Assembly (NCBI GenBank): GCA_026129905.1
Contig: JAHCHE010000016.1
Location: forward strand, 62,001-126,000
Source: Bryobacteraceae bacterium
GTDB taxonomy: Bacteria; Acidobacteriota; Terriglobia; Bryobacterales; Bryobacteraceae
DNA: 64,000 nucleotides
Direction: 5' to 3'
In this document: positions 1 to 64,000 of the stretch, one piece after another
Layout of the letters: every line of letters begins with the position of its first letter
Numbering within the stretch: the first letter of the stretch is position 1
The notes under the pieces: generated by a model
Seen by the model: only the letters and a program-made list of their open reading frames with translations
Databases searched by the model: none
Told to the model about the DNA's origin: nothing
Program-made: the position numbers and the translations under genes

Positions 1-603
1 ATTGCGCGCAACGCCGGATTCCCGGTGATGGTTGACGCGGCCAACATGCTGCCGCCGTGGGACAACATCCGCAAACTCGGCGCGCTCGGCGTCGACCTGA
101 TCTGCCTCAGCGGCGGCAAGCACATGCGCGGACCGCAGTGCTCCGGCATCCTCGCCGGCCGCAAGGACCTGATCCGCGCCGCGTGGCTCAACTCCAGCCC
201 GCATTCCGATTCGCTCGGAAGGCCCATGAAAGTGGGACGCGAAGAGATGATCGGGGTCTGGCTGGCCGCGGAAAAATACTCCAAGCTGGACTTTGCGGCC
301 ATCGAGCGGCAGTCCGCCCAACAGGCCGACTACATCATCGCTGAACTGGGCAGAATCCCCGGGGTGAAAACCGCCCGGACGCCCTTTGACCGCACGCGCC
401 GCGTCCACCGAGTCGTCGTCACGTGGGACGAAACGGCTCGCAACCTCGCCACCGGCGATGTCATCCGTCGCCTCAAGGAAGGCGATCCGCGGGTGGTGGT
501 CCTCAAAGCCGCCGGCCAGGGTATCGAACTGACCGTGTTCATGAACGAGCCCGGCGACGAGAAGATCGCCGTCCGCCGCCTGAAGGAGGTCTTCTCCTCC
601 TGA
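1..603 (+). CDS. SelA-like PLP-dependent enzyme, C-terminal part (5' end outside window)
   Basis: The open frame enters from the left edge, so the N-terminus is missing; 200 residues remain before TGA at 601-603. Two hallmarks of fold-type I PLP enzymes are visible: VDAAN near residue 12 (the Asp that pairs with the pyridine nitrogen) and SGGKHMRGP with the Schiff-base Lys at residue 40. The wording around the lysine and the later SLGRPMKVGREEM stretch resemble the L-seryl-tRNA(Sec) selenium transferase-like / D-glucosaminate-6-phosphate ammonia lyase group rather than true SelA. The substrate cannot be read from this part; in acidobacteria such genes usually encode amino-sugar or amino-acid lyases. 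No selenocysteine machinery is visible nearby. Family confident, function open. Confidence 0.8.
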   Translation: MARNAGFPVMVDAANMLPPWDNIRKLGALGVDLICLSGGKHMRGPQCSGILAGRKDLIRAAWLNSSPHSDSLGRPMKVGREEMIGVWLAAEKYSKLDFAAIERQSAQQADYIIAELGRIPGVKTARTPFDRTRRVHRVVVTWDETARNLATGDVIRRLKEGDPRVVVLKAAGQGIELTVFMNEPGDEKIAVRRLKEVFSS

Positions 604-649
604 GGCGCCCGGCGTCCAAACCGCGCGGCACATATGTAAGGCGGGGAAG

Positions 650-1024
650 TTACTGAGGCTGTGGGGTTGCGGGGACAGGCGGCGAGGGGATGGAAGATTT
701 CTGAGACTTCACCACGGAGACGCGGAGGCCAGGGAACCGCGCCGGCTCCTCCACCGGGGCGAACGCGCCCGCCTCGACTTGTTGAAGCCGTCGTAGCCTC
801 CAGAGGCAGTCGATGATGCACGCCGCCTGGATCTCTTCCAGGGCGTTCGCGGGCCGGTACTCGGTTCGGAGTTGATTGGCGAATTCCTGGAATTCGGCCG
901 GGTCGTCGCCGGCCGCCAGGGTCGATGCGGTTAACAACCCGTGCCGCACGGCGCTAGCGCTGACCCTCTGTTTGCCTTGGGGGCTTTTGGGCCCTGTGCT
1001 CTTCTTGGCGTTTCTTCGAGGTGC
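650..1024 (-). pseudogene. Small RHG-motif accessory protein, decapitated
   Basis: The readable frame carries the hallmark of a small protein family common in Solibacter-like genomes and their mobile regions: NAKKSTGPKSPQGKQRV, then AVRHGLL, then DPAEFQEF and a helical part ending CLWRLRRLQQVEAGAF. The frame is open upstream to 1024 but meets TGA at 1025-1027 before any start codon, because the sequence there switches to the terminase scrap on the other strand. A GTG at 949 exists but would discard the conserved N-terminal motif. I infer the gene lost its first codons at a recombination junction near 1010-1025. Function of the family is unknown. Confidence 0.6.
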
Positions 1025-1593
1025 TCAAGAGCTACGATCAGCGGCGCGAGTCGTTCCAGGGGACGGAGCAGGATGTGATCTGGCTCGATGAGGAACCGCC
1101 GCTCGACCTGTACACCGAATGCCTCATGCGCACCATGACCACGGGCGGCACCGTCATGCTCGCGTTCACCCCGCTCCGAGGTCTCTCCGACGTCGTGCTG
1201 TCGTTCCAGCGCGAGGCGAGATCGAAGGGGATTCCGTCGCTCGGCGCCGGGGCGATCGACCCGGCTGCCCGGGGGCGGAGCCAGGTCGACGGCCGCCAGT
1301 TGCTCCAGATGTACACTGACTTGGGGCTGAGGGTGGCGATGGCGGATAACGCCGTCGAGGCGGGGATCTATCGCGTGTGGCAGCGGCTGAGTTCCGGTCG
1401 GCTAAAGGTATTCCAGAGCCTGGAGCAGTGGCGGAGCGAATTCCGGCTGTACCGGCGGGACGAGAAAGGCAGGGTGGTGAATTGCGACAGGCCGGACGTT
1501 AGACATGGGCATGCCTGGCGCTTGCGGCCGGGCGGCTCGCGCTCAGCGATGCCGGGCAACTCGCGCAGCGTCATTTCCTCTGCGATCAGCTAA
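1021..1593 (+). pseudogene. Phage terminase large-subunit remnant with in-frame internal deletion
   Basis: The first 65 codons match the Walker-B end of a terminase ATPase: SYDQRRESFQGTEQDVIWLDEEPP, here seen as SFQGTEQD followed by VIWLDEEPP, then a C-motif-like TGGTVMLAFTPL. After a divergent stretch, residues about 105-155 resemble the end of the nuclease half (NAVEAGIYRVWQRL, GRLKVFQSL, EFRLYRRDEKGRVV). A complete large terminase is 450-600 residues, so the Walker A part and most of the nuclease domain are gone, although one frame joins both pieces. The last 45 residues look unrelated. No portal, capsid or small terminase gene follows, so this is a relic, not a prophage. Confidence 0.65.
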
Positions 1594-1606
1594 TCTAAGC
1601 GGCGGT

Positions 1607-1852
1607 CTACTTTTGCATCAGGCTCAGTTGACGAGGGTCAGGTGGAAGAGGTGACGCAAGTTCAAGATCTTCGCGGCTTGGGTCAAAGCGGTGGATGAGG
1701 GTATTCAACCTACGCGCCGTTTCCCAGATCTCAGCCAATGACTGGCACTGAGGGCAACCACCCTTGATGCCGCCCCAGCCCTCAAGGGCTGGATTGTAGC
1801 GTCTGTGACGAGGGCAGCGGCCGGAGAAACGGATGGCGCGAAGTTTCAGCAC
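1607..1852 (-). CDS. Small cysteine-containing hypothetical protein
   Basis: An 81-residue product with CPRHRRYNPALEGWGGIKGG around residues 13-32, followed by CPQC; the two Cys/His groups (C13, H16, C33, C36) look like a small zinc knuckle. I recognise the RCPRH...GGIKGGCxxC pattern from short uncharacterised proteins in acidobacterial mobile regions, but no function is known to me. The chosen start is GTG at 1852. The frame stays open upstream to about 2020 with plausible sequence (DPLDRRPASEKPCGYNQD just before the GTG) but has no ATG there, so the true N-terminus may have been lost or may use an unusual codon. Confidence 0.5.
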   Translation of the reverse strand: MLKLRAIRFSGRCPRHRRYNPALEGWGGIKGGCPQCQSLAEIWETARRLNTLIHRFDPSREDLELASPLPPDPRQLSLMQK

Positions 1853-2020
1853 GTCCTGATTGTAGCCGCAAGGCTTCTCTGATGCTGGCCGGCGGTCCAG
1901 CGGATCGACCGTTTCCCCCGCGGCCCGCGGATGGCGGCCTGATGCGGATTTAGGGTTGCCGAAAATGCCATCGAGGCGGGCAGTTGGATGCGGTGAGCCA
2001 CGCGTCCCGGGATCGGCGAT

Positions 2021-2263
2021 TCACTCGGTCCCCGGAGTCTCCTTCTTGTTCTTCGCCCATCGGGCCAGGACCGCTTGCCGGGCAATCTCGCTACGCCTTT
2101 TGGCGGAGAGCTTCTTCGCCCGCGCCGCGCCTCCCACGAGCCCCCCCTGCCGGGCGAACTCGCTGCGCTCCTCGGCCGTCATGGAAGCCATGCGTCGCTT
2201 CCCGCCGACCTTGCCGGCCTTGCTGACCAGCTCGGCCACCGTCATAACCTTCTTCCGCGCCAT
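2021..2263 (-). CDS. Small basic hypothetical protein with AARKKLS/ARQA-type repeats
   Basis: An 80-residue, very basic protein starting MARKKVMTVAELVSKAGK. It contains MTAEERSEFARQGGLVGG and KRRSEIARQAVLARWAK, two helical stretches of the kind found in small accessory proteins of phages and plasmids, often with an 'EERSEIARKAAxARW' pattern that may bind nucleic acid. ATG at 2263 is preceded by AGGA at about five bases, a fair ribosome-binding site. It sits among phage and IS relics and is likely a surviving piece of the same mobile DNA. No function can be assigned. Confidence 0.55.
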   Translation of the reverse strand: MARKKVMTVAELVSKAGKVGGKRRMASMTAEERSEFARQGGLVGGAARAKKLSAKRRSEIARQAVLARWAKNKKETPGTE

Positions 2264-2321
2264 GTCGTTCCTAACTTAACACCACTTGCCAGGTAGGTAA
2301 AGAGGACTTTTGGGATAGTAC

Positions 2322-2498
2322 TTGCGGCCCAATCAGGTTCCGGAAACCGAGTTCCGCGGGGACGAGGATCCCAAGGCTCTCGGGAGGCTCGGCGAGGAAC
2401 TCGTCCGCAAGTACATGGACGAAGCCGCTCCGCTGGTGCAACCCGCCGCTGTCGAATTGGATGTCGCCGGGGAGATCGGCGGTGTGCAAGTCTGCGGG
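2322..2498 (+). pseudogene. Fragment resembling the N-terminal part of a phage PD-(D/E)XK (RecB/Cas4-like) nuclease
   Basis: About 59 codons read as a helix-rich lead-in (DPKALGRLGEELVRKYMDEA) followed by PLVQPAAVELDVAGEIGG and VQVCG. This resembles the region just before the catalytic motif in RecB-type phage exonucleases, where a long helix is followed by two strands and 'GxxVxGxIDLL'. The catalytic Asp and the ExK are missing because the sequence runs into the IS1634 scrap on the opposite strand. The first codon is TTG and no ribosome-binding site is seen. Assignment rests on pattern memory only and is tentative. Confidence 0.35.
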
Positions 2499-2550
2499 AA
2501 GCGGCGAGCGAGGGCGCGGCGCTCTGTGAAGCAGCGTGAGCAGGCGCGCT

Positions 2551-2976
2551 TAGTTGAGTCCGGGGACGCTGGGCAGATGCGGTGGATGGCGGCCAGCAAC
2601 AGATAGTGCGCCGTGGAAGGACCGGAACGCGGCTTCGGCCAGGAAGACTGGAGCGCTTCCCAAGCTCCAGACTGGTGGGCAGCCACAGGGCGCCGGGCAG
2701 GCCAAAGTCGATGGTGGTGGCGGACAAAGGTAGAGGAGCGGCGCGGTCCTTAACCAAAGCGGCGACCCGCTCGGCGCTGCCGAGATACGTCTGCTGAACG
2801 ATGCGGGGCTTGCCGTCGACGCGGGCGCTTTCGACGACGTAGTAGTAGAGCCGCGGCGCGACCCCATAGTTACCAGCGATCCGAATGATCTGCGACGTTT
2901 GGATCCGGCGGCCCCGATCGTTCCTGTGTAAAACTGCGCGTGGGGATTTCGGGAACATGATGGAAAGACACGCCAC
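2551..2976 (-). pseudogene. IS1634-type transposase fragment, frameshifted
   Basis: From about 2857 downward one frame reads APRLYYYVVESARVDGKPR, then IVQQTYLGS and TIDFGLPGALWL, which matches the N-terminal part of IS1634-type transposases. At about 2680 the match jumps to another frame: AAHQSGAWEALQ, then STAHYLLLAAIHRI. The match ends near 2551; the DDE catalytic part is absent. The element is therefore truncated and frameshifted and cannot be active. No terminal inverted repeats were recognised. Confidence 0.65.
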
Positions 2977-2982
2977 GAAGGC

Positions 2983-4980
2983 TCAGTGGGACTCGTGCCA
3001 GCGGATCGACCGTTCCGTCCAGTCGATCACGTGCTTCACTTCCCGGATGCCGTGCCCTTCGCGCGGATATCGCACCATAGTGGTCTCCACCCCGACGTCT
3101 TTCAGCGCGATGTAGTACTGCTCGGCCTCGGTGATCGGCACGTCGTTATCGTTCTCGCCGTGAACCAACATGGTGGGCGTGGCCGCCTGGGCCACGTATC
3201 GCAACGCGGACCGCTTCCACAGCTCGTCCATCAGGTTGCCTTGGTGCGGAAAGATGCCGAAGGTCATCTGCTCGTACTGGTTGTAGTATGTGGTGTAGTT
3301 GTAGCTCACCAGGTTGGTGATGGCAGCGGTTGGGATCGAGGATTTGAACAGGCGGGTCTGCGTGATCAGCCACGCGCTCAGTTGCCCCCCGTAGCTGACG
3401 CCCTCCACGCCAATCCGGTTCCGGTCGATCCAGAGGTTCCGCCGCATCGCCGCGCTGACGCCGTAGAGGACGTCCTGCGCTTCATTGCCGTTCTGGTCGC
3501 CGAACACCGCGTCGGCGAAGGACTGGCCATAGCCGGTCGAGCCCCGGTAGTTCACCATCAGGGTCGCCCAGCCTTTCGCCGCGTAAACCTGGCTTCGCAG
3601 GTTGAAGGCGGGTCCCTGCTGGGCGTGCGGCCCCCCATGAATAACGACGATCATCGGATGCCGGGAGTCCGCCGTCATGCCGAGCGGCCGGGTGAGGAAC
3701 GCCTCGATCTCCCACTTGTTGTCGTTGCTGACGAAGGTGAACGCCTCGGTGGGAGCGATCTCCTTGCCGGCCAGCGCTTCCCGGTTCAGTTCCGTCAACT
3801 GGCGCGGCGCGCCGTCCCCCTCTTTCAGGAAAAGCTCCGCCATGTTCGACGGCGCCGTGAATGCATAGGCGACGACCCCGCCGCGGGCGACGCTGAAGGC
3901 GCCGGCGCTCCCCGGGTCCGCGACGATGGCCTTTGCGGATCCTCCGTCCGCCGGCATCCGGTAAAGGCGGACATTTCCCCTTTCCTGCGCGGTGAAGTAG
4001 AGGGCGTCGCCCTCCGGCGACCACTCCGGCGCGCCCTGCCGGTTGTCGATGGCCCCGCTGATCTCCCTGCGATTGCCGCCGTCGGCGTCCACGAGCCAGA
4101 CGTGCGTGTCCTCCATGGTGGTCTCGAGGTTGGTAAGGCCGCGCTTACAGGCCTGGTAGGCGATCCGCTTGCCGTCGGGCGACCAGCGCGGGCGGTACTC
4201 GATGCTTTCGGTGGCCGTCAACCGGCGGAGCGCGCCATCCGCAACCCGGACGGTCAGCAGGTCGTAGTTGAAGAACTGGTCTTCGTTCGGCTCGCGATTC
4301 GATGCGAACACGATCTCGTCGCCGTTCGGAGACCAGTCGATCGAGTGCTCGTAGTGATGGCCTTCGGTAAGCTGCCGCACCGCGCCCGACGCCAGCTCGG
4401 CGATGAAGATATGGAGCCGGCGGTTATCGTTGAAGCGCGTGAGCCCCTCGTCGGCCTCGGGCTTGTAGAGGTAGCGGGTAATCACCATCGGATCGCCGCC
4501 CGCCTCCGCCGTTTCCGGGCCAGGAACCGCGTTGACGAAGGCGATCCGCTTGCCGTCCGGCGACCACGCGAACTTCCTGCCGGTTGACGGCAGCGGGTTG
4601 TTGGTCCATTCGAGATTCGAAACCCACCGCGCCCCAGCGCCCTCGGCGCCGGCGACAATCAGGCCGGAACGGCCTCCCGCCTTCCCGGAGTACGCGATCT
4701 TAGAACCGTCCGGCGACCATTCCGGACTGCCCGACGCGTCCTTGCCCTCGGCCAATCGAATCGCGCGGCCATCCGCAACGGCGAGCACCCACAACTGCGA
4801 ATATGGCTTGCCATCCGTATCGTTGTTCTGAACCGTATAGGCGATTCGGCGGCCGTCGGGCGAGAAGCTGACTTCGCCGACGGAACGCAGCCGCGTCAGG
4901 TCGGCCGGCGCGAGCCCCGCGGCCCAGGCGCCACTCGAGGCCGAAAGGACGCAGAAAAGGCATGGCAATAGCTGTCGCAT
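2983..4980 (-). CDS. Secreted S9 family peptidase (prolyl oligopeptidase / acylaminoacyl-peptidase type)
   Basis: A 665-residue protein with a signal peptide (MRQLLPCLFCVLSASSGAWA). Residues about 30-400 contain repeated 'WSPDGKRIAY' strands of a TolB/WD40-like beta-propeller, and residues about 420-660 form the alpha/beta-hydrolase domain: oxyanion HGGPH, nucleophile in GVSYGG (Ser near 529), acid in HGENDNDVP (Asp near 611) and His in REGHG (near 643). This is the full S9 layout at normal length. The enzyme would cleave short peptides in the periplasm, the propeller limiting substrate size. Closest subgroup is S9C; exact specificity is not readable. It stands alone, with the IS relic downstream and a small secreted protein upstream. 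Confidence 0.92.
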   Translation of the reverse strand: MRQLLPCLFCVLSASSGAWAAGLAPADLTRLRSVGEVSFSPDGRRIAYTVQNNDTDGKPYSQLWVLAVADGRAIRLAEGKDASGSPEWSPDGSKIAYSGKAGGRSGLIVAGAEGAGARWVSNLEWTNNPLPSTGRKFAWSPDGKRIAFVNAVPGPETAEAGGDPMVITRYLYKPEADEGLTRFNDNRRLHIFIAELASGAVRQLTEGHHYEHSIDWSPNGDEIVFASNREPNEDQFFNYDLLTVRVADGALRRLTATESIEYRPRWSPDGKRIAYQACKRGLTNLETTMEDTHVWLVDADGGNRREISGAIDNRQGAPEWSPEGDALYFTAQERGNVRLYRMPADGGSAKAIVADPGSAGAFSVARGGVVAYAFTAPSNMAELFLKEGDGAPRQLTELNREALAGKEIAPTEAFTFVSNDNKWEIEAFLTRPLGMTADSRHPMIVVIHGGPHAQQGPAFNLRSQVYAAKGWATLMVNYRGSTGYGQSFADAVFGDQNGNEAQDVLYGVSAAMRRNLWIDRNRIGVEGVSYGGQLSAWLITQTRLFKSSIPTAAITNLVSYNYTTYYNQYEQMTFGIFPHQGNLMDELWKRSALRYVAQAATPTMLVHGENDNDVPITEAEQYYIALKDVGVETTMVRYPREGHGIREVKHVIDWTERSIRWHESH

Positions 4981-5046
4981 ATCAGAATATCAGTCGTGCG
5001 AAAGCGAGACGATGATTCGTCTCGAGAGCGGGCGCCCGGCCCGATT

Positions 5047-5529
5047 TCAGCGCGTGCGCCGGGGGAGTCCTGCTTTCCCGGAGTCGCCGGCTTCCATCCG
5101 CGGTCTCAAGATATCCAGGTTCTCCCTGGCAAACTCCAGGTTGGCGGGCGAGACGATCAGGTTCGGACTGTTTCGCCCGGAAGCCTTCATCACCGCCATA
5201 CGCAGCGTTGGTACTCCCACAACATACTCTTTGGCCGTCAGCCCACGCTTCTTCAGGATCGCCATGGCGCCGGAGTCGGCTTCCACCTCCTTCGCCTGAT
5301 CGGCCAGGGGCATTCTCATCCACTTCTTGAGTTTCGCCATGCCTTGCTGATCGGAGCCGAGGTAACCGGTCATGTCGGGCAGCGCGGCGAGCAACTTGTT
5401 GGACAGCGGCATCGTGAGCTTGTACTTGAGGATTTCCTGTTTGCTGGCTTCGGAAAGCTGGCCCTGGGCGGGCAGGCACGCCAAGGCTATCGAAGCAGCG
5501 AAGATGAACGCGCCGTTTCGGACCTTCAT
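5047..5529 (-). CDS. Small secreted protein of unknown function
   Basis: A 160-residue product from ATG 5529: MKVRNGAFIFAASIALACLP followed by AQGQ, a clear signal peptide with cleavage after AQG. The mature part is helical and charged (SEASKQEILKYKLTMP, MAKLKKWMRM, ADQAKEVEADSGAMAILKKR), then IVSPANLEFARENLDIL. The frame is open another 36 codons upstream, but that part is Arg-rich with no signal sequence, so ATG 5529 is preferred. I do not recognise a named domain; no cysteines or metal-binding motifs are seen. It lies between the S9 peptidase and the multiheme cytochrome, all on the minus strand, but the spacing gives no strong operon evidence. Confidence 0.65.
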   Translation of the reverse strand: MKVRNGAFIFAASIALACLPAQGQLSEASKQEILKYKLTMPLSNKLLAALPDMTGYLGSDQQGMAKLKKWMRMPLADQAKEVEADSGAMAILKKRGLTAKEYVVGVPTLRMAVMKASGRNSPNLIVSPANLEFARENLDILRPRMEAGDSGKAGLPRRTR

Positions 5530-5581
5530 AGACGAAATTATAGGTCCGCAATCTGTCGGGCGGCCGGCCGATGCGGCCTTT

Positions 5582-7642
5582 TCACTCCTCGCGGGCGGAA
5601 ACCTGTTCGTCCTGCTCCGCCGCGACCGCCGCTTCATCCTCGTATGGGTATTCGGCTTCGTCCGCGCCTTCCGGCTTCTCCACCGGAGCGACCTTCTCGA
5701 TCTCCTTGCGAAGCATCTCTTCGGTCTCGCGGCGGGCGGCTTCGGCGTGCTCGGGGTGCTCGTGCTTATACATCACTTCCGGCATCGTTCCGGTGATCCA
5801 GGACGGATTCATGGGGTACACGTGCGGGGCAAAGACGGTCGAGTACATGTGCCAGACGAGGATGGCCAGCGTCGCCAGCCACGCCTCCCAGTAATGCACC
5901 ACCAGCGCGATATCGAGAGCGCCCTTCGGCAAGACGTTGACGATCCAGTTATCGAACCACAGCATGATGCCGGTCAGGATCATCACCGCCGTGCCCCACA
6001 CCAGCGCCCAGTATTCGGCCTTCTCCACGTAGCTAAACCGGCCGAAGCGGGGCGGCGCCGGACGCCGGCCTATATTGTAGAGAATGCGATTCCAGAACTG
6101 CCGCACGTCCCGCGGGTGCGGAATCATGTCCCGGACAAACTCGCGCCCGCGATGGGTGACCGCTACGAACACCAGGTGCCACAATACGGTGATCCCGAAG
6201 ATCACGGCCGCGATCCGATGCACTACGCCGCGCAGTTCGAACCCGCCCGGCCATCCGAAGAAGAAGCGCGCGAACCAGCTTTCGTTGAACCGCAGCGCGA
6301 AGCCCGATATCACCAACACGATGAAGCTGATCATCAGCAGCGCGTGCTGCCACACTTCACCCGTCCGCATCCGTCGGATCTGCGGCTTCGCGGTGAAGAC
6401 GTGATGGAGGTGGCGCCCCAGGTCGAACAGCCAGTGGACCACCATCAGCCCGATAATCGCCCAGATGGCGATGATGTAAAAGCGCTCGATCACGTTGGCG
6501 GCCGCTGTCCGCAAGCCTTGCCCCGTCACGTCGTGGATCGGCGTGTTCGCCAGTTCTTCCGAAATGCCCGGATGACACGAACCGCACGTGTGGCGCAGGT
6601 TGGCGGAATGGATGGTCGACGTCGGATCGGTGCTCGGCAGGATGCGGTGCACGCCGTGGCAGGAGGCGCAGTTCGCCACCGCCGGGTCGCCGGCTTTCGT
6701 TTTCAAACCGTGATAGCTGTCGATGAACGTGCGCAGCCGCCCGCTGGGGATGCCGTATTTCTCGTTCAAGGTGACCGATTCATGACAGCGCGCGCAGGTC
6801 TGCTCGGCCACCCGCGCCTTGGAGACCGGAGACCGCGGATCGCCCGGCGAAATGATGCCATGCTCGCCGTGGCAGCTTGTGCAGACGGGCGAGTCCGTTT
6901 TGCCGCGGGCGACCAGCTTTCCGTGTATGCCCTCCCAGAAATCGTGCTCCACGCCGTTGTGGCATCGCCCGCACGTCTTGGGAATGTTGAAGTGGTTGAC
7001 CGAAGACTCCGCATTGCCCGCCGACAGGATCTGGTGCGCGCTCCCTCCGGTGGAGTGGCAGTCGTTGCAGGTTGCCGCCACGAACACGCCGCCCTTGGTG
7101 GCCCTGCCGTGGACGCTGCTCTTGTAGTTATCGATCGCCTTGTCGAAAAGGATCTCGTATTTGCGGGTCAGGTCGATGTTCTCATGACATTTTCCGCACG
7201 TGTTCGGCAGGTTGGCCGGGTGCGTGTGCGAGTTCCCCACCGCCGACGGTTGGATGTCGTGGTCACCGTGACAACTGGCGCATTGCGGAATATCGGGGTT
7301 CGCGCCCGCGTCGAAGCGCCCGTGCACTTTGTACTGCTCGGCGGCCTCGACGTGGCACTGCCGGCACGCCGTGTCGGTGACCTGAAAGGCCGGATCTTTT
7401 CTCTGGTGGACCGGATCTCTCGTGGGATCCACTACTCCGCGGTCGGAGTGGCAGTCGAGACACTCCATCCCCGCGTGCGCGGACCGTGAGACTTCATCGG
7501 GAAACCTGCCTCCGTGCTTGCTCGTGGCGTGGCAGTCCGCGCAGCCGGCGCTGTCCACCTTCATCTGCTGCGCCCAGCCGCCCGTCGCCAGCAACATCAG
7601 CGCCGCCTGGGAAACGATCCAGCATCTTGTACCCATCTTCAT
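5582..7642 (-). CDS. Fused 11-heme cytochrome c / membrane cytochrome b protein
   Basis: A 686-residue protein starting at ATG 7642, preceded by GGGGAGATGGA, with a signal peptide ending GGWAQQ. The first ~400 residues contain eleven CXXCH heme c sites (CADCH, CLDCH, CRQCH, CASCH, CGKCH, CNDCH, CGRCH, CTSCH, CARCH, CASCH, CGSCH). Residues ~430-650 contain hydrophobic segments with spaced histidines (IAIWAIIGLMVVHWLFD, IVLVISGFALRF, VLWHLVFVAVTH, LAILVWHMYSTVF) typical of the cytochrome b561 / formate dehydrogenase gamma type. The tail is very acidic. Such fusions move electrons between the quinone pool and periplasmic carriers; direction and partner are not readable. The region upstream holds a clear -10 box. 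A response regulator is divergently transcribed. Confidence 0.88.
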   Translation of the reverse strand: MKMGTRCWIVSQAALMLLATGGWAQQMKVDSAGCADCHATSKHGGRFPDEVSRSAHAGMECLDCHSDRGVVDPTRDPVHQRKDPAFQVTDTACRQCHVEAAEQYKVHGRFDAGANPDIPQCASCHGDHDIQPSAVGNSHTHPANLPNTCGKCHENIDLTRKYEILFDKAIDNYKSSVHGRATKGGVFVAATCNDCHSTGGSAHQILSAGNAESSVNHFNIPKTCGRCHNGVEHDFWEGIHGKLVARGKTDSPVCTSCHGEHGIISPGDPRSPVSKARVAEQTCARCHESVTLNEKYGIPSGRLRTFIDSYHGLKTKAGDPAVANCASCHGVHRILPSTDPTSTIHSANLRHTCGSCHPGISEELANTPIHDVTGQGLRTAAANVIERFYIIAIWAIIGLMVVHWLFDLGRHLHHVFTAKPQIRRMRTGEVWQHALLMISFIVLVISGFALRFNESWFARFFFGWPGGFELRGVVHRIAAVIFGITVLWHLVFVAVTHRGREFVRDMIPHPRDVRQFWNRILYNIGRRPAPPRFGRFSYVEKAEYWALVWGTAVMILTGIMLWFDNWIVNVLPKGALDIALVVHYWEAWLATLAILVWHMYSTVFAPHVYPMNPSWITGTMPEVMYKHEHPEHAEAARRETEEMLRKEIEKVAPVEKPEGADEAEYPYEDEAAVAAEQDEQVSAREE

Positions 7643-7717
7643 TCCATCTCCCCAATTCTCGCTGCCCCGGGAGATCCCGTTACGCCCAGCGTCTCCCGGT
7701 TGCCTTGGGACACATCC

Positions 7718-7746
7718 ATTATATAGGAGTTCTGTACCTAATTGTA
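7718..7746 (-). promoter_or_regulatory. Probable promoter of the multiheme cytochrome gene
   Basis: On the minus strand a perfect TATAAT (plus-strand ATTATA, 7718-7723) lies 76 bases upstream of the ATG at 7642. The -35 region about 17 bases further up reads TACAAT/ACAATT, a weak match. The AT-rich patch stands out in this GC-rich gap between divergent genes (7643-7830). No matching promoter for the plus-strand regulator at 7831 was recognised. Confidence 0.45.
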
Positions 7747-7830
7747 CCGATTCGCTCCGCGCCCCGCTCCTGGAGAGCCACCTTGCCTTGGCCCCCGGAT
7801 TCCACATAATGGAATAACCGGGGTCGTTCC

Positions 7831-8667
7831 ATGTTATCGCCCAAGAAGATACTGGTCGTCGACGACGATCTGTCAATCCACAGGCTGCTGGAGACTGTCC
7901 TCGCGTCGCCGGATCTCGAGATGGAGCATGCATCCGACGGCGCCGAAGGACTTGAACGCATCCTCACCCGCCACTACGATCTCGTTCTTACCGACGTGCA
8001 CATGCCGGGCCTGGACGGTCTCGAGTTGCTGCGTACCGTCAAGCGCGAGCGGCCGGCCACGAAAGTGGTGGTGATGACGGGCGATAACACAACGGACAAG
8101 ATGCTCGATTCGCTGCGCGACCACGCCTTCGGCTATTTCAGCAAACCCTTCTCGCCCGCCACCGTCACCGAAGTAGTGGCGCAGGCGCTGTCCGCGGATA
8201 CCGAAGGCGACATCCAGGTTTCTTCCGCCTCTCCAGGCTGGATCGCGCTCGAGGTGAGTTGCCGTCTGGACGTCGCCGACCGGCTCGTCCAGTTCTTGAG
8301 CCAGATGAAAACCGACATTCCCGCCAAGGAGCGCGAAGATGTCGCCTTCGCGTTTCGCGAGATGCTGCGCAACGCCATCGAGCATGGCGGCAAATGCGAT
8401 CCGGCAAAGCGGGTCCACGTCGCTTACATCCGGACCGATCGCATCATTCTTTACTACATTCGCGATCCTGGCGAGGGGTTCCGTTTCGACTCGCTGCCCC
8501 ACGCCGCCGTCTCCTATCCGGAGAACCAGCCCGCCGAGCACATCATGTACCGCCTGGAGCATGGCCTTCGGCCCGGCGGCTTCGGCATCCTGATGGCGCG
8601 CCACATGCTCGACGAACTGATCTACAACGAGCAGGGCAACGAACTGGTCCTGATCAAGTATCTCTGA
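7831..8667 (+). CDS. Response regulator with C-terminal anti-sigma-type HATPase domain
   Basis: A 278-residue protein. Residues 5-120 form a receiver with the acidic pair in VVDDD, phosphoacceptor Asp55 in LVLTDVHMPG, Thr in VVMTGD and the conserved Lys near 105 in YFSKPF. Residues ~140-278 are an HATPase_c_2 / RsbW-like fold: FAFREMLRNAIEHGGKCDP (N box), YIRDPGEGF (G1-like) and GLRPGGFGILMAR (G2-like). There is no DHp helix with a phosphorylatable His, so it is not a hybrid histidine kinase; by family logic it would be a phosphorylation-controlled serine kinase or anti-sigma switch in a partner-switching system. No partner gene is adjacent. Divergent position from the multiheme cytochrome suggests a link to respiration, unproven. 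Confidence 0.85.
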   Translation: MLSPKKILVVDDDLSIHRLLETVLASPDLEMEHASDGAEGLERILTRHYDLVLTDVHMPGLDGLELLRTVKRERPATKVVVMTGDNTTDKMLDSLRDHAFGYFSKPFSPATVTEVVAQALSADTEGDIQVSSASPGWIALEVSCRLDVADRLVQFLSQMKTDIPAKEREDVAFAFREMLRNAIEHGGKCDPAKRVHVAYIRTDRIILYYIRDPGEGFRFDSLPHAAVSYPENQPAEHIMYRLEHGLRPGGFGILMARHMLDELIYNEQGNELVLIKYL

Positions 8668-8677
8668 GCCGCGCTCG

Positions 8678-9502
8678 CTAGCGTCCCGAGCCCGCGCCGT
8701 GAAGCGCGCCGATCTCGCTATCGCTCAGCGCCCGGTCGAACACCGCCACCTCGTCCATCAGTCCGGTGTAGCTCAGGCCGAGCCGGATCCCCAGCCGCGC
8801 GGGCTCCCACTCGAAACGTTCCCGGATCTCCTTCGCCGTCGAGACCGGCTTTCCGTCGACGTACAGGGCCGCCTTTCCGCCGCCGGCGTCCAGCCCCGTC
8901 CAGGTAATCGCCACGTGCGTCCAATGGTTGTTCGAAAACGAAGGCCGCTCGATCACCACCAGCCGCCGCAGGAAATCGGGGTTCTTGTCCGGGGGCGTAT
9001 CGGAGGGGTTCCAGTCTTTCAGCCTGCCGAAGACGCCCAGCCGGAAATGCCGCGGCTTTTCGTCTTTCGAAAAGTCCACCCAGATCGCCGAATCGTTGTA
9101 CGTCTTGTCGGTCACCTGAATCGGATCCGAGAATCCGGGAGCGAGATCCTTCTCGGGGTCGAGCCGCATCCAGAACGAAATCGTGCCCGCCGACGGCTTG
9201 ATGTTGCGGTCGCCGCGAAAGAACAGCGCCCGCGTGTTTTTCGAACGGAAGCGCAGCGCGTCGCTCCCGCCGACCCCGGCGCCCTTTTCGATGACGGCGT
9301 CCACGTCGCCCAGGCCCGGCTTCGCGCTCGCTTCTGGTTTGAAGTCGGGCGCGCTGTGGATCTTCGCATCGCCGCGCGCCACATCCGCGTCCACTCCCTT
9401 GTCGAAGCTCGCGTGAAACAGCAGGTTCGGCCGCAGCGAGGCAGGAATGGGAGCTCCCGTCAGCACCCCTGAGATTGTGAAAACCGCGATAAGCCAGCGC
9501 AT
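8678..9502 (-). CDS. Secreted LamG/concanavalin A-like lectin-domain protein
   Basis: A 274-residue protein from ATG 9502 with a signal peptide (MRWLIAVFTISGVLTGAPIP). The mature part is one LamG/ConA-like jelly roll: LLFHASFDKGVDADVA at the start, GTISFWMRLDP, NNHWTHVAITWTG, KAALYVDGKPV and MDEVAVFDRALSDSEIGALH at the end, the usual order of strands in 'LamG-like jellyroll fold' proteins. These domains bind carbohydrate or decorate secreted enzymes; here there is no second domain. It ends 11 bases from the stop of the regulator on the other strand and follows the broken dehydratase gene, with which it may once have been co-transcribed. Confidence 0.8.
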   Translation of the reverse strand: MRWLIAVFTISGVLTGAPIPASLRPNLLFHASFDKGVDADVARGDAKIHSAPDFKPEASAKPGLGDVDAVIEKGAGVGGSDALRFRSKNTRALFFRGDRNIKPSAGTISFWMRLDPEKDLAPGFSDPIQVTDKTYNDSAIWVDFSKDEKPRHFRLGVFGRLKDWNPSDTPPDKNPDFLRRLVVIERPSFSNNHWTHVAITWTGLDAGGGKAALYVDGKPVSTAKEIRERFEWEPARLGIRLGLSYTGLMDEVAVFDRALSDSEIGALHGAGSGR

Positions 9503-9573
9503 AGCAACGATTGTAAATGCGGAGACCGTCCGCTCGGGGAACGGACGCCGGACTCCGTAACCGGCCGGCGCCC

Positions 9574-10763
9574 TCACGCAGACACGCTGTGCTCCTTGAG
9601 GAAGGCGGGGCTGAAGTCGATCCCAAGGCCAGGAGCTTCCGGCACGCGCCACTCCGCGAGATTGGGCTTCCAACCTTGGACGAAGATGTCGTTGTACTCG
9701 CCGATCTGCGTATTGCCTTCTTCCATGATGAGAAAATTGGGGAAGACGCGGCGACGTGGAGACTGGCGGCCGTGCACACCGGTCCGTTCGGATTGTGCGG
9801 AGCGAACGTCACGTAGTGCGCATCGGCCATCGCCGCGATCTTCTTCATCGCGGTGATGCCCCCTGTGCGGGCGACGTCGGGTTGCAGAATCCGGGCGGCG
9901 CGCTTCTCAAGCAGAGGGGCGTAGTGGAAGTGGCCCTGAATGCCTTCGCCTGTTGCGATCGGTATGTTGGTGGACGCCTGCAGGGACGCCAGCGCCTCCA
10001 TGTTCTCCGGCGGTATCGGCTCCTCCAGGAAGAACGGGTCCAGCGGTTCCAGCATTTTGACGATGCGGCCGGCTGCGGCAAGGTTGAACTTCCCATGGGC
10101 TTCCACGCAGATATCGAACGCCGGCCCGGCTTCGCGGATGCCGGTCAACATCTCGCGGACTTCGGCAAGCGTCTGGCTGGACAGGTGGCGCTCGGGTCCA
10201 GGATATGCGCCGAAGGGATCGTACTTGCCGGCCGACGCGCCCTGCGCCATCAACTCTTTCGTGCGCTGGAAGTACGCTTCGCGAGTCCGCGGGATGTTCC
10301 CCCAGCGGTAACTCGTATAGATTCGAATGCGGTCGTGAATCTTTCCGCCCAGCAAGTTGTACACGGGCGCGCCCAGTTTCTTGCCGAGGATATCCCAGAG
10401 CGCGATATCGATTGCGCTGATGGCGGCGTACAGCGTTCCGCCGAGCGTATTCTCCTCCGTAATGTACATTCGGCGCCAGAGCTTCTCGATATTCCAGGCG
10501 CTCTCGCCCTTGACGAGAGGCTCGAGCGAGCGAATCGTAGCGGCGACCGGCGCGACCGTGGGCGGCGAGGTTCCTTCGCCCCATCCGTGGTAGCCGTCCT
10601 CGGTTCTCACCCGCGCGCAGACAATATCCTTGCGGCCGCCGATTCGGAGAATGTGCGCCTCGACGCTCGCGATCTTGAGCGTGTCCGGACTGGCCGCCAC
10701 CGTTGGACAGAGTGGAGCCGCGGGCAGGACGAGTGTGCGCAGAACGTCGCGGCGGGTCCACAT
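9574..10763 (-). pseudogene. Mandelate racemase/enolase-superfamily dehydratase (D-galactonate dehydratase-like), frameshifted
   Basis: From ATG 10763 the first ~340 codons read as a full enolase-superfamily protein with a TAT-like leader (MWTRRDVLRTLVLPAA): YTSYRWGNIPRTRE, VEAHGKFNLA, FLEEPIPPEN, IATGEGIQGH and FAPHNPNGPVCTAASLHVAA, the metal ligands and His of the galactonate dehydratase group. Near 9750 the frame must change: the expected continuation FPNFLIMEEGNTQIGEYND and the natural end (LGIDFSPAFLKEHSVSA) are in another frame. The total length, 1190 bases, is one short of 397 codons, so one base is missing. Either a real inactivating mutation or a sequencing error. With an intact frame the product would be about 396 residues, the usual family length. 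Confidence 0.85.
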
Positions 10764-10891
10764 GGCCGATTAACAACTGTAGCGAGTCCCGGACGCTTTC
10801 GCAAAAGCAGATCAGGATCAGCTCTTCCAGGAGCTGCTCCTACGACTGCGATAGCAGCAAGCTGCCGACGCTATGATGGGACGAAGTCTGG

Positions 10892-12199
10892 ATGGAAACC
10901 GTCGATTGCCGGTCCTCGCCGGGCGCCAAGATCGCGCTGTTTCGCTCGCTCTTTCGAGGACGCGACGACGTATATCCGCGCCGCTTCGAGAGCCGGCGAA
11001 CAGGGAGGTCCGGATACGCTCCCGCATGTGCGAACGAGTGGGTTCGCGGCATCTGCGAGAAACCGCGAATCAAGTGCGCGGACTGCCCGCATCGCCGCTT
11101 CCTGCCCGTCACGGACGATGTAATCCGGTGGCATCTGTCCGGCCGTGACGACGCCGGAATACCCTTCGTGGCGGGCGTCTACCCGATGCTTCAGGACGAG
11201 GCGTGTTTCTTTCTCGCCGCCGACTTCGACAAGGACGGCTGGCGCGAAGACGCCGGTGCTTTTGTCGAAACCTGCCGCCGTCTGCGTCTGCCGGGCGCAT
11301 TGGAACGTTCGCGCTCGGGGCTCGGCGCGCATGTGTGGTTCTTCTTTGAAGAAGCGGTTCCGGCCTCGCTGGCGCGCAAGCTCGGCTCGCTGATTCTTAC
11401 GGAAACGATGGAGCGCCGGCCCGACATCGGCCTTGATTCCTATGACCGCTTCTTTCCGAACCAGGACACGCTGCCCCAGGGAGGTTTCGGAAACCTGATC
11501 GCACTGCCACTCCAGAAGGAGCCGCGTGAGCGGAGCAATAGCGTTTTCCTTGACGACGGATTCAAGCCCCACACCGATCAATGGGCGTTTCTTGCGTCCG
11601 TCAACAGGATCGGCCGGTCGCGAATCGAGGAACTGGTCTCCGATGCGGAACGCCGGGGGCGCGTGGTTGGCGTTCGGTTTCCGGCGACCGAGGAAGATGA
11701 GCCGGAGCCCTGGACAACGCCGCCGTCGCGCCGCCGGAAAGAGGCTCCAATTGCAGGCGAGTTGCCGCGCAGCCTTGAGCTTGTGCTGGGAAACGAGATC
11801 TACATCGCCAGAGAGGGCCTGCCGCCGCCCCTGCGAAATCGCCTGCTCCGCGTCGCTGCCTTTCAGAATCCGGAGTTCTACAAGGCGCAGGCGATGCGCC
11901 TACCCACCTATGGCAAGCCACGCATCGTTGCCTGCGCCGAAGAGCACTCGCATCACATCGGCCTGCCCCGGGGTTGTCTGGAAGACGTGCGGCAGATGCT
12001 GGCCGATCTAAACATCAACTCGATTGTGCGGGACGAGCGCAACCCGGGGCGCCGCATCGAGCACCGCACGAGCAGGAAATTCCGTTCGGCGGTACGTTCT
12101 GCTATCGTTACTGGGTATGCGAGATGCGGACATTCGCCGAGTCCTTCGTCAGCACCTCGAAGGGATGTTTACGCACGACGGGACTACGATGATTATTGA
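10892..12199 (+). CDS. Primase domain of a TOTE-type conflict-system protein, truncated
   Basis: A 435-residue product. A Cys cluster (ACANEWVRGICEKPRIKCAD, then CPHRRFLPV) is followed by archaeo-eukaryotic primase motifs: FLAADFDKD (metal DxD, near residue 110), SGLGAHVWFFFEE (sxH) and ERRPDIGLDSYDRFFPNQD. This matches the AEP-TOTE domain found at the N-terminus of long proteins that continue into a superfamily II helicase. Here homology stops near residue 388 (IVRDERNPGRRIE, about 12060); the last ~45 codons are junk that overlaps the start of the next gene, and the helicase is absent. It may be a stand-alone primase relic or a truncated pseudogene. The family is thought to act in defence or self/non-self conflict. 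Confidence 0.75.
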   Translation: METVDCRSSPGAKIALFRSLFRGRDDVYPRRFESRRTGRSGYAPACANEWVRGICEKPRIKCADCPHRRFLPVTDDVIRWHLSGRDDAGIPFVAGVYPMLQDEACFFLAADFDKDGWREDAGAFVETCRRLRLPGALERSRSGLGAHVWFFFEEAVPASLARKLGSLILTETMERRPDIGLDSYDRFFPNQDTLPQGGFGNLIALPLQKEPRERSNSVFLDDGFKPHTDQWAFLASVNRIGRSRIEELVSDAERRGRVVGVRFPATEEDEPEPWTTPPSRRRKEAPIAGELPRSLELVLGNEIYIAREGLPPPLRNRLLRVAAFQNPEFYKAQAMRLPTYGKPRIVACAEEHSHHIGLPRGCLEDVRQMLADLNINSIVRDERNPGRRIEHRTSRKFRSAVRSAIVTGYARCGHSPSPSSAPRRDVYARRDYDDY

Positions 12200-12797
12200 G
12201 GAGCTGGGACTCTGCCGTGGTACAGTGCGCGTGGACATCGCCGTCGTCAACGGCGTCCTGAAGGGATATGAGATCAAGAGCGACCAAGACACACTGCTGC
12301 GCTTGTCGTCCCAGGCTGCAACATACAATCGGATCTTCGACACGATGACCGTGGTCGTCGCGGAGCGCCATTTGTGCGCTGCTGAGAGATTGATCCCGTT
12401 TTGGTGGGCCATCCAGGTTGCCCGGCTCGCCGATTCGTCAGCGCCTTTGGAAATCGAGAGCATCCGTGGTGAATCGTCGAACCCGAGTGTTGACCCCGGT
12501 TCGCTCATTCAGTTGCTGTGGCGCGACGAAGTGCTCGAACTCCTGGGCAAGATCGAGCCGCTGAAAGCTCTCAAGAGCAAGCCGCGGCGCATTCTTTGGG
12601 AGACTCTCGCGACTGCGGTGCCGTTACCGGAATTGAAGGCCATGGTTTGCGCATGCCTCAGGACTCGGCCTCGTTGGCGAGTTGATGAACTGCGAAAGCA
12701 AGATGGTGAGACGTCCCAACCTTGCGCCACGTCGTCAGGTTCCCTGTACCGACACGTTCTGCCGCGCAGTCATCGATATACTGATCGCCCCAACTGA
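12117..12797 (+). CDS. sce7726 family protein, nuclease-like motif
   Basis: A 226-residue protein starting MRDADIRRVLRQHLEGM. Residues 25-56 read MIIEELGLCRGTVRVDIAVV then NGVLKGYEIKSD: Glu29, Asp40, Glu52-x-Lys54 are spaced like a PD-(D/E)XK nuclease core. The next part (LLRLSSQAATYNRIFD, VTVVVAERHL) fits the same fold. I recognise this as the sce7726 family of uncharacterised proteins often beside beta-family proteins. The start lies inside the 3' end of the truncated primase frame (83 bases overlap). The last ~140 bases overlap the beta gene on the other strand; residues after about 180 may therefore be poorly constrained. Nuclease activity is an inference from the motif. Confidence 0.75.
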   Translation: MRDADIRRVLRQHLEGMFTHDGTTMIIEELGLCRGTVRVDIAVVNGVLKGYEIKSDQDTLLRLSSQAATYNRIFDTMTVVVAERHLCAAERLIPFWWAIQVARLADSSAPLEIESIRGESSNPSVDPGSLIQLLWRDEVLELLGKIEPLKALKSKPRRILWETLATAVPLPELKAMVCACLRTRPRWRVDELRKQDGETSQPCATSSGSLYRHVLPRSHRYTDRPN

Positions 12798-13743
12798 ACT
12801 GCCGGCCGCAGTATTCCGGCCTCTCGACCAACACCTGACACACGTCATGGAACTGTTCGTATCCGTGGTCTCTGAGGTTTCTCGCCTTAAGAATGAGCCA
12901 TGCCGTCTCGCACGTATAGCGGATACTGGCGGAAGGGCGCATGACCCGAGGATCTACCTCAGCGGGTTCCGGATGTGAAATCGCATAGTCTCCGAACGTA
13001 GGAAGACGAGGTAAGCTTTGTTGACGCGAGAGATCCAACCAGAGACTCCAATCCTGCCTTGGAAGGAACGAGACATCGGATGCCGGCAGCCCAGTCAGAT
13101 TCTGCGGGAAGGACGTCGCAGCAAGCGTAAACGTGCGCCACTTGCGCAGACGCGGTAGGCGATTCACAAAGTCGATCACCGCGTCGACAGCGAGGTCGGG
13201 ATCATGCGGAAGCGCGCGCAGGTCGAAGATCAAATCAGAATTCTGCACCGTGGCGCCGACCGCTTCCAGAACGCCTTCGACGGTATCGCCGATGTCGCCG
13301 AAATCGGCGAAGTCTTCACGCTGAATACGGACACAGACACCGCGCTCGTCCTGATCGACAACCTTACGGCACGCCTGCAGGTATTCATCCCCCCGGAGTA
13401 ACCCAACCACGGGAACGGCCTCAACATGGCGTGCCCGCAGGGATTGAAAGACGTTAGATAGCGGGTGAGATCCGTCGGCCATATGCTCGCTGTCCGGTAT
13501 CCACAGCAGGTCTACGAATAGGCGCCTGCCAGTTCCCCAGGCGCGATCGATCTTCTGTCCAACCTTCTTCAGATGCTGATCGACGGTCTTGGCAGGTCTT
13601 TCCTCCGCGAAATCCCAGGGGATCGGCGGTATTTCGATCAAAGGTGTAAGGGCCTGGCGCGTCGACGGAGCCAGCGTCTGGAGGGCACCATACTCGCCCT
13701 CCCGTCCCTTCAGTATGGGAACGTAATGGTTTCGCCGGAACAT
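12658..13743 (-). CDS. Beta family protein (T4 beta-like, sce7725-type neighbourhood)
   Basis: A 361-residue protein beginning MFRRNHYVPILKGREGEYGA followed by LQTLAPSTRQALTPLIEIPP, the signature opening of the phage T4 'beta protein' family (Pfam Beta_protein). Later parts include SHPLSNVFQSLRARHVEAVPV, DEYLQACRKVVDQD, VIDFVNRLPRLRKWRTFTL and a Trp/Tyr-rich end (EYCGRQFSWGDQYIDD). No catalytic motif is established for the family. It begins one base after the stop codon of the HigA-like gene, so it is almost surely the third gene of that operon, and it runs into the sce7726 gene tail to tail with 140 bases of overlap. Context suggests a role in defence or toxin control. Confidence 0.75.
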   Translation of the reverse strand: MFRRNHYVPILKGREGEYGALQTLAPSTRQALTPLIEIPPIPWDFAEERPAKTVDQHLKKVGQKIDRAWGTGRRLFVDLLWIPDSEHMADGSHPLSNVFQSLRARHVEAVPVVGLLRGDEYLQACRKVVDQDERGVCVRIQREDFADFGDIGDTVEGVLEAVGATVQNSDLIFDLRALPHDPDLAVDAVIDFVNRLPRLRKWRTFTLAATSFPQNLTGLPASDVSFLPRQDWSLWLDLSRQQSLPRLPTFGDYAISHPEPAEVDPRVMRPSASIRYTCETAWLILKARNLRDHGYEQFHDVCQVLVERPEYCGRQFSWGDQYIDDCAAERVGTGNLTTWRKVGTSHHLAFAVHQLANEAES

Positions 13744-13744
13744 C

Positions 13745-14851
13745 TCAAGGCATCCTATGCCGATCGAAAACCCAATCGACTTTCTTCTTCAGGTTGTTGC
13801 ACTGGGTCCGATCCAGGTGCCCGTCGTGCTGCAGGCGTCCGACGACGATCCCTGGTGCGATACCCAGTTCGAATGCGAATCTGCTGATGGCAGCGCAAGA
13901 AAAAGCGCCCAATCGGCGGAATACTCGGTACTTGGCCTGGGGAATAAGCCATTCCTGTGCAAACACGTCGGCCTCGGATTCCTTCTCATCCTTCTCGCCC
14001 TCGTCACCTTCCAGGAACACATCTCGTCTGCCGTGCAGGAGGATATGCCCCGCTTCATGAAAGAACGTGAACCACAGGTGGTCATCCGTCTTGTAGCGCA
14101 GGCTCAGCTGTATCAATGCCCGCGAGGGTGTCAACCACCTAGTCGCCCCCCAAACTCTCGTCCCAGGGAGTTCCGGGACGAATGCTACGCACACGCCCGC
14201 TTCATTGCATTCCCGAGTCACCGCGGAAGTAAAGTCGTTCGGCAGATGCCGCGTCAACGAACGCACTCGCTCTAGCGCTCTCTTGAATGTGTCCGCATCG
14301 TATTCAGCGGGTTCCTGACGACCGGCTTCCAGTTCTCCTTTTCTCAGCCATGCCACTACGGCACCGGGCTTGCTCTCAAACGCTGACGAACGCCTGAACG
14401 CCGGACTCTCCGCTCCCCACACTTCTTGCCAACTGCTGGGAGAAGCGACAGCAAAGAAACGAAGCACCTCCTCAAGTTGACGGGCCTTCTGACGATACTC
14501 TGGTATCCAGCCCAGCTTCACCATCTCCCGATAAGGAACCTGATTCAGCCAGTCCGCCTGTTTCTCAAACTCGACCGCCTCTTTTGCCCGCGCGAGTGAC
14601 TCCCGATAGTTTTGTTCCCTCGCAATCCAGAAACCGGCTGGGATTCCAAGCACCCGCTCAAACTGAAGAGCGGTCTCGGGAGTGATTGCGGCCTTCCCCT
14701 TCACGATCTCGTTAATCGTCTTCTTCGGCCGACCGGTGCGTTCCGCTAGTTCTGTCTGAGACATCCCTCGCTCGACGAGGATCTCTTCGAGCGTTTCACC
14801 AGGTACCGACACCGTATCCGGAGAATATTGATTTCGAATCTGTTCATCCAT
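13745..14851 (-). CDS. higA: HigA-like antitoxin: XRE helix-turn-helix fused to ImmA/IrrE metallopeptidase
   Basis: A 368-residue protein. Residues 18-75 form an XRE DNA-binding domain of the HigA kind (LEEILVERGMSQTELAERTG, then KGKAAITPETALQFERVLG). Residues ~200-320 form an ImmA/IrrE (COG2856) zinc peptidase with FFHEAGHILLHG: His265, Glu266 and His269 make an intact HEXXH, and ESEADVFAQEWLIP supplies the downstream acidic ligand. The gene starts 8 bases inside the end of the HigB-like toxin, the reverse-order arrangement typical of higBA loci. It should repress its own promoter through the palindrome at 15195-15213. The peptidase may release toxin or repressor on a signal, as in ImmA systems; this is inferred. 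Confidence 0.88.
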   Translation of the reverse strand: MDEQIRNQYSPDTVSVPGETLEEILVERGMSQTELAERTGRPKKTINEIVKGKAAITPETALQFERVLGIPAGFWIAREQNYRESLARAKEAVEFEKQADWLNQVPYREMVKLGWIPEYRQKARQLEEVLRFFAVASPSSWQEVWGAESPAFRRSSAFESKPGAVVAWLRKGELEAGRQEPAEYDADTFKRALERVRSLTRHLPNDFTSAVTRECNEAGVCVAFVPELPGTRVWGATRWLTPSRALIQLSLRYKTDDHLWFTFFHEAGHILLHGRRDVFLEGDEGEKDEKESEADVFAQEWLIPQAKYRVFRRLGAFSCAAISRFAFELGIAPGIVVGRLQHDGHLDRTQCNNLKKKVDWVFDRHRMP

Positions 14852-15179
14852 GAGTGTCCACCACCCCGACGAGCATCACCGCCGTTACGTGAGTCCAGTC
14901 AAGCCCACCGTCGGGCTTCTTCGGAACCGGATTGTGCGCTGGCGGAAATAGCAACCGGTACGGTCCGTCCAGATCGATCGAGAGTTGACCGGCGCGATCG
15001 CCCTTCAATTCGTGACACCTCCCTGGCAATCTCCGCATGACCTCAAGCGTCGGCGCGGCCTTGAGATCATCGAGGCGGCGCCGGATCAGTTTCGCACGCT
15101 GCAAATTGTGCCTCCGCACGAGGCGCTTGGACTCGTTCCAGTCCCGCGGGTCATCGTCGGTTGGAAACAGTATTTCCAT
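14844..15179 (-). CDS. higB: RelE/ParE superfamily toxin, HigB-like
   Basis: A 111-residue protein starting MEILFPTDDDPRDWNESK. It has the HigB/'killer protein' layout: an N-terminal helix pair (RAKLIRRRLDDLKAAPTLE), the PGRCHELKGDRAGQLSIDL hairpin region, then YRLLFPPAHNP and the strand DWTHVTAVMLVGVVDTHG. HigB enzymes cut mRNA at the ribosome; the catalytic residues are not strictly conserved in this group, so activity is presumed. It is first in a toxin-antitoxin-beta operon, overlaps the antitoxin by 8 bases, and has a well-formed promoter and operator directly upstream. Confidence 0.82.
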   Translation of the reverse strand: MEILFPTDDDPRDWNESKRLVRRHNLQRAKLIRRRLDDLKAAPTLEVMRRLPGRCHELKGDRAGQLSIDLDGPYRLLFPPAHNPVPKKPDGGLDWTHVTAVMLVGVVDTHG

Positions 15180-15194
15180 CTCACCAAGATCAAT

Positions 15195-15222
15195 ATTAAC
15201 CCTACAGGTTAATCTATGTCAA
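15195..15222 (-). promoter_or_regulatory. Promoter and palindromic operator of the higBA operon
   Basis: On the minus strand TTGACA (plus 15217-15222) is followed after 18 bases by TAATAT (a 4/6 match to the -10 box). Between and overlapping them is a perfect inverted repeat: ATTAACC, five bases, GGTTAAT (15195-15213). A further half-site GGTTAA lies at 15241-15246. This is the expected layout for autoregulation by the XRE antitoxin, since repressor bound here would cover both promoter elements. Confidence 0.7.
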
Positions 15223-15803
15223 GATGTGATTTATGATTTTGGTTAACAAGTTCTGACTGCTGCTGGAACTTAAGGACAACGTGGAGCGTCGGTACCCGGC
15301 TCAGCACCCTATTGCAGCGGTCGTGGCGGGGCGGGACGCGCCCTCTACGGAGGGATCTGGGGAGGCTTGTGAGCGGTCGCGGATCTGGCTGACAACACAA
15401 ACCCATCCCTCGGACGAATGCCGGGCTGCCACCATTGTGGGACATAAGTCCTGGGTGGGAAGCTGGGAGTCTTGTGTACCCATGGGCATCCGACCTGCTG
15501 CTAATCGGATAGCAGGTCCTGATCTGCTGATCCAGAGAGAAATCGCGGTAAGCCTCTCTTCCACAGGCACTTCGAGACGTACGGGGATCGATTTCCGAAT
15601 CGGACGTGACAACTGACGTTGGGCTTCAAGCTGTTCTCAACCGCGGGCGACGATGGTCAGCTCCACCACATCAACCGGTTGCAGAGCCGAGGGATTTTGG
15701 CACAGCCGACGCCCCTGCTCGGAGTTTTGGCACAGGTCACAAAACAAAAGCCGGTGTCCCGAAGGGGCCCTGCTGCCTAACTATCTATTTTTCAATGATT
15801 TGC
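15223..15803 (+). other. Long stretch without a convincing gene
   Basis: About 580 bases between the higBA promoter and tRNA-Thr. Short frames exist on both strands (for example minus 15301-15612, beginning SRPIRKSIPVRLEVPVEERL) but none shows a recognisable domain, a good ribosome-binding site or a neighbour. Visible structure: a hairpin at 15492-15518 with arms GACCT and AGGTC and inner GCTA/TAGC, and an 11-base direct repeat TTTTGGCACAG at 15695-15705 and 15725-15735, exactly 30 bases apart. The stretch may be the eroded end of the island beside the tRNA. Confidence 0.4.
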
Positions 15804-15879
15804 TGGAGCCACCCGCCGGGCTTGAACCGGCGACCTGCTGATTACGAATCAGCCGCTCTACCAACTGAGCTAGGGTGGC
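15804..15879 (-). tRNA. tRNA-Thr (anticodon CGT)
   Basis: The minus strand folds as a complete 76-base cloverleaf: acceptor GCCACCC/GGGTGGC, D arm TAGCTCAGTTGGTAGAGC, anticodon stem GCTGA/TCAGC around the loop TTCGTAA (anticodon CGT, reads ACG), T arm with GGTTCAAGC, and an encoded 3' CCA at 15806-15804. Its 3' end faces the accessory island at 10.9-15.2 kb, a usual integration side for mobile DNA, although no second copy of the tRNA end was found by eye. Confidence 0.96.
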
Positions 15880-15942
15880 CCGTCTGCGGCGAGCGCCTAC
15901 ATTGTTAGTCTAGCATTTCCAACGTCCGAGAGGCTCCTCGTT

Positions 15943-16287
15943 TTACGGCGCCGGAGCTGCGGCGGCAGGAGGCACGCTTCGCGTCGGAGGCCGGACCGCG
16001 TCACGCGTCTCCACGTCGAGCAGGATGAAAATCAGGAAAATCCCCAGCATCAGTGCGCCCGTTACGAAGATGATCGCGTTGATCCGCTTGTCGTAGAGCA
16101 GGTGCATGAAAAACAGCGCTACCAGGGTAGCCTTCACCGACGCGATCGTCAGCGCCACCACCACGTTGATCGCCGGCGAGCCGAAGTGGATGCCCGAAAC
16201 CGCCACCGTGATCACCGTCAGCGCCATCAGCGCGGCCAGCACCAGCGAGTAAGTCTTTCGGGCGTGTGAGTAACTGTGCGCTTCCAT
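15943..16287 (-). CDS. coxD: Cytochrome c oxidase subunit IV, prokaryotic type
   Basis: A 114-residue membrane protein, last gene of the respiratory operon. Three hydrophobic segments are seen: YSLVLAALMALTVITVAVSG, INVVVALTIASVKATLVALF and NAIIFVTGALMLGIFLIFIL. The 'SVKATLVALFFMHLLYDKR' stretch between segments 2 and 3 is the signature of the COX4-like/CtaF family, a small non-catalytic subunit that helps assembly or stability of the oxidase. It begins 9 bases after the end of subunit III. The C-terminal tail is Pro/Ala-rich. Confidence 0.87.
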   Translation of the reverse strand: MEAHSYSHARKTYSLVLAALMALTVITVAVSGIHFGSPAINVVVALTIASVKATLVALFFMHLLYDKRINAIIFVTGALMLGIFLIFILLDVETRDAVRPPTRSVPPAAAAPAP

Positions 16288-16296
16288 GGTCGGCTC

Positions 16297-16958
16297 CTAC
16301 TGGATGAGATACAACAGCGGGAATAAGTAGATCCAGATCAGGTCGACCAGGTGCCAGTACAGTCCCACCAGGTCGACCGGCGCGTAATAGCGGTTCGAGA
16401 AATCGCCCCGGATCGCCCGGCGCAATACCCAGCCGATGGCGCCCATTCCGGCCAGAACGTGGATGCCGTGGAGTCCCGTCATCATGAAATAGAAGCTGAA
16501 GAACATGAACTCGCCCGGGACGGACTCGCCCTGGAAGGAGTAGTATTTCCCCGGCAGGAGGCCATCGTGGAACTTGTGGGAGTATTCGAAGTACTTCACC
16601 ACCAGGAACACGCCGGCGAAGACGAGCGTGAGAACCAGGAACACGATCAGCTGTTTGCGCTTGTTCGCGGCCGCCGCGGCGACGGCCATCACCATGGTGA
16701 AGCTGCTCGACAGCAGGACGATGGTGTTCAGCCCGCCCATGATCCGGTCGAGGTGGTGGTGCGCCGAGGCGAAGGCTTCCGGGTGGCGCGTCTGCATGAT
16801 GCCGAAGGCGACGAACAGACCGCCGAACAGCAGGACCTCGGTCACCAGAAAGAGCCACATGCCGATCTTGCCGGCCTCCACCTGCTGTTCCGGCTCGGCG
16901 AAGTGGTGCTGAAGAAAGGGCTCGTGCGCGCGCCGGCCCGGCTGCGCAGCGGTCTCGC

Positions 16959-16962
<4 letters not shown>
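16297..16962 (-). CDS. coxC: Cytochrome c oxidase subunit III
   Basis: A 221-residue integral membrane protein with five predicted hydrophobic segments, matching the short prokaryotic form of subunit III. Family markers include [20 protein letters not shown] near residue 33, [40 protein letters not shown] and [20 protein letters not shown] at the end. It stabilises subunit I and the proton uptake path in the inner membrane. Its ATG overlaps the stop codon of subunit I by four bases, implying coupled translation. No frameshift or missing segment is seen. Confidence 0.93.
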
Positions 16963-18593
<1,631 letters not shown>

Positions 18594-18595
18594 GC

Positions 18596-19537
18596 TTATT
18601 TCCTCGACTTGATGAACTCGACGAGCGCATTGATTTCCCGTTCACGAAGCAACCCTTGAAACGTCGGCATGATCCCTTCGAACCCGGCGACGATCTTCGC
18701 CTGCGGATCCAGGATCGACTCGCGGAGATAGTTCTCATCCACCTTCACCGGCGGCCCGCCCGTAATCGAGGTCATCTCTCCGAAAACCCCCCGGAAACTG
18801 GGGCCTTCCCGGCGCGATCCGTCCAGCGAATGGCAACTCGAGCAGCCCTTGGATTCGTACAGCAGCGCGCCCAACTCGGCCAGCGGCATCGTCCGCGTCT
18901 GCTCGTCGCCCAACGCCTGCCATTCCTGGAACTTCTCCTCGCTGTCGACGACGATCTTGCCCAGCATGTCGGAGTGTCCCCGGCCGCAATACTCGGCGCA
19001 GAACAGCGTGTGGACGCCCTCCTCCCGGGGCTGCAGCCATAGTTCGGTGTAACGGTTCGGCAGGACGTCCATCTTCACGCGAAAGCTCGGCGCGTAGAAC
19101 GAGTGGATGACGTCTTCGGACGACATGATGAACTTCACCGCCTTGCCCACCGGCACGTGGACCTCGTTGAGCGTCCGCATCCCGTCGGGATACTCGAACT
19201 GCCACAGCCATTTCTTGCCCGTCACCTGGATCTCGAGCGCTTCGCCCGGCGCGACGCGGGCCACCATGTAGCTGTTGAAGCCCCAGAAGAACAGGACAGT
19301 CAGGATGATCAGCGGCACGATGCTCCACAGCAGTTCCAGCTTCAGGTTGTGGCTGATGTGGGGCGTCACGTCGTCCGGGCCGCGCCGCCGGTACCGCCAG
19401 ACGAAGTAGCTCAGCAGACCGGCGATGAGAACGAAGAAGAAGGCGCAGATCACGATAATCGCGATGTACAGATCGTCAACCTGCCTCGCGTAAGCCGAGC
19501 CCTCGGCCGGCAGAATAATGGATCGAAGCCAGTTCAC
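18596..19537 (-). CDS. coxB: Cytochrome c oxidase subunit II with fused heme c domain (caa3 type)
   Basis: A 313-residue subunit. Two N-terminal membrane helices ([20 protein letters not shown] and [19 protein letters not shown]) are followed by the periplasmic cupredoxin with the Cu(A) site HSFYAP...[12 protein letters not shown], then a C-terminal mono-heme domain with CSSCHSLDG and an axial Met in GIMPTFQGL. The fused cytochrome marks a caa3 enzyme that can take electrons without a soluble carrier. The start is GTG 19537, in GTGA overlap with the stop of the SCO gene; no ATG fits the helix. This subunit is the probable electron entry from the alternative complex III encoded upstream. Confidence 0.95.
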
Positions 19538-20331
19538 ATTGCCCTCGCGATTTCCGGCGTTGGACGGGCGCGCTCGCGGCGCCACAGCCGCCACAGGACG
19601 ATTCCGAGCGCCAGCGCCACCAGCGCCCCGCCCGCCCGCATGATGCCCATGGCGAACGGAACGTACGAATTCGCCCGCGGATCGTAGTGATAGCAGTACA
19701 GCAGCACGCGATCCATTGCCGATCCCACCTTGCCCTCCGACGCCTCGGTCAACGCCAGCCGCACGTCGCGCGCCTTGTACTTGATGCCGTACAGATACCG
19801 GGAGACCTTGCCCTCCGCGGTCAGAAACATGATGGCGGCGGCGTGCGCATACTGCTCGCGCGCCTCGTCGTAGCGGTACTGAAAACCGATCTGCTCGGCC
19901 AGCCGCTTGACGTTCCCGTTGTGGTCGGTCAGGAAATGCCAGCCCGGAGCGCGCCGCTCGTAGCTTGCCAGGTACATCTCCTTCTTCTTTTGCGCCAGCG
20001 CGAACGTCTCCGCCGGGTCGATGCTGATCGTCACCACTTCGAACTCCTCGCCTGGCGTCCACGGGATCTCGCGCAGGACGCTCACCTGCCCGTTCAGCAC
20101 CAGCGTGCACAGCATGGGGCAGGAGTAGTAGACGAGGTTGAGCAGCACCGGCCTCCCCTTCCCGAAGTATTCGCGAAGCGCCACAGGGTAGCCGTTCTCG
20201 GCCACGAACGTCAGGTCGAGATCGATGGTCTCTCCGAGCCGCTCCTCGATTGCGACGCCCTCGAGTTCCGGCGGAAGCTGGTTCGCGGCCAGGCACAGAC
20301 ACGCCGCCGCCAGAGCTACGGCGAGCTTCAT
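19534..20331 (-). CDS. SCO1/SenC-type copper chaperone
   Basis: A 265-residue protein with a signal peptide (MKLAVALAAACLCLA). The thioredoxin-like core has the copper-binding CPMLC motif in LVYYSCPMLCTLVLNG and the distal His in EQYAHAAAIMFL; a C-terminal membrane helix (GIMRAGGALVALALGIVLWR) follows. SCO proteins deliver copper to, or reduce, the Cu(A) cysteines of subunit II, and this gene sits directly before coxB with a four-base overlap, which fits. The C-terminal anchor instead of the usual N-terminal one is common in ACIII-linked SCO proteins. All residues needed for activity are present. Confidence 0.93.
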   Translation of the reverse strand: MKLAVALAAACLCLAANQLPPELEGVAIEERLGETIDLDLTFVAENGYPVALREYFGKGRPVLLNLVYYSCPMLCTLVLNGQVSVLREIPWTPGEEFEVVTISIDPAETFALAQKKKEMYLASYERRAPGWHFLTDHNGNVKRLAEQIGFQYRYDEAREQYAHAAAIMFLTAEGKVSRYLYGIKYKARDVRLALTEASEGKVGSAMDRVLLYCYHYDPRANSYVPFAMGIMRAGGALVALALGIVLWRLWRRERARPTPEIARAM

Positions 20332-20675
20332 GGCTGTTCCTCCTTCACCGGGTATGGCGTCGTGGGATAGAAAGTCTTCCCCGCCGCCTGCTCCCGCGCC
20401 AGCAGTTCCATTGCCCGCTCAATCGGCAGCCGCACCGCGCCCCTGGCCCGGTCGATGTACCGGTACGAATGCAACTGCTCGTCTTCCTCCGCCCGCAGGT
20501 TCTTCAGCGTTTCGGATTCCGGCGCCAGCACCTGCACGTAAATCTGCTGTTCCTTCACGCGATCGTAGTAGTACTGAATGCCGAAGACGATCGCCACCAG
20601 CAGAACAATCAGCCCGAAACCTAGCAGCGCCAGGAACCGCGCGTTCGGGTCGTGCCGGTCAAACCCTGTTTCCAT
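20328..20675 (-). CDS. Small single-pass membrane protein of the respiratory operon
   Basis: A 115-residue protein: a short cytoplasmic start (METGFDRHDPNARF), one hydrophobic helix (LALLGFGLIVLLVAIVFGIQ) and a charged periplasmic part (VKEQQIYVQVLAPESETLKN...IDRARGAVRLPIERAMELLA) ending TFYPTTPYPVKEEQP. It overlaps the SCO start by four bases and follows ActF by 12, so it belongs to the operon. Similar small proteins sit at this point in acidobacterial ACIII-caa3 clusters; a role in assembly or in bridging the two complexes is plausible but not shown. Confidence 0.75.
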   Translation of the reverse strand: METGFDRHDPNARFLALLGFGLIVLLVAIVFGIQYYYDRVKEQQIYVQVLAPESETLKNLRAEEDEQLHSYRYIDRARGAVRLPIERAMELLAREQAAGKTFYPTTPYPVKEEQP

Positions 20676-20687
20676 CGCTCCCTCGCC

Positions 20688-21890
20688 CTACGCGTTGTGG
20701 TGAGCCAGCGATTCGGCCAGCCGCGCATCGCCTACCGGCGCCAGCGCGTTCCGGCGCAGGCGATGCCAGAAAGCCAGGCCGAAGCTCGAACCCACCGCCA
20801 CAAAGGTGGCCACATCCAGCCACTGGATGTGGAAGGCATGCGGATGCACCGAAGGCATCACCAGCCAGTGCAGGTCCATCCCATGCATGATCAGCAGCCA
20901 CGCCGCCGCCAGCCCCAGGACTTTCCTGCTGCGCTTGGCGGCGCGCGGCATCAGCAACACAAAAGGGACCACGAAGTGTCCCAACAGCAGCCCGGCGCTC
21001 ACCCAACTCCAGTAGCTCGCGAAGCGGGCGTGATAGAAAGTGGTCTCCTCCGGAAGGTTCGCGTACCAGATCAGCATGTACTGCGAGAAGCCGATGTACG
21101 CCCACCAGACCGTCAGCCCGAACATCCACTTGCCGAGGTCGTGATAGTGCTCCACGGTGATTGCCCGCCGCAGCATGCCGAGCCGCTGCAACCCGAGAGC
21201 CGCCAGCGTCAGCGCCGCAAGGAACGCCAGCGCGCCGCCCGAAAAAACATAAACTCCGAAAATTGTCGAATACCAGTGCGGGTCGAGCGACATCACCCAG
21301 TCCACGCCGGCCATCGTGACCGTGGCGGTGAGCGCGAGCAGGCCCGGCGCGCTCCACCGGCGCGCCCTGGCGGCGCCATCCACGCTGCCTCCCGCGTCCT
21401 GCGCCACCGAGTTCCGGTACAGCGCGATCGCCAGTACGCTCCAGACGGCGAGGTAGATCCCCGATCGGATCAGGTAGAACGGCTGGCTGAAGAATATGGC
21501 TTTGAACCGCATGTTCGGGTCGTGGGCGTTCAGAAAGCCCGGCTTCGCCCATTCGTACAGCGTGTTCAGCCCGAGCGCCACCGGCAGGAACAGCAGCGTC
21601 ATCGCGGGCATCGTCGCCATCGCGTTCTCCATCAGCCGCCGCAGCGCGACGCTCCACGCCGCGGTGGTGACGTGCTGGATCATGACGAAGAACAGCGCGC
21701 CCCAGGCCAGCGACAGAAAGAACAGGTAGTTGACTAAGTACGAGCCGTGGAAATCGTACGCGTCCGTCGCCCAGCCGTACAGCGACGCCGCCCATCCCGC
21801 GGCGGCGCCGGCCAGCAACAGCCGCCACCCGCGCGACCAGGCGCCGGCGTCGAGGTAGTAGGATTCCTTAGCTTGGTTCACGTCGTGCAT
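20688..21890 (-). CDS. actF: Alternative complex III subunit ActF (quinol:cytochrome c oxidoreductase membrane subunit)
   Basis: A 400-residue polytopic protein with about ten hydrophobic segments (for example YLVNYLFFLSLAWGALFFVM, AMTLLFLPVALGLNTLYEWA, GLLALTATVTMAGVDWVMSL, YDLGKWMFGLTVWWAYIGFS seen as HDLGKWMFGLTVWWAYIGFS). The MSLDPHWYSTIFGVYVFSGG stretch is diagnostic for ActF and its homologue ActC/NrfD. Together with ActC it forms the membrane part of alternative complex III, replacing the bc1 complex. It lies four bases after ActE. Length and topology are normal. Confidence 0.93.
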   Translation of the reverse strand: MHDVNQAKESYYLDAGAWSRGWRLLLAGAAAGWAASLYGWATDAYDFHGSYLVNYLFFLSLAWGALFFVMIQHVTTAAWSVALRRLMENAMATMPAMTLLFLPVALGLNTLYEWAKPGFLNAHDPNMRFKAIFFSQPFYLIRSGIYLAVWSVLAIALYRNSVAQDAGGSVDGAARARRWSAPGLLALTATVTMAGVDWVMSLDPHWYSTIFGVYVFSGGALAFLAALTLAALGLQRLGMLRRAITVEHYHDLGKWMFGLTVWWAYIGFSQYMLIWYANLPEETTFYHARFASYWSWVSAGLLLGHFVVPFVLLMPRAAKRSRKVLGLAAAWLLIMHGMDLHWLVMPSVHPHAFHIQWLDVATFVAVGSSFGLAFWHRLRRNALAPVGDARLAESLAHHNA

Positions 21891-21894
21891 GCCT

Positions 21895-22482
21895 TCAGCG
21901 CAGCTCCTGTCTCAGCTCTTCGGGCACGTCCGCCAGCGTGCCGCTCGTGGCCCGCTGCAACGCCCGAACATAGGCGACGATGGCCCACCGCTCTTGTTCG
22001 CTCGTCTGAAAACGGTAGCCCGGCATGGAACGGCGCCCGTGCGTGATCACGTCGAACAGTTCCCCGTCCACCATGTCCTTGATCCGCTGGTCGTGCAGGC
22101 TGGTGGCCAGCCACATGCTTCGGGCGCCGACGATCCCGCGTCCGGAACCGGCGCGGTCGTGACACGGCGCGCAGGAAATGTTGAAACGCTCCTGCCCCTG
22201 AACCAGCAGGTCGCGCGTCACCGGCAGCGGATTTCTTCCGGCGTACATGCCGCCTTCCGCGCCGGCGTAGAAGATTGCGTCTTCCTTCAACTGCCCCTGC
22301 GCAACGGTTCCCGCCACGGGGCGCCGGCTCGCGCGCCCGTCGGCGAAGAATGCGCCCGCGGCCTGCGTCTTGTACTTCGGCTGCCGGTCCATGTCCGCGA
22401 AAATCTCGATGGGGGGCTTCCTCGACGTCTGCCCGGCGCAGCCGATCAACAGCGTCATCAGAAAAGGCAGGACCCGCCGCAT
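21895..22482 (-). CDS. actE: Alternative complex III subunit ActE (mono-heme lipoprotein cytochrome c)
   Basis: A 195-residue lipoprotein from ATG 22482 with the lipobox LLIGC at residues 12-16. One heme site, CAPCHDRAGSG, lies near residue 105, and an axial Met is expected in SMPGYRFQTS. Upstream of it QGQERFNISCAPCH is a typical class I cytochrome start. In alternative complex III this subunit receives electrons from the iron-sulfur/multiheme chain and can hand them to the oxidase. Its start overlaps the ActD stop (ATGA). Anchoring is by the lipid on Cys16, on the periplasmic face. Confidence 0.92.
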   Translation of the reverse strand: MRRVLPFLMTLLIGCAGQTSRKPPIEIFADMDRQPKYKTQAAGAFFADGRASRRPVAGTVAQGQLKEDAIFYAGAEGGMYAGRNPLPVTRDLLVQGQERFNISCAPCHDRAGSGRGIVGARSMWLATSLHDQRIKDMVDGELFDVITHGRRSMPGYRFQTSEQERWAIVAYVRALQRATSGTLADVPEELRQELR

Positions 22483-23024
22483 CAATCGCCCTCCTCCACC
22501 AGTTGCGCGTCGGCCGCCCCCAGGTTGCGCAGCAGCGCGGGCGTCTCGGTGGCGTGGAACTTCGGGTCCGACGCTTCCACCACCAGCGCGAAGGCGTCGT
22601 CGGTGACGCGCTGGAACCGCTGGTGTTGAAACAGCGGATGGTACAGCCGCGGCAGCCCGTTCAGCGCCAGCATCCCGGCCACCGTGGCGAACGCCGCCAG
22701 CAGCACGGTCGCTTCGAACGTGATGGGAATCGACGGCTCGAAGGCGAACAGCGGCTTGCCGCCGATGGCCAGCGGGTAGCTCACAGCGCCGGTCCACCAT
22801 TGCAGCAGCAACGCTCCCGCGCACCCGGCGCACCCGGCCACCAGCGCCAGCCAGCCCAGCGGCGACCGCCGGATTCCCAGCGCCTCGTTGATGCCGTGCA
22901 CCGGAAACGGCGTGCATGCGTCCATGTGCGTAAAGCCCCTTTGCCGCATGGCCCGCGCCGCTTCCAGCAGATCCTCCGGCGTCTGGAACTCCGCCACCGC
23001 GCCGTACAGTCTCGATTCACTCAT
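22482..23024 (-). CDS. actD: Alternative complex III subunit ActD (DUF3341)
   Basis: A 180-residue protein from ATG 23024. It starts with a soluble part ([20 protein letters not shown], then [20 protein letters not shown]), the DUF3341 signature, followed by two hydrophobic helices ([18 protein letters not shown] and [20 protein letters not shown]) and ends with [20 protein letters not shown]. ActD is a peripheral helix-pair subunit without cofactors that stabilises ActC and the iron-sulfur subunit. It overlaps the ActC stop and the ActE start by four bases each, so the three genes are translationally coupled. Confidence 0.92.
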
Positions 23025-24400
23025 TGCCGCACCGCCTTCGCCGGAACGGGCAGAACGCCTTTCACCTCCGACATCGCCACCGCCGGCAGGAACCGCATGA
23101 ACAGCAGGAACAGCGTCAGGAACAGGCCGATGCTTCCGGCGAATGTCAGGACGTCCACCCAGGTGGGTATGAAGTAGCCCCAACTGCTCGGCAGGTAGTC
23201 GCGGTGCAGCGAGGTCACGATGATGTTGAAGCGCTCGAACCACATCCCCACGTTCACCAGGATCGAGATCGCCAGCATCGCCGGCACGCTGCGCCGGAAC
23301 CGCTTGAACCAGAACAACTGTGGAACGAAGACATTGCACGCGAACATCGTCCAGATGGCCCACGCGTACGGTCCCGCCACCCGGTTGACGAACACGAAGC
23401 GTTCATACGGGTTGCCGCTGAAGAACGCCGTGAAGAACTCCACCGCGTACGAGTAGCTCACGATGCACCCGGTGGCCAGCAGCACCTTGCACATGTTCTC
23501 CAGGTGGTTCATCGTGAGCAGGTGTTCGATCTTGTACACCTTCCGCACCAGGATCATCAGCGTGATCACCATCGCGAAGCCGGAGAAGATCGCGCCCGCG
23601 ACGAAATACGGCGGAAAGATGGTGGTGTGCCACCCCGGCACGACGGACACGGCGAAATCGAAGCTGACGATCGAGTGCACCGACAGCACCAGAGGGGTCG
23701 ACAACCCGGCCAGGATCAGGTACGCCTTTTCGTAATGGTTCCAGTGCCGCGCCGAGCCGCGCCAGCCGAGGCTCAGCGCGCCGAAGATCCGCTGCCGCCA
23801 AGGCGTCGCCGCCCGGTCCCGCATCGTCGCCAGGTCCGGAATGAGACCCACGTACCAGAACATCAGCGAGACGGTGAAGTACGTGCTTACCGCGAAAACG
23901 TCCCACATCAGCGGGCTGCGGAAGTTCTGCCACATGTTCAGGTCGAAGTTCGGCAGCGGAAACAGCCAGTACGCGCGCCACGGCCTTCCGGTGTGAAACA
24001 GGGGAAAGATGCCTGCGCAGATCACCGCGAAGATCGTCATCGCCTCCGCCGCGCGGTTGATCGAGGTGCGCCACCGCTGCCGGAACAGGAACAGAATCGC
24101 CGAAATCAGCGTCCCGGCGTGCCCGATGCCCACCCAGAAAACAAAGTCCGTGATGTCCCACGCCCACCCCACCGGCTGGTTGTTGCCCCAGACGCCAATG
24201 CCGGTGGCCACCAGGTGCGTCAGCATCCCCAGCAGGATCAGCGCGAACGTCCCGGAGATCGCGATCGCGATGTACCACGCCCGCGGCGGCTTGCGCTCCG
24301 TCAGCCGCGCGACGTCGTTGGTAATGTCGGCGTAGGTCCGGTTGCCCTCCACCAGCGGAGGATCGAGCGGAATCGGTTGTCGGATCGCCAGGTCAGCCAT
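23021..24400 (-). CDS. actC: Alternative complex III subunit ActC (NrfD/PsrC family)
   Basis: A 459-residue membrane protein of the NrfD family with ten hydrophobic segments. Markers include [60 protein letters not shown] and [20 protein letters not shown]. It is the quinol-binding integral subunit: quinol is oxidised near the periplasmic face and electrons go to the [3Fe-4S]/[4Fe-4S] chain of ActB. The first eight bases overlap the end of ActB. The length is normal for ActC, and the conserved His and Asp residues along the presumed proton path are present. Confidence 0.95.
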
Positions 24401-27314
24401 CGATGCGTGAAATCTCCGGATTCGGATTGCGCAGGCGCGCCAGGTACGAAGTGCGCGGCTTCACGTTCAGTTCGGCCAGCATCGCGTAGTCGCGGTCCAG
24501 CTTCTTGAGCCGCGAAACCCGGCTGTTGGGATCGTTCAGGTTGCCGAACACGATCGCTTCGGCCGGGCAGGTCTGCTGGCACGCGGTCAGGATCTCGCCG
24601 TCCCGGATGGCGCGCCGCCCCTCCGCTTTCGCCCGGATCTTCGTCTCCTGGATGCGCTGCACGCAGTAGGTGCACTTCTCCATCACGCCGCGCATGCGTA
24701 CGGTGACATCGGGGTTGAAGACCATGCGCGTGGACTCGGCCACGTCCTTGTGCCACTCCAGGAAGTTGAACCTCCGCACCTTGTACGGGCAGTTGTTGGA
24801 GCAGTAGCGCGTGCCGACGCAGCGGTTGTACGCCATCTCGTTCAACCCCTCGCTGCTGTGCGCGGTCGCGGCCACCGGGCAGACGTTCTCGCAAGGCGCG
24901 TTTTCGCAATGCTGGCAGGCCACCGGCTGGAATGCCGCTTCCGGCGCCGCTTCGCTTCCCGTGAAGTAGCGATCCACGCGGATCCAGTGCATCTCGCGCC
25001 CCCGCTCCAACTGCTGCTTACCCACCACCGGGATGTTGTTCTCCGCCTGGCAAGCCGTCACGCACGCGTTGCAGCCCACGCAGCGGTTCAGGTCGATCGC
25101 CATCCCCCACTGGTAGCCCTCGTCGAACGTCAGGTTCTTGTACAGCGACTCGGCCGGCCCGTGGTGAACGGCGTGTTTGGCGAACTCCGGATCATGCCGG
25201 TACTCGTCGACCGTCGCCTCGCGCACCAGCGGCCGCCCTTCCATCGAGTGGTGCTCCTGCGCGCTCACCAGCGAATAGCTCCTGCCCGTCTTGCGAACCT
25301 CGTAGCCCGAAGCGAAGCCCGGCCCGTCGCTGGTCCGGATCGGATACGCGTTGTGGCCAACGCCTTGTCCGACGCGCCCGCACTCCGTTCTTCCATAACC
25401 CAGCGCCACGGCGATGGAGCCATCCACCTGCCCGGGCATGATCCACGCCGGAAGCTCGGCCTGCCGCGCGCCCTTCGCCACCAGCACGAGGTCGCCGTTG
25501 GCTACGCCGAGCGACTTCGCGGTCGCCGGGCTCATCAGCGCCGCGTTGTCCCACGCGAGCTTCGTCATTGCGTCGGGCAACTCCTGTAGCCAGGCGTTGT
25601 TGGCGAAGCGACCGTCATAAACCGCCGGGCTCTGGTAGAACGTCACCTCGATGCCGCCGCGCTCGACCTCGGCGCCCGACCAGGCTTGCGGCCGCGTCTT
25701 CGGCGTGATCCGCGCCGCCCGCGTTCCCTCGACAACGCCCTCGTGGAGCGCTCGCCTCCAATTCCTCTCCGCTTCGGCTGCCGGCCACCGCGCCGTCCAG
25801 AACCCGCGGGCGATGTCGTAGGCGCGCTCGTGCGGGTAGCCGCCGATCAGCGCCAGGACTTCCGCCGCAGTCCTGCCGCCGTACAGCGGTTCGATCAGCG
25901 GCTGCTGCACGCTCGCCGTTCCGTCCAGCGCCCGGACGTCGCCCCAGGCTTCCAGGTAGTGCGCTTGCGGCAGATGCCACTCCGACCGCGCGGCGGTCTC
26001 GTCCACTTCGAGCCCCAGGTGGATCGTCACGCCGGCCTTCTCCAGGTTGGCCGCGAAGTTGAGATCGGCGGGGGCCGTGAAGACCGGGTTCGAACCGAGA
26101 ATCACCAGGGTTTTGACCTCGCCCGCGCTCAGCGCCTCGGCCAGTTCGCCGAGCGAAGCGCCGCCCGCCTGCCGCGCGGGCGCCGTGAAGTTCACGGTTT
26201 GTCCGAAGTTGCCGAGCGCCTCGTTAATCGCGTGAACCAGCGCGTGCGCTTCGGCGGACTGGCCCCGGCCCGCAATCACGATCGACCGGCCGCGATGCGC
26301 CGCCAGGTCTTTCGCGACCTCCGCAACCCACGCTCGCCGCGGTTCGTTGCCCGGCCGTAATCCCACCGCCGCCGCCAGTTCCGCCGCCGCCTCGGCGATC
26401 TCGCCGGACCGGACGCGAAACCGGTGGTCGGCCATGGCGCCCGTGGTCGAGAACCTGCTCTCGGCCACGTAGAGCCTGTTCGGAGCGTCCTTGACGGACT
26501 CGACGTGGCGCCGCCGGGCGAAGCCGCGGACCGCGTTCAGTCCCGGCGAGTCGACCCCCAGAAAGTCGCTGTCAAGCGCCAGAATGACGTCGGCTTTTTC
26601 GAAGTCGTAGTGCGTCTCAACCCGCTCGCCGAAAGCGAGTTCGGCGCCGCGCTCGATGCTCTCGCGCCCCAGGGCTTCGTACTCCACCCACCTGGCGCCC
26701 GGAAATTTCCTGCTGAAGTGGCCGCGCACCGCTTCAAACGACGGCGACGCGAAATATCCGCTGAGCAGCCAGACGCCCTTGCCGTCACCGGTGAAATGCT
26801 CTTTGGCGAAGCGCGCGAATTCCTCCCAGTCCGACTTCCTGCCTCCGCGCGCCACGTGTTGCGAACGGTCCGGATCGTAAAGCCCCAGCACCGACGCCTG
26901 CGCATACGCCGAACACGCGCCACGGCTGTCCGGATGCTTCGGGTTCCCCTCGATCTTGGTCGGACGGCCGTCGTGGGCTTCTACCATCAACCCCGCCGCG
27001 GCGCCGCCCAACTCCATCGCCGTGGCGTAGTAGAGCGGATTGCCGGGAATGTAGTCCTCCACGCCCCGGCTGGCTGGCAGGATCTTCTCCACCGGACGGC
27101 GGCACGCCGTCAGACCCGCCAGCCCGATCGACGCCGCCATCAGCTTCAACAGCGTCCGCCGCGAGCGCGACTCCAGCATCTCGGATGCGTTCTCGGGGAA
27201 CTCCCGGTGCAGCCACTCGCGGAAGTTCGGCGTGTCGGCGAGTTCTTCGAGGCTGCGCCAGTAGCGCCGGCCCGTCAGCGTCCCCCCGGCCTGCCCAATC
27301 TGAATCAAGCTCAT
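24393..27314 (-). CDS. actB: Alternative complex III subunit ActB (molybdopterin-like plus iron-sulfur protein)
   Basis: A 973-residue protein. After ~45 residues a twin-arginine leader appears ([20 protein letters not shown]). Residues ~70-680 are a molybdopterin-oxidoreductase fold that in this family binds no molybdenum; residues ~720-950 hold ferredoxin-type clusters: [46 protein letters not shown] and CTYCVQRIQ...CQQTCP. ATG 27314 is preferred because it overlaps the ActA stop (ATGA) and has AGGA eight bases before it; ATG 27323 would add three residues. The leader sits inside the protein rather than at the very start, as is normal for ActB. Confidence 0.94.
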
Positions 27315-27958
27315 CGATGACATCCTGAACAGTTCGTCGGAGGCGCGATGCCTTTGGCCTGGATGATCTCGCGGCCGATTTCCGCCGCGTCGCGATCCGG
27401 CTGCCAGCCGAGGTTCGTCACCTGCTCGGCCGGACGTACGCTGGCGTCGGGGTTGCGATGACAGTCCAGGCACCACGCCATGCTCAGCGGCGCCGTCTGT
27501 TTCACCACGATCATCTGGTCCACGCGGCCGTGGCAGCTCGCGCAGCTTACGCCGGCCGTCACGTGCGCGCGATGATTGAAGTACACGTAGTCCGGCAGGC
27601 GATGAACTTTCACCCACGGGATCGGCGCGCCCGTGGCGAAGCTGTCACGCACCGGCTGGAGCAGCGGGCTGTCCTTCTTCACCCGCGCGTGGCAGTTCAT
27701 GCAGACTTCGGTCGCCGGCAGGGCGGCGAAGGCGGAGCGTTCAACCGTAGAATGGCAATACCGGCAGTCGAGACCAAGGTTTCCCGCGTGCAGCTTGTGG
27801 CTGTATTCAACCGGCTGCGCCGGCGCATACCCGGTGTCCCTCACCGCCGGGTGGGACAGATACGCAATGAGTCCGATCGCGCCCGCGCCGCCGAACAGCG
27901 CGATCAACACGGTCAACCGGAGATACTTGTCGGCGCTTCGCGAGAAGATGACGGCCAT
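27311..27958 (-). CDS. actA: Alternative complex III subunit ActA (pentaheme cytochrome c)
   Basis: A 215-residue membrane-anchored cytochrome, first gene of the operon. One N-terminal helix (LTVLIALFGGAGAIGLIAYL) is followed by five CXXCH sites: CRYCH, CMNCH, CASCH, CLDCH and CSGCH, and by the distal histidines in VEYSHKLHAG and VYFNHRAHV. This is the cytochrome c7-like ActA, which carries electrons from ActB to ActE or directly to the oxidase. The operon promoter should lie in the gap 27959-28088. The family and cofactor count are certain. Confidence 0.94.
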   Translation of the reverse strand: MAVIFSRSADKYLRLTVLIALFGGAGAIGLIAYLSHPAVRDTGYAPAQPVEYSHKLHAGNLGLDCRYCHSTVERSAFAALPATEVCMNCHARVKKDSPLLQPVRDSFATGAPIPWVKVHRLPDYVYFNHRAHVTAGVSCASCHGRVDQMIVVKQTAPLSMAWCLDCHRNPDASVRPAEQVTNLGWQPDRDAAEIGREIIQAKGIAPPTNCSGCHR

Positions 27959-28088
27959 GCGGTTGTGCCTTAGTCTCCCAGAACAGGTGCGCTATCCACG
28001 ATCATACACAATTACAGTACTCAATGCAGCTTCATCAGAAAATATCTTGTAAAACAGGAATAGCTACGGTTTAGATGCGGGTGTCGGA
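27959..28088. promoter_or_regulatory. Divergent regulatory region between the respiratory operon and its neighbouring two-component genes
   Basis: A 130-base gap that is clearly richer in A and T than its surroundings. On the minus strand TATGAT (plus ATCATA, about 28001-28006) could be the -10 box of the ActA operon, with no good -35. On the plus strand TTGTAA, 17 bases, TTTAGA precedes the kinase TTG start. An AGTACT palindrome lies at about 28016-28021. None of these is strong alone; the layout suits shared control of both directions. Confidence 0.35.
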
Positions 28089-29264
28089 TTGAAGGTCGCA
28101 GCAAAGATCGGCAGGGGCTTCGCGGGCCTGAAGGTCCGCTACAAGCTTATGATCCTGCACAACCTGTTCTTTCTTCTGCTGCTGATCGCGCTCTGGTTCA
28201 CCATCCTCCCGTTCCTCGACCACCAGTCGCACCGCGAAGTGCAAGTGGCCCTGTTCGCCGTCTTGGCCCTGGTGTACATCGCCGGCGTGCTCACGCTGGA
28301 ACTAGTGGTCCTGCCGGTCTACATCTACCGTCCGCTGCGCCTGCTGCTGGACGCCGACGAAGCCTCGCGTCGCGGCGACACGCCCCGTGAACTGATCGAC
28401 GAGCGCTTCATCCTGAGCGACGAACTGGGCCAGATCATGAGTTCGCGCAACGCAACGCTCCGCAGACTCCGCCGGCACGAACAGGAACTCGAACAGATCG
28501 CGGCCGACCTCCGGCACAAGAACCGCCTGCTCGAAACCGCCAAGCAGAACATCGCCAGCCAGGACCGCCTGGTGAGCCTCGGCATGCTCAGCGCCAGCGT
28601 CGCCCACGAGTTGAACACGCCCCTCGCCGTCCTGCACGGCTCGATCGAAAAGCTGATGGAGACCATCGAGGATCCGCACGCGCAGGAGCGTCTCGCGCGC
28701 ATGCTCCGCGTCACCAAGCGTCTTCAGAAGATGAGTGAGAGCCTGGTCGACTTCGCCCGCGTGCGCCGCCATGTCCTGGAGCCGGTTGCCGTCCGCCCGC
28801 TGGTCGCCGAGGCCTGGAGCCTGGTCGCCATCGACGAGAAGGCCGCCGGCGTGCGCTTTGAGAACCTGGCCGAGGAGCGCGGCCGGATGCTGGGCAACGC
28901 CGACCGCCTGATCCAGCTATTTGTCAACCTCCTGCGCAACGCGGTGCATGCGGTAAAGCCGGACGGCTGCGTCCGCGTGCGCTCGCGGCTCGAAGCGACA
29001 GCCGGCGTCGACTTCGTCGTTGTCGCGGTGGAAGACGACGGTCCCGGCATTCCGCCCGACGTGCTGCCCGACATCTTTGAGGCGTTCGTCACCACTCGCC
29101 TGGACGCCCGCGGAACAGGCCTCGGGCTCACCGTCGCCGAGGGCATCGCGCATCAGCACGGCGGCGCCATCACCGCCGCCAACCGGCCCGAAGGCGGCGC
29201 CTGCCTCGAGGTGCGAATTCCTGCCGCCGCCCAGCCGGTTTCCGCATCGGAAGGAGAGAGATGA
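28089..29264 (+). CDS. Membrane histidine kinase, divergent from the respiratory operon
   Basis: A 391-residue kinase. Two membrane helices (LMILHNLFFLLLLIALWFTI and ALFAVLALVYIAGVLTLELV) enclose only about 12 periplasmic residues, so it probably senses a membrane or redox state rather than a ligand outside. A linker coiled coil (RLRRHEQELEQIAADLRHKN) leads to the DHp domain with His173 in SVAHELNTPLAVL and the HATPase with NLLRNAVHAV (N box), EDDGPGIPP (G1) and GTGLGLTVAEG (G2). The start is TTG 28089; an ATG at 28075 meets a stop. The stop overlaps the start of the next gene (ATGA), which encodes its likely partner. Confidence 0.9.
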   Translation: MKVAAKIGRGFAGLKVRYKLMILHNLFFLLLLIALWFTILPFLDHQSHREVQVALFAVLALVYIAGVLTLELVVLPVYIYRPLRLLLDADEASRRGDTPRELIDERFILSDELGQIMSSRNATLRRLRRHEQELEQIAADLRHKNRLLETAKQNIASQDRLVSLGMLSASVAHELNTPLAVLHGSIEKLMETIEDPHAQERLARMLRVTKRLQKMSESLVDFARVRRHVLEPVAVRPLVAEAWSLVAIDEKAAGVRFENLAEERGRMLGNADRLIQLFVNLLRNAVHAVKPDGCVRVRSRLEATAGVDFVVVAVEDDGPGIPPDVLPDIFEAFVTTRLDARGTGLGLTVAEGIAHQHGGAITAANRPEGGACLEVRIPAAAQPVSASEGER

Positions 29265-29908
29265 ATCCTGGCGCCCAATCGCCGCCCGTGGAAGCCCGGC
29301 CGCCGTCGCCGGTCCAGGTCGCCGTCCTCGACGACGATGCGGACTTTCGCCATTACATTGAGGACTGCCTCCAGGACGAGGGCGTCTACGCGGTCCGGAC
29401 GTTCGCGCATCCGGACGACCTTTTTGAAGCTTGCGCCGGGAACGTCCCCGACATCGTCCTCCTGGACATGAAGATGGGCGAGTTTCGGGGCGAAGCGATC
29501 CTCGACCAGCTTCAGGCCCGCTGGCCCAACCTCTGCGTGATCGTGGTAACGGGCTATCCGTCGCTGGAGAACATGCGCGCCACGTTCAAGAAGAAGGTTT
29601 TCGATTACCTTGCGAAGCCCTTCTCCCTGGCCCAACTGCGCCAGACGCTCAAGAACGCCGTCGAAGCCTACCGGCTTGGAGGCCCCGACGAGGACCGCCT
29701 CCGCGAGCGCCTCGGCCACCGCATCCGGCTGCTCCGCGCCGAACGCGAATGGTCCCTCAAGGATCTCGCCGCGGCCACCGGCCTCAGCGTCTCGCAGATC
29801 TCGGCCATCGAACGCGGCGCGCATCTGCCGAGCATGGACAGCCTGCTCGCCATCGCCCGCGCCTTCTCCCTCCGCCCGTCGCAAATCATGGCCTCGATCG
29901 ACTTCTGA
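29261..29908 (+). CDS. Response regulator with XRE-type helix-turn-helix output
   Basis: A 215-residue protein. Residues 18-135 are a receiver with VLDDDAD, phosphoacceptor Asp69 in IVLLDMKMGEF, Thr in VVVTGYPS and Lys near 119 in DYLAKPFS. Residues ~150-212 are an XRE/Cro-like HTH: LGHRIRLLRAEREWSLKDLA, then GLSVSQISAIERGAHLPSMD. Receiver-XRE fusions are uncommon compared with OmpR, NarL or NtrC outputs. It is coupled to the kinase by a four-base overlap and lies 1.3 kb from the divergent respiratory operon, making that operon the most likely target. A linker rich in Pro precedes the receiver. Confidence 0.9.
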   Translation: MNPGAQSPPVEARPPSPVQVAVLDDDADFRHYIEDCLQDEGVYAVRTFAHPDDLFEACAGNVPDIVLLDMKMGEFRGEAILDQLQARWPNLCVIVVTGYPSLENMRATFKKKVFDYLAKPFSLAQLRQTLKNAVEAYRLGGPDEDRLRERLGHRIRLLRAEREWSLKDLAAATGLSVSQISAIERGAHLPSMDSLLAIARAFSLRPSQIMASIDF

Positions 29909-29937
29909 GGGGCACAGCACGTCTCGCGGACCGCGGT

Positions 29938-30033
29938 TGTGGGGCAGGTTGGCCGAAGGCAACCTGCGGGCCGATCGCCGATCGGCCGGGCGGCGATTGG
30001 CAACCGCCGCGCAGGATGAGATCCCGCCCCACA
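29938..30033. repeat. 96-bp palindromic intergenic element made of nested hairpins
   Basis: The element is bounded by TGTGGGGC and its inverse GCCCCACA. Inside are three further inverted repeats: GCAGGTT...AACCTGC (29944-29967), GGCCGATCG-C-CGATCGGCC with perfect 9-base arms (about 29970-29988), and GGCGG...CCGCC just after. It fills the gap between two convergent genes. Such arrays look like REP/REPIN-type or MITE-like elements, and may also act as a two-way transcription stop. Copy number in the genome cannot be judged from one window. Confidence 0.65.
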
Positions 30034-30039
30034 CGCCCG

Positions 30040-30996
30040 TTACTTCAGCGGTGGAATCTCGGACAGCGCGTTGAAATCGACTCGCCGCAGCCTGAGGCGC
30101 GATGCGAGCCACTTTGCCCGGTCGAGGCGAGCAGCGGCGTTCAGTTCGTGACCGGCATCGTAAAACGCAATCCGTTTCGGCTCACCGAAGTGCGCGTAGT
30201 CGCGGCGGGCAACCCTCTCGGGCAGCGGTTCGTCCGTGCGTCCGTACTGTAAGAACACCATCGAAGGTGAGGAGCGCGGCGCGAAATAGACTGGATCGTC
30301 CCAGGGATATTTCTCAAAATACCTGTTGACGCGATCGTCGCCCTCCTTCTTGCGCAACGCGACCATCGCGGCATTGTCCTCGTCGAACACGTACTCCCGA
30401 TTGGCGAAGCCGCCGGCCATCAGCACGAAGGATCCAATGCGTTTTTCCACGGCTGAGAGCTTGGCTCCGACCGCCGCGCTGAAGCTGTGGCCCACGTATG
30501 CGACGCGTTTGGCATCCACGTCGCGCCGGGCCAGCAGCAGGTCAAGTCCGCGGCGCCAGTCGGTCGCCATTTGGACTTGCGCATAGGCGGACTGGCCGTT
30601 CAGCGGATCCGGATCTTCGGTAATGCCGGGCCGAACCAGTGGCGAGTCCAGCAGCAGGCAAATGGCGCCCGCGCGGGCCAGCGCCACTGCCTCCTCCACG
30701 AACTCGGTCTTGTTCCTCCTTGGCGAGCCAGGCATCATCCAGTGACTGAACAGGATGACGGCAAACGGGCCTCTCCCGTCTGGAACCACGAGCAGAGCCG
30801 GCGCGCGACCGCCTTTCGGACTGTCGTAGGAGTAATCAAAGACGGTTACGCCGCTTCGCTTCTCGCGCACGGCCTGGTGGACAGATGGTGACCCTCCCCG
30901 GTCGTAGTCGTACTCGCGAGCCAGAGTCTCGAAAGACAGCTCTTGACCCGATAGCGCGGTGACGAGAAGCGCAACGGCAACGAAGCGCGTGCTCAC
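30040..30996 (-). CDS. Secreted alpha/beta hydrolase
   Basis: A 318-residue protein with a signal peptide (MSTRFVAVALLVTALSGQ). The hydrolase core shows the oxyanion-strand region PFAVILFSHWMMPGSP, the nucleophile elbow VGHSFSAAVG (Ser near 170), an acid candidate in YGRTDEPLPERV and the final His in FYDAGHELN, the normal dienelactone-hydrolase / BAAT-like order. The elbow GHSFS fits GxSxx. The substrate is not readable; secreted relatives in acidobacteria are usually esterases or acyl hydrolases. It is single, convergent with the XRE regulator and separated from it by the palindromic element. Confidence 0.8.
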   Translation of the reverse strand: MSTRFVAVALLVTALSGQELSFETLAREYDYDRGGSPSVHQAVREKRSGVTVFDYSYDSPKGGRAPALLVVPDGRGPFAVILFSHWMMPGSPRRNKTEFVEEAVALARAGAICLLLDSPLVRPGITEDPDPLNGQSAYAQVQMATDWRRGLDLLLARRDVDAKRVAYVGHSFSAAVGAKLSAVEKRIGSFVLMAGGFANREYVFDEDNAAMVALRKKEGDDRVNRYFEKYPWDDPVYFAPRSSPSMVFLQYGRTDEPLPERVARRDYAHFGEPKRIAFYDAGHELNAAARLDRAKWLASRLRLRRVDFNALSEIPPLK

Positions 30997-31019
30997 CGTT
31001 CCAGTGTAGCCATCCGGCC

Positions 31020-31739
31020 TTACGTCTGAATCACCACCGTGAGATCGCTGCCCGGATCAGTCGATGAGCCATCGATGATGGGGTTGCCATGCTCCTCGGA
31101 CGTCCGCAGCGCGGTGAGCGCCTGATTGCGGCGGCGCCATTCGCTCCAGCGGCTCAGGTGCATTTCGCGCATGCCGGCCTTGGCGGCGATTTGCGCCACG
31201 GATCCTCCGGTGGCCTTCACCTCATCGGCGTTCTTCGTCCGTATGAAGGTGATGAATCGCTCCAGCCCGGCCAATCCCAGGTCCTGGATCGCCATCGCGA
31301 TGAAGCGCGCCAGCGCCTCGGCGCCCGTGTTCAGCTCGCTGAACGTCGTGGCGCCGCCCGCGTAGGCCAGCCATTTCCCGAACAGCGACTTGTACACCTT
31401 CGCTTGCGTGACGATGCCGAAGCCGTAGAAAACGGCGCGGAAGAACGCCACGCATGCCGTCGTCCGGCTGTCCCCCAGAACGTGGGTATGTGGGTTGTTG
31501 GCTTCGCCCGAACCCGTCAGGTAGCCGCACATGTCGGGCTTGTTGGCGTATTGCTTCAATTTGGGTTTGATCTCCGCCAGGACCCTGGCGGCCCAGTCCT
31601 GCATGCCGGCCCGGTTGGGCAGCCGCGCGGCGGCCGCTTTCACGTCCGCCCACGAGGCCGTGAACGGACAGTACGTCCAGGCAATCAAGTCTCGTGAAAT
31701 CAGTGCGATGCAGGGCTGCGAGAGGCTCTTTAGCTTCAC
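31020..31739 (-). CDS. Hypothetical protein, start uncertain
   Basis: About 240 residues if started at GTG 31739; the frame is open much farther, but the upstream part overlaps a well-supported signal-peptide gene on the other strand and looks non-coding. The product is soluble and Ala-rich: DWAARVLAEIKPKLKQYANK, MCGYLTGSGEANNPHTHV, GGATTFSELNTGAEALARFI, GLERFITFIRTKNADEVKAT. The segment GGSVAQIAAKAGMREMHLSRW could be a helix-turn-helix. No named family is recognised. TTG 31685 and ATG 31598 are alternative starts. Coding character is supported mainly by sequence complexity, so confidence is moderate. Confidence 0.5.
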   Translation of the reverse strand: MKLKSLSQPCIALISRDLIAWTYCPFTASWADVKAAAARLPNRAGMQDWAARVLAEIKPKLKQYANKPDMCGYLTGSGEANNPHTHVLGDSRTTACVAFFRAVFYGFGIVTQAKVYKSLFGKWLAYAGGATTFSELNTGAEALARFIAMAIQDLGLAGLERFITFIRTKNADEVKATGGSVAQIAAKAGMREMHLSRWSEWRRRNQALTALRTSEEHGNPIIDGSSTDPGSDLTVVIQT

Positions 31740-31920
31740 GCAGGCGACTCTGGACGGGTCGTTGCCGGCCTTTCCCCTACCTCCCCCCCTTTTCTGAGGC
31801 CCGTCTAAGCCGTTCGCCCCGGCGAAACGCCCGGCAAATCCCCCGCGCGGGCTAGCCTGTTCGCTCAACTTGCAATCCGGCGAATTTCGGACTAGCATTT
31901 TGTTGGAAGGTGGTTTGCAG

Positions 31921-32274
31921 ATGAGAAGATCTCTTTTCGCGCTGGCGCTGGTCTTGCTGATTGCCTCCGCCGCCTCCGTATTGCAGTCGCAGTCGGCCTT
32001 CCCCCGTTTGACTGCGGTCAGTCCGGATGCCGGCAAGGCTGGCGACACGCTCACCGTGGAGGGCGAAAACCTCGACGCAGCCGGCGTCAAGGCGCTCTAC
32101 CTCACGGACGGCAAGACCGACGTCAAAACCGACATACTCGACCAGAGCGCCACGGCGATCAAGTTCAAAATCCCGGGCGAAGCAAAGCCAGGCCGGTTCA
32201 GCCTGATGATCTTGACGGGCGGCGCCGATCCCAAGTTGATCGAACAGCCGGTCAAAGTTACGGTCGAAACATAG
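31921..32274 (+). CDS. Secreted single IPT/TIG domain protein
   Basis: A 117-residue protein from ATG 31921 with the signal peptide MRRSLFALALVLLIASAASV. The rest is one IPT/TIG (Ig-like) domain: PRLTAVSPDAGKAGDTLTVE, then GENLDAAGVKALYLTDGK, ATAIKFKIPGEAKPGRFSLM and a final strand PVKVTVET. Single-domain IPT proteins are exported and often bind surfaces or serve as modules for larger proteins. Nothing in the immediate context defines its partner; the next gene starts 129 bases later on the same strand. Confidence 0.8.
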   Translation: MRRSLFALALVLLIASAASVLQSQSAFPRLTAVSPDAGKAGDTLTVEGENLDAAGVKALYLTDGKTDVKTDILDQSATAIKFKIPGEAKPGRFSLMILTGGADPKLIEQPVKVTVET

Positions 32275-32403
32275 GGTAGCCGCGCTCGCACGAAACGGGC
32301 GGCGGCCATCCCGTTGATGGCCGCCATGGAAAGGCGACCTTTTCGTAACGGAACGCAAGTCACCGGACGTCTTCGCAATCTAGGGGGGAAACTCAGGGGC
32401 GGC

Positions 32404-33273
32404 ATGGCGGGCGGTTTGTGGTTTCTTCTGATGGGGGCTTCTCTCTCCGGCTGGGTCGTCTCGGACCCCGTCGCCGGCATGTACTCTCGCCCATCCCTCG
32501 ACGCGGACCTTGTCTCTCAGGCGATCCTCGGAACCAACGTCCAGGCCGTCGAGCAGGAGCCCGGCTGGGTACGCATCCGCACCCCGGACGACTACCTTGG
32601 CTGGACGCCTCTATCCTCCCTCCGGCCGCGCGAATCCGGTCCCTACGCCGATACCGGCAGGGTCGTCCAGGTTCGTACTCTCTTCGCCAACCTCTATCGC
32701 GAGCCGGACGTCACCAGGCGCGCCCCGTTGCTGGCTGCTCCTTTCGAAAGCCGGCTCGAAGTTGTGGCGGAACCGGAGGACGACGGCCGCCGCTGGCTCC
32801 AGGTGCGCCTCCCCGACGGCCGCGAGGTTTGGATCCAGCGCGGCGACGTCGCCACGCGGTCCCAGCCCGTGACCATCGATGAAACCATCGCCATCGCCCG
32901 GCGCTTCCTCGGCCTGCCGTACCTTTGGGGCGGCGCCTCGAGCTTTGGCTACGACTGCTCCGGCTTCACCCAGATGCTCGCCCGCCGCCGCGGCGTCGTC
33001 ATGCCCCGGGACTCCGGACCGCAGGCTCGCTGGGACGGCGTCGAGCCCGTCGAGCGCGACCGGCTCCAACCCGGCGACCTGCTCTTCTTCGGCAAAGCCG
33101 CCGACAAGATCAATCACACCGGCATGTACATCGGTAACGGAGAGTTCATCCACGCGACAACGCATTTGCAGCCCGTCGTCCAGATCAGCCGCCTCGACGA
33201 CCCCCATTGGGCCGAGTTGCTCGTCGCCTGTCGCCGCCTGAAGACCGAGACCTCCGAGCGGGGTTCCCAGTGA
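32404..33273 (+). CDS. SH3-NlpC/P60 family murein endopeptidase
   Basis: A 289-residue protein from ATG 32404 (AGGGG precedes it by four bases), with a hydrophobic leader (MAGGLWFLLMGASLSGWVVS). Two bacterial SH3 domains follow (SRPSLDADLVSQAILGTNVQ to LGWTPLSSL, and FANLYREPDV to EVWIQRGDV), then an NlpC/P60 domain with catalytic Cys in SFGYDCSGFTQM, His in INHTGMYIGNG and the third residue in FIHAT. It is the YkfC type, which cuts gamma-D-Glu-diamino acid bonds in murein peptides to release L-Ala-D-Glu. The stop overlaps the start of a dipeptide epimerase, the next enzyme of that pathway. Confidence 0.9.
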   Translation: MAGGLWFLLMGASLSGWVVSDPVAGMYSRPSLDADLVSQAILGTNVQAVEQEPGWVRIRTPDDYLGWTPLSSLRPRESGPYADTGRVVQVRTLFANLYREPDVTRRAPLLAAPFESRLEVVAEPEDDGRRWLQVRLPDGREVWIQRGDVATRSQPVTIDETIAIARRFLGLPYLWGGASSFGYDCSGFTQMLARRRGVVMPRDSGPQARWDGVEPVERDRLQPGDLLFFGKAADKINHTGMYIGNGEFIHATTHLQPVVQISRLDDPHWAELLVACRRLKTETSERGSQ

Positions 33274-34352
33274 ACCGCCGAGCCTGCCTGAAGTTCCTGG
33301 CCGCGGCCGCCGCGGCGCCGCTGGGTGCCGAACAGGCCTCCGTCGAAGCCCGGATCGTCCAGCTCAAGCTGCGTCAGACCTGGACCACCACCATGTCGTC
33401 CAGCGACTACCGGGATACGATCCACGTCCACTACGCCCGCGACGGCGTCACCGGCCGCGGTGAAGGCGCTCCGATTGCCCGCTACCACGAGGATGCCCAG
33501 GGCGCGCGCAAGGCGATCGAGAGCATCCTGCCGTTGCTGGAGTCCTCAGACCCCTGGCGCTTCACCCGGCTTCTCCGCGAGGTTTTCGATCGCATCCCAG
33601 GCCACTACGCCGCCAAAGCCGCCATCGACATCGCCCTCATGGACTGGGTGGGACAGAAGCTCGGCGTTCCGCTCTACCGTTACTTCGGGCTGGACCCGGC
33701 GGAAGCCCCCGTCACCACCTTCTCCATCGGCATCGACACGCCCGAGATCACCCGCCGGAAGGTCCGCGAAGCGGAACCCTACCCCATCCTGAAGATCAAG
33801 GTCGGTCTCGATACCGACGAGGAGACCATTGACGCCGTCCGCGGCGAGACCGGAAAGCCTCTTCGCGTCGACGCCAACGAGGGCTGGAAGACGAAGGAGG
33901 AGGCGCTCGAGAAGATCCGCTGGCTGGAATCGCAGGGCGTCGAGTTCATCGAGCAGCCCCTGCCCGCGGCCATGTTCGAGGAAACCCGCTGGCTGCGCGG
34001 AAAAGTGAACATCCCGGTCATCGCCGACGAGGCCGTCCTCAAGGCATCCGACATTCCGAAGCTGGCCGAAGCCTACGACGGCATCAACGTGAAGCTCGAC
34101 AAGTGCGGCGGGATGCTTGAGGCCCACCGCATGATCGAGATGGCCAAGGCGCTGGGGCTGAAGACCATGCTCGGCTGCATGATCTCGAGCTCTGTCTCGA
34201 TCACCGCCGCGGCGCACCTGTCACCCCTGGTGGACTACGCCGATCTTGACGGCAATCTCCTCATCTCGAACGACCCCTACTCCGGCGTGCGCGTCGAAAA
34301 GGGCAAACTGGTCCTCCCTTCCCGCCCCGGCCTGGGTTTGATCCCGTCCTGA
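33270..34352 (+). CDS. Dipeptide epimerase (L-Ala-D/L-Glu epimerase type)
   Basis: A 360-residue enolase-superfamily protein; GTG 33270 overlaps the NlpC/P60 stop (GTGA). A short hydrophobic leader (ACLKFLAAAAAAPLGAEQ) suggests export. Catalytic features are intact: the base Lys pair in ILKIKVGLD, metal ligands in RVDANEGW, FIEQPLP and VIADEAV, and the second catalytic Lys in NVKLDKCGG. The last part, MISSSVSITAAAHL, is the dipeptide-recognition loop seen in AEE enzymes. It interconverts L-Ala-D-Glu and L-Ala-L-Glu, the step after the endopeptidase in murein peptide recycling. The leader is unusual because most AEE enzymes are cytosolic. Confidence 0.88.
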   Translation: MNRRACLKFLAAAAAAPLGAEQASVEARIVQLKLRQTWTTTMSSSDYRDTIHVHYARDGVTGRGEGAPIARYHEDAQGARKAIESILPLLESSDPWRFTRLLREVFDRIPGHYAAKAAIDIALMDWVGQKLGVPLYRYFGLDPAEAPVTTFSIGIDTPEITRRKVREAEPYPILKIKVGLDTDEETIDAVRGETGKPLRVDANEGWKTKEEALEKIRWLESQGVEFIEQPLPAAMFEETRWLRGKVNIPVIADEAVLKASDIPKLAEAYDGINVKLDKCGGMLEAHRMIEMAKALGLKTMLGCMISSSVSITAAAHLSPLVDYADLDGNLLISNDPYSGVRVEKGKLVLPSRPGLGLIPS

Positions 34353-34427
34353 CCGGGAGGGAAGCGGGCGCATTGCTCCCGCCCGGGGCAGAGTCGGGTA
34401 TGATGTATGGGCCTGTCGGAGGCTGCT

Positions 34428-34874
34428 GTGGCGACCATACTCCTGGTGGATGACGAAAAGATCCTGCGAACTCTGGTCCGCGTCGCATTGGAAAAAGAGA
34501 ATCACGAAGTGCTGGAGGCGGCCGGCGCCTCTCAGGCCCTGGCGGTTGCCCGCAAGCGCGAGCACGCCATCGACCTCCTGATCACGGAACTCGCCCTCGG
34601 CAAAAAGAGCGGCCTCGAACTCGCCGAAACGCTCGAAGCGCGCCGCCCCGGCCTGCGGTCTCTCTTCCTCTCACGCTTTCCCCACCCGGGGAATTTGCTC
34701 GACGAGGCCCGGCGCGCCTCTCGCGTCGTCGTCAGCGGTCCCTTCGATCTCCGCGCCCTGGTGGAACAGGTGAACAATGCCCTTGAAACGGAGGAAAACG
34801 GCCGCCAGCGCAAGCCTCCCGCGAGTTCGCAGCCCGAGGCCCCGGCCAAGCGGCGCGCAGGCCGCCGGGGGTGA
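34428..34874 (+). CDS. Degenerate single-domain receiver protein
   Basis: A 148-residue protein. GTG 34428 has GGAGG five bases before it and gives MATILLVDDEKILR, so it is preferred to ATG 34407. The receiver keeps the acidic pair (VDDE) but where the phosphoacceptor Asp belongs it has Glu54 (LLITELALGKKSG), and the conserved Lys is replaced: VVVSGPFDLRALV. The switch Thr is replaced in LFLSRFP. It is therefore a pseudo-receiver that may mimic the phosphorylated state. The C-terminal tail is Arg/Pro-rich (PPASSQPEAPAKRRAGRRG). No output domain is present and no kinase is adjacent. Confidence 0.78.
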   Translation: MATILLVDDEKILRTLVRVALEKENHEVLEAAGASQALAVARKREHAIDLLITELALGKKSGLELAETLEARRPGLRSLFLSRFPHPGNLLDEARRASRVVVSGPFDLRALVEQVNNALETEENGRQRKPPASSQPEAPAKRRAGRRG

Positions 34875-34885
34875 CCCACGGCGCC

Positions 34886-35290
34886 CTACTTCCAGACGCC
34901 CAGAATCCCGCCCATCAACATGAACGTCGCGGCGTGATAGCCGGCGTTGATCAGGAATAGCTTCATCGATCGCTTCTCGAACAGGTAGGTGATCCCCATC
35001 GCCGTCGCCACCCACCCGATGCCCGCCAGCGCGCCCGCCGCGAGGCCCCACGCCAGGTCCGGCGGTCCGGCGAGGAACGCCGCCAGGTTCAGCGCGATCA
35101 CCAGCGAGAGAACGAACGACGTCCCGAATACCGCCGCCATGTTGCGCTTTTTCAACTCCTCGTCCTTCAATCCGGTTTCGCGCAGCCACAAACGTCCGAA
35201 CAGCATCGGCGAATACCAGATCCCGCCCACAACGAAACTCAATGCCGCCGAAACGAATATCGCGGCCAGGTTCAGCTTCGACAGATCCAC
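34886..35290 (-). CDS. DUF1761 membrane protein
   Basis: A 134-residue membrane protein from GTG 35290, with GAGGG six bases before it. Four hydrophobic segments are seen: LAAIFVSAALSFVVGGIWYS, AVFGTSFVLSLVIALNLAAF, LAAGALAGIGWVATAMGITY and LINAGYHAATFMLMGGILGV. The 'GGIWYSPMLFGRLWLRE' stretch after helix 1 is the DUF1761 signature. Function is unknown. It is divergent from the LytS-type kinase and convergent with the pseudo-receiver. Confidence 0.85.
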   Translation of the reverse strand: MDLSKLNLAAIFVSAALSFVVGGIWYSPMLFGRLWLRETGLKDEELKKRNMAAVFGTSFVLSLVIALNLAAFLAGPPDLAWGLAAGALAGIGWVATAMGITYLFEKRSMKLFLINAGYHAATFMLMGGILGVWK

Positions 35291-35361
35291 TTGTTTCCCT
35301 CTGCTAAAGTTGTCAGATTGAGGCTTGGCGCCTCCATGGAAGAGCGTAAAGGGGATGCGGC

Positions 35362-36465
35362 GTGCCGGCAACGGTGAGCTTGCCGAAAACGGAAATCCGC
35401 GGCGCGAAGGCGGATATCGCGCCGCCGAAGCCCCTCCCTGCCGCCGCGCCGTTGAACGACTTCGGCGTCCGCGCGGCGCTCATTCCGGCCTTCGGCATTG
35501 CCATTCCCAATCTCACCGGCCTGCTCGCGCCCTTCCCCGTCTCCACTACGGCGCACTGGCTCAGCTATCCCTGGTTCATCCTGGTCTCGTTTCTCATCTG
35601 GCACGGCAACCGGTTCTTCCTGATCCAGCAGCGGAAGCACTACGATTGGTTCGATCACCCTCTCCGCAAGGTTTGCCTCCTACTGTTCGCCAACGTCTTT
35701 TACACGGCGCCCCTGACTATCGGCATGCTGCTGGCCTGGTACGCCGTCGCCGGCCTGAGTCCCGACTGGAACGCCATCCGGACCGCCACGCTCGCCTGCG
35801 TCATCTGCGTGGTCTTCATCACCCACATGTACGAGACGGTCTACCTGATCCAGCAGCGCGAGAGCGACCTGCTCAACTTCGAGAAGCTCGAGCGCGCACG
35901 CGCCCAGGCCGAACTGGCCGCACTGAAAGCGCAGCTCGACCCGCACTTCCTGTTCAATTCCCTTAACACGCTGTCCTGGCTGATCCAGCGCGACGCTGTG
36001 AAGGCGCTCCAGTTCAACGAGAGCCTCGCCGACGTCTGCCGCTACATTCTCCGCAACAAGGACCGGGACCTGGTCCTGCTGGAGGAGGAACTCGATTTCC
36101 TGCGGCGCTATCACGAGTTGTTGCGCCTGCGTTTCCAGGGGGGCATCGAGCTTGACCTCCCGGCCGGCGAATGGCGCGGGGACCGCAGCCTGGTTCTGCC
36201 CATCTCGCTGCAGCTCCTGCTGGAAAACGCCGTCAAGCACAACGAGTTCACGGCAGCGCGGCCGTTACGCGTTTCCGTCGCGGTACGCGGAGATGCGCTG
36301 ATGGTCGGGAACGAAAAACGGCCGCGGGCGCAGGTTCGCGAGACCGCCCGCATCGGGCTGAAGAACCTGGACGAGCGCTGCCGGCTGGTCTTCGGCCGCG
36401 GCATCGAGGTCTCCGACGACGGCGCCGCCTTCTCGGTGCGGCTTCCCATGAAGCCCGTCGCGTGA
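35362..36465 (+). CDS. LytS/YehU-type sensor histidine kinase
   Basis: A 367-residue kinase from GTG 35362 (AGGGGAT precedes it). Four hydrophobic helices occupy residues ~38-160, followed by a coiled-coil linker and the His_kinase (PF06580) box AALKAQLDPHFLFNSLNTLS with His195, and a HATPase with LLLENAVKHNEF (N box) and TARIGLKNLDERCRLVFG. Part of the usual G box is reduced, as normal in this family. The response regulator starts three bases after its stop. The signal is unknown; there is no 5TM-LYT or PAS domain. Confidence 0.9.
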   Translation: MPATVSLPKTEIRGAKADIAPPKPLPAAAPLNDFGVRAALIPAFGIAIPNLTGLLAPFPVSTTAHWLSYPWFILVSFLIWHGNRFFLIQQRKHYDWFDHPLRKVCLLLFANVFYTAPLTIGMLLAWYAVAGLSPDWNAIRTATLACVICVVFITHMYETVYLIQQRESDLLNFEKLERARAQAELAALKAQLDPHFLFNSLNTLSWLIQRDAVKALQFNESLADVCRYILRNKDRDLVLLEEELDFLRRYHELLRLRFQGGIELDLPAGEWRGDRSLVLPISLQLLLENAVKHNEFTAARPLRVSVAVRGDALMVGNEKRPRAQVRETARIGLKNLDERCRLVFGRGIEVSDDGAAFSVRLPMKPVA

Positions 36466-36468
36466 GCC

Positions 36469-37203
36469 ATGCGGGTTGTGATCGCGGAAGACGAACCTTC
36501 GGCGCGCGACCTGCTCGTCAGTCTGTTGCGGCAGTGCCGGCGCGGGGCGCTCGTCGAGGCGTCGCTTAGCACGGTCGCGGCCACGGTCGCGTGGTTGAAA
36601 GCCAACCCGCCGCCGGACCTGTTGCTGCTCGACATTCAGCTTGGCGACGGCTCTTCGTTCGAGGTCTTCCGCCAGGTCGAGGTCGCCTGCCCGGTGATCT
36701 TCACCACGGCCTACGACGACTACGTACTCCAGGCGTTTGAGGCGAACGGGATCGATTACCTGCTGAAGCCTATCCGCGCGGACCGGATGGCCGCCGCGCT
36801 CGACAAGTACGACCGTCTGCGCGGCCACTTCACCGCCGACTACAGCCGCCTGCTCAAGCCCGCCCGGCGGGAACGTTTCCTGGTCCGGAAGGGCGCCGAC
36901 CTGGTCTCGATCCCCGTCGAGCAGGTCGCATACTGCTTCACCGAGGACAAGCTCGTCTTCCTGGTAACGAAGGACGGCCGCCGCAGCCTGCTCGACAAGC
37001 CGCTGGGGGAGATCGAAGGGGAACTCGACGCGTCCCGCTTCTTCCGTGTGAGCCGCGCCTTCCTCGTCTCGATCGAAGCGGTGGCGCGCTGCTCCGCTTA
37101 CACGAAAGGCCGCCTTGCGCTCGCGCTGCGGCCGCCGATCGAACGCGAAGTGATCGTCAGCCAGGAGCGCGCGGCGGCCTTCCGTCAGTGGCTCGGCGAG
37201 TGA
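36469..37203 (+). CDS. LytTR-type response regulator
   Basis: A 244-residue regulator. Residues 1-118 are a receiver: IAEDEP, phosphoacceptor Asp55 in LLLLDIQLGDG, Thr in IFTTAYDDY and Lys near 100 in YLLKPIRAD. Residues ~135-240 are a LytTR DNA-binding domain (FLVRKGADLVSIPVEQVAYC, then RFFRVSRAFLVSIEAV and the final strand LRPPIEREVIVSQE). LytTR proteins bind pairs of short direct repeats and often control cell-surface or competence genes. It is clearly the partner of the preceding kinase. The region downstream is convergent with the NHL gene, so its targets are elsewhere or autoregulatory. Confidence 0.93.
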   Translation: MRVVIAEDEPSARDLLVSLLRQCRRGALVEASLSTVAATVAWLKANPPPDLLLLDIQLGDGSSFEVFRQVEVACPVIFTTAYDDYVLQAFEANGIDYLLKPIRADRMAAALDKYDRLRGHFTADYSRLLKPARRERFLVRKGADLVSIPVEQVAYCFTEDKLVFLVTKDGRRSLLDKPLGEIEGELDASRFFRVSRAFLVSIEAVARCSAYTKGRLALALRPPIEREVIVSQERAAAFRQWLGE

Positions 37204-37212
37204 CCGGCCGTC

Positions 37213-40200
37213 TTACCGCACGACGTGCAGCGTCGCCCGAATACGGGTCGGACGCGACGGGTCGTTGCTGGGAACGTCCTTCATCGTCATGATGATGACG
37301 TTCTCACCCGGCGGCGCGAAGTCCGGCACCTTAACGTTGATCTGCCAGACGCCCACCAAGCTCGGCGCGAGTCCGCTGTAAGGGATATTCTCCGCTCCTT
37401 CAATGAAACGCGAGTTGAAGATCACCCTGGGCAGCTCATCGGTCGGCGTGGGACCCGAGGGCGGCGTCCCGTCCGGCGGAGCGTTTGGAACGAATCCCGA
37501 CCCGGTGCCGAACAGCGCCACGACCTCTCCGGCCCGCGCCGGATTGGCCGCCGAGTTCTCGGTGTTGTTCTGGTTCAGCGCCGCAATCTGTCCGGAGCCG
37601 TCCTGCGTCTTGGTGAAAAACGCCGGCGCCGCCCGGTCCATGCGCACCAGCGCGGCGGCCAGGATCTGCCGCGTCGACGGCCGCAGCACGAGAACCTCCA
37701 CGTCCCCCGACGTTGGCGCTGTGTTCGGTATCAGGAAGTTCACCTGCGTTGGAGCGACAAAGTAAATGGGCGCGGGCCGCTGGTCCACGAGCACCTGCAC
37801 GTCCGACAGCGTTGTTGGCAGCGGTATGGGATTGGGAAGCTCATTGAAGACCCTCGTCACGATCGAGGTGATGTTCGGCAGGAACAGCGACGTGATGGTT
37901 CCGGGCGCCACGCGCGTCAGGTAATTGGCCCCGTTGGTCGCCGTCAGACCCGGGAAGTGGATGAGAATCCGGTTGAAGACGTCGGCCACGAACAAATCGC
38001 CGAAGCCGTCCTGCGCGAGCGAAAACGGCCGCGTGCCGCGGATCACCACGTCTGCGTTGGCGCCTTGCGTCACAATCGTGTCGAACCGGGGAAACCGCAG
38101 CACGCACGGCGTGTTCTGGCGGCAATGCACCGTGTTGTTGTCCTGCTCCGCCACCCAGATTTCCCCCGTCTGCGCATTGACAAGGACTCCGGTCGGCGCC
38201 CGAAGGTTGGGGATCGACAGCACCGCCGTCGGATCGTCGCCCGCCGTGGTTACCCGGCCGAAAATCTGTACCCGCCGGTTTACCGCATCGGCAACGTAAA
38301 GCCGGTCCTCCGAGTCGATCGCGATGTCGCGCGGCGAGTTGAGACGGTTGCTGGCGCTGCCGGAATCGGAGACTCCGAGATTCGGCTGCCCGAATGCCCG
38401 CACCGCCGCCGCACCATTTAGAAACGGCGGCTGGAACAGCAGGACGCGGTGATGCGAGGCGTCGGAAACCAGCAGCCATCCTTCCCGCGTGAACGCCAGC
38501 CCCCACGGCGATCGCATCGTACGAGGGCTCGGGTCGATGATCCGCGAGGTGAAGTCGAACTGGCCGATCACCAGGTCGGCTTCGGGCAGGTTCTTGGGGT
38601 TCTGGAACGGCCGGGGGAACCGCAGCACTCTGGAATTGCCCCGGTCCGCCACATACAGGTTGCCCTGCGCGTCCACGGCGACGCCGGTGGGGAGATAGAG
38701 CCCGCTGGTGTTCCGGACGTCGGTTAATCCGCTGGGCCAGTTGACGATCGAGCGCTGGAGCCCGACCTGCCCGATCACGTAGTCCGCTCTGTCTTCCGGC
38801 CGCACTCTGCGCGCGTCGGCGTAGCACAGCACGCGGTTGTTATAGGTATCGGCCACATACAGCCGGGGCGGATCCGAATTGCGGTCGATCGCCATGCCGC
38901 CGGAAGCCTCGACGCCCGGAAACTGGAATCCGAACTCGCGACCCTCCAGCATGTTCACGGCGCGGAACTCAAAATTGGTCTGGCCCAACACTCGCTGGGC
39001 CGTATACGTCGGGGATGTCTGGTCGCCCGTCGAAAGATCCGGGTAGGCCAGCACGCGGTTATTGCCCGCGTCCGCGACGTAGACTGCTCCTCCGTGGAAT
39101 GCCGCTCCCACAGGCGCCGCCAGCGTATTCGCCGCGGGCTCGGTCAGCCCGCGATTCACCTGTGGGGAATCGGACGTCAGGTTCGCCTGTCCGATCACCG
39201 CCGTCGCCGAGGGTGAATACAGCGACGATTCCGGCGCCCACGTGTCGTAGGAGGAGTAGCGCATGATGCGGTGCGCCGCCGTGTCCACCACGAAGACGAT
39301 CTCGCCGATGGTGAAAATGCCGGTCGGCGGAAGCCACCTTGTGGCCGTCAGCGTCACGCCGAGCGAAAAATCGTTGATCGCAGGCTTGGCCGGTGAGCCC
39401 GGCGTGGCGACGTACCGCCCCATGATGCGTGTGGCGGACTGCCGCGGGACCACCGGAGGCGCGAATACCAGCACCCGGTTCAGCCGGTCCGCCACGTACA
39501 GCCGGCCCCGCGAATCGAACGCGAGACAGTTGGGCTCTCGCATCACCGATTTGTCCTGGCGGGTGTTGTTGTTGATGTTCGGCTGCGTCGAGGAATCGAA
39601 CTCCGCCTGGCCCAGAATCAGATCCGCGTCCGGGCCGTGCGGCGCGGATTCGCCCAGCCGCGAGGCGGGAAACCGCAGCACGCGGTGATTGCCCGTGTCG
39701 GTGAAATACAGATTGCCCTGGCTGTCGAACGCCAACCCGGTCGCCACGTTCCCGATGTCCTGGCTGGGGGAGATGGGCCGGATCCGGTTGATCGCGGTCG
39801 CCGCTCCCGCCCCCGTAACACTGGTTTGCCCGATGACAAGGTCCACCAGCTTGGTGTCGTCCGGCTGTTCAAACGGCCGCTTGTACCGCACGATCCGGTT
39901 GTTGCCCGCGTCGATAACGTACAGGTGCCCGTTCGCGTCCACCGCCAGCCCGGTGGGCCGGTTCAGACCGGAGACAAGCGAGCCCGGGCCGATCGCGCCG
40001 TTGGAAAACCGGTCGCGCTGCCCGATCACGATGTCCGCCTGGGACCCGTTGGCGGCCGCCGCGGGATTGCGCCACCCGAGCACGCGGTTGTTGCCCGTGT
40101 CCGCGACATACAGCGCGCCCGATGTCCTGTCCACCGCCACCGCGTAAGGGGTGTTCAGTTCGCGTCCATCCACCCAGTTCGGTCCGCCCGACCGCAGGTC

Positions 40201-40320
40201 GGTTGCCGCGATCTCCGGCGGTTGCCCGAGCGCCAGAGTAGGGACGGTATTCAAGGGTACTTGCGCCGGGAGTGAAAGAGGCAAGAGCAAAAGCGCATTC
40301 AGTGCAAGGAACCTTCTCAT
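37213..40320 (-). CDS. Secreted NHL-repeat protein with Solibacter-type C-terminal domain
   Basis: A 1035-residue exported protein (signal peptide MRRFLALNALLLLPLSLPAQ). Residues ~40-780 carry at least ten NHL-type propeller blades, each with a core such as GVAVDAQGNLYVADRGNSRV or GLAFDSQGNLYFTDTGNHRV and linkers 'ADLVIGQ' marking separate units. Residues ~830-1035 match the C-terminal domain family named after Solibacter (TIGR03437): VDQRPAPIYFVAPTQVNFLI, GEVVALFGTGSGF, GVWQINVKVPDFAPPG. The propeller probably binds protein or polymer outside the cell; no catalytic residues are seen. It stands alone, convergent with the LytTR regulator. Confidence 0.9.
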   Translation of the reverse strand: MRRFLALNALLLLPLSLPAQVPLNTVPTLALGQPPEIAATDLRSGGPNWVDGRELNTPYAVAVDRTSGALYVADTGNNRVLGWRNPAAAANGSQADIVIGQRDRFSNGAIGPGSLVSGLNRPTGLAVDANGHLYVIDAGNNRIVRYKRPFEQPDDTKLVDLVIGQTSVTGAGAATAINRIRPISPSQDIGNVATGLAFDSQGNLYFTDTGNHRVLRFPASRLGESAPHGPDADLILGQAEFDSSTQPNINNNTRQDKSVMREPNCLAFDSRGRLYVADRLNRVLVFAPPVVPRQSATRIMGRYVATPGSPAKPAINDFSLGVTLTATRWLPPTGIFTIGEIVFVVDTAAHRIMRYSSYDTWAPESSLYSPSATAVIGQANLTSDSPQVNRGLTEPAANTLAAPVGAAFHGGAVYVADAGNNRVLAYPDLSTGDQTSPTYTAQRVLGQTNFEFRAVNMLEGREFGFQFPGVEASGGMAIDRNSDPPRLYVADTYNNRVLCYADARRVRPEDRADYVIGQVGLQRSIVNWPSGLTDVRNTSGLYLPTGVAVDAQGNLYVADRGNSRVLRFPRPFQNPKNLPEADLVIGQFDFTSRIIDPSPRTMRSPWGLAFTREGWLLVSDASHHRVLLFQPPFLNGAAAVRAFGQPNLGVSDSGSASNRLNSPRDIAIDSEDRLYVADAVNRRVQIFGRVTTAGDDPTAVLSIPNLRAPTGVLVNAQTGEIWVAEQDNNTVHCRQNTPCVLRFPRFDTIVTQGANADVVIRGTRPFSLAQDGFGDLFVADVFNRILIHFPGLTATNGANYLTRVAPGTITSLFLPNITSIVTRVFNELPNPIPLPTTLSDVQVLVDQRPAPIYFVAPTQVNFLIPNTAPTSGDVEVLVLRPSTRQILAAALVRMDRAAPAFFTKTQDGSGQIAALNQNNTENSAANPARAGEVVALFGTGSGFVPNAPPDGTPPSGPTPTDELPRVIFNSRFIEGAENIPYSGLAPSLVGVWQINVKVPDFAPPGENVIIMTMKDVPSNDPSRPTRIRATLHVVR

Positions 40321-40432
40321 TTTGTGCTGAACCTCCGAAGGTGGGACACGACGCGGGAAGCGCCCACTAACAAGGATAGCAACTGACTTCCGCGACTCGC
40401 TATCACGCGTCAGGCAGAGGCAGCAGCGCTCG

Positions 40433-41773
40433 CTACGCGAGTACGCCGGGGAGCGGTCCCGTGCTGTCGGCGAAGCTCTCCACGGGCGTTCCGAATGCGT
40501 CGAGCATCGAGACGTAGAGGTTCGCCAGGTGGCTGTCTTCGGAGTACGAAAGATGCTGGCCGGCCGCGATCCGGCCGCCGCCGCGGCCGCCGAGCAGGAT
40601 CGGCAGGTTGTGCGGATCGTGCCGGTTCCCGTCGCGCAGGCCCGAGCCGAACAGAATCATCGAATTGTCCAGCACCGTGCTGTCGCCCTCTTTCATGTCG
40701 CGCAGCTTGCGCAGCAGGTACGCGAACTGCTCGACGTGCCAGCGGTTGATCAGGTGGTACTCGCGCAGCTTGTCCGGGTCGTTCTGGTGATGCGAGATCG
40801 AGTGATGCCCCCCGTCCACGCCGGGCAGGAACGAGAAGTTCTGGTTGGTCACCTCGTTGCCGAACAGGAACGTGCCGATCCGCGTGGTGTCGGTCTGGAA
40901 CGCGAGCGCGATCATGTCCAGCATCAGCCGCACGTGCTCGGCGTGCTCCTTGGGAATGCCATCCGGTTTGGCGCCGGCGTCGATGGCCGCCCGCGGCTTC
41001 CAGTTCGATTCCTCCGGACGGCTCGCCCGCTCCAACCGGTCCTCGAGCGAGCGAACGACGGAGAGGTACTCGTCGAGCCGGTGGCGGTCGGCGGCGCCAA
41101 GCCGTTGCCGCAATTGCCGCGCGTCGTCCTGAACGCGATCCAGCAGCAACATATCCTGTTTCGCCGTGTCGCCCTGCGGTCCGGATGCCCGAACCAAGCG
41201 CTCGAAAACGAAGCGCGGGTTGATCTCGCGGGCCAGCGGATTGGTGGGGCCGGCCCAGGCGATGTGCGAGCCGTAGACGCGCGTGTAGCCGACGTTCTTG
41301 TCCACGCCGGTGGTGACGGGCGCGATGGCCAGTTCCAGCGACGCCAGCGGCGTCCGCTTGCCCGCCGCCTGCGCGGCCACCTGGTCCATCGACAGGCCGT
41401 TGCAGTTGATGTCGACGCCCAGGGTCTTGGTGACCGTGGTGCACGTCAGGAATCCCGAGATCTTGACGTAGTGCCCTTCGCCGCCCTTGCTGCCCTCGTT
41501 CCAGAGGTTCGTCAGCACCAGCAGATCGTCCTTCAGATCCGCCAGCGGCTCGAGCGTCGGCGACAGCTTGTAGTCGCCGCCCGTTCCTTCCGGAGTCCAC
41601 AGGTCGGGATGCACGCCGTTGGGCACGTAGAGCGCGGCCATGCGGACCGGGGGCCGGCCGTCGCCGGTGGATGCCCTCGCCGGCGTCATCGCCTCCAGCC
41701 ACGGCAAGGCCAGCGCGGCGCCTGCGCCTCGCAGCATCGTTCGTCTCGAAATGGGGAATCCCGAATGAATCAA
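40433..41773 (-). CDS. DUF1552 family exported protein
   Basis: A 446-residue protein with a twin-arginine leader (ISRRTMLRGAGAALALPWLE). It shows the DUF1552 markers RMAALYVPNGVHPDLWTPEG, SGFLTCTTVTKTLGVDINCN, the HxxSHH motif in GGHHSISHHQNDPDKL and STVLDNSMILFGSGLRDGN near the end. The fold is related to sulfatase-like DUF1501 proteins; its role is unknown. Its start overlaps the stop of the multidomain cytochrome protein upstream, and this pair is conserved in planctomycetes and acidobacteria, so the two proteins likely act together in the periplasm. Confidence 0.88.
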   Translation of the reverse strand: MIHSGFPISRRTMLRGAGAALALPWLEAMTPARASTGDGRPPVRMAALYVPNGVHPDLWTPEGTGGDYKLSPTLEPLADLKDDLLVLTNLWNEGSKGGEGHYVKISGFLTCTTVTKTLGVDINCNGLSMDQVAAQAAGKRTPLASLELAIAPVTTGVDKNVGYTRVYGSHIAWAGPTNPLAREINPRFVFERLVRASGPQGDTAKQDMLLLDRVQDDARQLRQRLGAADRHRLDEYLSVVRSLEDRLERASRPEESNWKPRAAIDAGAKPDGIPKEHAEHVRLMLDMIALAFQTDTTRIGTFLFGNEVTNQNFSFLPGVDGGHHSISHHQNDPDKLREYHLINRWHVEQFAYLLRKLRDMKEGDSTVLDNSMILFGSGLRDGNRHDPHNLPILLGGRGGGRIAAGQHLSYSEDSHLANLYVSMLDAFGTPVESFADSTGPLPGVLA

Positions 41774-43683
41774 CGCGCGCCCTCCTGCTTTCTTAAATCA
41801 TAACCCGCTACGGCCATCGCTGGGACCGTTCCCGGCTTGTACCGGAACGGCACGCTCCTGGCCACTTCCCGGATCAGCGTCTGCGCCCGGTAGTCGTCTT
41901 TCGCCAGCGCCTCCGCGATCTGTTCCACCGTGCAATAATCCTCGAGCGTCAGGCCGCGCCCCAGCGCGTACCCCAGCATCTTCGCCGCCAGGTTGCGGAC
42001 AAAATCGTCCTTGCGGTCGAGCAGCGCCGTCTTCAACTGGTCCGGCCCGTCGAACCGGACGCCGCCGGGAAGCTCGCCCGCGGCGTCGATCGGCTTGCCC
42101 GCTTCCTCCCATCGCCACTGGCCCAGCACGTTGTAGTTCTCCAGCGCGAAGCCGAGCGGATCGATCCGGTCGTGGCACGAAGCGCAGACCGGATTCTTGC
42201 GGTGTTCGGTGAGCCGCTCGCGCAGCGTGCGCGGCGTCTCGCCTTCGTGCTCTTCCTTCAGCTCGGGCACGTCCGGCGGCGGCGGAGGCGGCGGCGTGCC
42301 GAGGATCGCCTCCATCACCCATTTGCCGCGCAGCACCGGGCTGGTGCGGTGCGGATACGACGACACCGCCAGCACGGCGGCCATGCCCAGCAGTCCTCCG
42401 CGCGGGCTGCCCTCGGGAAGCTCCGCCCGCCGCGGCTGCTGCCTCATCCGCTCGGGCAGATCGAGAGCGTAATGCTTCTCCAGCTTGTTGTTGAGGACGG
42501 TGAACGAAGAATGGAGCAGGTTCAACAGCGAGAGGTTGTCCGCCAGCAGTTCCTGAAAGAACAGGATCGGTTCGTAGCGGATGGCGCCCTGCATCTCGGC
42601 GTCATAGTAATCCGGAAACAGCGAAGGGTCCGGCTTGATGTCGCGCCCGAGTTCCCGCGTGCCGAGCCACTGCTCGACGAAGCTCTCCGCGAACTCCCTG
42701 GCGCGGACGTCCTTCAGCATCCGCTCCACCTGTTCGTCCACCACCGCCGCGTCGCGCAGCTTTCCCTGCGCCGCCAGCTCGAACAGCATCTCGTCGGGCA
42801 TGCTGCCCCAGAGGAAGTACGAGAGGCGCGAAGCCATTTCGTAGTCGCCGGCTAGCTGCGGCTCCGGCGTCGCGCCGGGCGCCTCGAGGCGGAACAGGAA
42901 ATGCGGGGAGACCAGGACGCCGGACAACGCGTAGAGGATCGCGTCGTCGAACGGGTCCCCTCGCCGCTGGGCGGCGCCGAACAGCGCGAGGTACCGCTCC
43001 ACTTCCTCGCCGCTCGCCGGACGGCGGAACGCGCGCGGGAGAAACGCCTCCAGGATCGTGCGCGCCGCCTGCTCGGCGGTGACGTCGGGACCCGGCTCGG
43101 CGATGATGAACTTCACGCGCGCCCGGGGGTCTTTCGCTCCGTACTCCAGCGCGTGCTTGGCCGCCTCCAGATATTTTTCGGCGTGGATGGGCGAAAGGAA
43201 CAGCGTCTCGGCCGCATTGTCGAATCCCTCGCCGCCCGCGCCGTCGGCGGGCAGCGCCGCGCCCGCGTTGATGTGGATGTTCAGCAGGTCGCGCATGGTG
43301 GCCGCGTATTCGCTCCGGTTCAGCCGCCGGAGCGGGAACGGCGCAGGCGAAATTCCGTCAGCGCAGGCGGCCGTCTTCAGTGTGCGGTCCAGCCAGCCGA
43401 CAAACTGCTCTCGCTGCTCCATTGCGGGCGCGGGCGCGCCCTTGGGCGGCATCTCGCCATCGCGGACGCGCGCCAGCATTTTGCTCCAGGCGCGCGGCTG
43501 CTGCTCGATACTCTCCGGCGTGGCGTACTTCGTGACGTTGAAGTCGCCGGCTGCCGACTTCCCGTGGTGGCACGCGAGGCAGTGTTTCTTCACAAGCGCC
43601 TGCGCTTCTTTGAAGGTGTACGTCTCGGCCGCCGCCGGAATGGCGAAGAGCGCCGGGAAACAGAATGTGAACAGAAACTTCAT
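41770..43683 (-). CDS. DUF1587/1595/1592/1588/1585 protein with N-terminal cytochrome c-like domain
   Basis: A 637-residue exported protein from ATG 43683 (signal peptide MKFLFTFCFPALFAIPAAAE). A planctomycete-type cytochrome c module with CLACHHGK lies at residues ~35-100, then the fixed series DUF1587 (LRRLNRSEYAATMRDLL), DUF1595 (ARTILEAFLPRAFRRPASGE), DUF1592 (YEMASRLSYFLWGSMPDEML), DUF1588 (RTSPVLRGKWVMEAILGTPP with CASCHDRIDPLGFALENY) and DUF1585 at the end. The function is not known; the hemes suggest electron transfer. A frame extension of 17 codons upstream lacks a signal sequence. It is coupled to the DUF1552 gene by a four-base overlap. Confidence 0.9.
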   Translation of the reverse strand: MKFLFTFCFPALFAIPAAAETYTFKEAQALVKKHCLACHHGKSAAGDFNVTKYATPESIEQQPRAWSKMLARVRDGEMPPKGAPAPAMEQREQFVGWLDRTLKTAACADGISPAPFPLRRLNRSEYAATMRDLLNIHINAGAALPADGAGGEGFDNAAETLFLSPIHAEKYLEAAKHALEYGAKDPRARVKFIIAEPGPDVTAEQAARTILEAFLPRAFRRPASGEEVERYLALFGAAQRRGDPFDDAILYALSGVLVSPHFLFRLEAPGATPEPQLAGDYEMASRLSYFLWGSMPDEMLFELAAQGKLRDAAVVDEQVERMLKDVRAREFAESFVEQWLGTRELGRDIKPDPSLFPDYYDAEMQGAIRYEPILFFQELLADNLSLLNLLHSSFTVLNNKLEKHYALDLPERMRQQPRRAELPEGSPRGGLLGMAAVLAVSSYPHRTSPVLRGKWVMEAILGTPPPPPPPDVPELKEEHEGETPRTLRERLTEHRKNPVCASCHDRIDPLGFALENYNVLGQWRWEEAGKPIDAAGELPGGVRFDGPDQLKTALLDRKDDFVRNLAAKMLGYALGRGLTLEDYCTVEQIAEALAKDDYRAQTLIREVARSVPFRYKPGTVPAMAVAGYDLRKQEGAR

Positions 43684-43806
43684 GCCCGCGATGGAAATGC
43701 CCAGGGTGTCGCCCCTGCCCAGGGCCGACACCACAATGATAGCAAGCGCGCCGCCGCCGCTTCAGCGGTATACTATCCCCATTCCATCTCTCCGAGAGGG
43801 GCATGC

Positions 43807-44589
43807 ATGGCGGCGCTGATCATCACGGTGGTGGCCCTCGGCCTGGCCGCGCCGGGCTTGATTCGCGCGCAGGACGCCGCCGCGGAGGACCCGCTGGCTG
43901 GGCTCGGCGCGGAGGACGTGGCGGCCGGCAAGGTCCTCTACGAGGGACACTGCGCCGCGTGTCACGCGCCGGATGGAAGCGGAGGCCGGGGCGCGAGTCT
44001 TGCTCACCCGCAACTCCGGCGCGCCGCCGACAACCGCGCCCTGGTGCGCGTCATCCGGAGCGGCATCCGCGGAACGGAAATGCCGGCCACCTGGCAGATG
44101 AGCGAACGCGAGATCCTGCGCGTCGCGGCGTACGTTCGCACGCTCGGCCGGAAGCGAGCGGAATCGCTCCCCGGAGATGCGGCGCGCGGACGCCGGCTCT
44201 ACGTCTCCAACGGCTGCTCCGGCTGTCACATCGTGCGGGGCGAGGGCGCCGGCGCCGGCCCCGAACTAACGGACGTGGGAGCGCGGCGGAATGCCGCTTA
44301 TCTGCGGGAGTCGCTGATCGCTCCGGATAAGGCCGTGCCCGAGCGGTTTCTTCTGGTGACCGCCGCCACTGCCGACGGCCGTCGCATCGAGGGCGTCCGG
44401 CTCAACGAAGACCCGTTCACGATTCAGATCCGCGACGGCGCCAACCGATTCCACTCGCTGCGAAAGCTCGAACTGGCGGAACTGAAGAGGCTGCCCGGCC
44501 GGACAACGATGCCTGCATACGCGCATCTGCCGCCTGCGGACATCGAGGACCTGGTCGCTTACCTGGCAAGTCTCCGCGGGGAACCATGA
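43807..44589 (+). CDS. Diheme cytochrome c, partner of the PQQ dehydrogenase
   Basis: A 260-residue exported protein from ATG 43807, with GAGAGGGG about five bases before it and a signal peptide (MAALIITVVALGLAAPGLIR). Two class I heme domains are present: HCAACHAPDGSGGRG near residue 50 and GCSGCHIVRGEGAGAG near residue 139, with axial Met candidates in GTEMPATW and TTMPAYAHL. Its stop overlaps the start of the quinoprotein dehydrogenase (ATGA). In such pairs the cytochrome accepts electrons from PQQ and passes them to the respiratory chain. The long upstream frame extension is antisense to the DUF1592 gene and is not coding. Confidence 0.88.
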   Translation: MAALIITVVALGLAAPGLIRAQDAAAEDPLAGLGAEDVAAGKVLYEGHCAACHAPDGSGGRGASLAHPQLRRAADNRALVRVIRSGIRGTEMPATWQMSEREILRVAAYVRTLGRKRAESLPGDAARGRRLYVSNGCSGCHIVRGEGAGAGPELTDVGARRNAAYLRESLIAPDKAVPERFLLVTAATADGRRIEGVRLNEDPFTIQIRDGANRFHSLRKLELAELKRLPGRTTMPAYAHLPPADIEDLVAYLASLRGEP

Positions 44590-46199
44590 AGAACTCATTG
44601 CCGCTCGCTCTCGCGCTGTGGCTGTGCGCGCCGGCCGCGGGGCAAGTCCCCTTCGAACGCATCCTGAAGGCGTCCTCGGAACCGGGGGCCTGGCTCACCT
44701 ACTCGGGCGCCTACGACGGTTCGCGTTTTTCCAAGCTGGACGAGATCCGTCCCGGCAACGTCGCCCGGCTCAAAGCGCGCTGGGTCTACCAGATCCGGCA
44801 GGACGGGGAGTTCGAGTGCTCGCCCATCGTCGCCGACGGGGTCATGTATGTCACGGAACCGCAGGCGGCGGTGTCGGCGCTCGACCTGGCGACAGGGCGT
44901 CCCTTGTGGCGTTGGGCGCGCCCGGTTTCCGACGACGTACTTACCCTCGGTTTCCCTCAGACCAACCGGGGCGTGGCCGTCCTGGACGAGTCGGTTTTCG
45001 TGGGCACGCTTGACGCGAAACTGGTAGCGCTCGACGCGCGTTCCGGCATCCAGCGATGGGAGACCGTCGTCGCCGAAAACAAGCTCGGCTATTCACTGAC
45101 ACTCGCTCCGCTGGCCGTCAAAAACAAGATAATCGTCGGCGTCAGCGGCGCCGAAGCGGGCATCCGCGGCTTCCTCGACGCCTATGACGCAAAGACCGGC
45201 AAGCGGGCGTGGCGATTCTGGACCATTCCCGCGCCGGGCGAGCCGGGCTCGGACACCTGGACCGGCGACGCTTGGAAAACGGGCGGCGGTTCCACCTGGG
45301 TCACCGGCGCCTACGACCCCGAGCTGAACCTCGTCTACTGGGGAACAGGCAATCCGGGGCCGGACTGGAACGGCGACGTGCGGCCGGGCGACAACCTATT
45401 CACGTGCAGCCTGGTGGCGCTGGATGCCGACACCGGCCGGCTGCGCTGGCACTTCCAGTTCACGCCGCACGACACCCACGATTGGGACGCCACGCACGTC
45501 CCGGTCCTTCTCGACGGAACCATCCGCGGGAAGCAGCGAAAGCTGGTGGCCGTGGCCAACCGCAACGCCTTCTACTACGTGCTGGACCGCGCGACCGGCG
45601 AATTCCTCTCCGGGACGCCCTACGCGAAGCAGACCTGGGCCAAGGGCTTGGACGACCGCGGCCGGCCGATCGTCATACCGGGGACCGACCCGACGCCGGA
45701 AGGCAACCTGGTGTGGCCGAGCCTGAACGGGTCCACGGTCTGGTTCAGTCCGGCGTACAGCCCGTTGACGCGCCTGTTCTACGTAGCCACGCGCGAGAGG
45801 GGCAGCATTTACTACAAAGGCGAGGCGATCTACAGGCCCGGCACGCAGTTCATGGGCGGCGGCGAGCGCGCCTTGCCGGACGACGAATCGTGGGGCGCCA
45901 TCCGCGCGCTGGAAGTGGAAACGGGCCGCCTGAAGTGGGAGTTCCCGCTGCATTCGCCGCCCTGGGCCGGCGTCCTGGCCACCGCCGGAGGTCTGGTTTT
46001 CAGCGGCTCGAACGAGGGCAACTTTTTCGCCCTGGACGCCGCCACCGGCAAGCCGCTATGGGATTTTCAGGCAGGCGCGCAGGTCCGTTCCAACCCGATC
46101 TCTTTCCTCATCGACGGCCGCCAGCACGTCGCCGCCGGCGCCGGCAAGACCCTGTTCGTCTTCGGCCTGGATGGGAGCGGAGAGTATAGCGGAGAGTAA
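44586..46199 (+). CDS. PQQ-dependent dehydrogenase (quinoprotein alcohol/sugar dehydrogenase family)
   Basis: A 537-residue exported protein (leader MKNSLPLALALWLCAPAAGQ). It has the eight-blade propeller typical of the family, with tryptophan-docking motifs such as LDLATGRPLWRWARPVSD, LDARSGIQRWETVVAENKLG, LEVETGRLKWEFPLHSP and LDAATGKPLWDFQAGAQ. The catalytic region is recognisable in TGDAWKTGGGSTWVTGAYDP, VYWGTGNPGPDWNGD and FTPHDTHDWDATHVP. No adjacent double Cys of methanol-type enzymes was noticed. The substrate, probably an alcohol or sugar, is not readable. Electrons would go to the coupled diheme cytochrome. PQQ synthesis genes are not in the window. Confidence 0.9.
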   Translation: MKNSLPLALALWLCAPAAGQVPFERILKASSEPGAWLTYSGAYDGSRFSKLDEIRPGNVARLKARWVYQIRQDGEFECSPIVADGVMYVTEPQAAVSALDLATGRPLWRWARPVSDDVLTLGFPQTNRGVAVLDESVFVGTLDAKLVALDARSGIQRWETVVAENKLGYSLTLAPLAVKNKIIVGVSGAEAGIRGFLDAYDAKTGKRAWRFWTIPAPGEPGSDTWTGDAWKTGGGSTWVTGAYDPELNLVYWGTGNPGPDWNGDVRPGDNLFTCSLVALDADTGRLRWHFQFTPHDTHDWDATHVPVLLDGTIRGKQRKLVAVANRNAFYYVLDRATGEFLSGTPYAKQTWAKGLDDRGRPIVIPGTDPTPEGNLVWPSLNGSTVWFSPAYSPLTRLFYVATRERGSIYYKGEAIYRPGTQFMGGGERALPDDESWGAIRALEVETGRLKWEFPLHSPPWAGVLATAGGLVFSGSNEGNFFALDAATGKPLWDFQAGAQVRSNPISFLIDGRQHVAAGAGKTLFVFGLDGSGEYSGE

Positions 46200-46211
46200 T
46201 GCCGCCTCGTC

Positions 46212-46934
46212 TCATTCGACCGCCTTCCGCTCTGCCTTTCGCCAAGGTCCAGACGGCTCCCAAATCAACGCATTGCGTTCTTGTTGGCGGGCCTGTTCGA
46301 CCACCGGCATCAGGAATCGGATGAGCACCGGTCCGATGGCATCGAGAGCAGGCGTGTCGTGCAATCCGAGCCGTTTGCAGAACGCGGCCCACTGTGTCCT
46401 CTTTACCGTGTCCAACAGAAACTCATCGGTCAGGGCGACTGGCGGAGTCGCCGGGAGGCCCGTACGCCTCTGCTCGAAGGTTCTGCGAATCGACTGAGAG
46501 AGGCGGGCGGCATCAAAGTGCTGCGTGATGGCGAACGTCCATATGTCAAAGAAGTCTTTCATCCGGCTGTTCGCCATGCCGAGAGCGACCATCGCCTGAA
46601 GCTTCTCGGCGATTACGGCCTCCGGTGGGTATGCGCGGATAACCGGGGCATCGAGAGGCAGCAGGGTTGGAAACGGCAGTTCGGCTGGCGCCGGATCAAC
46701 GGCGTCGCCGAATCCAACGTCGATCTGCATAGTCGCACGTGCGCCGTCCAGGCTTGCGGCAACCCACACCCTGACGCCCTCGTATTCCTTGTGTTTCGAT
46801 CCCGCCAGACGGTACAGGAAGCGCTCAATGATCCATCGGCCGAGGAGAAACTGGAAATCCTCGCCGCGGGTTCTCGCCAGCGCGAGGAGTTTCGCGCGGT
46901 GTGAGGCGGCGACATTCCGGATCTGCTTCTTCAT
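46212..46934 (-). pseudogene. abiEii: AbiEii toxin with in-frame loss of its nucleotidyltransferase core
   Basis: A 240-residue product of the type IV toxin family. The start (FQFLLGRWIIERFLYRLAGS) and the C-terminal two thirds (GVRVWVAASLDGARATMQID, VGFGDAVDPAPAELPFPTLL, AEKLQAMVALGMANSRMKDF) match AbiEii proteins closely. Between SKH and EYEGVRV the family normally has about 70 residues with FVLKGALL and the PTRDIDLLG metal-binding motif; all of this is absent, yet the frame is kept. The protein therefore should lack nucleotide-transfer activity. I call it a likely inactive toxin. It overlaps the AbiEi stop by four bases, so the pair is otherwise in place. Confidence 0.8.
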
Positions 46935-47536
46935 ACTGCCGACTCGAGGTATGGCCGAATCACGTTGGCTACACGGCAGACCTTGGCGAATCGATGGATC
47001 TCATCCACGGTCGCCTTCCGCTTGCGCAGGGTATCGCGCAGGGCTTCGATCGCCACATCGATTCCGATTTTGTTCCGGTACTTGAAACAGTCAGCCACGG
47101 TTTTGGCCGGGCAATAAATCCGGACCGGAACGCCCTCGATAAAGTGTGTTTCGATTCCTTCGAGGAGAGCCTGGCCGGAGAATCGTACGGCGCGGAGCGC
47201 CGGAGATTCGATCGATGGCTTGTGCGCCTTGAAGTCGATCGCCATCCAAATCTCATGCGGGTCCTGGGTGGTTAGACCGTGGAACCGAAGAGCCGAGAGG
47301 AGGCAGACGACTCCTCGGGGGACAAGTTTGGCAGCTATGGCCAGGCTGTGATGTTCCGTCACGGACGAATCGGCGAGTGCGTAGACGCCCCGAGCGGGAC
47401 GCACGAGGAGCCCCTGCCGGTAAAGGCGGAGCAGAAACTCCCGGGCGATTCCGAGCGCCTCAACATCACGCGGACGGACCAGCGGTTGGCTGGCCGCAAG
47501 GCTCAGAATCCGTTCGGTAGCGAGGCGAGTTGCCAT
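46931..47536 (-). CDS. abiEi: AbiEi antitoxin / transcriptional regulator
   Basis: A 201-residue protein from ATG 47536 (GGAAAG about five bases before it); ATG 47548 would add MERN. The N-terminal winged helix reads TERILSLAASQPLVRPRDVE, then EFLLRLYRQGLLVRPARGVY and ALADSSVTEHHSLA, the typical AbiEi_4 region. The C-terminal domain has VVCLLSALRFHGLTTQDPHE, FIEGVPVRIYCPAKTVADCF and KYRNKIGIDVAIEALRDTLR. AbiEi represses its own operon and counteracts AbiEii. With a defective toxin gene next to it, it may persist as a free repressor. Family assignment is firm. Confidence 0.9.
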   Translation of the reverse strand: MATRLATERILSLAASQPLVRPRDVEALGIAREFLLRLYRQGLLVRPARGVYALADSSVTEHHSLAIAAKLVPRGVVCLLSALRFHGLTTQDPHEIWMAIDFKAHKPSIESPALRAVRFSGQALLEGIETHFIEGVPVRIYCPAKTVADCFKYRNKIGIDVAIEALRDTLRKRKATVDEIHRFAKVCRVANVIRPYLESAV

Positions 47537-47656
47537 GTTTCTTTCCATCGGTAGTCTCGCGTATCTACCGACACTTTGCAAACTGACCTTCCGGCAGCCT
47601 TGGCGCCTCCGGAACAGACCTCCACAGTGAGCGATCTTTGGCCCAGCGGAACGATC

Positions 47657-47687
47657 TACGACATAATCCCGTGGTCAGATTCACGCC
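47657..47687 (+). repeat. 31-bp direct repeat, copy 1
   Basis: The sequence starting TACGACATAATCCCGTGGTC and ending ATTCACGCC matches 52165-52195 at 29 of 31 positions, same orientation. No further similarity on either side. The two copies enclose the IS110 scrap and the RCC1 gene. It also contains CATAAT (TATAAT in copy 2), so a promoter role is possible. Confidence 0.6.
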
Positions 47688-47976
47688 TGTTGGAAGCGGC
47701 GCGGCTGCGCTTCGAACTGCTGCTGGTAAATCCGCAGACGGTGCCCGCGCTGCGCGGCCACAAGACCGATCGCATCGATGCGGCCCGCATCGCCGAGTTT
47801 CTGCAGTATGTGGTCTGCTGCGAGGCAGTTTCGTGCCTCCGCGGCCGATCCGCGCGTTGCGCGACCTGACCCGCATGCGCGCGCACGCGCAGCAGGATCG
47901 CAATCCGGTGATCAACCGCATTGCCCGTCTGCTGGAAACGCTTGCATTCACGCGCGAAACCAGAAACTTCACGGGC
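47687..47976 (+). pseudogene. IS110-family transposase fragment, frameshifted
   Basis: One frame reads FELLLVNPQTVPALRGHKTD then RIDAARIAEFLQY, the DEDD-type N-terminal domain of IS110 transposases. Near 47812 the match continues in another frame: GLLRGSFVPPRPIRALRDLT, then RMRAHAQQDRNPVINRIARL. An apparent two-base duplication (GT in TATGTGGTCTG) explains the shift. The start of the protein and the whole C-terminal serine domain are missing, so the piece is inactive. The following 270 bases to 48246 hold no recognisable gene and become A+T-rich toward the RCC1 promoter. Confidence 0.75.
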
Positions 47977-48194
47977 CCGATCCGCCATCTGTCCCGTAGT
48001 CAATGAGACAAATTCGGAGAGTTTTCGAAGAAGGACTGGCAACCGGATGTTCGCCGCCTGCGCGCCGATCGCGCAAGACGTTCTCCCGGGGGGGCGAACA
48101 GGCTTTTGCCTTCCCAGCAGCATACTGGACTCTCATATCCACTATTTGCGCACCCTATCTCCGCGAATCCCTCGATTAAAAGGGTATACAGCTC

Positions 48195-48240
48195 TTGATA
48201 TCTCTAGACCTTAGGTATAATATTTCCCCCGGAGAGGAGG
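48195..48240 (+). promoter_or_regulatory. Promoter and ribosome-binding site of the RCC1-repeat gene
   Basis: TTGATA (48195-48200) and a perfect TATAAT (48216-48221) are separated by 15 bases, short but usable. The leader then has GGAGAGGAGG (48231-48240), an unusually strong ribosome-binding site six bases before ATG 48247. The patch is A+T-rich relative to the window. Confidence 0.6.
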
Positions 48241-48246
48241 AGAGTC

Positions 48247-51200
48247 ATGGCAGTTCTGGAACGGCCCAGCTATCTCCACCGAAGTTTCCGGATTGTTTCG
48301 CTGCTGCTACCGTTGTTCTTTGCAGCCGTTGGCAGCGCCGCACCTGCCGAGCCGCTGGAAAACGTCAGGGCTTGGGGTAACAACGAGTCCGGGCAGCTTG
48401 GCAATGGTCAGGGCTCTTGGACGGTTGACAGCAACGTTCCGGTGCAGGTTAGCGGCCTCACTAACGCACGAGCCGTATCCGGGGGGACCAGCCACAGCCT
48501 CGCGTTGACGAACGTCGGCAGGGTCTGGGCTTGGGGTAAGAACGACCGTGGCCAGCTCGGCAACGGCACTTACGTGACCAGCGACGTGCCGGTAATGGTA
48601 AGCAACCTCGCGTTCGTACAGGCGATCACGTCCGGCAGCGAGCAATCTTGCCCTCTGGGGCGGCGTTGTCTGGGCTTGGGGCGCAAACGACTTTGGTCGG
48701 CTCGGCACTGGGGACAACGTTGACCGCAATGTGCCAGTGCCGGTGGCCAACTTGACCGGAACGGTAGTGGCGATTGTCGCGGGCGGCGCCCGCAGCCTCG
48801 CCCTGAAAAGTGACGGTACCGTTTGGGAGTGGGGAGCGTGGGCCGGCGCACAGGTGCTGGTTGGCAGTAACCTTCCCGTGCCTGTGACCAGCCTCACTCA
48901 AGTGACTGCGATTGCGACGTCCGGAGCGCACGTTCTGGTGCTTAAGAGCGATCAGACGGTTTGGGGGTGGGGGTACGGCAGCAATTCGCCGGTGCAGGTG
49001 ACCAGCTTAACCGGAGTGCTGGGAATCGCCGCGGGGAGTTGGCACAGCTTAGCCCTGAAGAGCGACCACACCGTCTGGGCGTGGGGAACAAACTACTACG
49101 GGCAGCTTGGCAATGGCACGAACAACGATAGCAACCTGCCGGTCCTGGTGAGCGGGTTGACCGATGTGGCGGCTGTCAGCGCGCAGGGTGTTCACAGTCT
49201 TGCGCTGAAGAGCGACCATACACTCATGGCGTGGGGATCCGGTGGGTATGGCGCGCTTGGCAACGGCACTAGCGCTGATAGCAACGTGCCAGTGGCGGTG
49301 AATACCTTGACCGGTGTGACGACGTTTGCAGTGGGCACTAACCACACCTTGGCGGTGAAGAGCGATGGCACGGTATGGGCGTGGGGTTACAACGAGTGGG
49401 GAACGCTGGGAAATGGCACAAGCTGGTATCGCAATATGCCCGTCGCGGTAACCGGCCTCACCGGCATCGTGTCCGTGGACGCAAGCGAAGGGCTTTGGGA
49501 TTGGGAATCCTTTAGAAGTCACAGCCTCGCGCTCACAAGCGACGGCAAAGTCTGGGCGTGGGGAAATGGGTCGGAGGGACAGTTCGGCAACGGGACGAGG
49601 AATCGGAGTGATGTATCGGTGCCAGTGAGTAACCTGACGGGCGCGGTGGCGATTGCGGCAGGCGGTAGACACAGTGTGGCACTTGAGGGGGACGGCACGG
49701 TCTGGGCGTGGGGCTGGAACCGGCTTGGACAACTTGGCGACGGAAGCAACACCGATAGTACAGTGCCCGTCGCCGTGCACAACTTGACTGAGGCAGTAGC
49801 GGTTGCGGCAGGCGGCGCCCACAGTTTGGCGCTTGAACGTGATGGCGCCGTCTGGGCCTGGGGATACAACCAATCGGGACAGCTTGGGAACGGTGGCAAC
49901 ACCCACGCCAACCTGCCAGTCCGGGTGACCAACTTGGGAGGCGTGGTGGCGATTGCAGCGGGCGACTCCCACAGCTTGGCGCTGAAAAGCGATGGAACGG
50001 TATGGGCTTGGGGGTGGAACCCGGATGGCCAGCTTGGCAACGGCGCGACAGCGGGAAGCAACGTGCCGGTTCAGGTGAGCAACCTGACGAAGGTGGTGAC
50101 GATCGCGGCAGGTGGTGGGCAGAGCATGGCGGTCGATACTGACGGCACGGCTTGGGCTTGGGGAGAAGGATACGCCACGCTGCCTGCGCCGGTAAGCAGC
50201 CTCCCCGGAGCGGTCGCTTTGGCTATCGGCTCGTGGCACAGCCTCGCGCTCATGAAGGACGGCGCCGTAGTGGCTTGGGGATCCAACGAGTATGGCCAAC
50301 TCGGCAACGGCAGCTATACCAGCAGCAACGTGCCGGCCAGCAACGTGCCGGCGCCGGTTAGCAACCTCACGGGGGCGGTGGCGATTGGCGCAGGGATAAC
50401 CCACAGCCTTGCTGTGCTGGCGATTGGGATCCCGGTTCTCACCCTTGACCCCGCGGCGATCATTTTCGGCAATCAGGCGATTGGCGCAGACAGCGCGCCT
50501 CGCCTCATCACGCTCTTCAACGGCGGCGCCGCTCCGTTGCGCATACACTCCGTGACGCTCACCGGCATGCACTCCAACGAATTCAGCGTCGCCGATACCT
50601 GCGGCGGGACGACCGTGGCGGCGGGCGACACATGCGCGTTTAACGTGCGCTTCCGTCCTCTCACAGCGGGGAGCAGCAATGCCGCTTTGCTCGTTACGAG
50701 TAATGCGCCCGGCAGCGCGCATCTTGTTACGCTCGGGGGTACCGGTATGGCTTTACCGGGCGTTCCGGCGAACCCGTCGCCGGCTAATAACGCCACTGGA
50801 GTATCGCTGACCCTAACCCTCACCTGGACCGGGGGCAGCGGCGCCACCTCTCATGATGTCTACTTCGGCACGGTATCCCCGCCGCCGTTCATCACCAACA
50901 CGACCACCGCCAACTACTCTCCCGGGACGCTCACTGCCGACACTACCTATTACTGGAAGTGCGTCGCCAAGAACGGCGCCGGCGAGACGTCCTCGGCTAC
51001 GTGGTCATTCCGTACGGTTGCGGGGCCCGGCGCGCCATCGAACCCTGCGCCCGCCCACGGCGCGACAAGCGTACGACTCGATACGACACTCTCCTGGACG
51101 GGCGGCAGCGGCGCCACCTCGCATGACGTCTACTTTGGCGCGACCTCGCCCCCGCCCTTTGTCACGAACACCACCAGCGGAACGTACAAGCCCGGGGCCC

Positions 51201-51919
51201 TGAACAGGAACACGACTTACTACTGGAAGTGCGTGGCAAAGAACAGCGGCGGCGAGACAAGTTCTTCCTTGTGGAGGTTCACTACTGACGTTGGACCGCC
51301 GCTGATTGCGCCCACGCTTTTGTCACCAGCCCACCGCGCAACCAATGTTTCACTGACGCCGAGGTTCACATGGACTCCCGTTACCAAAGCGGAGCTTTAC
51401 CACGTCGTGATGATCGAGTCGACTTCGGATCTGCGTGCTCTTGTTCGAGCGGTAGACACGCCTAACCCGTATCTTGAGGTTTGGCGGTATTCCTGGGCCT
51501 TTGCCACCGGGTCAGTGGTGCGTTGGCACGTAACGACGATTCGCTCAGGTTGGGGCTACGGCGAGGCTTCTCCCGACTGGATATTCTGGACCCAGCTCAA
51601 CCCGAACGCGCCGGCGAGTCCCTCTCCGGCCAACGGCGCCGCCAGCGTATCCCAGACCCCCACCCTGACGTGGAACGCGGCTGCCGGAGCAACCTCCTAT
51701 GATGTCTTTGTCAGCACCTCAAACAGCGTCGGTCCTCTGGCCACCGCGTCAGTCGCCAGTTCAAATTCAATCGGAGTTCACACGATTGTGGGACACACAA
51801 GTAAAACCGCCTTCAAACCCGGCAAACTCCGGGCGAAGACGAAGTACTATTGGCGCACCGTCGCCAAGAGCAAAACCGGTGAAAAGGCATCGGCTACCTG
51901 GTGGTTCAAGACGCGATAG
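48247..51919 (+). pseudogene. Giant secreted RCC1-repeat / Ig-like protein, split by one frameshift
   Basis: ATG 48247 opens a signal-peptide protein (SFRIVSLLLPLFFAAVGSAA) with RCC1 repeats. Near 48645 the repeat consensus leaves the frame (HSLAL expected, a two-base deletion) and continues in the frame that ends at 51919; 3673 bases plus two gives 1224 whole codons. I count 14 RCC1 units (VWAWGxNxxGQLGNG type), enough for two seven-blade propellers, three of them short. Then come an ASPM/HYDIN-like Ig domain (FGNQAIGADSAPRLITLFNG, CGGTTVAAGDTCAFNVRFRP) and four FN3-like domains; two neighbours are near copies (TWTGGSGATSHDVYFG / SWTGGSGATSHDVYFG). The broken frame leaves a 158-residue stub and a leaderless 1062-residue rest. 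Confidence 0.85.
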
Positions 51920-52027
51920 AGCCCGCCATCGCGCCGATCAGCGCCTCGCGCGTCGGCGAAATTTCGCGCGCAAGCGGTGGACGGCGGTGCTCGATCATCT
52001 GCCCGTCCCTCGCCAGCCCGGCGAAAC

Positions 52028-52170
52028 TCACGGCAGCGCCTCAAGCATCCCGTCGATCTCCTCCGGACTCACGTAAAAATGCGGCGAACTGCGCACCCAG
52101 CCCTGGCGCGGCGCCACAATGATCCGCTTCTCCCGCAACTGGCGCGTCAGCTCGGCCTGGAATGTACGAT
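52028..52170 (-). pseudogene. C-terminal scrap of a class V aminotransferase
   Basis: The minus strand reads FQAELTRQLREKRIIVAPRQ then GWVRSSPHFYVSPEEIDGML and EALP before TGA at 52028-52030. This is the typical end of cysteine desulfurase / isopenicillin N epimerase-like enzymes (the 'R-SPHFYNTxEEID' motif). All upstream coding sequence, including the PLP lysine, is missing: the frame enters the 31-bp repeat and then the acyl carrier protein region. A GTG overlapping the stop opens a further ~40-codon stub (ending about 51917), perhaps the start of the next gene of the lost operon. Confidence 0.6.
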
Positions 52171-52195
52171 ATAATCCCGTGGTCAGGTTCACGCC
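52165..52195 (+). repeat. 31-bp direct repeat, copy 2
   Basis: Matches 47657-47687 at 29 of 31 positions in the same orientation, starting TACGATATAATCCCGTGGTC. It carries a perfect TATAAT (52170-52175) 59 bases before the acyl carrier protein start and could serve as its promoter, although no -35 box is seen. Confidence 0.6.
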
Positions 52196-52233
52196 CCACC
52201 CTTCTAAGAGGGTGCGCTGAACGGAGAAAACGC

Positions 52234-52506
52234 GTGGCATCGACCGAGATCACCGTCCGCATCCGAAGCGTCCTCAACGACTCGCTGGGCCTCAATCTCA
52301 GCGAAACCGACCTCCGGTTCCAAGACCGGATCAGCGCCCTGGTGGCTTTCGATTCGGTGGCGATATTGCAGTTCGTCACCGGGCTGGAGAAAGAGTTCGG
52401 GATCGTCGTCGAGCCGGACTGGCTCCAGATCGATCGCCTTGGCGACCTGCCGCGGCTTGCGACGTACGTCGAAAGCCGTGTGGCCCAACTGCGCGCGGTT
52501 AGCTAA
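52234..52506 (+). CDS. Orphan acyl carrier protein
   Basis: A 90-residue protein from GTG 52234 with GGAG seven bases before it. It follows the ACP plan: helix 1 (ITVRIRSVLNDSLGLNLS), the loop, then the phosphopantetheine site FDSVAILQFVTGLEKEFGI with Ser41 and the usual acidic helix 2, and helix 4 (DLPRLATYVESRVAQL). The classic DSL reads DSV here. No ketosynthase, adenylation or acyltransferase gene is adjacent, so its pathway is unknown; the class V aminotransferase scrap beside it hints that a small biosynthetic cluster was once here. Confidence 0.88.
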   Translation: MASTEITVRIRSVLNDSLGLNLSETDLRFQDRISALVAFDSVAILQFVTGLEKEFGIVVEPDWLQIDRLGDLPRLATYVESRVAQLRAVS

Positions 52507-52557
52507 ACCGCGACAAGCGGCGCCGCCGCATGGAAGCGCCGCCGTGCGGACCGGGCG

Positions 52558-54048
52558 TTATAGCACCCGCATGAAGGCGACGATGTCGCTCTTTTCCTGG
52601 GCAGTCAACTTGAGGCCGAGCACCAGGTTGAAGAACTCGACGGTATCTTCCAGGGTCAGCAGACGGCCGTCATGGAGATAGGGCGGAGAATCTTTGATGC
52701 CGCGCAGGGGGAACGTCTTGATCGGCCCGTCGGAGGCGGCGACTCTGCCGTTGATCATGTGCGCGGAATAGAACCGCTCCGTCTGCAGGTCGTGCATGTT
52801 GTTGTCGGTGTAGTACGGCGCGACGTGGCACACCCCGCACTTGCCCTTGCCGAAGAAAAGCGTCTGCCCCCGCAGTTCCTCCGGCGTGGCCCGGCTTTCG
52901 TCCAGCGTCCCGAACACGGTGAGTTTCGGAGCGGGGGGGAAGTTGAGCAACTCCTGGAACTCCGCCATATCGTGGACCTGGCTCCCGCGTTCCAGAATAT
53001 TCATGCCCTTCTTCGTGGCGATAACGGGATCGCCATCGAAGTACGCGGCCCGCTGCTCGAACTCGGTGAAGTCTTCCACCGTGCGGAGCGCGCGCTGAGA
53101 GCCGAACAACCGCTGCACGTTGACGCCGCGGAGCGTCGGGATATCGATTCGGTGGCGGAAAGCCTGCGGCCGGATGTCTCCCACCAGGTGCGTGGCCGCG
53201 TTGGTGTGGCCGTTGACATGGCAGTCGAAGCAGGTGACGCCAAGACTCGGCCTTTCGGATCGCCGGTCGGCGGTGCCATTGAACTGCTGTTGCGGGAATG
53301 GGGTCACCAGCAGCCGCAGCCCCTCGATCTGTTTCGGCGTGAGGATGCCGTTGAACAGTTCATAGAAGTTCTCGCTGGTTACCAGTTTTCCTTGCGATAC
53401 ATCGCCGAGGTCCGTCCGCGTCGTCAGGTACATCGGCGGCGGAAACTCCGGCAGGAAATGGTCGGGCAGGTCCAGGTCGAGATCGAAGCGGGCCAGGTCT
53501 CGCCCGGTCTGTTTCTTCACTTCATCGATGTGAAATTGCGGGAAGACCATCCCGCCTTCCGGATGATTCGGATGCGGAAGCGGCAGGAAACCGGGAGGGA
53601 ACAGTTTCTTTGTTCGGATCTCGTCGGGGGTCATGGCGCCCAACTGTTCCCACGTAACCCCCTGCGGAAGCTTCACCCGCACCCCGCCTTGCACCGCCTT
53701 GCCCTTGGACATGGCCACGCCCGAAGCGGGTCTGTCGCTCATGTCGTAGCGCTGCTCGAGCAAGTCCATTTGCCGCTTCATCACGCCGGCCTTGGCCGCG
53801 CTCATCTTTTGCATCAGCGGGCCGAAATCGGGTTCCGAAACGGGAGCGTAGCTTGTCTCGCCGCGCAGCTCGATGCCGGCGGCGCGCGCCTCGCGGGCGA
53901 TCCTTTCGGCCGGCGAGAGACTCTGGGTTGGCGTTTCCGGCGAGGCGCCGGCGCGGCCCGGCTGCTGGGCCCCAATGCGTTGCAGCGCCGCCATGCCTCC
54001 GAGGCACAATACCGCGACGGGTATGGCAACGGAATATCGCTTCGTCAT
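52558..54048 (-). CDS. Diheme cytochrome c peroxidase-like (MauG family) exported protein
   Basis: A 496-residue exported protein from ATG 54048 with GGAGG nine bases before it; leader MTKRYSVAIPVAVLCLGGMA. Two heme sites are present: TCFDCHVNGHTN near residue 280 and KCGVCHVAPYYTDN near residue 415, followed by FPLRGIKDSPPYLHDGRLLT, the axial/loop region seen in diheme peroxidases, and EDTVEFFNLVLGLKLTAQEK. Around residue 130 it has an extra ~200-residue N-terminal part not found in short CcpA enzymes. It probably reduces peroxide or oxidises a protein target in the periplasm. The Fur/PerR-like gene 35 bases upstream on the same strand fits peroxide control. Confidence 0.85.
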   Translation of the reverse strand: MTKRYSVAIPVAVLCLGGMAALQRIGAQQPGRAGASPETPTQSLSPAERIAREARAAGIELRGETSYAPVSEPDFGPLMQKMSAAKAGVMKRQMDLLEQRYDMSDRPASGVAMSKGKAVQGGVRVKLPQGVTWEQLGAMTPDEIRTKKLFPPGFLPLPHPNHPEGGMVFPQFHIDEVKKQTGRDLARFDLDLDLPDHFLPEFPPPMYLTTRTDLGDVSQGKLVTSENFYELFNGILTPKQIEGLRLLVTPFPQQQFNGTADRRSERPSLGVTCFDCHVNGHTNAATHLVGDIRPQAFRHRIDIPTLRGVNVQRLFGSQRALRTVEDFTEFEQRAAYFDGDPVIATKKGMNILERGSQVHDMAEFQELLNFPPAPKLTVFGTLDESRATPEELRGQTLFFGKGKCGVCHVAPYYTDNNMHDLQTERFYSAHMINGRVAASDGPIKTFPLRGIKDSPPYLHDGRLLTLEDTVEFFNLVLGLKLTAQEKSDIVAFMRVL

Positions 54049-54083
54049 CGACTCATCCCTCCGTTCTCGATTTGTCGAAGAGG

Positions 54084-54578
54084 CTATGCCTCTCCTCCGG
54101 CGGCGGCTTTGCCCGGCTTCGGGCTTTTCCGCCGCACAGATCCCCTCTTGATGCACTCCGGGCAAATTCCCCGGAATTGAATTGAGTAATCTTCGATTCG
54201 AAAGCCGGAACTTGGGTTCGGCAATGGCAGCCCGTCGAGCGAGGGATCGTCCAGATCGATCATCGCCTCGCATTGCAGGCAGACCAGGTGGTGATGGCGG
54301 CGCATTCGCGTTTCGTAGCGGGCCGCGGAGCCGGGGTGGCAAACCCGGCGCGCAACGCCGACCCGGACCAGCGTCTCGAGCACGCGGTACACGGTCGTAC
54401 GTGAAATCTCCGGGAGTCTGCGGCGCACGGCCTCAAAAACGTCGTCGGCCGTCGGATGATCGGACCGGCCCGCCAGCTCCTCCAGCACGGAGCGCCGCTG
54501 TACGGTCAACGAGAGCGCGTGGCTGCGGCAGATCTCGGCCTGCCGCTGGAAGTCCGTCTCCGTGGGACGCGCCCGCAT
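54084..54578 (-). CDS. Fur/PerR family metal-dependent regulator
   Basis: A 164-residue regulator. The winged helix reads LTVQRRSVLEELAGRSDHPT, then ADDVFEAVRRRLPEISRTTV and YRVLETLVRVGVARRV. The metal sites are RMRRHHHLVCLQCEAMIDLD and GICPECIKRG, giving the two CxxC pairs of the structural zinc site. Asp/His residues resemble PerR more than Fur, but the two cannot be separated safely by eye. It lies directly upstream of the diheme peroxidase-like gene and is probably co-transcribed with it, with control at its own promoter. Confidence 0.9.
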   Translation of the reverse strand: MRARPTETDFQRQAEICRSHALSLTVQRRSVLEELAGRSDHPTADDVFEAVRRRLPEISRTTVYRVLETLVRVGVARRVCHPGSAARYETRMRRHHHLVCLQCEAMIDLDDPSLDGLPLPNPSSGFRIEDYSIQFRGICPECIKRGSVRRKSPKPGKAAAGGEA

Positions 54579-54586
54579 TTTGCGAC

Positions 54587-54614
54587 AGTATTACGAATGG
54601 AATTAATTGTCAAG
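54587..54614 (-). promoter_or_regulatory. Probable promoter of the Fur/PerR-peroxidase operon
   Basis: On the minus strand TTGACA (plus 54609-54614) is followed by the A+T-rich ATTAATTCCATTCGTAAT and TACTGT close to the expected -10 position, 10-30 bases before the ATG at 54578. The stretch has ATTA and TAAT at its two ends and could be a Fur/PerR box, but inner symmetry is poor. Confidence 0.45.
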
Positions 54615-54865
54615 CAGGATTCTCCCCGGGCTCTCCGGTCCCCGGGCGCACGGCCGCTGCAGGTCCGAGGTCTCTCCTCTGGTAGGCCTTCATTTCAAAC
54701 AGCTTACCTTTCGGCCGTTCCGACGGTCCTGGCATCCTACGCTACAATAGAAAACCTGAGGGCATTGATTCCTTTCCCGGCGCCGCCGTCAAAGGCAGCG
54801 CAAGAATGAAGGTTCGAACCCAATCCAATCCAAAAATCTAACAGTGCCCCGGACGGAGAGGTACA

Positions 54866-55399
54866 GTGGGACGTTTATCCCTGGCAATTCGTAGCTTTTT
54901 CGCATTGTTGTTCAAGGGCGCTCTGCCCGGCGACGTCGTGACGAAGCTCAATCTCGACCGGAAAGCCGCGCCGCCGGCGGCCGCCCCGCCCAAGCCGGCG
55001 GTCGAGCCCGGCCACGGCGCGCTGCAAATGCTGGCCATCCTGCAACGGGACTCCCGGCTGGTCGACTTCCTGATGGAGGATATCTCCTCCTACTCGGACG
55101 ACCAGATCGGCGCCGCCGTCCGTGGATTGCATGAGCAATGCCGCGAGGCCCTCCACCGGTACGTTCGCCTGGCCCCGGTGATCGACGGCGTCGAGGGCAG
55201 TTTCGTACGGCTAAGCGGTCCGTCGGCTGTTTTCGACCCGGCGCGCGTCAAGCTTCTCGGCAACGTCCCGGCGCAGGGGCTTCCCGAGGGCGGCCTGCTG
55301 CGCCACAAAGGCTGGCGCGCCGACAAGGTGGACCTGCCTCCCCTGGACGCCAAACGCGACCTGACCATCCTGGCGCCCGCCGAAGTGGAAGTCGAGTAA
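54866..55399 (+). CDS. DUF2760 protein, first gene of an Hsp70 operon
   Basis: A 177-residue protein from GTG 54866, with GGAGAGG five bases before it; a TACAAT about 120 bases upstream may be the -10 box. After a hydrophobic start (LSLAIRSFFALLFKGALPGD) and a Pro/Ala linker comes the DUF2760 core: GALQMLAILQRDSRLVDFLM, EDISSYSDDQIGAAVRGLHE, QCREALHRYVRLAPVIDGVE and the end LLRHKGWRADKVDLPPLDAK. The function is unknown; the gene is nearly always next to DnaK-like genes, as here (7 bases to the next start), so it is a probable cofactor of those ATPases. Confidence 0.88.
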   Translation: MGRLSLAIRSFFALLFKGALPGDVVTKLNLDRKAAPPAAAPPKPAVEPGHGALQMLAILQRDSRLVDFLMEDISSYSDDQIGAAVRGLHEQCREALHRYVRLAPVIDGVEGSFVRLSGPSAVFDPARVKLLGNVPAQGLPEGGLLRHKGWRADKVDLPPLDAKRDLTILAPAEVEVE

Positions 55400-55406
55400 C
55401 CGCCGC

Positions 55407-57239
55407 ATGAGCGCCAAACTCCGCTACGTCGTCGGCATCGATCTCGGCACCACCAACTGCGGCCTGGCCTTCGCGCAAGCCGAAGGGCTCGATCCGCGCG
55501 AGCTGCCGCCGGTCCTACAGTTCGAGATCCCTCAACTCGTAAACCCCGGCGAGGTTCGCGACGAGACGCTGCTGCCCTCGTCGCTGTACCTGCAGGGCCC
55601 CGCCGACTTCCCCGAGGGCTCGCTCGCCCTGCCCTGGGACGCGAATCCGCCGTTTGTGGTCGGACACCTGGCGAAGACCCGCGGTGCGGAGGCGCCCCGC
55701 CGGCTGGTGGCATCCGCCAAGTCCTGGCTATGCCACTCGGGCGTGGACCGGACCTCGGCGATTCTGCCCACGGCGCCGCCGGAAGGAACGCCCCGGCTCT
55801 CCCCGGTGGAAGCGTCTCGACATTACCTGGAGCACCTGCGGAACGCCTGGACCTCCAGCCAGCCGGACGCGCCGTTTGACGAGCAACAGCTTCTTGTCAC
55901 GGTTCCCGCCTCCTTCGACGCCGTCGCCCGTGAACTCACCGCGCGTGCCGCCGCGGAAGCCGGGCTCAAGAACGTGGTTCTCCTTGAAGAGCCGCAGGCC
56001 GCCTTCTACGCGTGGATCGAGCGCCATCCCGACTGGCGCGAGCGCGTCCACGTGGGCGACCTGATTCTCGTCGTCGACATCGGCGGCGGCACCACCGACT
56101 TCAGCCTCATCGCCGTCACCGAGCGCGACGGCGAACTCCAACTGGAGCGCGTCGCCGTCGGCGAACATATCCTGCTGGGCGGCGACAATATGGACCTCGC
56201 GCTGGCCCGCTTCATCGAGCAGGAACTGGCCGAGAAAGGAAAGAAGCTCGACCAATTCCAGCTCCATGCCCTCTGGCAGAACTGCCGCGTCGCCAAGGAG
56301 AAGCTCCTGGAGGAAGGCGTCAAGGGCGACGAACACCCGGTGACGATTCTCGGCAAAGGAACCGGCGTCGTCGGTGGAACCATCAAGGCGAAACTGCGCC
56401 GCGCCGACATGGAGCGCATCCTGCTCGACGGCTTCTTCCCGCAAGTCTCCAGCGAAGAGATGCCGATGCGGCAGCGCCGCGTCGCGCTTCAGGAGGTCGG
56501 ACTTCCCTATGCCGCCGACGCCGCCGTCACGCGCCACATGGCGCGCTTTCTCCGCCAGCAGGCCGCCGCATCCGAGCACGGCGTTCTCCGCCGGGGGACG
56601 AGCGGCCTCGTGGCGCCGACCCACGTCCTGTTCAACGGAGGCGTTCTGCGCGCGGGGCTGGTGCGGGAACGGCTGCTCGCGACGCTGAATTCCTGGCTCG
56701 CGGCCGAAGGTTTCGAGTCGATCGCCGCGCTGGAAGGCGAGGACCTGATGCACGCCGTCTCGCGCGGTGCGGCATACTACGGCCTGGCGCGCCAGGGCCG
56801 CGGCGTCCGCATCCGCGGCGGCATCCCGCGCACCTACTACGTGGGGATCGAAACCGCCATGCCGGCCGTACCTGGCATGCCGGCGCCTCTGAAAGCGCTC
56901 ACCGTCGCGCAGTTTGGGATGGAGGAAGGCACGCAATCGGCCATCGCGCAGCAGGAGTTCGGACTGCTGGTCGGCGAGCCGGCCGAGTTCCGCTTCTTCA
57001 GTTCCGCGCTGCGCAAGGACGACCCGCCCGGTTCGCTGCTCGAAGAGGTTTCCGGCGAACTCGAGGAACTCGCGCCGATGGAGGTGACCTTGCCCGCCGA
57101 CGGCGACGCGGGCCACCTGATCACGGTCACCCTGGAGACGGTGATCACCGAGACCGGCCAGTTACAGCTCTGGTGCGTCGCCCGAGACGGCCGGCGCTGG
57201 AAGCTCGAGTTCAACGTCCGGGAACGCGTCGCGTCATGA
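55407..57239 (+). CDS. Hsp70 family protein (first of two)
   Basis: A 610-residue DnaK-like ATPase. Phosphate loop 1 is VVGIDLGTTNCGLAFAQ, the second is LVVDIGGGTTDFSLIAV, the connect region LLVTVPASFDAVARELTARA and the adenosine region THVLFNGGVLRAGLVRERLL. It has a long insertion compared with DnaK and a short C-terminal substrate part (residues ~490-610: RRWKLEFNVRERVAS at the end), without the helical lid. It is the first of two coupled Hsp70 genes; the stop overlaps the next start (ATGA). These YegD-like proteins probably act as dedicated chaperones or conformational switches; the client is not known. Confidence 0.92.
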   Translation: MSAKLRYVVGIDLGTTNCGLAFAQAEGLDPRELPPVLQFEIPQLVNPGEVRDETLLPSSLYLQGPADFPEGSLALPWDANPPFVVGHLAKTRGAEAPRRLVASAKSWLCHSGVDRTSAILPTAPPEGTPRLSPVEASRHYLEHLRNAWTSSQPDAPFDEQQLLVTVPASFDAVARELTARAAAEAGLKNVVLLEEPQAAFYAWIERHPDWRERVHVGDLILVVDIGGGTTDFSLIAVTERDGELQLERVAVGEHILLGGDNMDLALARFIEQELAEKGKKLDQFQLHALWQNCRVAKEKLLEEGVKGDEHPVTILGKGTGVVGGTIKAKLRRADMERILLDGFFPQVSSEEMPMRQRRVALQEVGLPYAADAAVTRHMARFLRQQAAASEHGVLRRGTSGLVAPTHVLFNGGVLRAGLVRERLLATLNSWLAAEGFESIAALEGEDLMHAVSRGAAYYGLARQGRGVRIRGGIPRTYYVGIETAMPAVPGMPAPLKALTVAQFGMEEGTQSAIAQQEFGLLVGEPAEFRFFSSALRKDDPPGSLLEEVSGELEELAPMEVTLPADGDAGHLITVTLETVITETGQLQLWCVARDGRRWKLEFNVRERVAS

Positions 57240-59911
57240 CCGTCGGCATCGACCTCGGCACCACCAATTCCGCCCTCGCGTGGGTCAACCCTGAGGAGGC
57301 GGAAGAGGCCGAGTTTCCCCCGATACGGCTGCTCGACATTCCGCAGCACGTGGAACAAGGCGTCGTCGAGCCGCGCCGCGTTCTGCCGTCGTTCCTGTTC
57401 CTCGGCGACGAACGCTACGTGGGCGTCTACGCGCGGGAGCAGGGCGCTCTGGTTCCGACGCGGGTGGTCAGTTCCGCCAAGTCCTGGCTGTCGAATCCCG
57501 ACGTGGACCGCACGGCCAGGATCCTGCCGTGGGATGCGCGCGACTCGGGCCGGACGGTCTCTCCCGTGGAGGCGTCGGCGGAGTTTCTCACTTACATTCG
57601 GCAGGCCTGGGACAAGCAGCAAGCCGCGCCGCTGGCCGAGCAGAACGTCGTGATCACCGTGCCGGCCTCCTTCGATGAGGAGGCCCGCGAACTGACGGTC
57701 GCGGCGGCGGAGCAGGCGGGAATTGGCCGGTTCACGCTGTTGGAGGAGCCCTCGGCCGCCTTCTATGCATGGATCGCGGCGCATCCCGTCGAATCTCAGA
57801 AGGCGCTGTTTGACGGCCAGCTTGTACTGGTCTGCGACGTCGGCGGCGGCACCACCGATTTCACGCTGATCCGCGTCTCGCGCCGGGGCGACGACGTCGA
57901 GTTCACCCGCACCGCGGTGGGCAAACACCTGCTGCTCGGCGGCGACAACCTCGATTTGACCCTGGCCTGGCTGGTGGAATCGAAGCTGAAGGCGCAGCTT
58001 TCGGTTCGCCAGCGCAGCGCCTTGCGCCGGCAATGCGCGGCGGCAAAGGAGCGGCTCCTCTCGGACCCCGACTGCCGCAGCGTCGAAATCCGCGTGCTCG
58101 GAAGCGGGACGTCGCTGGTGGGAGGCACGCTTAAAACCGAGGTGCTGCGGGAAGAGGCCCTCGAACTCACCTACGGCGGATTCCTGCCCGCATGCAGCCT
58201 TGCCGACCGGCCGAAGGAAGAAAAGCGCAGCCTCTTCCGCGAACTCGGCCTGCCCTATGTCTCCGATCCCGCCATCACGCGTCACTTAGCGGCATTCCTC
58301 GCCGGAACGGGCGCGGAAGGCGCCGGCGGTCCCGACGCGATCCTCTTCAATGGCGGCTTCTTCAATCCGGAGGTCTGCCGCGAGCGCGTCGCCGACATCG
58401 TCGGTAACTGGTATGGCCGCCGGCCCGCGGTGCTCGAAAGCCGCGACCTCGACCTGGCGGTCGCCGTCGGTGCGGCGTACTACTCCTACGTTCGAACCAC
58501 CGGCGCCGGCGTTCTGGTGCGAGGCGGGCTGCCCCGGACGTACTACATCGGAATCGGCAGCGACGATGACGGGCAGGCCACCATCCCCGCCGTCTGCCTG
58601 GTACCCCGCGGAACCGAGAATGGGACCACGCTGGAACTCGACCGCGACGACCTGCGGCTGCTGGCAAACCGGCCGGTCTCGTTCCGCCTGTACAGCTCCC
58701 TCACGCGGCTGGGCGACGAAGGCGGGCGGTTGGTGGAGTTCCCGGCCGGCGAAATCGGCGCCGGCATCCACGTGCATGCGCCCCTTCACGCGGTGCTGCG
58801 CTTCGGCAAGCGCACCGGCGAACAGCTTGTCCCGGTGAAGCTGTCGGTGAAGCTGACCGAAGTCGGAACGCTGGAAATCTGGTGTGAGTCCAAGGTCAGC
58901 GACCATCGCTGGAGGCTTCAATTCGAGCTTCGTAAACAGGCGGCCGCGGAGCCGCAGGCGCGAAAGCGGCCCGCCACCGTCATCAGCGAGGCCGCCCGCG
59001 ACGAGGCGTCGTCGCTCCTGCGAAATTCGTTCCGCCGCGACGCCGAACCGCCCGTCGCCCCCGAGGACCTGCCCGGCCGGCTGGAGCAGACCCTGGGACT
59101 TGGCCGCAATTCCTGGCCGCTGGACGCGATCCGGCGCTTCGCGGATATACTGCTCGAGCAGGCCCCCGGCCGGACGCGCAATGCCGCCTGGGAAGCGCGG
59201 TGGCTGAACCTATGTGGTTTCTGTCTGCGGCCGGGCTTCGGCTATCCCGGCGACGACTTCCGGATCGAGCAGACCCGCCGCATTCACGCAGCCGGCCTGC
59301 AGTTTCCCGGCCGTGCGCAGAACGAAGTGGAATGGTGGATCTTCTGGGGCCGCGTGGCCGGCGGCCTGAACCGCAATCAGCAGGGAGACCTCTACAACCG
59401 GGTCTCTTCCGTTCTCCTGCCGCGAGGCAGCAAACGAGTTCGCGTTAATCCCAGCCTTTTGCGTGAGATGTGGCGCATGGCCGCGGCGCTGGAATTGCTG
59501 CCTGCGCATACCAAAACAGAGTTAGGGGAGGCGTTGATGGCCAGGGTCCGCTCGAAGGACTACGGCGACAGCGAACTCTGGTGCCTTTCCAGAATTGGCG
59601 CCCGGCAATTATTCTACGGACCGGCCAACCAGGTGCTCACGTCCGCGACCGCGTCCTCCTGGGTCAAGACCCTGTTGCCGCTGCCGAAATCCGCCGAGGC
59701 GCTCGCCGCCATTGCCCGCCGCACCGGCGACCCGACGCGAGATCTTCCGGCCGCTACCATCGCCCAGGTCCGGCAGAAGCTCGAGCAGGGACCCGACGCC
59801 GCACGGCTTACGGCGATCCTCGAAGGCGAAGCGCCTCGCGACGAGCAGGACCTCAGCCGCGTCTTCGGCGAACAACTGCCGTCCGGGCTCCGCGTGGCAA
59901 GCGACGGATAG
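57236..59911 (+). CDS. Hsp70 family protein with C-terminal DUF3731
   Basis: An 891-residue protein. Residues ~1-580 repeat the Hsp70 plan of its neighbour: VGIDLGTTNSALAWV, VITVPASFDEEARELTVAAA, LVCDVGGGTTDFTLIRV and DAILFNGGFFNPEVCRERVA. Residues ~640-891 form DUF3731, a helical domain (GRNSWPLDAIRRFADILLEQ, CGFCLRPGFGYPGDDF, ELLPAHTKTELGEALMARVR) found only in such Hsp70s. The upstream parallel Hsp70 is clearly a paralogue from duplication. With DUF2760 the three genes form a tightly packed operon; together they may make a hetero-Hsp70 machine. No J-protein or GrpE gene is adjacent. Confidence 0.92.
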   Translation: MTVGIDLGTTNSALAWVNPEEAEEAEFPPIRLLDIPQHVEQGVVEPRRVLPSFLFLGDERYVGVYAREQGALVPTRVVSSAKSWLSNPDVDRTARILPWDARDSGRTVSPVEASAEFLTYIRQAWDKQQAAPLAEQNVVITVPASFDEEARELTVAAAEQAGIGRFTLLEEPSAAFYAWIAAHPVESQKALFDGQLVLVCDVGGGTTDFTLIRVSRRGDDVEFTRTAVGKHLLLGGDNLDLTLAWLVESKLKAQLSVRQRSALRRQCAAAKERLLSDPDCRSVEIRVLGSGTSLVGGTLKTEVLREEALELTYGGFLPACSLADRPKEEKRSLFRELGLPYVSDPAITRHLAAFLAGTGAEGAGGPDAILFNGGFFNPEVCRERVADIVGNWYGRRPAVLESRDLDLAVAVGAAYYSYVRTTGAGVLVRGGLPRTYYIGIGSDDDGQATIPAVCLVPRGTENGTTLELDRDDLRLLANRPVSFRLYSSLTRLGDEGGRLVEFPAGEIGAGIHVHAPLHAVLRFGKRTGEQLVPVKLSVKLTEVGTLEIWCESKVSDHRWRLQFELRKQAAAEPQARKRPATVISEAARDEASSLLRNSFRRDAEPPVAPEDLPGRLEQTLGLGRNSWPLDAIRRFADILLEQAPGRTRNAAWEARWLNLCGFCLRPGFGYPGDDFRIEQTRRIHAAGLQFPGRAQNEVEWWIFWGRVAGGLNRNQQGDLYNRVSSVLLPRGSKRVRVNPSLLREMWRMAAALELLPAHTKTELGEALMARVRSKDYGDSELWCLSRIGARQLFYGPANQVLTSATASSWVKTLLPLPKSAEALAAIARRTGDPTRDLPAATIAQVRQKLEQGPDAARLTAILEGEAPRDEQDLSRVFGEQLPSGLRVASDG

Positions 59912-60080
59912 CCCCTCTTCAGCTCAACCGTAAACCGGTGTGATTCCGACATACTGCGCGGATTCCGCACGTGCTCCAGAATGCTTCTTTGCCTCTGGAA
60001 TCAAGCATTTAATGCCCATTTTCACATGGCGCCCTCCGTGCTGTTTCTTCAGATGGCCGCGTATCTTTGGGAGAACATCG

Positions 60081-62513
60081 ATGGCTTCAAAACAACAGTT
60101 TGACGAATGGATTGGGCGAGGACGCAAGCGTCTGCGGGGCCTCTGGGAGAACGTTTCGCGATCTCCCTGGCAGACGGTCGCGATCTTTCTGACCCTGACG
60201 TTCGTCCTCGTTTCCGCCGTGACGATCGGCTTTGCCTGGCACGCCTACTGGACGTATTCCCGCATCGTGGATTCGAAACTCGACGAAGGCGTGCTGCTGC
60301 CGGCAGCCCAGGTGTACTCCGCGCCCGACCTCATTGAGCGCGGATACAAGATTACGCCCGAGGAATTGATCGCGCGACTCCAGGCCGCCGGGTACTCCGG
60401 CCAGCCCTCCCCTTCCGGGGCGTACTATCAGGTCGTCAAAAACTCTGTCCGCGTGTATCCCGGCGCCGGCTCTTATGTCGGCGGCGAGCCCGTAGCGATC
60501 GATTTCGCGAAAGACAGCGTTCGCCGCATCGTTCCGTTGAACGGCAAGAAAGCCATCGACTTCTACCGCCTGGAGCCTCGCCTCGTGACCAGCATCCAGG
60601 ACCGCGAGCGGGCCAAACGGCGGCTGGTGGAGTACAACCGGATCCCGGCGCATCTTCGCAACGCCATTCTTGCCATCGAGGACCACCGGTTCTTCCAGCA
60701 CGGCGGCATAGACATGGTCCGTACGGCGAAAGCCGCTTATGAAGGCGTCGCGGCGTGGGAGAAACCCCGCGGCACTTCGACGCTGACGCAGCAGCTCGCT
60801 CGCGGGTTCTTTCTGAGCCCGGACCGCACGTACAGGCGAAAGTTCGCAGAACTTCTGATCTCGCTCGAATTGGAGGAGCGGCTCACAAAAGAGCAGATCT
60901 TCGAGTACTACGTCAACCACGTTTCCCTCGGACAGCAGGCCAGCTTCGCCATCTGCGGAATGGGCGAGGCGGCCGACCGGTTCTTCGGAAAGGATCTGAA
61001 GGATATCACCCTGGACGAGGCGGCGATGCTGGCCGGCATGGTTCAGCGGCCCAGCGCTCTTAACCCTTACCGCTATCCGGAGCGCGCGGCGCAACGACGC
61101 AACGCCGTGCTGGACGCGATGCTGCGCCGCGGCTACATTACGCCGCAGCAGCGCGCGGAAGCCGCGCAGGCGCCCATCAAAGTTGTGCCGCCTTCGGTGG
61201 ACACAACCGACGCGCCGTACTTTGTGGATCTGGTGGACCGCGAACTGAAGGCCAAGTTCAGCGAAAAGGACATGCTCACGCGTGGTTTCAAGGTTTACTC
61301 TACCCTTGACCCCAACCTTCAGCAGATCGCCGTCGAGGCCTCGAACAAGGGCATGGAAGCCGTCGAAGCGATGTTGCAAAAGCAGCGCCGGTGGAAGGGC
61401 AAGGAAGTCCCGTCGCCGCAGGTGGCGCTGGTGGCGCTCGACCCGACGACGGGCGCGGTGAAGGCGCTTGTGGGGGGCCGCAGTTACGCCCGCAGCCAGC
61501 TTAACCGTGCGCTAGCGGAGCGGCAGCCCGGCTCTGCCTTTAAGCCGTTCGTTTATGCCGCGGCGCTCGATCCGAACATTGGCGGCCTGACGCCCGCAAG
61601 CCTGGTGGATGACGAAGAGACGGTCTTCGAGTTCGGCGACGAGCAATACGCCCCGACGAACTTCGGCAAGGAGACCCATGGCGCGGTAACGCTGCGCCGC
61701 GCGCTGCGGAAGTCCCTTAACATCGCAACCGTCAAAGTGTCCGAGCAGGTCGGATATCGGAACGTGGCCGCGTTGGCGCGCCGAGCCGGGATGGGCTCGC
61801 GAGTCCGCGCCACCCCTTCGCTGGCGCTCGGAACCTACGAAGTTTCGCCGCTCGAAATGGCGGGGGCGTACACGGTATTCGCGAATGGCGGCGTCAAGGT
61901 GAAGCCGTACCTGATTAGCGCCGTCCAGGATCCGGCCGGCGACGTCGCGATGGAGCATCAGCCGCAAACAACGCCGATCCTCGATCCCCGCGTTGCCTTC
62001 CTGGTGAACAACATGCTCGAGGACGTGGTCAACCGTGGTACCGCCTACGAGGCGAGGGCGCGCGGCTTCACGGCCCCGGCGGCGGGAAAAACCGGCACCG
62101 ACGACGACGGCTGGTTTGTCGGCTACACCAGCAACCTGCTGTGCGTCGTCTGGGTCGGCTTTGACGATAACACCGATCTCGGCCTCGAAGGCGCGAAGTC
62201 GGCGCTGCCTATCTGGACCGATTTCATGAAGCGTGCGGTCCGGCTGCCCGCCTACAGGAATCCCGCTCCGTTCCCCATGGTGGAGGGAATCGGCACGGCC
62301 CGGATCGATCCGGAAACCGGCCAACTCGCCACGCCGGACTGCCCCGAGAGCGCGAACGAGGTCTTCATCCAGGGCTCCGAACCCACGGAGAAGTGCGAGT
62401 TACACCGCCATGGCTTCTTCGATTTCGTGGCCCGAATTTGGCGGCGCTCCGACAGTTCAAAACAGTCCGACGGCGGCGGCGCGGTCGACGCGAAGCCCTC
62501 GGGAACTCCCTAG
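60081..62513 (+). CDS. Class A penicillin-binding protein, PBP1b type
   Basis: An 810-residue bifunctional murein synthase from ATG 60081 (GGGAGAA precedes it). One membrane helix (TVAIFLTLTFVLVSAVTIGF), a UB2H-like domain (residues ~75-150), then glycosyltransferase 51 with catalytic Glu200 in AILAIEDHRFFQHGG and GTSTLTQQLARGFFLSPDRT, and the transpeptidase with Ser485 in RQPGSAFKPFVYAAA, SLN at 545-547 and KTGT at 670-673. All catalytic residues are present. It polymerises and cross-links peptidoglycan in the periplasm. A longer upstream frame is open but lacks coding character. The gene stands alone. Confidence 0.94.
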   Translation: MASKQQFDEWIGRGRKRLRGLWENVSRSPWQTVAIFLTLTFVLVSAVTIGFAWHAYWTYSRIVDSKLDEGVLLPAAQVYSAPDLIERGYKITPEELIARLQAAGYSGQPSPSGAYYQVVKNSVRVYPGAGSYVGGEPVAIDFAKDSVRRIVPLNGKKAIDFYRLEPRLVTSIQDRERAKRRLVEYNRIPAHLRNAILAIEDHRFFQHGGIDMVRTAKAAYEGVAAWEKPRGTSTLTQQLARGFFLSPDRTYRRKFAELLISLELEERLTKEQIFEYYVNHVSLGQQASFAICGMGEAADRFFGKDLKDITLDEAAMLAGMVQRPSALNPYRYPERAAQRRNAVLDAMLRRGYITPQQRAEAAQAPIKVVPPSVDTTDAPYFVDLVDRELKAKFSEKDMLTRGFKVYSTLDPNLQQIAVEASNKGMEAVEAMLQKQRRWKGKEVPSPQVALVALDPTTGAVKALVGGRSYARSQLNRALAERQPGSAFKPFVYAAALDPNIGGLTPASLVDDEETVFEFGDEQYAPTNFGKETHGAVTLRRALRKSLNIATVKVSEQVGYRNVAALARRAGMGSRVRATPSLALGTYEVSPLEMAGAYTVFANGGVKVKPYLISAVQDPAGDVAMEHQPQTTPILDPRVAFLVNNMLEDVVNRGTAYEARARGFTAPAAGKTGTDDDGWFVGYTSNLLCVVWVGFDDNTDLGLEGAKSALPIWTDFMKRAVRLPAYRNPAPFPMVEGIGTARIDPETGQLATPDCPESANEVFIQGSEPTEKCELHRHGFFDFVARIWRRSDSSKQSDGGGAVDAKPSGTP

Positions 62514-62762
62514 CCGCGGTTAGGAATAGGCCTGATTGATTGCTGGCCGACTTAAACGGACAATCGAATTGAGACGGTTTGGAAGTTTTCTCCCAAACTT
62601 CCCAGCCGTTCCGTAGGGCTCTGCGCTTGACTCGGTCCCACTGGAGGGGGGATCGAAAAGGGCTCGTAGCCTTGGTCTGCTTGGGCGCGCGCGGCGTGTG
62701 GCGGCCCCGACGCCGCGCGCGACCGGGCAGCTTCTCCCGCCCACTTCGATATAATCTCGGGC

Positions 62763-63947
62763 ATGCTCGATGCCATCCGATCCGAAAGGCGCGGCTTTCT
62801 CCGGCGCTTACTGACCTTTTCCGGCGCCGCGGCCATTCCGGTCGCCGCGCAGGCGCAGCGCGCGCAGGCGGGCGCCGATCTCGAGTTTCTTCCCGCGTAC
62901 GCCAGGGCCCAGAAGTACAAATCGCTGAAGCAATCCAGCTACGACCGGACCGGCGGCAACGCCGACCGCTTCCAGATCGCCCCCGGCGGAACGCAAGAGC
63001 TGTTCAACGACAACGGGCCGGGCATCATTACGCACATCTGGTTCACCATCGCGGCCCAGGGCCTGCACCACCTGAAGGAACTGGTGCTGCGGGCGTATTG
63101 GGACGGCGCCTCGCAGCCCAGCGTCGAAACGCCGGTGGGCGATTTCTTCGGGCTGAATCTCGCCGAGTACGTCATCTACGAAAGCGAGTATCTGGGCTGC
63201 TCGCCCGGCAAGTCGCTCAACTGCTATTTCGCTATGCCGTACCGGAAGTCGGCTCGGATGACGGTGACGAACGAAGGGAAGACGCCCGTCGGCGCCTACT
63301 ACTCAAACATCGACTACCTGAAGCCTCCGTCGCTGCCGGAGGAGGCTCTTTACTTTCACGCACAGTACCGGCAAATGGCGCCTTGCCCGCCCACCAGCAA
63401 CGACTGGCAGACCAACGGCGACGCCAACAAACTCCTCAATCCGGACGGCAAGCTGAACTACGTCTACGCCGAGACGCGGGGGCGCGGACAGTTGCTGGGC
63501 GTCACGCTGGGCGTGCTTCAGAACCAGGAGTTCTGGATGGGCGAGGGCGACGACATGATCTTTATCGACGACGAGTCCAAGCCGCTCATCATCGGGACGG
63601 GTTCGGAGGACTACTTCCTCGGAAGCTGGAACTTCGGGGGACGCGACGGCGCGCGCGCGTTCGCTCACCGGCAGTACGGGGCGCAGTTCATCGCGCTTCC
63701 GGAACGCACCGGCGGCCGCTATCTGTGCTACCGCTTTCACGGCGACAATCCGGTCACCTTCGAGCGCTACATGAAGCACACAATGGAGCACGGCCACGCC
63801 AACCACCGCGCCGACAACTTCTATTCCTGCTGCTACTGGTACCAGGACAAGCCGGCGGAGCGCTTCCCCCCTCTGCCGCCGCTGGCCGACCGAATCCCGC
63901 GCATCCACGCCGTCCCCGGACCCGGCGGGGCTGTCACCGGAGGGTAG
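62763..63947 (+). CDS. DUF2961 / GH172-like exported enzyme
   Basis: A 394-residue protein with a twin-Arg-like leader (RRGFLRRLLTFSGAAAIPVA). It shows the DUF2961 order: QIAPGGTQELFNDNGPGIIT near residue 78, HIWFTIAAQGLHHLKELVLR, SVETPVGDFFGLNLAEYVIY, NCYFAMPYRKSARMTVTNEG and GTGSEDYFLGSWNFGGRDGA. DUF2961 is now glycoside hydrolase family 172, which includes difructose dianhydride and fructofuranose/arabinofuranose enzymes; the Glu in GTGSEDYF is a catalytic candidate. The natural substrate here is unknown. It is followed by another exported protein on the same strand, so the two may form a saccharide-use operon. Confidence 0.9.
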   Translation: MLDAIRSERRGFLRRLLTFSGAAAIPVAAQAQRAQAGADLEFLPAYARAQKYKSLKQSSYDRTGGNADRFQIAPGGTQELFNDNGPGIITHIWFTIAAQGLHHLKELVLRAYWDGASQPSVETPVGDFFGLNLAEYVIYESEYLGCSPGKSLNCYFAMPYRKSARMTVTNEGKTPVGAYYSNIDYLKPPSLPEEALYFHAQYRQMAPCPPTSNDWQTNGDANKLLNPDGKLNYVYAETRGRGQLLGVTLGVLQNQEFWMGEGDDMIFIDDESKPLIIGTGSEDYFLGSWNFGGRDGARAFAHRQYGAQFIALPERTGGRYLCYRFHGDNPVTFERYMKHTMEHGHANHRADNFYSCCYWYQDKPAERFPPLPPLADRIPRIHAVPGPGGAVTGG

Positions 63948-63950
63948 CCA

Positions 63951-64000
63951 TTGGAGCGCAGAGCGTTCCTCGCCGGCGCCGGCTGGATGGCCGCGCAGGC
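63951..64000 (+). CDS. Start of a further exported protein (3' end outside window)
   Basis: TTG 63951 with GGAGGG seven bases before it opens ERRAFLAGAGWMAAQA, the start of a twin-arginine-type leader. Only 16 codons are in the window, so no family can be named. It lies three bases after the GH172-like gene and is probably in the same operon. Confidence 0.5.
   Translation, partial: MERRAFLAGAGWMAAQ

Follow-up and report, generated by a model that had tools for sequence, protein, structure and literature searches.

In published descriptions, a J-domain protein is a key component of Hsp70 systems throughout (PMC8476630), and GrpE is presented as the only type of exchange factor known in bacteria (PMC4753570). 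R167, Q378 and D393 are given as J-domain contacts of DnaK in PMC8215388, which also describes HscC as a specialised Hsp70 whose membrane-linked partners DjlB and DjlC are encoded nearby. Among the eukaryotic systems, Ssz1 is reported to work without ATP hydrolysis (PMC8476630, PMC7083937), the LP-motif of Zuo1 is given as MFSLPTL (PMC7083937), Sse is described as having marginal ATPase activity and as binding through its nucleotide-binding domain (NBD) and SBDalpha (PMC8476630), and the HspBP1 domain is stated to comprise 260 residues (PMC4753570). A literature search found no paper naming DUF2760, DUF3731 or their Pfam accessions. Here we describe a locus in which these two domains accompany a pair of diverged Hsp70s, within a 64-kb stretch of DNA (the window). 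In our assessment, the chances are evenly balanced that it encodes an Hsp70 machine that has two ATPases, is self-contained and brings its own regulation.

Locus organisation and inheritance

The locus consists of three genes on the forward strand. The first, which has a GTG start preceded by GGAGAGG and a TAA stop, encodes a DUF2760 protein of 177 amino acids (D; 54866..55399; PF10816, Pfam E 1e-38), with the domain itself spanning residues 51-175 (55016..55390). After a spacer of 7 bases (55400-55406) follows H1 (55407..57239; ATG start, TGA stop), by sequence an Hsp70-type ATPase of 610 amino acids without a C-terminal lid, which matches the Pfam HSP70 family at E 4e-18 and has no DUF3731 match. 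The ATG of H2 (57236..59911) overlaps the H1 stop codon in an ATGA (57236..57239); this second putative Hsp70-type ATPase of 891 amino acids combines an HSP70 match (E 6e-22) with a C-terminal DUF3731 (PF12531, E 6e-74). The gene order, 7-base spacing and 4-base overlap given in the first-pass annotation match the open reading frames and Pfam calls to the base, and its description of two diverged Hsp70 paralogues preceded by DUF2760 is borne out by the same calls and by co-occurrence as an inherited unit.

D exceeded the family cut-off in 8 of 297 genomes from the same phylum, and since all 8 also contain DUF3731, D, H1 and H2 form a real inherited unit; two further matches in this sample, to DUF2760 below the cut-off (G119) and to DUF3731 at 27 bits (G261), were set aside as doubtful. 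D was also found on 11 plasmid records from alpha-, beta- and gammaproteobacteria. In view of this phylum sample and these plasmids, the earlier statement that the operon is conserved in many bacteria calls for qualification. In a locus set from a contig scan, which comprises the best 80 of 539 relatives, all from Acidobacteriota, and describes that group, D adjoins H1 or H2 in 78 loci. We followed up 26 genomes picked for a D without an adjacent partner, representing 13 of the 14 D-H2 loci (L050 was omitted), 9 D-H1 loci, 2 loci with D alone and 2 genomes from the phylum sample, with 7 D-H1 loci at contig ends left out. D is single-copy in all 26, DUF3731 is present in 25, and H1 is present in 20 and as a fragment in one more. 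H1 is dispensable in some genomes, which lack it and retain D and H2. In a tree of 17 H1 and 17 H2 sequences (from 69 and 66, respectively), H1 forms one clade (support 99/97), both paralogues span Acidobacteriota and Proteobacteria, and H2 is paraphyletic to H1 in the best tree.

The plasmid records, two of which are conjugative Bradyrhizobium plasmids, together with the patchy distribution in the phylum and a Thiodictyon D-H1 pair among annotated anti-phage genes, are the features expected of a plasmid-spread stress or defence accessory acting in phage defence or mobile-element biology. We regard this explanation as very improbable, as viral contigs contained no relative, recurrent Acidobacteriota neighbours are few and not defence-like, and PADLOC matches are weak and span 83-91 residues of a single candidate model, which a shared Hsp70 fold would lead one to expect.

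None of the conserved neighbours points to a client. A gene of the AIR-synthase family (ThiL-like by our reading) occurs in 17 of 60 loci with more than 1.2 kb of downstream sequence, and a TPR protein in which an HTH was recognised by eye occurs in 13 of 72 loci with more than 1.2 kb upstream; both reflect lineage synteny, and we infer no client from them. The fur and haem-protein neighbours of the window recur in none of 93 other loci and the PBP neighbour in a single one (L093; tblastn), so that the envelope-stress link raised at first pass finds no neighbourhood support. Regulatory sites were sought with consensus patterns for CIRCE, PerR and Fur. Heat-shock regulation was rejected, as no CIRCE element was found in the 64-kb window with up to 3 mismatches, and no sigma-70-like promoter was found in 54500-60200. 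Control by Fur/PerR via the divergent fur gene was considered and likewise rejected, with no PerR box in the window at up to 3 mismatches; one Fur-like site with 4 mismatches lies at 54598.

Nucleotide-binding domains and contacts to classical regulators

Both paralogues belong to the Hsp70 superfamily by their NBD, scoring 65.4 (H1) and 78.0 bits (H2) against an HSP70 profile cut-off of 20.6, with Pfam matches that end inside this domain. Their scores fall far below the NCBIfam equivalog cut-offs for DnaK (TIGR02350; 53.7 and 77.6 vs 822.55 bits) and HscA (TIGR01991; 79.6 and 94.3 vs 708.55 bits), and they share 21-28% identity with DnaK, HscA and HscC over aligned columns (21-23% with E. coli HscC). 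Residue counts were made on 69 H1 and 66 H2 rows, including near-copies, after omitting H1 reading frames of up to 540 and H2 reading frames of up to 840 amino acids; a second DnaK-like row, which proved to be a misread frame, entered none of the counts. The catalytic and switch residues D8, T11, K70, E171, D194, T199, D201 and P143 are invariant in both paralogues, and the proline-switch residue R151 is kept in 69/69 H1 and 64/66 H2. Judged from the alignment, H1 and H2 are paralogues that retain the DnaK catalytic residues checked and the proline switch.

The surfaces through which DnaK meets its regulators differ. R167 is absent from all 69 H1 and from 60 of 66 H2 (129 of 135 rows), Q378 is replaced by Y/F and the linker residue D393 by G/A/S in every one of the 135 rows. 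N170, presumably a further J-domain contact of DnaK, is E throughout, and E. coli HscA and HscC retain R167, N170, Q378 and D393. Only these four positions are telling, as HscA, too, lacks E206 and D477; L391 is changed only to I/V in H1 and H2. The linker is GVRIRGGIPRTYY in H1 (56802..56840), replacing VLLLD of DnaK, and GVLVRGGLPRTYY in H2 (58508..58546); where the linker pattern could be parsed (62/69 H1 and 57/66 H2), an acidic residue occurs in 0 and 1, respectively. Neither paralogue carries the R167, Q378 and D393 set of a J-domain-dependent Hsp70, though the contact P419 is mostly kept (61/69 H1, 66/66 H2). At the level of sequence, both have lost the main residues with which DnaK meets J-domains.

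GrpE-linked features are likewise altered in the aligned proteins. The salt bridges R56-E264 and K55-E267 in the cleft of DnaK, expected of a GrpE-dependent Hsp70, are not kept as such, and 60 of 66 H2 have a charge swap of the first pair (E/D56-R264). Unlike HscA, H1 and H2 retain most positions of the GrpE-binding loop (DnaK 290-295), with one column deleted and most residues changed.

These observations bear on whether H1 and H2 are ordinary specialised Hsp70s, similar to HscA and HscC, that are served in trans by GrpE and by one of the five J-domain proteins that the genome encodes. A genome scan identified five J-domain matches and one GrpE match, all on contigs other than that of the window (contigs 6, 21, 23, 24 and 25 vs contig 8), which agrees with the earlier remark that no J-protein or exchange factor is encoded nearby and at the same time provides candidates for such service. 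The retention of P419, and of R167 in 6/66 H2, is compatible with it, as are two loci: L019, with a J-domain reading frame divergent to D, and L081, where H1 is followed 1.7 kb downstream by a grpE-dnaJ pair. However, these are the only 2 of 94 loci with a J-domain nearby (tblastn with the E. coli DnaJ and HscB J-domains), and the replacement of N170, Q378 and D393 in all rows and of R167 in nearly all, at positions that HscA and HscC keep, makes this alternative quite unlikely.

C-terminal halves and the DUF2760 protein

H1 extends only 13-27 residues past the column of DnaK residue 502 (69 rows), compared with 137 in DnaK, and ends where the SBDalpha lid of DnaK would start, the place occupied by DUF3731 in H2. 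The region following the NBD showed no significant similarity to the DnaK substrate-binding domain (SBD) by hhalign (E 0.37 for H1 and 0.65 for H2, with a DnaK-side profile of just 4 sequences), and among the 60 matches listed, HMM matches of both paralogues to solved Hsp70s extend no further than the end of the NBD. Substrate binding by H1 and H2 is therefore assumed from position. This would also suit proteins that are not chaperones, in which an Hsp70/actin-fold ATPase with a C-terminal domain other than an SBD acts together with DUF2760 as a switch or scaffold linked to the membrane, and a secondary Pfam match to MreB_Mbl points in the same direction. Yet the HSP70 score is well above that of MreB in both proteins, and the linker-like stretch after the NBD and the conserved P143 and R151 suggest that the NBD is coupled to the C-terminal domain; we consider a switch or scaffold doubtful, if the strongest of the alternatives.

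The DUF3731 region (58988..59836; PF12531, residues 650-886) is predicted to form an ARM/HEAT-like solenoid, a class of fold to which the eukaryotic exchange factors HspBP1 and Sil1 belong. Its structural model (pLDDT 88.3, pTM 0.85) matched ARM/HEAT proteins in Foldseek (probability 1.00, E 6.4e-3) and, over residues 14-303, gave Z 12.0-14.2 among the 50 VIA matches listed. The fold is a generic one, and for helical repeats such values lie close to noise. HspBP1 and Sil1 chains were not among these 50 matches, and the best sequence match to a solved structure, at E 1.1 in a PDB profile search, is not convincing. Downstream of the solenoid, H2 ends in a tail predicted to be disordered (pLDDT <50 from model residue 314) with the motif FGEQLPSGL (59864..59890), in which the four defined residues of LPxGL are invariant in 46 rows; the pattern was found in 64/66 H2. 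Genomes without H1 also keep the motif (rows L023 and L049), so that receptors other than H1 are possible.

D has a predicted N-terminal hydrophobic helix (54872..54916; model residues 2-16, with block mean pLDDT values of 93 and 95 over residues 1-20). Its N-terminus is mildly to weakly hydrophobic in most rows, with 19-residue hydropathy of at least 1.0 in 83/93 proteins and at least 1.6 in 10/93, compared with 123/782 neighbour proteins, and is transmembrane-like in two plasmid-encoded Bradyrhizobium proteins. In the C-terminal tail motif ILAPAEVEVE (55367..55396; model pLDDT about 65-77), A, E and E are invariant in 48/48 rows. With Pfam matches admitted up to E 10, PF10816 was the only one for D, and a PDB profile search gave no match. 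A J-domain or GrpE fold was sought and not found, the best Foldseek E being 1.5 and the best VIA Z 5.1, with one GrpE chain at Z 2.8 taken as noise. D has no known fold and no convincing resemblance to J-domains in sequence or fold searches. The first-pass proposal that DUF2760 and DUF3731 may replace the J-protein and exchange factor is thus a reasonable hypothesis for DUF3731, given its predicted fold class, and finds no such footing for DUF2760.

A proposed machine and its relation to known systems

In the self-contained two-ATPase machine that we favour, D would sit at the membrane by its N-terminal helix and gather H1 and H2, perhaps with the help of its conserved acidic tail. The solenoid of DUF3731 would influence the ATPase cycle of H2 in cis, or that of H1, and its most plausible role is that of an exchange or release factor built into the protein; the LPxGL tail of H2 may serve as an internal docking peptide. 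The lidless H1 could be a fast, low-affinity binding partner of H2, and we read it as accessory since some genomes have lost it and kept D and H2. With ATPase residues retained, main J-domain contacts lost and a solenoid where the lid would be, such an operon would uncouple the Hsp70 motor from its usual regulators, which is testable with three purified proteins.

H1 and H2 share with DnaK, HscA and HscC NBD homology and all catalytic residues checked, but differ by the large or complete loss of R167, N170, Q378 and D393, the missing lid, the lack of detectable SBD similarity and their arrangement as a paralogue pair with DUF2760. HscC and DjlB/DjlC likewise combine a specialised Hsp70 with membrane-linked partners encoded close by; however, DjlB and DjlC are J-domain proteins, whereas no J-domain was detected in D. 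Hsp110/Sse1 resembles the locus as a diverged Hsp70 beside another Hsp70, but H1 has no lid. DUF3731 is similar in size to HspBP1/Sil1 and predicted to be all-helical and of ARM/HEAT type, but it is fused to the Hsp70 itself and showed no sequence match to them in the PDB profile search.

The fungal ribosome-associated Ssz1/Zuo1/Ssb system offers an analogy only, with two Hsp70s and one partner, of which one Hsp70 is lidless (as H1 is, by position), and an LP-containing peptide within the machine. In contrast to Zuo1, LPxGL lies at the C-terminus of H2 rather than in the partner, and no J-domain is present; unlike Ssz1, H1 retains all catalytic residues checked, which would point away from a protein without hydrolysis. 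A bolder reading, which we consider unlikely, is an Hsp70 system free of J-domains and GrpE, in which two ATPases regulate each other with an armadillo/HEAT exchange module fused where the lid would be, a tail whose LPxGL acts as pseudo-substrate, and DUF2760 as a trigger that recruits the system to the membrane. Such a system would have arisen in bacteria by convergence with the eukaryotic Ssz1-Ssb pair and the HspBP1/Sil1 exchange factors.

Organization, inheritance and ancestry of the cassette

ORF prediction and domain searches matched the first-pass annotation exactly in coordinates, spacing, overlap and domain content: D, the DUF2760 protein (54866-55399, + strand), is followed after seven bases by H1, an Hsp70-type ATPase containing a nucleotide-binding domain (NBD) without DUF3731 (55407-57239, +), and the start of H2, which combines an NBD with DUF3731 (57236-59911, +), overlaps the H1 stop codon as ATGA. 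The 8.57-Mb genome contains seven Hsp70-type matches, five J-domain matches and one GrpE match. All of the J-domain and GrpE matches are located on contigs other than contig 8, which carries the window, in agreement with the earlier remark that no J-protein or exchange factor is encoded nearby.

D, H1 and H2 form a real, co-inherited three-gene cassette with a patchy distribution. Among 297 genomes of the same phylum searched with profile cut-offs, 8 encode DUF2760 and 10 encode DUF3731, and all eight D genomes are also positive for DUF3731. The two DUF3731-positive genomes without a D match are G258, which is fragmented, and G261 (27-bit match), and H1/H2-type proteins (E <= 1e-40) were identified in nine genomes, namely the eight D genomes and G258. 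In the best 80 of 539 genome-collection loci, every one retrieved via D, the order D-H1-H2 occurs in 47 (with 10 lying at contig ends), D-H2 in 14, D-H1 in nine where the contig runs on and in seven at a contig end, and D alone in two, with one locus (L088) being fragmented. Furthermore, 26 genomes in which D lacks a neighbour were searched whole (13 of the 14 with D-H2, nine with D-H1, two with D alone and two from the phylum sample); each contains exactly one D copy, DUF3731 is present in 25, and H1 in 20 plus one as a fragment. H1 was not found in the remaining five (G289, G299, G300, G309 and G319). Given the 100% completeness of G289, and as its genus-mate G187 retains H1 on a different contig, H1 was probably lost from G289. 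The draft genome G320 (locus L080) is the only one of the 26 with H1 but no DUF3731 match, which may stem from decay of the cassette or from a gap in the assembly; its H1, on contig 214, is interrupted by one in-frame TAG. Hence, D plus H2 constitute the core of the cassette, to which H1 is a mostly retained accessory.

D is also present on 11 plasmid records, 10 of which have two H-type places. The exception, a Thiodictyon plasmid, encodes D-H1 only, amid annotated anti-phage genes. In 1-24375 of this plasmid (pTs485, L109), D-H1 occurs together with several genes annotated as anti-phage (DUF499, DUF3780, DUF1156 and phospholipase-D-like) and a TIR protein.

H1 and H2 of the window share 42% identity in aligned columns, and 24% and 21%, respectively, with E. 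coli DnaK. In an NBD tree of 17 H1, 17 H2 and four other Hsp70s, H1 and H2 jointly split from DnaK, HscA and HscC (support 100/100), all H1 fall into one clade (99/97), and Acidobacteriota and Proteobacteria are represented among both. The best tree nests H1 within H2 at forks under the tool's star level (96/62, 86/58, 94/84), and H2 monophyly was recovered in 0 of 200 bootstrap trees. At face value, H1 would derive from an H2-like protein and have lost DUF3731, with the root being unsure because of the long outgroup branch; such an origin fits D and H2 as the core.

Genomic neighbourhood and candidate regulator

A Fur-family regulator with CxxC pairs (54084-54578, -) is encoded divergently to D, next to a gene whose product carries two haem motifs of the CxxCH type (52558-54048, -; di-haem peroxidase-like by eye). 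Directly downstream of H2 lies a bifunctional penicillin-binding protein with transglycosylase and transpeptidase domains (60093-62513, +), whose UB2H domain scores under the cut-off. In tblastn searches of the 93 other loci, the fur and haem-protein genes were absent near D in all 93 and a homologue of the penicillin-binding protein was present in one (L093), and a link of the cassette to envelope stress finds no support in this neighbourhood. An AIR-synthase-family (ThiL-like) gene neighbours the cassette in 17 of 60 loci with sufficient flank, and a TPR protein whose N-terminus contains an HTH (as judged by eye) in 13 of 72. The latter (L064:8512-9426 and relatives) is located upstream of D with a median gap of 75 bp and is co-directional with it in 14 of the 15 loci of its cluster, and represents a candidate regulator of the cassette. 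No client emerged from the neighbour genes, either in the 93 other loci (fur and penicillin-binding protein) or in those with sufficient flank.

J-domains are encoded near the cassette in 2 of 94 loci: L081 contains a grpE-dnaJ pair downstream of H1, with dnaJ 2.3 kb off, and L019, from a distant Acidobacteriota relative, a J-domain (tblastn E 6.5e-10) in an 846-residue ORF divergent to D (10253-12793, +; ~180 bp from D). A groES-groL pair is located ~1 kb downstream of D-H1-H2 on Bradyrhizobium plasmid pCB82_1 (L113, 16219-18263). No paper naming DUF2760 or DUF3731 was found in the literature searched.

ATPase motor and co-chaperone contacts

When 69 H1 and 66 H2 sequences are aligned to the E. 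coli proteins DnaK, HscA and HscC (DnaK numbering), D8, T11, K70, P143, E171, D194, T199, D201, G341 and G342 are identical in all H1 and H2 rows. The J-domain contacts of DnaK, as listed in a review (PMC8215388), are largely replaced. R167 is T/V/I in 67 of 69 H1 (A or M in two) and T in 59 of 66 H2 (R in six, A in one), and in every H1 and H2 row the adjacent N170 is E, Q378 is Y or F, and the linker residue D393 is G, A or S. E206 is kept in only one H1 and three H2, L391, a backbone contact in DnaK, is I or V, and P419 is retained in 61 of 69 H1 and all 66 H2. The linker reads GVRIRGG- or GVLVRGG-like, compared to VLLLD in DnaK. HscA and HscC of E. coli retain R167, N170, Q378 and D393, and these four positions bear the argument because HscA also lacks E206 and D477. 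The alignment thus supports a loss of main J-domain contacts.

The salt bridges R56-E264 and K55-E267, which slow ADP release in DnaK according to the same review (PMC8215388), are not kept as such. A charge-reversed pair, E/D56-R264, is present in 60 of 66 H2 and might re-establish the bridge in inverted form. In H1, acidic residues are missing at 264 in each of the 62 rows covered (out of 69) and at 267 in every row. In the GrpE loop (DnaK 290-295), all but one column are present and most residues are altered. GrpE independence is likely, although less well supported than the loss of J-domain contacts.

C-terminal domains, tail motifs and parallels to eukaryotic systems

The 130-145 residues after the NBD of H1 and H2 show no detectable similarity to the DnaK substrate-binding domain (SBD) in profile comparisons, and among the matches listed, HMM alignments to solved Hsp70s end in the NBD or at its end. 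This region is common to H1 and H2 (E 6.7e-38) and could represent either an SBDbeta that has diverged strongly or a different domain; in the latter case, H1 and H2 would be ATPase switches rather than chaperones. H1 has no room for a helical lid, since its sequence extends just 13-27 residues past the column of DnaK 502, compared to 137 in DnaK. In H2, DUF3731 occupies the lid position. Its predicted model is all-helical (pLDDT 88.3, pTM 0.85) and resembles ARM/HEAT solenoids in Foldseek (E 6.4e-3, prob 1.00) and VIA (Z 12.0-14.2 among the 50 matches listed, residues 14-303, rmsd 4-8), where such Z values for helical repeats can reflect a shared arrangement only, and we therefore claim fold class but not homology. 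The model supports a solenoid of the ARM/HEAT class in place of the H2 lid.

The N-terminal helix of D is of moderate hydrophobicity and reaches a hydropathy of at least 1.0 in 83 of 93 D compared to 302 of 782 neighbour proteins, and of at least 1.6 in 10 of 93 compared to 123 of 782. Two Bradyrhizobium D have a transmembrane-like N-terminus (19-residue mean 2.9), followed by a second such stretch as judged by eye. D might thus be membrane-associated, with a weaker indication outside Bradyrhizobium. Mechanistically, D would recruit and DUF3731 would reset the ATPases.

H2 ends in the motif FGExLPxGL (L, P, G and L invariant in 46 rows), in a stretch with pLDDT <50 from residue 314 of the DUF3731 model on. 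The pattern is present in 64 of 66 H2, with the misses being one contig end and one protein that still has LPxGL. D ends in an APAEVEV-like sequence (A, E and E invariant in 48 rows) found in 90 of 94 D, each of the four misses being off at one position. The conservation of both motifs within flexible tails suggests that they are docking peptides. The LPxGL of H2 parallels the LP-motif of Zuo1, described in PMC7083937 as a pseudo-substrate of the lidless Ssz1; however, the H2 tail is kept without H1 (L023, L049). Bacteria are said in PMC4753570 to possess GrpE alone as exchange factor, and HspBP1/Sil1 is listed there as one of three eukaryotic exchange-factor families. In its predicted model, DUF3731 shares the fold class of HspBP1/Sil1.
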